Below, in pieces: positions 1 to 5,818 of a DNA stretch of 5,818 nt; the stretch's first letter is position 1, and each line of letters opens with the position of its first letter. This DNA is from Bacteroidota bacterium (lineage in GTDB: Bacteria; Bacteroidota; Ignavibacteria; Ignavibacteriales; Melioribacteraceae): assembly GCA_021812745.1 (NCBI GenBank), contig JAKAMS010000176.1:1-5818 (forward strand), given 5' to 3'. Below the pieces are notes generated by a model, which saw only the letters and a list, made by a program, of their open reading frames with translations, was not told where the DNA came from and searched no databases. Position numbers and translations under genes: made by a program.

Positions 1-1230
1 CTATTCTTACCGGGCGGACCGATTGATACCGGCTGGACATTTTACATTCCATACAGCGTAAGATCAACAACAAATGTTTCGATGGCACTCTTTGCGGCTT
101 TTGTACTCGGCTTCTCTTCAATTTTAACCGGCTTGAATTTTATTACGACAGTTCACAGAATGCGCGCACCGGGCATGGGTTTTTTCAAAATGCCTTTATT
201 TGTTTGGGCAACTTATGCAACAGCTTGGATTCAAATTCTTGCAACACCGGTTATTGCATTAACAATTTTGTTAGTAATTCTAGAACGGACATTCGGCGTA
301 GGAATTTTTGATCCTGCTCTTGGCGGCGATCCGATTTTATTCCAACACATGTTCTGGATTTATTCCCACCCGGCTGTTTATATAATGATTTTACCGGCAA
401 TGGGGGTTGTTTCGGAAATAATTCCAACATTTGCCAGAAGAACAATTTTTGGCTATAAGGCAATTGCAATGTCGTCATTAGCAATTGCGTTTGTCGGTTA
501 TCTTGTTTGGGCGCATCATATGTTTTCAAGCGGAATGAGCGACACAGCACGATGGATCTTTTCATTGCTTACATTCATTGTTGCTCTTCCAAGCGGAGTA
601 AAAATATTCAACTGGGTTGCAACAATGTACAAAGGTTCTATAGATCCGCAAACCCCATTCTTGTGGGTGATGAACTTTATCTTTTTATTCTCTATTGGAG
701 GATTGACCGGATTGGTACTCGGTTCACTTGCTACCGATATTCATCTTACTGATACATATTTTGTCGTTGCGCATTTTCATTATGTAATGTTTGGCGGAAC
801 CGGGACAATTTTCTTTGCAGCACTCCATTATTGGTTTCCTAAAATGTTCGGGAAAATGTATAACAAGAAGTTTGCAAATATTGCGGTTGTAACTTATTTC
901 ATTGGTTTTAATATGCTTTACTTTCCAAAGTTCATTATGGGATATATGGGAATGCCGAGAAGATATTACGATTATCTCCCGCAGTTTACGCCATATCAAA
1001 GAATTTCTACCTTTGGTTCATGGATTTTAGCCGGCACAATTTTCTTTATAATAGGTTATTTAATTCACGCCTTGAAATATGGGAAGAAGGCAACATCTAA
1101 TCCTTGGGGCGGTGTAACGTTAGAGTGGCATATTCCTTCGCCGCCGCCGCTTGAAAATTTTGAAACGATTCCTACAATCACTCATGAACCATACGATTTC
1201 AGTCAGTTGAAGGAGATGAAGGATGAGTAA
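1..1230 (+). CDS. ctaD: Cytochrome c oxidase subunit I, A2 type (5'-truncated by window edge)
   Basis: Catalytic subunit of a heme-copper oxygen reductase in the cytoplasmic membrane; it reduces O2 to water and pumps protons. The reading frame is open from base 1, so the first ATG at 82 is internal and roughly the first 120-130 residues are missing. Numbering codons from base 1, the CuB ligands are H123, H172 and H173, with Y127 as the His-Tyr cross-link partner (HPAVY). H258 is the heme a3 ligand and H260 the heme a ligand (HFHYVM). K201 in PSGVKIF is the K-channel lysine, with Ser198 where Thr is usual. R320-R321 (MPRRYYDY) are the arginines near the heme propionates. Helix VI reads YSHPAVY, so the D-channel glutamate of A1 enzymes is absent and the Tyr-Ser pair of A2 enzymes is present. 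A Thr (codon 250) replaces the usual His in HDTY. The C-terminal tail has the usual LEW and PSPPPLENF motifs. The 3' end overlaps ctaE by 8 bases. The identification is very sure. Confidence 0.97.
1210..1230 (+). promoter_or_regulatory. Shine-Dalgarno and ctaD/ctaE stop-start overlap
   Basis: AAGGAG at 1210-1215 lies inside the end of ctaD, seven bases before the ATG of ctaE at 1223. The ctaD stop codon (TAA, 1228-1230) falls after this ATG, giving an 8-base overlap (ATGAGTAA). This arrangement suggests translational coupling of subunits I and III, and it fixes the ctaE start. Confidence 0.8.
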
Positions 1231-1846
1231 TCATTCAGAAAGTGCAGTTCATCAAATTCATCGGGATGATGTTGGCGCAAAGATGGGAATGTGGCTTTTC
1301 CTTTTTACCGAAGTTCTTCTTTTCGGCGGAATGTTTTTAGTTTATGCAGTCTACCGTTACCAATATCCTTCTCAATTTCATATTGCAGCTATGGAATTAA
1401 ACACAGCAATGGGAACTTTCAATACTATAATTCTATTAACAAGCAGTTTAACAGTTGCGCTTTCAATTGCCGCTCTTCATAATGGAAAGAAAATTCTATC
1501 GCTAATTCTTCTTTCTGCTACGTTGTTATTTGCGTTGATATTCATGGTTGTAAAATATTTTGAATGGACAACGAAGATATCTCACGGAATTTATCCCGGA
1601 TCGCCTGAACTTTTAGCTAAACCTAACGGACAAATTCTTTTCTTCGGGTTGTACTATGTGATGACAGGTCTTCATGGTCTTCACGTTTTAATTGGGATGG
1701 TAGTAATCGCATTTATGATAGTCTTTATCGCAAAAGATAAAGTAACAGCAGATAATTATGTCAAACTGGAAAACTCCGGTTTGTATTGGCACCTTGTAGA
1801 TTTGATCTGGATCTTCTTATTCCCACTTTTCTATTTAATTCAGTAA
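1223..1846 (+). CDS. ctaE: Cytochrome c oxidase subunit III (short, five-helix form)
   Basis: Membrane subunit III of the oxidase, 207 residues. It binds no metal and in the family supports stable proton pumping and turnover of subunit I. Visible family motifs in order: [17 protein letters not shown] (residues 20-36, with the conserved membrane Glu at E30), LLTSS (71-75), KYFEW (111-115), [11 protein letters not shown] (148-158) and [18 protein letters not shown] (188-205). Hydrophobic segments lie at about 20-45, 64-86, 91-111, 137-170 and 186-206. This is the five-helix bacterial version without the first two helices of the mitochondrial protein. The start at 1223 is supported by AAGGAG at 1210-1215. 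The next gene begins 10 bases after the stop. No odd residues were seen. Confidence 0.96.
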
Positions 1847-1856
1847 GGAAATTTTA

Positions 1857-2141
1857 ATGAGCGGAGATAACAAACAACATATAGGTTACGGTACATACAT
1901 TTTAGTATGGCTGGCGCTTCTTGCCTTTACTTCGATTACAGTAACTGTAGCGGGCGTGAATCTTGGACGGTACACTTTATTCATTGCCTTATCAATAGCT
2001 GCTATAAAATCTGCGCTCGTTATTAATATATTTATGCACATAAGACTAGATGAGCCGATCTTTAAAGTGTTCTTAGCAATAAGCGGCGCTACGTTACTAA
2101 TTATCTTTCTACTAACGTTTTTCGATTATATCTATCGCTGA
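1857..2141 (+). CDS. ctaF: Cytochrome c oxidase subunit IV, prokaryotic small type
   Basis: Small membrane subunit, 94 residues, of the prokaryotic COX4 (CtaF/CoxD) family found with caa3-type oxidases; it probably stabilises the complex. Three hydrophobic helices are visible at about 13-34, 39-60 and 69-91. The family pattern is present: a YILVWLALLAFTSITVTVAG stretch in helix 1, then IAAIKSALVI with K51, then the FMHIRLDEP turn (F59, M60, H61) after helix 2. The start is chosen from AAGGAA at 1845-1850, six bases before the ATG and overlapping the ctaE stop codon. It sits between subunits III and II with gaps of 10 and 9 bases, so it clearly belongs to the same transcript. Such proteins diverge quickly, but motifs and context agree. 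Confidence 0.92.
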   Translation: MSGDNKQHIGYGTYILVWLALLAFTSITVTVAGVNLGRYTLFIALSIAAIKSALVINIFMHIRLDEPIFKVFLAISGATLLIIFLLTFFDYIYR

Positions 2142-2150
2142 GGAATATAA

Positions 2151-2786
2151 ATGGGAATATCTCCTACAACACATGCTGAGTCGGTTGATTTCGTGATGTT
2201 ATATATTGTAGCCATTTCTGTTGTTCTACTTGTCGGGATTACAGCAACGATGGTTTATTTTGTTTTCAAATACAATAGAAAGAAGGGGCACGCACCGGTA
2301 GACATTCATGGTAATCTTCTTCTTGAAATTATATGGATACTTATACCAACATTGCTGGTTCTTTCAATGTTCTATTTTGGCTATACAAGTTTTAGAGAAA
2401 CAAGAGAAATTCCGGATAATCCTTTTGTCGTAAAAGTTACTGCGCGTATGTGGCATTTTAGTTTTGAATATGCAAACGGTAAAAAGACAGATACACTTTA
2501 CGTTCCCATAAATACAGCAATAGATTTGGAAATGCAGTCAGTTGATGTCAATCATGCTTTTTACATTCCTGCTTTTAGAATTAAGGAAGATATTATTCAT
2601 GGCAAAACAAATCATTTGTATTTCACTCCAAAAGAGATTGGAGATTACGATGTTGCTTGTGCTGAGTATTGCGGTTTGAATCACTCGGCAATGTATACAA
2701 AAGTAAAAGTTATTAACGATGATCAATTTACAAAATGGTATGGCGGAAGTTGGCAGCCTGTTAAAGCTAAAATACCGAAAGAATAG
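2151..2786 (+). CDS. ctaC: Cytochrome c oxidase subunit II with CuA site, no fused cytochrome c
   Basis: Electron-entry subunit, 211 residues. Two membrane helices (about 13-40 and 57-80, the second with the conserved E59 in EIIWILIPT) anchor a periplasmic cupredoxin domain (about 92-195) that holds the dinuclear CuA centre. All CuA ligands are present: H135 (DVNHAF), C170, E172, C174, H178 and M181 in CAEYCGLNHSAM, with exact family spacing. W101 matches the tryptophan through which cytochrome c passes electrons to CuA, but the aromatic patch reads WHFSFEY, less aromatic than the common WYWSYEY. There is no lipobox and no obvious cleavable signal peptide; the N-terminus is short and probably periplasmic. 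The protein ends about 15 residues after the cupredoxin fold, so it lacks the cytochrome c domain of caa3 subunit II. GAGGAA at 2140-2145 supports the start. Its place after subunits III and IV is unusual. Confidence 0.97.
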   Translation: MGISPTTHAESVDFVMLYIVAISVVLLVGITATMVYFVFKYNRKKGHAPVDIHGNLLLEIIWILIPTLLVLSMFYFGYTSFRETREIPDNPFVVKVTARMWHFSFEYANGKKTDTLYVPINTAIDLEMQSVDVNHAFYIPAFRIKEDIIHGKTNHLYFTPKEIGDYDVACAEYCGLNHSAMYTKVKVINDDQFTKWYGGSWQPVKAKIPKE

Positions 2787-2797
2787 AGAGTGAGTTA

Positions 2798-3670
2798 TTG
2801 GAATTTTTGAAAAAACATATAGCAATAATTTTAGAACTTGGAAAGGTTAGAATTACTTTCTTTGTTGCTTTTTCAACATCAGTAGGGTATTTGTTTCATT
2901 CGGGAAAGTTTGAGCCGGCTCTGATTTTTTGCGTAATAGGAGTCTTTCTACTTTCGTGCGGTTCATCGGCAATCAATCATTATCAAGAAAGATTTTCTGA
3001 TGCTATGATGGAAAGAACAAAAGGGAGACCAATTCCTTCTGGAAGGATTTCTGGACGGTATGCGGTTATAGCATCAGTTTTATTAGTTGTTATTGGATTA
3101 GGAATAATTTATTTCTCTTCAAATGTAACGGCATTATTGCTCGGTGTTGTAGCGTTGATTTGGTATAACGTTATCTATACTCCTTTGAAAAAGAGATATG
3201 CATTAGCTGTTGTTCCGGGATCAGTTATCGGTGCTCTTCCGCCTATGATCGGATGGGTTGCATCCGGCGGTTATGTTTTTGATAAAGAGATTTTGGCATT
3301 AGCGTTTTTCTTTTTCATCTGGCAAATACCTCATTTCTGGCTGCTGTTAATGATACATAATAAAGACTACGAGAAAGCAGGATTCCCAACACTCACAAAA
3401 ATATTTAATGATATTCAATTAGGCAGAATTACATTTGTTTGGATCGCTGCTCTTGCAACAAGTTGTTTGCTAATTCCATTCTTATCTTTTTCTTCAAGCA
3501 TCTATTCAATGATCATGATGTTCATTCTTGGTGCTTGGCTGTTGTGGAAAACTAGACCGATTCTTTCAGAATATCTGGAACGGTTAATTTTTAGAAAAGC
3601 ATTCCTAAGAATAAACTTTTATGTACTTGCTGTAGTGGTTATAATTTCATTAGACAAAATTATTTTTTAA
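2798..3670 (+). CDS. ctaB: Protoheme IX farnesyltransferase (heme O synthase)
   Basis: Integral membrane UbiA-family prenyltransferase, 290 residues, the usual length. It transfers farnesyl to protoheme IX to give heme O, the precursor of heme A for the oxidase. About eight to nine hydrophobic helices are visible. The prenyl-diphosphate motif is N60-x3-E64-x3-D68 followed by MMERTKGRPIPSG (70-82); most CtaB proteins have Asp at position 64. Other family marks are YTPLKKR (127-133), GALPPMIGW (145-153), WQIPHFW (175-181) and KDYEKAGFP (189-197), the second acidic region. The start is TTG at 2798; no in-frame ATG lies between the upstream stop and the conserved N-terminal helix, and a GAGTGAG sequence at 2788-2794 can serve as ribosome binding site. 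No heme A synthase (ctaA) is seen in the window, so whether the oxidase uses heme A or O stays open. A related UbiA enzyme with another acceptor is unlikely in this context. Confidence 0.92.
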   Translation: MEFLKKHIAIILELGKVRITFFVAFSTSVGYLFHSGKFEPALIFCVIGVFLLSCGSSAINHYQERFSDAMMERTKGRPIPSGRISGRYAVIASVLLVVIGLGIIYFSSNVTALLLGVVALIWYNVIYTPLKKRYALAVVPGSVIGALPPMIGWVASGGYVFDKEILALAFFFFIWQIPHFWLLLMIHNKDYEKAGFPTLTKIFNDIQLGRITFVWIAALATSCLLIPFLSFSSSIYSMIMMFILGAWLLWKTRPILSEYLERLIFRKAFLRINFYVLAVVVIISLDKIIF

Positions 3671-3691
3671 AGATTTTTAATCGGTTACATT

Positions 3692-5041
3692 ATGGATTTA
3701 TTAGATAATTCGGTTTTGCCTCAATCGGCACATCACATGGTGTTGCTTAGATATCTGCTGTCGCTGACATTCATTCTTTTCTTTCTGTACGCGAGCGTTT
3801 TGTTCGGCTCGCTGCTTTACTCATTATATTTTAGGAGAAAAGGAGAAAAGTCGGGTGAAAAAAAATACAAACGTTTTTCTAAAGAACTGATTGACCAAGT
3901 TACCTTTAATAAGGTAATAGCAATTGCATTTGGAGTTGTTCCGCTTTTAAGTGCTGTATTTGGTTATGCTCAGCTTTTGCACAACAGCGGCTTAAATGTT
4001 CCAGAATTTTTACTGCTTGCTCTTCTGTTATTGATAATAGCTCTACTATTCGTCTACACATACAAATACACATTCCATCTAAAAGAAATTTTTCAGTTTG
4101 CTGAAGAGAAAAATGAAAAAAGCCAAAACGAAAAGGAATTGACTGAAGAAATATCATCTTATTACTCAAAGACTGGAAGACTGCATAAACAAAGCGGTCT
4201 TTATGCGCTCCTATTTTTGACTGTTACTGTTTATCTTTTCTTGAGTACAGTCCAACTTGCATCGGATACAAATAGATGGGAAAGCGGTAATAATCTATTA
4301 GGACTAATTTTCTCGTTTTCAGCTTTGATTGATTTTCTTCAATTCATAGCCGCTGCTTTTTCTGTTACATCGGCGTTAGTTTTATATCTTCTGTTCAAAA
4401 CTAATAACGGGAATGAACATGACGATATTTATAAATCTTTTGTGAAAAATTTTAGTTTGCGTTCCGGTTTGATTTCCACTTTAATATTATCTCTTATTAT
4501 TGTTCTGAATGTTGTGATAAGTCCGGTAAACTTTCTTTCATTTGATTACTTCGGAGTAGTGCTAGTATCGCTAATTCTTCTTTTGCTGACCGCTAGTATT
4601 TTTTACCAGATGATAAAGGATCCTTCAATTAATTATAGCACTTTTCTAATTGTTCTATTGGTGTTTGTATTTTTGTCTTTAGTTGTCAAAGATCAGTTAG
4701 CTTTTGATAACTCTACAAAGATGCAGACTGCAATTCTTGTTAAGGAATACGATTCATACGAAAAGAAAATTCAAGAAGAGATGGGAGTTAGTACGCCTAT
4801 AAGCGGCGCTGATATCTATAACGGAAGATGTATTGCCTGCCATAATTTCGATAAAAAAGTTGTTGGACCTCCGTATAATTCTACTTTACCCAAATATGAA
4901 GGCAAGAGAGATCTTCTTGTAAAATTTATACTTAATCCCGTTAAAGTAAATCCCGATTATCCACCTATGCCTAATCAAGGATTAAAACCGAAAGAAGCGG
5001 AAGCTATTGCAGATTACCTTTTAAAAACTTACAAGAAGTAG
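3692..5041 (+). CDS. Polytopic membrane protein with C-terminal cytochrome c domain
   Basis: A 449-residue protein; I do not recognise its membrane domain. About eight helices are visible at residues 18-47, 73-96, 104-127, 170-190, 203-235, 257-277, 284-306 and 315-333. The basic loop 48-72 (RRKGEKSGEKK...) and the charged loop 130-168 place those sides in the cytoplasm, which puts the C-terminus in the periplasm. A charged linker (334-369) leads to a class I cytochrome c domain (about 371-449) with heme motif C380-I-A-C383-H384, a GPP turn at 392-394 and the likely distal ligand M426 in PPMPNQG, ending in a typical AIADYLLKTY helix. It is the last gene of the oxidase operon, 21 bases after ctaB, so a role as membrane-held electron donor to CuA or as an extra oxidase subunit is inferred. 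H14, H15 and H97 could in principle bind another heme, but no known pattern supports this. No Shine-Dalgarno sequence precedes the ATG; the hydrophobic N-terminus supports this start. Confidence 0.88.
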   Translation: MDLLDNSVLPQSAHHMVLLRYLLSLTFILFFLYASVLFGSLLYSLYFRRKGEKSGEKKYKRFSKELIDQVTFNKVIAIAFGVVPLLSAVFGYAQLLHNSGLNVPEFLLLALLLLIIALLFVYTYKYTFHLKEIFQFAEEKNEKSQNEKELTEEISSYYSKTGRLHKQSGLYALLFLTVTVYLFLSTVQLASDTNRWESGNNLLGLIFSFSALIDFLQFIAAAFSVTSALVLYLLFKTNNGNEHDDIYKSFVKNFSLRSGLISTLILSLIIVLNVVISPVNFLSFDYFGVVLVSLILLLLTASIFYQMIKDPSINYSTFLIVLLVFVFLSLVVKDQLAFDNSTKMQTAILVKEYDSYEKKIQEEMGVSTPISGADIYNGRCIACHNFDKKVVGPPYNSTLPKYEGKRDLLVKFILNPVKVNPDYPPMPNQGLKPKEAEAIADYLLKTYKK

Positions 5042-5071
5042 AAGAAGTATTTCCTCTTTAGAAAGATAATT

Positions 5072-5096
5072 CCTCGGCAGTTGCAACTGAGGTTTT
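5072..5096 (+). terminator. Possible rho-independent terminator of the cox operon
   Basis: Thirty bases after the last stop codon, CCTC (5072-5075) and AGTTG pair with CAACTGAGG (5084-5092), with three extra bases (GGC) bulged on the left arm. A run of four T (5093-5096) follows directly. The stem is imperfect and the T run short, so this is a moderate candidate. Its place just after the operon is what makes it credible. Confidence 0.45.
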
Positions 5097-5125
5097 GATC
5101 TAACCTTATTCTGAGTACAAATAAA

Positions 5126-5139
5126 ACTTAGAACTAAGT
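5126..5139. repeat. Short inverted repeat ACTTAG-AA-CTAAGT
   Basis: Two perfect 6-base arms, 5126-5131 and 5134-5139, are separated by two bases. It lies about 160 bases before the GTG start of the receiver-domain gene. It could be a binding site for a dimeric regulator, but an arm this short in AT-rich DNA can arise by chance. Confidence 0.25.
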
Positions 5140-5295
5140 AGATTTATTCAATTCAGCCGGAAATACTCTAAACAAAATCAACTAAAGACCGATAATTAAT
5201 GAATGATTGTTGGAATATATTGTTTCGCTTAGTTGTTAAATTAATTTATTTTCACTTCGACAATAAGTTGATGTTTCTATTCTAAAGTAGGATTT

Positions 5296-5818
5296 GTGGA
5301 AAATAAAAAAACATTGCTTTTGGTGGAAGATGATGAACTTTTAGCGATGACTGAAACCCGTTGGCTAAATAAAGCGGGTTACCAGGTAATACATGTTGTT
5401 AACGGTGAAAAATCAATCGAGTTTGTCCGAGAAGGCAAATATCCAATCGATTTGATTCTAATGGATATAAATCTTGGCAGTGGTATAGACGGGACAGAAG
5501 CTGCTCAAGAAATACTTAGAGATCATGATATACCGTTATTATTTCTTTCTTCTCGCACTGACCATGAAATTGTTGAAAAAACAGAACGAATTCCATCTTA
5601 CGGCTACGTTGTAAAAAATCCCAATGATTCTGTACTACTTGCTTCAATTAAAATGGCCTTAAAGCTGCATGATGCCGGCAAAGAATTAAGAAAAAAAGAA
5701 AAAGCTTTGACAGAAAATCATGCACGATTAAGAATGTCTGAATTTGAATCCCAATCCAAATCTGAAAATTGGCGGCTCTCTGGGTTTGCAGAATTAAAAC
5801 AGGTTGAAGAGAGATTAC
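5296..5818 (+). CDS. Response-regulator receiver domain protein, probably start of a larger signalling protein (3'-truncated)
   Basis: The frame is open from GTG at 5296 to the right edge (174 codons plus one base). Residues 5-125 form a complete two-component receiver domain: acidic pair D12-D13 (LLLVEDDELL), phosphoacceptor D57 in LILMDINLG, S85 (FLSSR) as the switch Ser/Thr and K107 in GYVVKN. So phosphorylation should be possible. Residues 126-174 are charged and helical (ELRKKEKALTENHARL...), like the coiled-coil linkers that join a receiver to PAS, histidine kinase or other output domains; the output lies outside the window. The GYVVKNP...VLLASIKMAL ending is one I associate with receivers placed before PAS and HisKA_2-type kinase modules, which is an inference. 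An in-frame stop at 5269-5271 and no ATG before the conserved start of the domain make GTG the only good start; AGGA at 5289-5292 is only three bases away, which is short. It is separate from the cox operon and no link to it is shown. Confidence 0.9.
   Translation, partial: MENKKTLLLVEDDELLAMTETRWLNKAGYQVIHVVNGEKSIEFVREGKYPIDLILMDINLGSGIDGTEAAQEILRDHDIPLLFLSSRTDHEIVEKTERIPSYGYVVKNPNDSVLLASIKMALKLHDAGKELRKKEKALTENHARLRMSEFESQSKSENWRLSGFAELKQVEERL

What the first reader, a model, noticed from the sequence alone, without database searches (positions are those of the whole stretch)
3692..5041. Unrecognised eight-helix membrane protein fused to cytochrome c closes the oxidase operon
A CIACH heme domain with a distal Met (M426) sits on the periplasmic end of a polytopic domain that I cannot assign. 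The basic first loop and the even number of helices agree with a periplasmic heme. Subunit II of the same operon lacks the cytochrome c domain that many A2 oxidases carry. The inference is that electron donation has moved to a separate membrane protein that could be a stable oxidase subunit. Eight helices are far more than an anchor needs, so the membrane part may have its own task, such as quinol or heme binding or assembly.
Basis: partly seen in the sequence, partly recalled or inferred. Interest (0 to 1): 0.72.

Follow-up and report, generated by a model that had tools for sequence, protein, structure and literature searches.

The report
CydA-fold cytochrome c linking respiratory complexes
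A membrane protein that looks like a worn-out cytochrome bd oxidase subunit, which has lost its membrane hemes but carries a cytochrome c at its tail, seems to have been re-used as an electron link between two respiratory complexes in Ignavibacteria and their kin.

The parts
3692..5041 (+). CydA-fold membrane protein with C-terminal cytochrome c (449 aa), here called CYTM
3692..4723 (+). membrane domain, residues 1-344: eight helices, CydA fold, N-out
3779..3781 (+). F30, the position of the heme-ligand His of CydA (E. coli H19, numbering recalled); F in 53 and L in 28 of 81 members
4340..4342 (+). Q217, the position of the b558 His of CydA (E. coli H186, numbering recalled); His in 3 of 81 members
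3734..3736 (+). H15, outer side before TM1, His in 70 of 81 members; with P10, Q94 and W196 part of a conserved outer-face set
3971..3973 (+). Q94, outer end of TM2, Gln in 80 of 81 members
4277..4279 (+). W196, outer loop TM4-TM5, Trp in 73 of 81 members
4829..4843 (+). CIACH heme c attachment motif, residues 380-384
4967..4969 (+). Met426, likely distal heme ligand, invariant in 30 of 30 relatives
1..1230 (+). coxA, oxidase subunit I (5' end outside the window)
1223..1846 (+). coxC, oxidase subunit III
1857..2141 (+). coxD, oxidase subunit IV (COX4_pro)
2151..2786 (+). coxB, CuA subunit II without a cytochrome c domain
2798..3670 (+). ctaB, heme o synthase

Best explanation
CYTM is a CydA-fold protein that has lost the hemes of the cytochrome bd superfamily and serves as a structural membrane subunit at the junction between ACIII and the A-type oxidase. 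Its periplasmic tail cytochrome c takes electrons from the ACIII cytochromes and passes them to CuA of the unfused subunit II, doing the work of the cytochrome c domain that caa3 oxidases carry on subunit II. Shown by computation: fold, topology, absence of His at the mapped heme positions, operon, ACIII linkage, and the inverse pattern with the subunit II fusion. Inferred: heme c reduction by ACIII, transfer to CuA, and a docking role together with COX3 and COX4.
Against: No direct evidence of contact or electron transfer. Nine of 117 loci have both CYTM and a fused subunit II, so it is not a strict swap. CYTM presence changes only 3 times on the COX1 tree and the independent-pairs test has no power (median p 0.5), so the inverse pattern rests on few events. 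Direct profile comparison with CydA is weak (P 4%, E 0.01). Foldseek gave only two hits with E<=0.001, the first of them a CydB chain. ACIII already has its own terminal cytochromes (ActDE and the 311-aa cytochrome c), so an extra carrier need not be required. In two of the four loci without coxA/coxB the cytochrome c is kept (L020, L169), though there is no CuA to receive its electrons. Orphan copies lie away from oxidases (L130, L131, L072).
Confidence: 0.6

Rival explanations
1. CYTM, COX3 and COX4 form a docking unit of ACIII itself that can serve different oxidases (A2 or cbb3); the cytochrome c is an optional add-on that is kept mainly where a CuA oxidase is present.
For: L020, L139, L169 and L170 have ActC-ActDE-ActF-cyt c-COX3-COX4-CYTM without SCO, coxA, coxB, ctaB; PF00116 matches 0 of 4 of these genomes; the large COX1 matches there are 701-714 aa frames (cbb3 CcoNO by length; the one of L139 was checked, COX1 plus FixO); CYTM of L139 and L170 has no CXXCH. 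In F. johnsoniae the ACIII-oxidase contact runs through subunit III (PMC8361435, passages).
Against: The genomes are draft assemblies; L139, L169 and L170 are long branches, so decay is possible. cbb3 lies close in only two of four (G232 adjacent; G360 about 12 kb).
Confidence: 0.35
2. CYTM is an assembly or heme/copper delivery factor for the oxidase.
For: It often follows ctaB (57 of 80 loci), and SCO lies in the same operon.
Against: It is kept where coxA, coxB, ctaB and SCO are all absent, and its cytochrome c motif is present in 80 of 80 loci found with cytochrome-based patterns.
Confidence: 0.08
3. The membrane part is a quinol or heme enzyme of its own.
For: CydA fold; H15, Q94 and W196 are well conserved on the outer side.
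Against: His at the mapped ligand positions in 0 and 3 of 81 members; TM6-TM7 loop of 9 residues in place of a Q loop; no CydB in the window.
Confidence: 0.07
4. CYTM is a tethered periplasmic electron carrier for several acceptors, not tied to the oxidase.
For: Orphan copies near nosZ/nosD (L131), nrfA and a NapC-type gene (L130) and narGH (L072).
Against: Only 3 of 101 tree rows are orphans, and L130 and L131 group together.
Confidence: 0.15

Closest known systems
CydA, subunit I of cytochrome bd (PF01654)
   Same: predicted fold and N-out topology of the first eight helices; homology through bridge families
   Different: no PF01654 match, heme-ligand His lost, no Q loop, ninth helix replaced by a cytochrome c, lies in a heme-copper oxidase operon
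Cytochrome c domain of caa3 oxidase subunit II (Rhodothermus marinus type)
   Same: periplasmic class I cytochrome c encoded with a CuA oxidase and ACIII; works like it
   Different: carried on an eight-helix CydA-fold protein, not on subunit II; by sequence nearer to c551/c552
Extra cytochrome c domain of ActA in Flavobacterium johnsoniae ACIII
   Same: a relocated link cytochrome between ACIII and oxidase, said to replace the subunit II domain (PMC5928083, passages)
   Different: there it sits on ActA; here on a separate membrane protein
Melioribacter roseus MROS_0033, 'class I soluble cytochrome c551/c552'
   Same: last gene of the same ACIII-oxidase cluster (PMC3534657 and PMC5492636); very probably this family
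   Different: described there as soluble; the sequence itself was not available here, a same-genus relative (P0146) is a full 446-aa membrane form
OR-C / OR-N cytochrome bd-like oxidases (CydAA')
   Same: CydA relatives thought to use cytochrome c (PMC10839748, passages)
   Different: those are described as O2 reductases; here the mapped ligand His are lost; no phylogeny against them was done

Membership tests
Cytochrome bd subunit I (CydA) | CydA fold | tested here: met
Cytochrome bd subunit I (CydA) | match to PF01654 / NCBIfam CydA models | tested here: not met
   no such hit at E<=1
Cytochrome bd subunit I (CydA) | His heme ligand in TM1 (E. coli H19, recalled) | tested here: not met
   F30; F/L in 81 of 81
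Cytochrome bd subunit I (CydA) | His ligand of b558 in TM5 (E. coli H186, recalled) | tested here: not met
   Q217; His in 3 of 81
Cytochrome bd subunit I (CydA) | Met393 and Glu445 ligands (recalled) | not tested
   profile alignment stops before them
Cytochrome bd subunit I (CydA) | Q loop between TM6 and TM7 | tested here: not met
   residues 277-285 only
Cytochrome bd subunit I (CydA) | CydB partner encoded beside it | tested here: not met
   no CydB among the window's genes of 60 aa or more that were scanned; both flanks beyond the window unseen
caa3-type link cytochrome c | class I cytochrome c, CXXCH plus Met, on the periplasmic side | tested here: met
caa3-type link cytochrome c | fused to the CuA subunit | tested here: not met
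   separate gene
caa3-type link cytochrome c | reduces CuA | not testable with these tools
   needs protein
ACIII membrane subunit (ActC/ActF, NrfD type) | NrfD Pfam model | tested here: not met
   for comparison ActC of L001 matches NrfD, ActF of L001 has no Pfam match
ACIII membrane subunit (ActC/ActF, NrfD type) | ActC/ActF fold | tested here: inconclusive
OR-C / OR-N CydAA' | heme-ligand histidines of an O2 reductase | tested here: not met
   positions mapped on qOR-like CydA of relatives
OR-C / OR-N CydAA' | place in the CydA superfamily tree | not tested
   no reference set held

The most novel reading that the evidence does not exclude
A gene triplet COX3-COX4-CYTM is a transferable coupling module: its COX3/COX4 and heme-free CydA-fold parts dock ACIII to a terminal oxidase, A2 type or cbb3, and the link cytochrome c on CYTM is kept or dropped according to whether the oxidase has CuA. 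This would be a cytochrome bd relative turned into a supercomplex adaptor.
Probability: 0.3. Interest if true: 0.82.

Novelty: new variant of a known kind. Interest (0 to 1): 0.62.

Why it matters
It adds a probable third place for the link cytochrome between ACIII and a heme-copper oxidase (ActA in Flavobacterium, subunit II in Rhodothermus, here a CydA-fold protein), and suggests that the cytochrome bd fold can lose its hemes and live on as a scaffold in a different oxidase. It also suggests that a protein known only as a soluble cytochrome in Melioribacter is an integral membrane part of the chain, which can be tested by purifying one complex.

Tried and rejected
Pfam Tetraspanin (3e-5, below its cut-off) and LPG_synthase_TM for the membrane part: rejected as composition matches. 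PDB by sequence with the membrane alignment: one hit at E 0.2, not meaningful. PHROGs: nothing. Direct profile alignment with CydA: too weak alone (P 4%; the global alignment was meaningless). Weak hits to 563-576 aa frames (G037, G096, G111, G153, G374) were dropped as chance: two were looked at (L140, L141) and read by eye as KdpA-like potassium pump subunits (recalled, not scanned); the other three were not fetched. G075 was dropped from the CYTM+ count because its hit is the bridge protein L135. This leaves 57 of 63 genomes. One search is not complete: G372 was missed there and found, so a few CYTM- labels may be wrong. L168 was left out as a second copy of the L142 region. A relocated subunit II domain as source of the CYTM cytochrome c was looked for: the best matches outside the CYTM family are small separate cytochromes (L131, L145-L147), and fused subunit II domains come after them (from E 2.8e-4), so no clear support. 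The 4 of 4 count of loci without coxA/coxB rests on loci that I met, not on a systematic scan. Nothing about this protein was found in seven searches of the open PMC library; most subscription papers are not in it, and the superfamily paper of Murali et al. 2021 was not held.

Full report
What is there. The window is the end of a heme-copper oxidase operon: coxA (partial), coxC, coxD, coxB, ctaB and the finding's gene. The 449-aa product has eight hydrophobic helices and a C-terminal class I cytochrome c with CIACH and Met426. The inner loops are basic in 81 of 81 family members, which puts the N-terminus and the heme outside. Pfam and NCBIfam recognise only the cytochrome c; the few membrane-part hits are below their cut-offs.

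The family. A protein search gave 416 homologues, 120 listed. A scan of GTDB genomes with patterns from the cytochrome part found 118 encoding places, the best 80 kept; because of the patterns, forms without the cytochrome could not be found that way. In the 80 loci, 57 have COX1-COX3-COX4-COX2-CtaB upstream, 12 the same without CtaB, nine are cut by contig ends, L020 lacks coxA and coxB, and L072 has no oxidase genes. Names point to Ignavibacteriota (Melioribacteraceae and others), with Kryptoniota and some records labelled Bacteroidota, Chlorobiota or Desulfobulbaceae.

The partner complex. In 55 of 55 loci with more than 4.5 kb before the COX1 hit, ActC, ActDE, ActF and the 311-aa cytochrome c type gene lie upstream; 54 also have SCO, the other one is L020. 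Pfam confirms NrfD (ActC), ActD with a cytochrome c, and SCO1 in L001; the ActF-position protein has no Pfam match. The order in L001 is ActB end, ActC, ActDE, ActF, cytochrome c, SCO, COX1, COX3, COX4, COX2, CtaB, CYTM. The same order is reported for Melioribacter roseus Mros0045-0033, whose last gene is called a soluble c551/c552 (PMC3534657, passages) and was detected only in aerobic cells in a membrane proteome (PMC5492636, section 17). That Mros0033 is CYTM is inferred from gene order and from a same-genus relative (P0146).

Inverse pattern with the subunit II fusion. Among 150 listed subunit II matches in 395 genomes, the frame is at most 260 aa in 49 of 54 genomes with CYTM and in 0 of 96 without (shortest 302 aa); weaker matches were not listed, and one of the 49 (G172) is cut at its C-terminus by a contig end. 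Twenty long ones that I chose from the top of the list all carry CXXCH; one of them (L144) has CYTM next to it, which one search had missed. In 117 loci: CYTM with unfused subunit II 78, CYTM with fused 9, CYTM with undecided subunit II 10, no CYTM with fused 19, no CYTM with unfused 1 (L167, whose genome has an orphan CYTM, L131). On the COX1 tree CYTM changes three times and the fusion state eight times; the independent-pairs test has no power. One CYTM- lineage with fused subunit II (L145-L149) sits inside the CYTM+ rows; four of its loci were printed and show SCO but no ACIII hit, and L146 has Rieske and cytochrome b genes instead. So CYTM makes the subunit II cytochrome dispensable, but the number of events is small and nine loci keep both.

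Loci without the catalytic subunits. L020, L139, L169 and L170 have ACIII, the cytochrome c gene, COX3, COX4 and CYTM in a row, with no SCO, coxA, coxB or ctaB between them. In the CYTM tree these four need four changes, also on starred branches, but L139, L169 and L170 are long. PF00116 matches none of the four genomes. The large COX1-family frames there are 701-714 aa, CcoNO by length (verified by Pfam only for L139), plus 735 and 747 aa frames in G400 and G232 with weaker scores (taken for NO reductases, not tested), and small partial matches in G410. CYTM of L139 and L170 has no CXXCH; CYTM of L169 and L020 keeps it. In F. johnsoniae the ACIII-oxidase contact runs through subunit III (PMC8361435, passages), which fits COX3 staying with ACIII.

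How it most likely works. Quinol electrons leave ACIII through its cytochromes c (ActDE and the 311-aa protein), pass to the CYTM cytochrome c held at the membrane by the CydA-fold part, and enter CuA of the short subunit II. In Rhodothermus the receiving cytochrome c is on subunit II, and in Flavobacterium ActA has an extra cytochrome c domain said to replace it (PMC5928083, passages). Conserved outer-face residues (P10, H15, Q94, W196) may hold the cytochrome or the partner. All of this paragraph is inference from gene order and known homologous complexes.

Verdict. No earlier description turned up in seven open-library searches, which do not cover most subscription papers.

Noticed in passing
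L135:7094-10025 (-) and L136:5190-7670 (+): Pair of adjacent genes: a CydA-like protein that keeps the heme His, and a second large membrane protein with a cytochrome c tail; neither membrane part has a Pfam or NCBIfam match above cut-off. Possibly an undescribed bd-like cytochrome c oxidase.
   Followed up: partly
L145:7582-9126, L146:8253-9353, L147:7537-9144: Beside an oxidase with fused subunit II lie a membrane-only CydA-like gene (367-374 aa) and a small cytochrome c (129-142 aa), followed in L146 by Rieske and cytochrome b genes.
   Followed up: partly
L178-L185, L188, L189: Unannotated CydA-like proteins of 385-418 aa in related genomes; the two scanned of this set besides L178 (L181, L184) have no meaningful Pfam or NCBIfam match.
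   Followed up: partly
L131:7925-9202, L130:7774-9063, L072:10001-11281: Orphan CYTM genes away from oxidases: near nosZ/nosD, near nrfA and a NapC-type gene, and near narGH.
   Followed up: partly
window 5296-5817: Start of a response-regulator protein after the operon; in L001 the matching frame is 1332 aa.
   Followed up: no
window 3692-4171 (residues 19-160): Pfam Tetraspanin matches at E 3e-5 below its cut-off; taken as a composition match.
   Followed up: no
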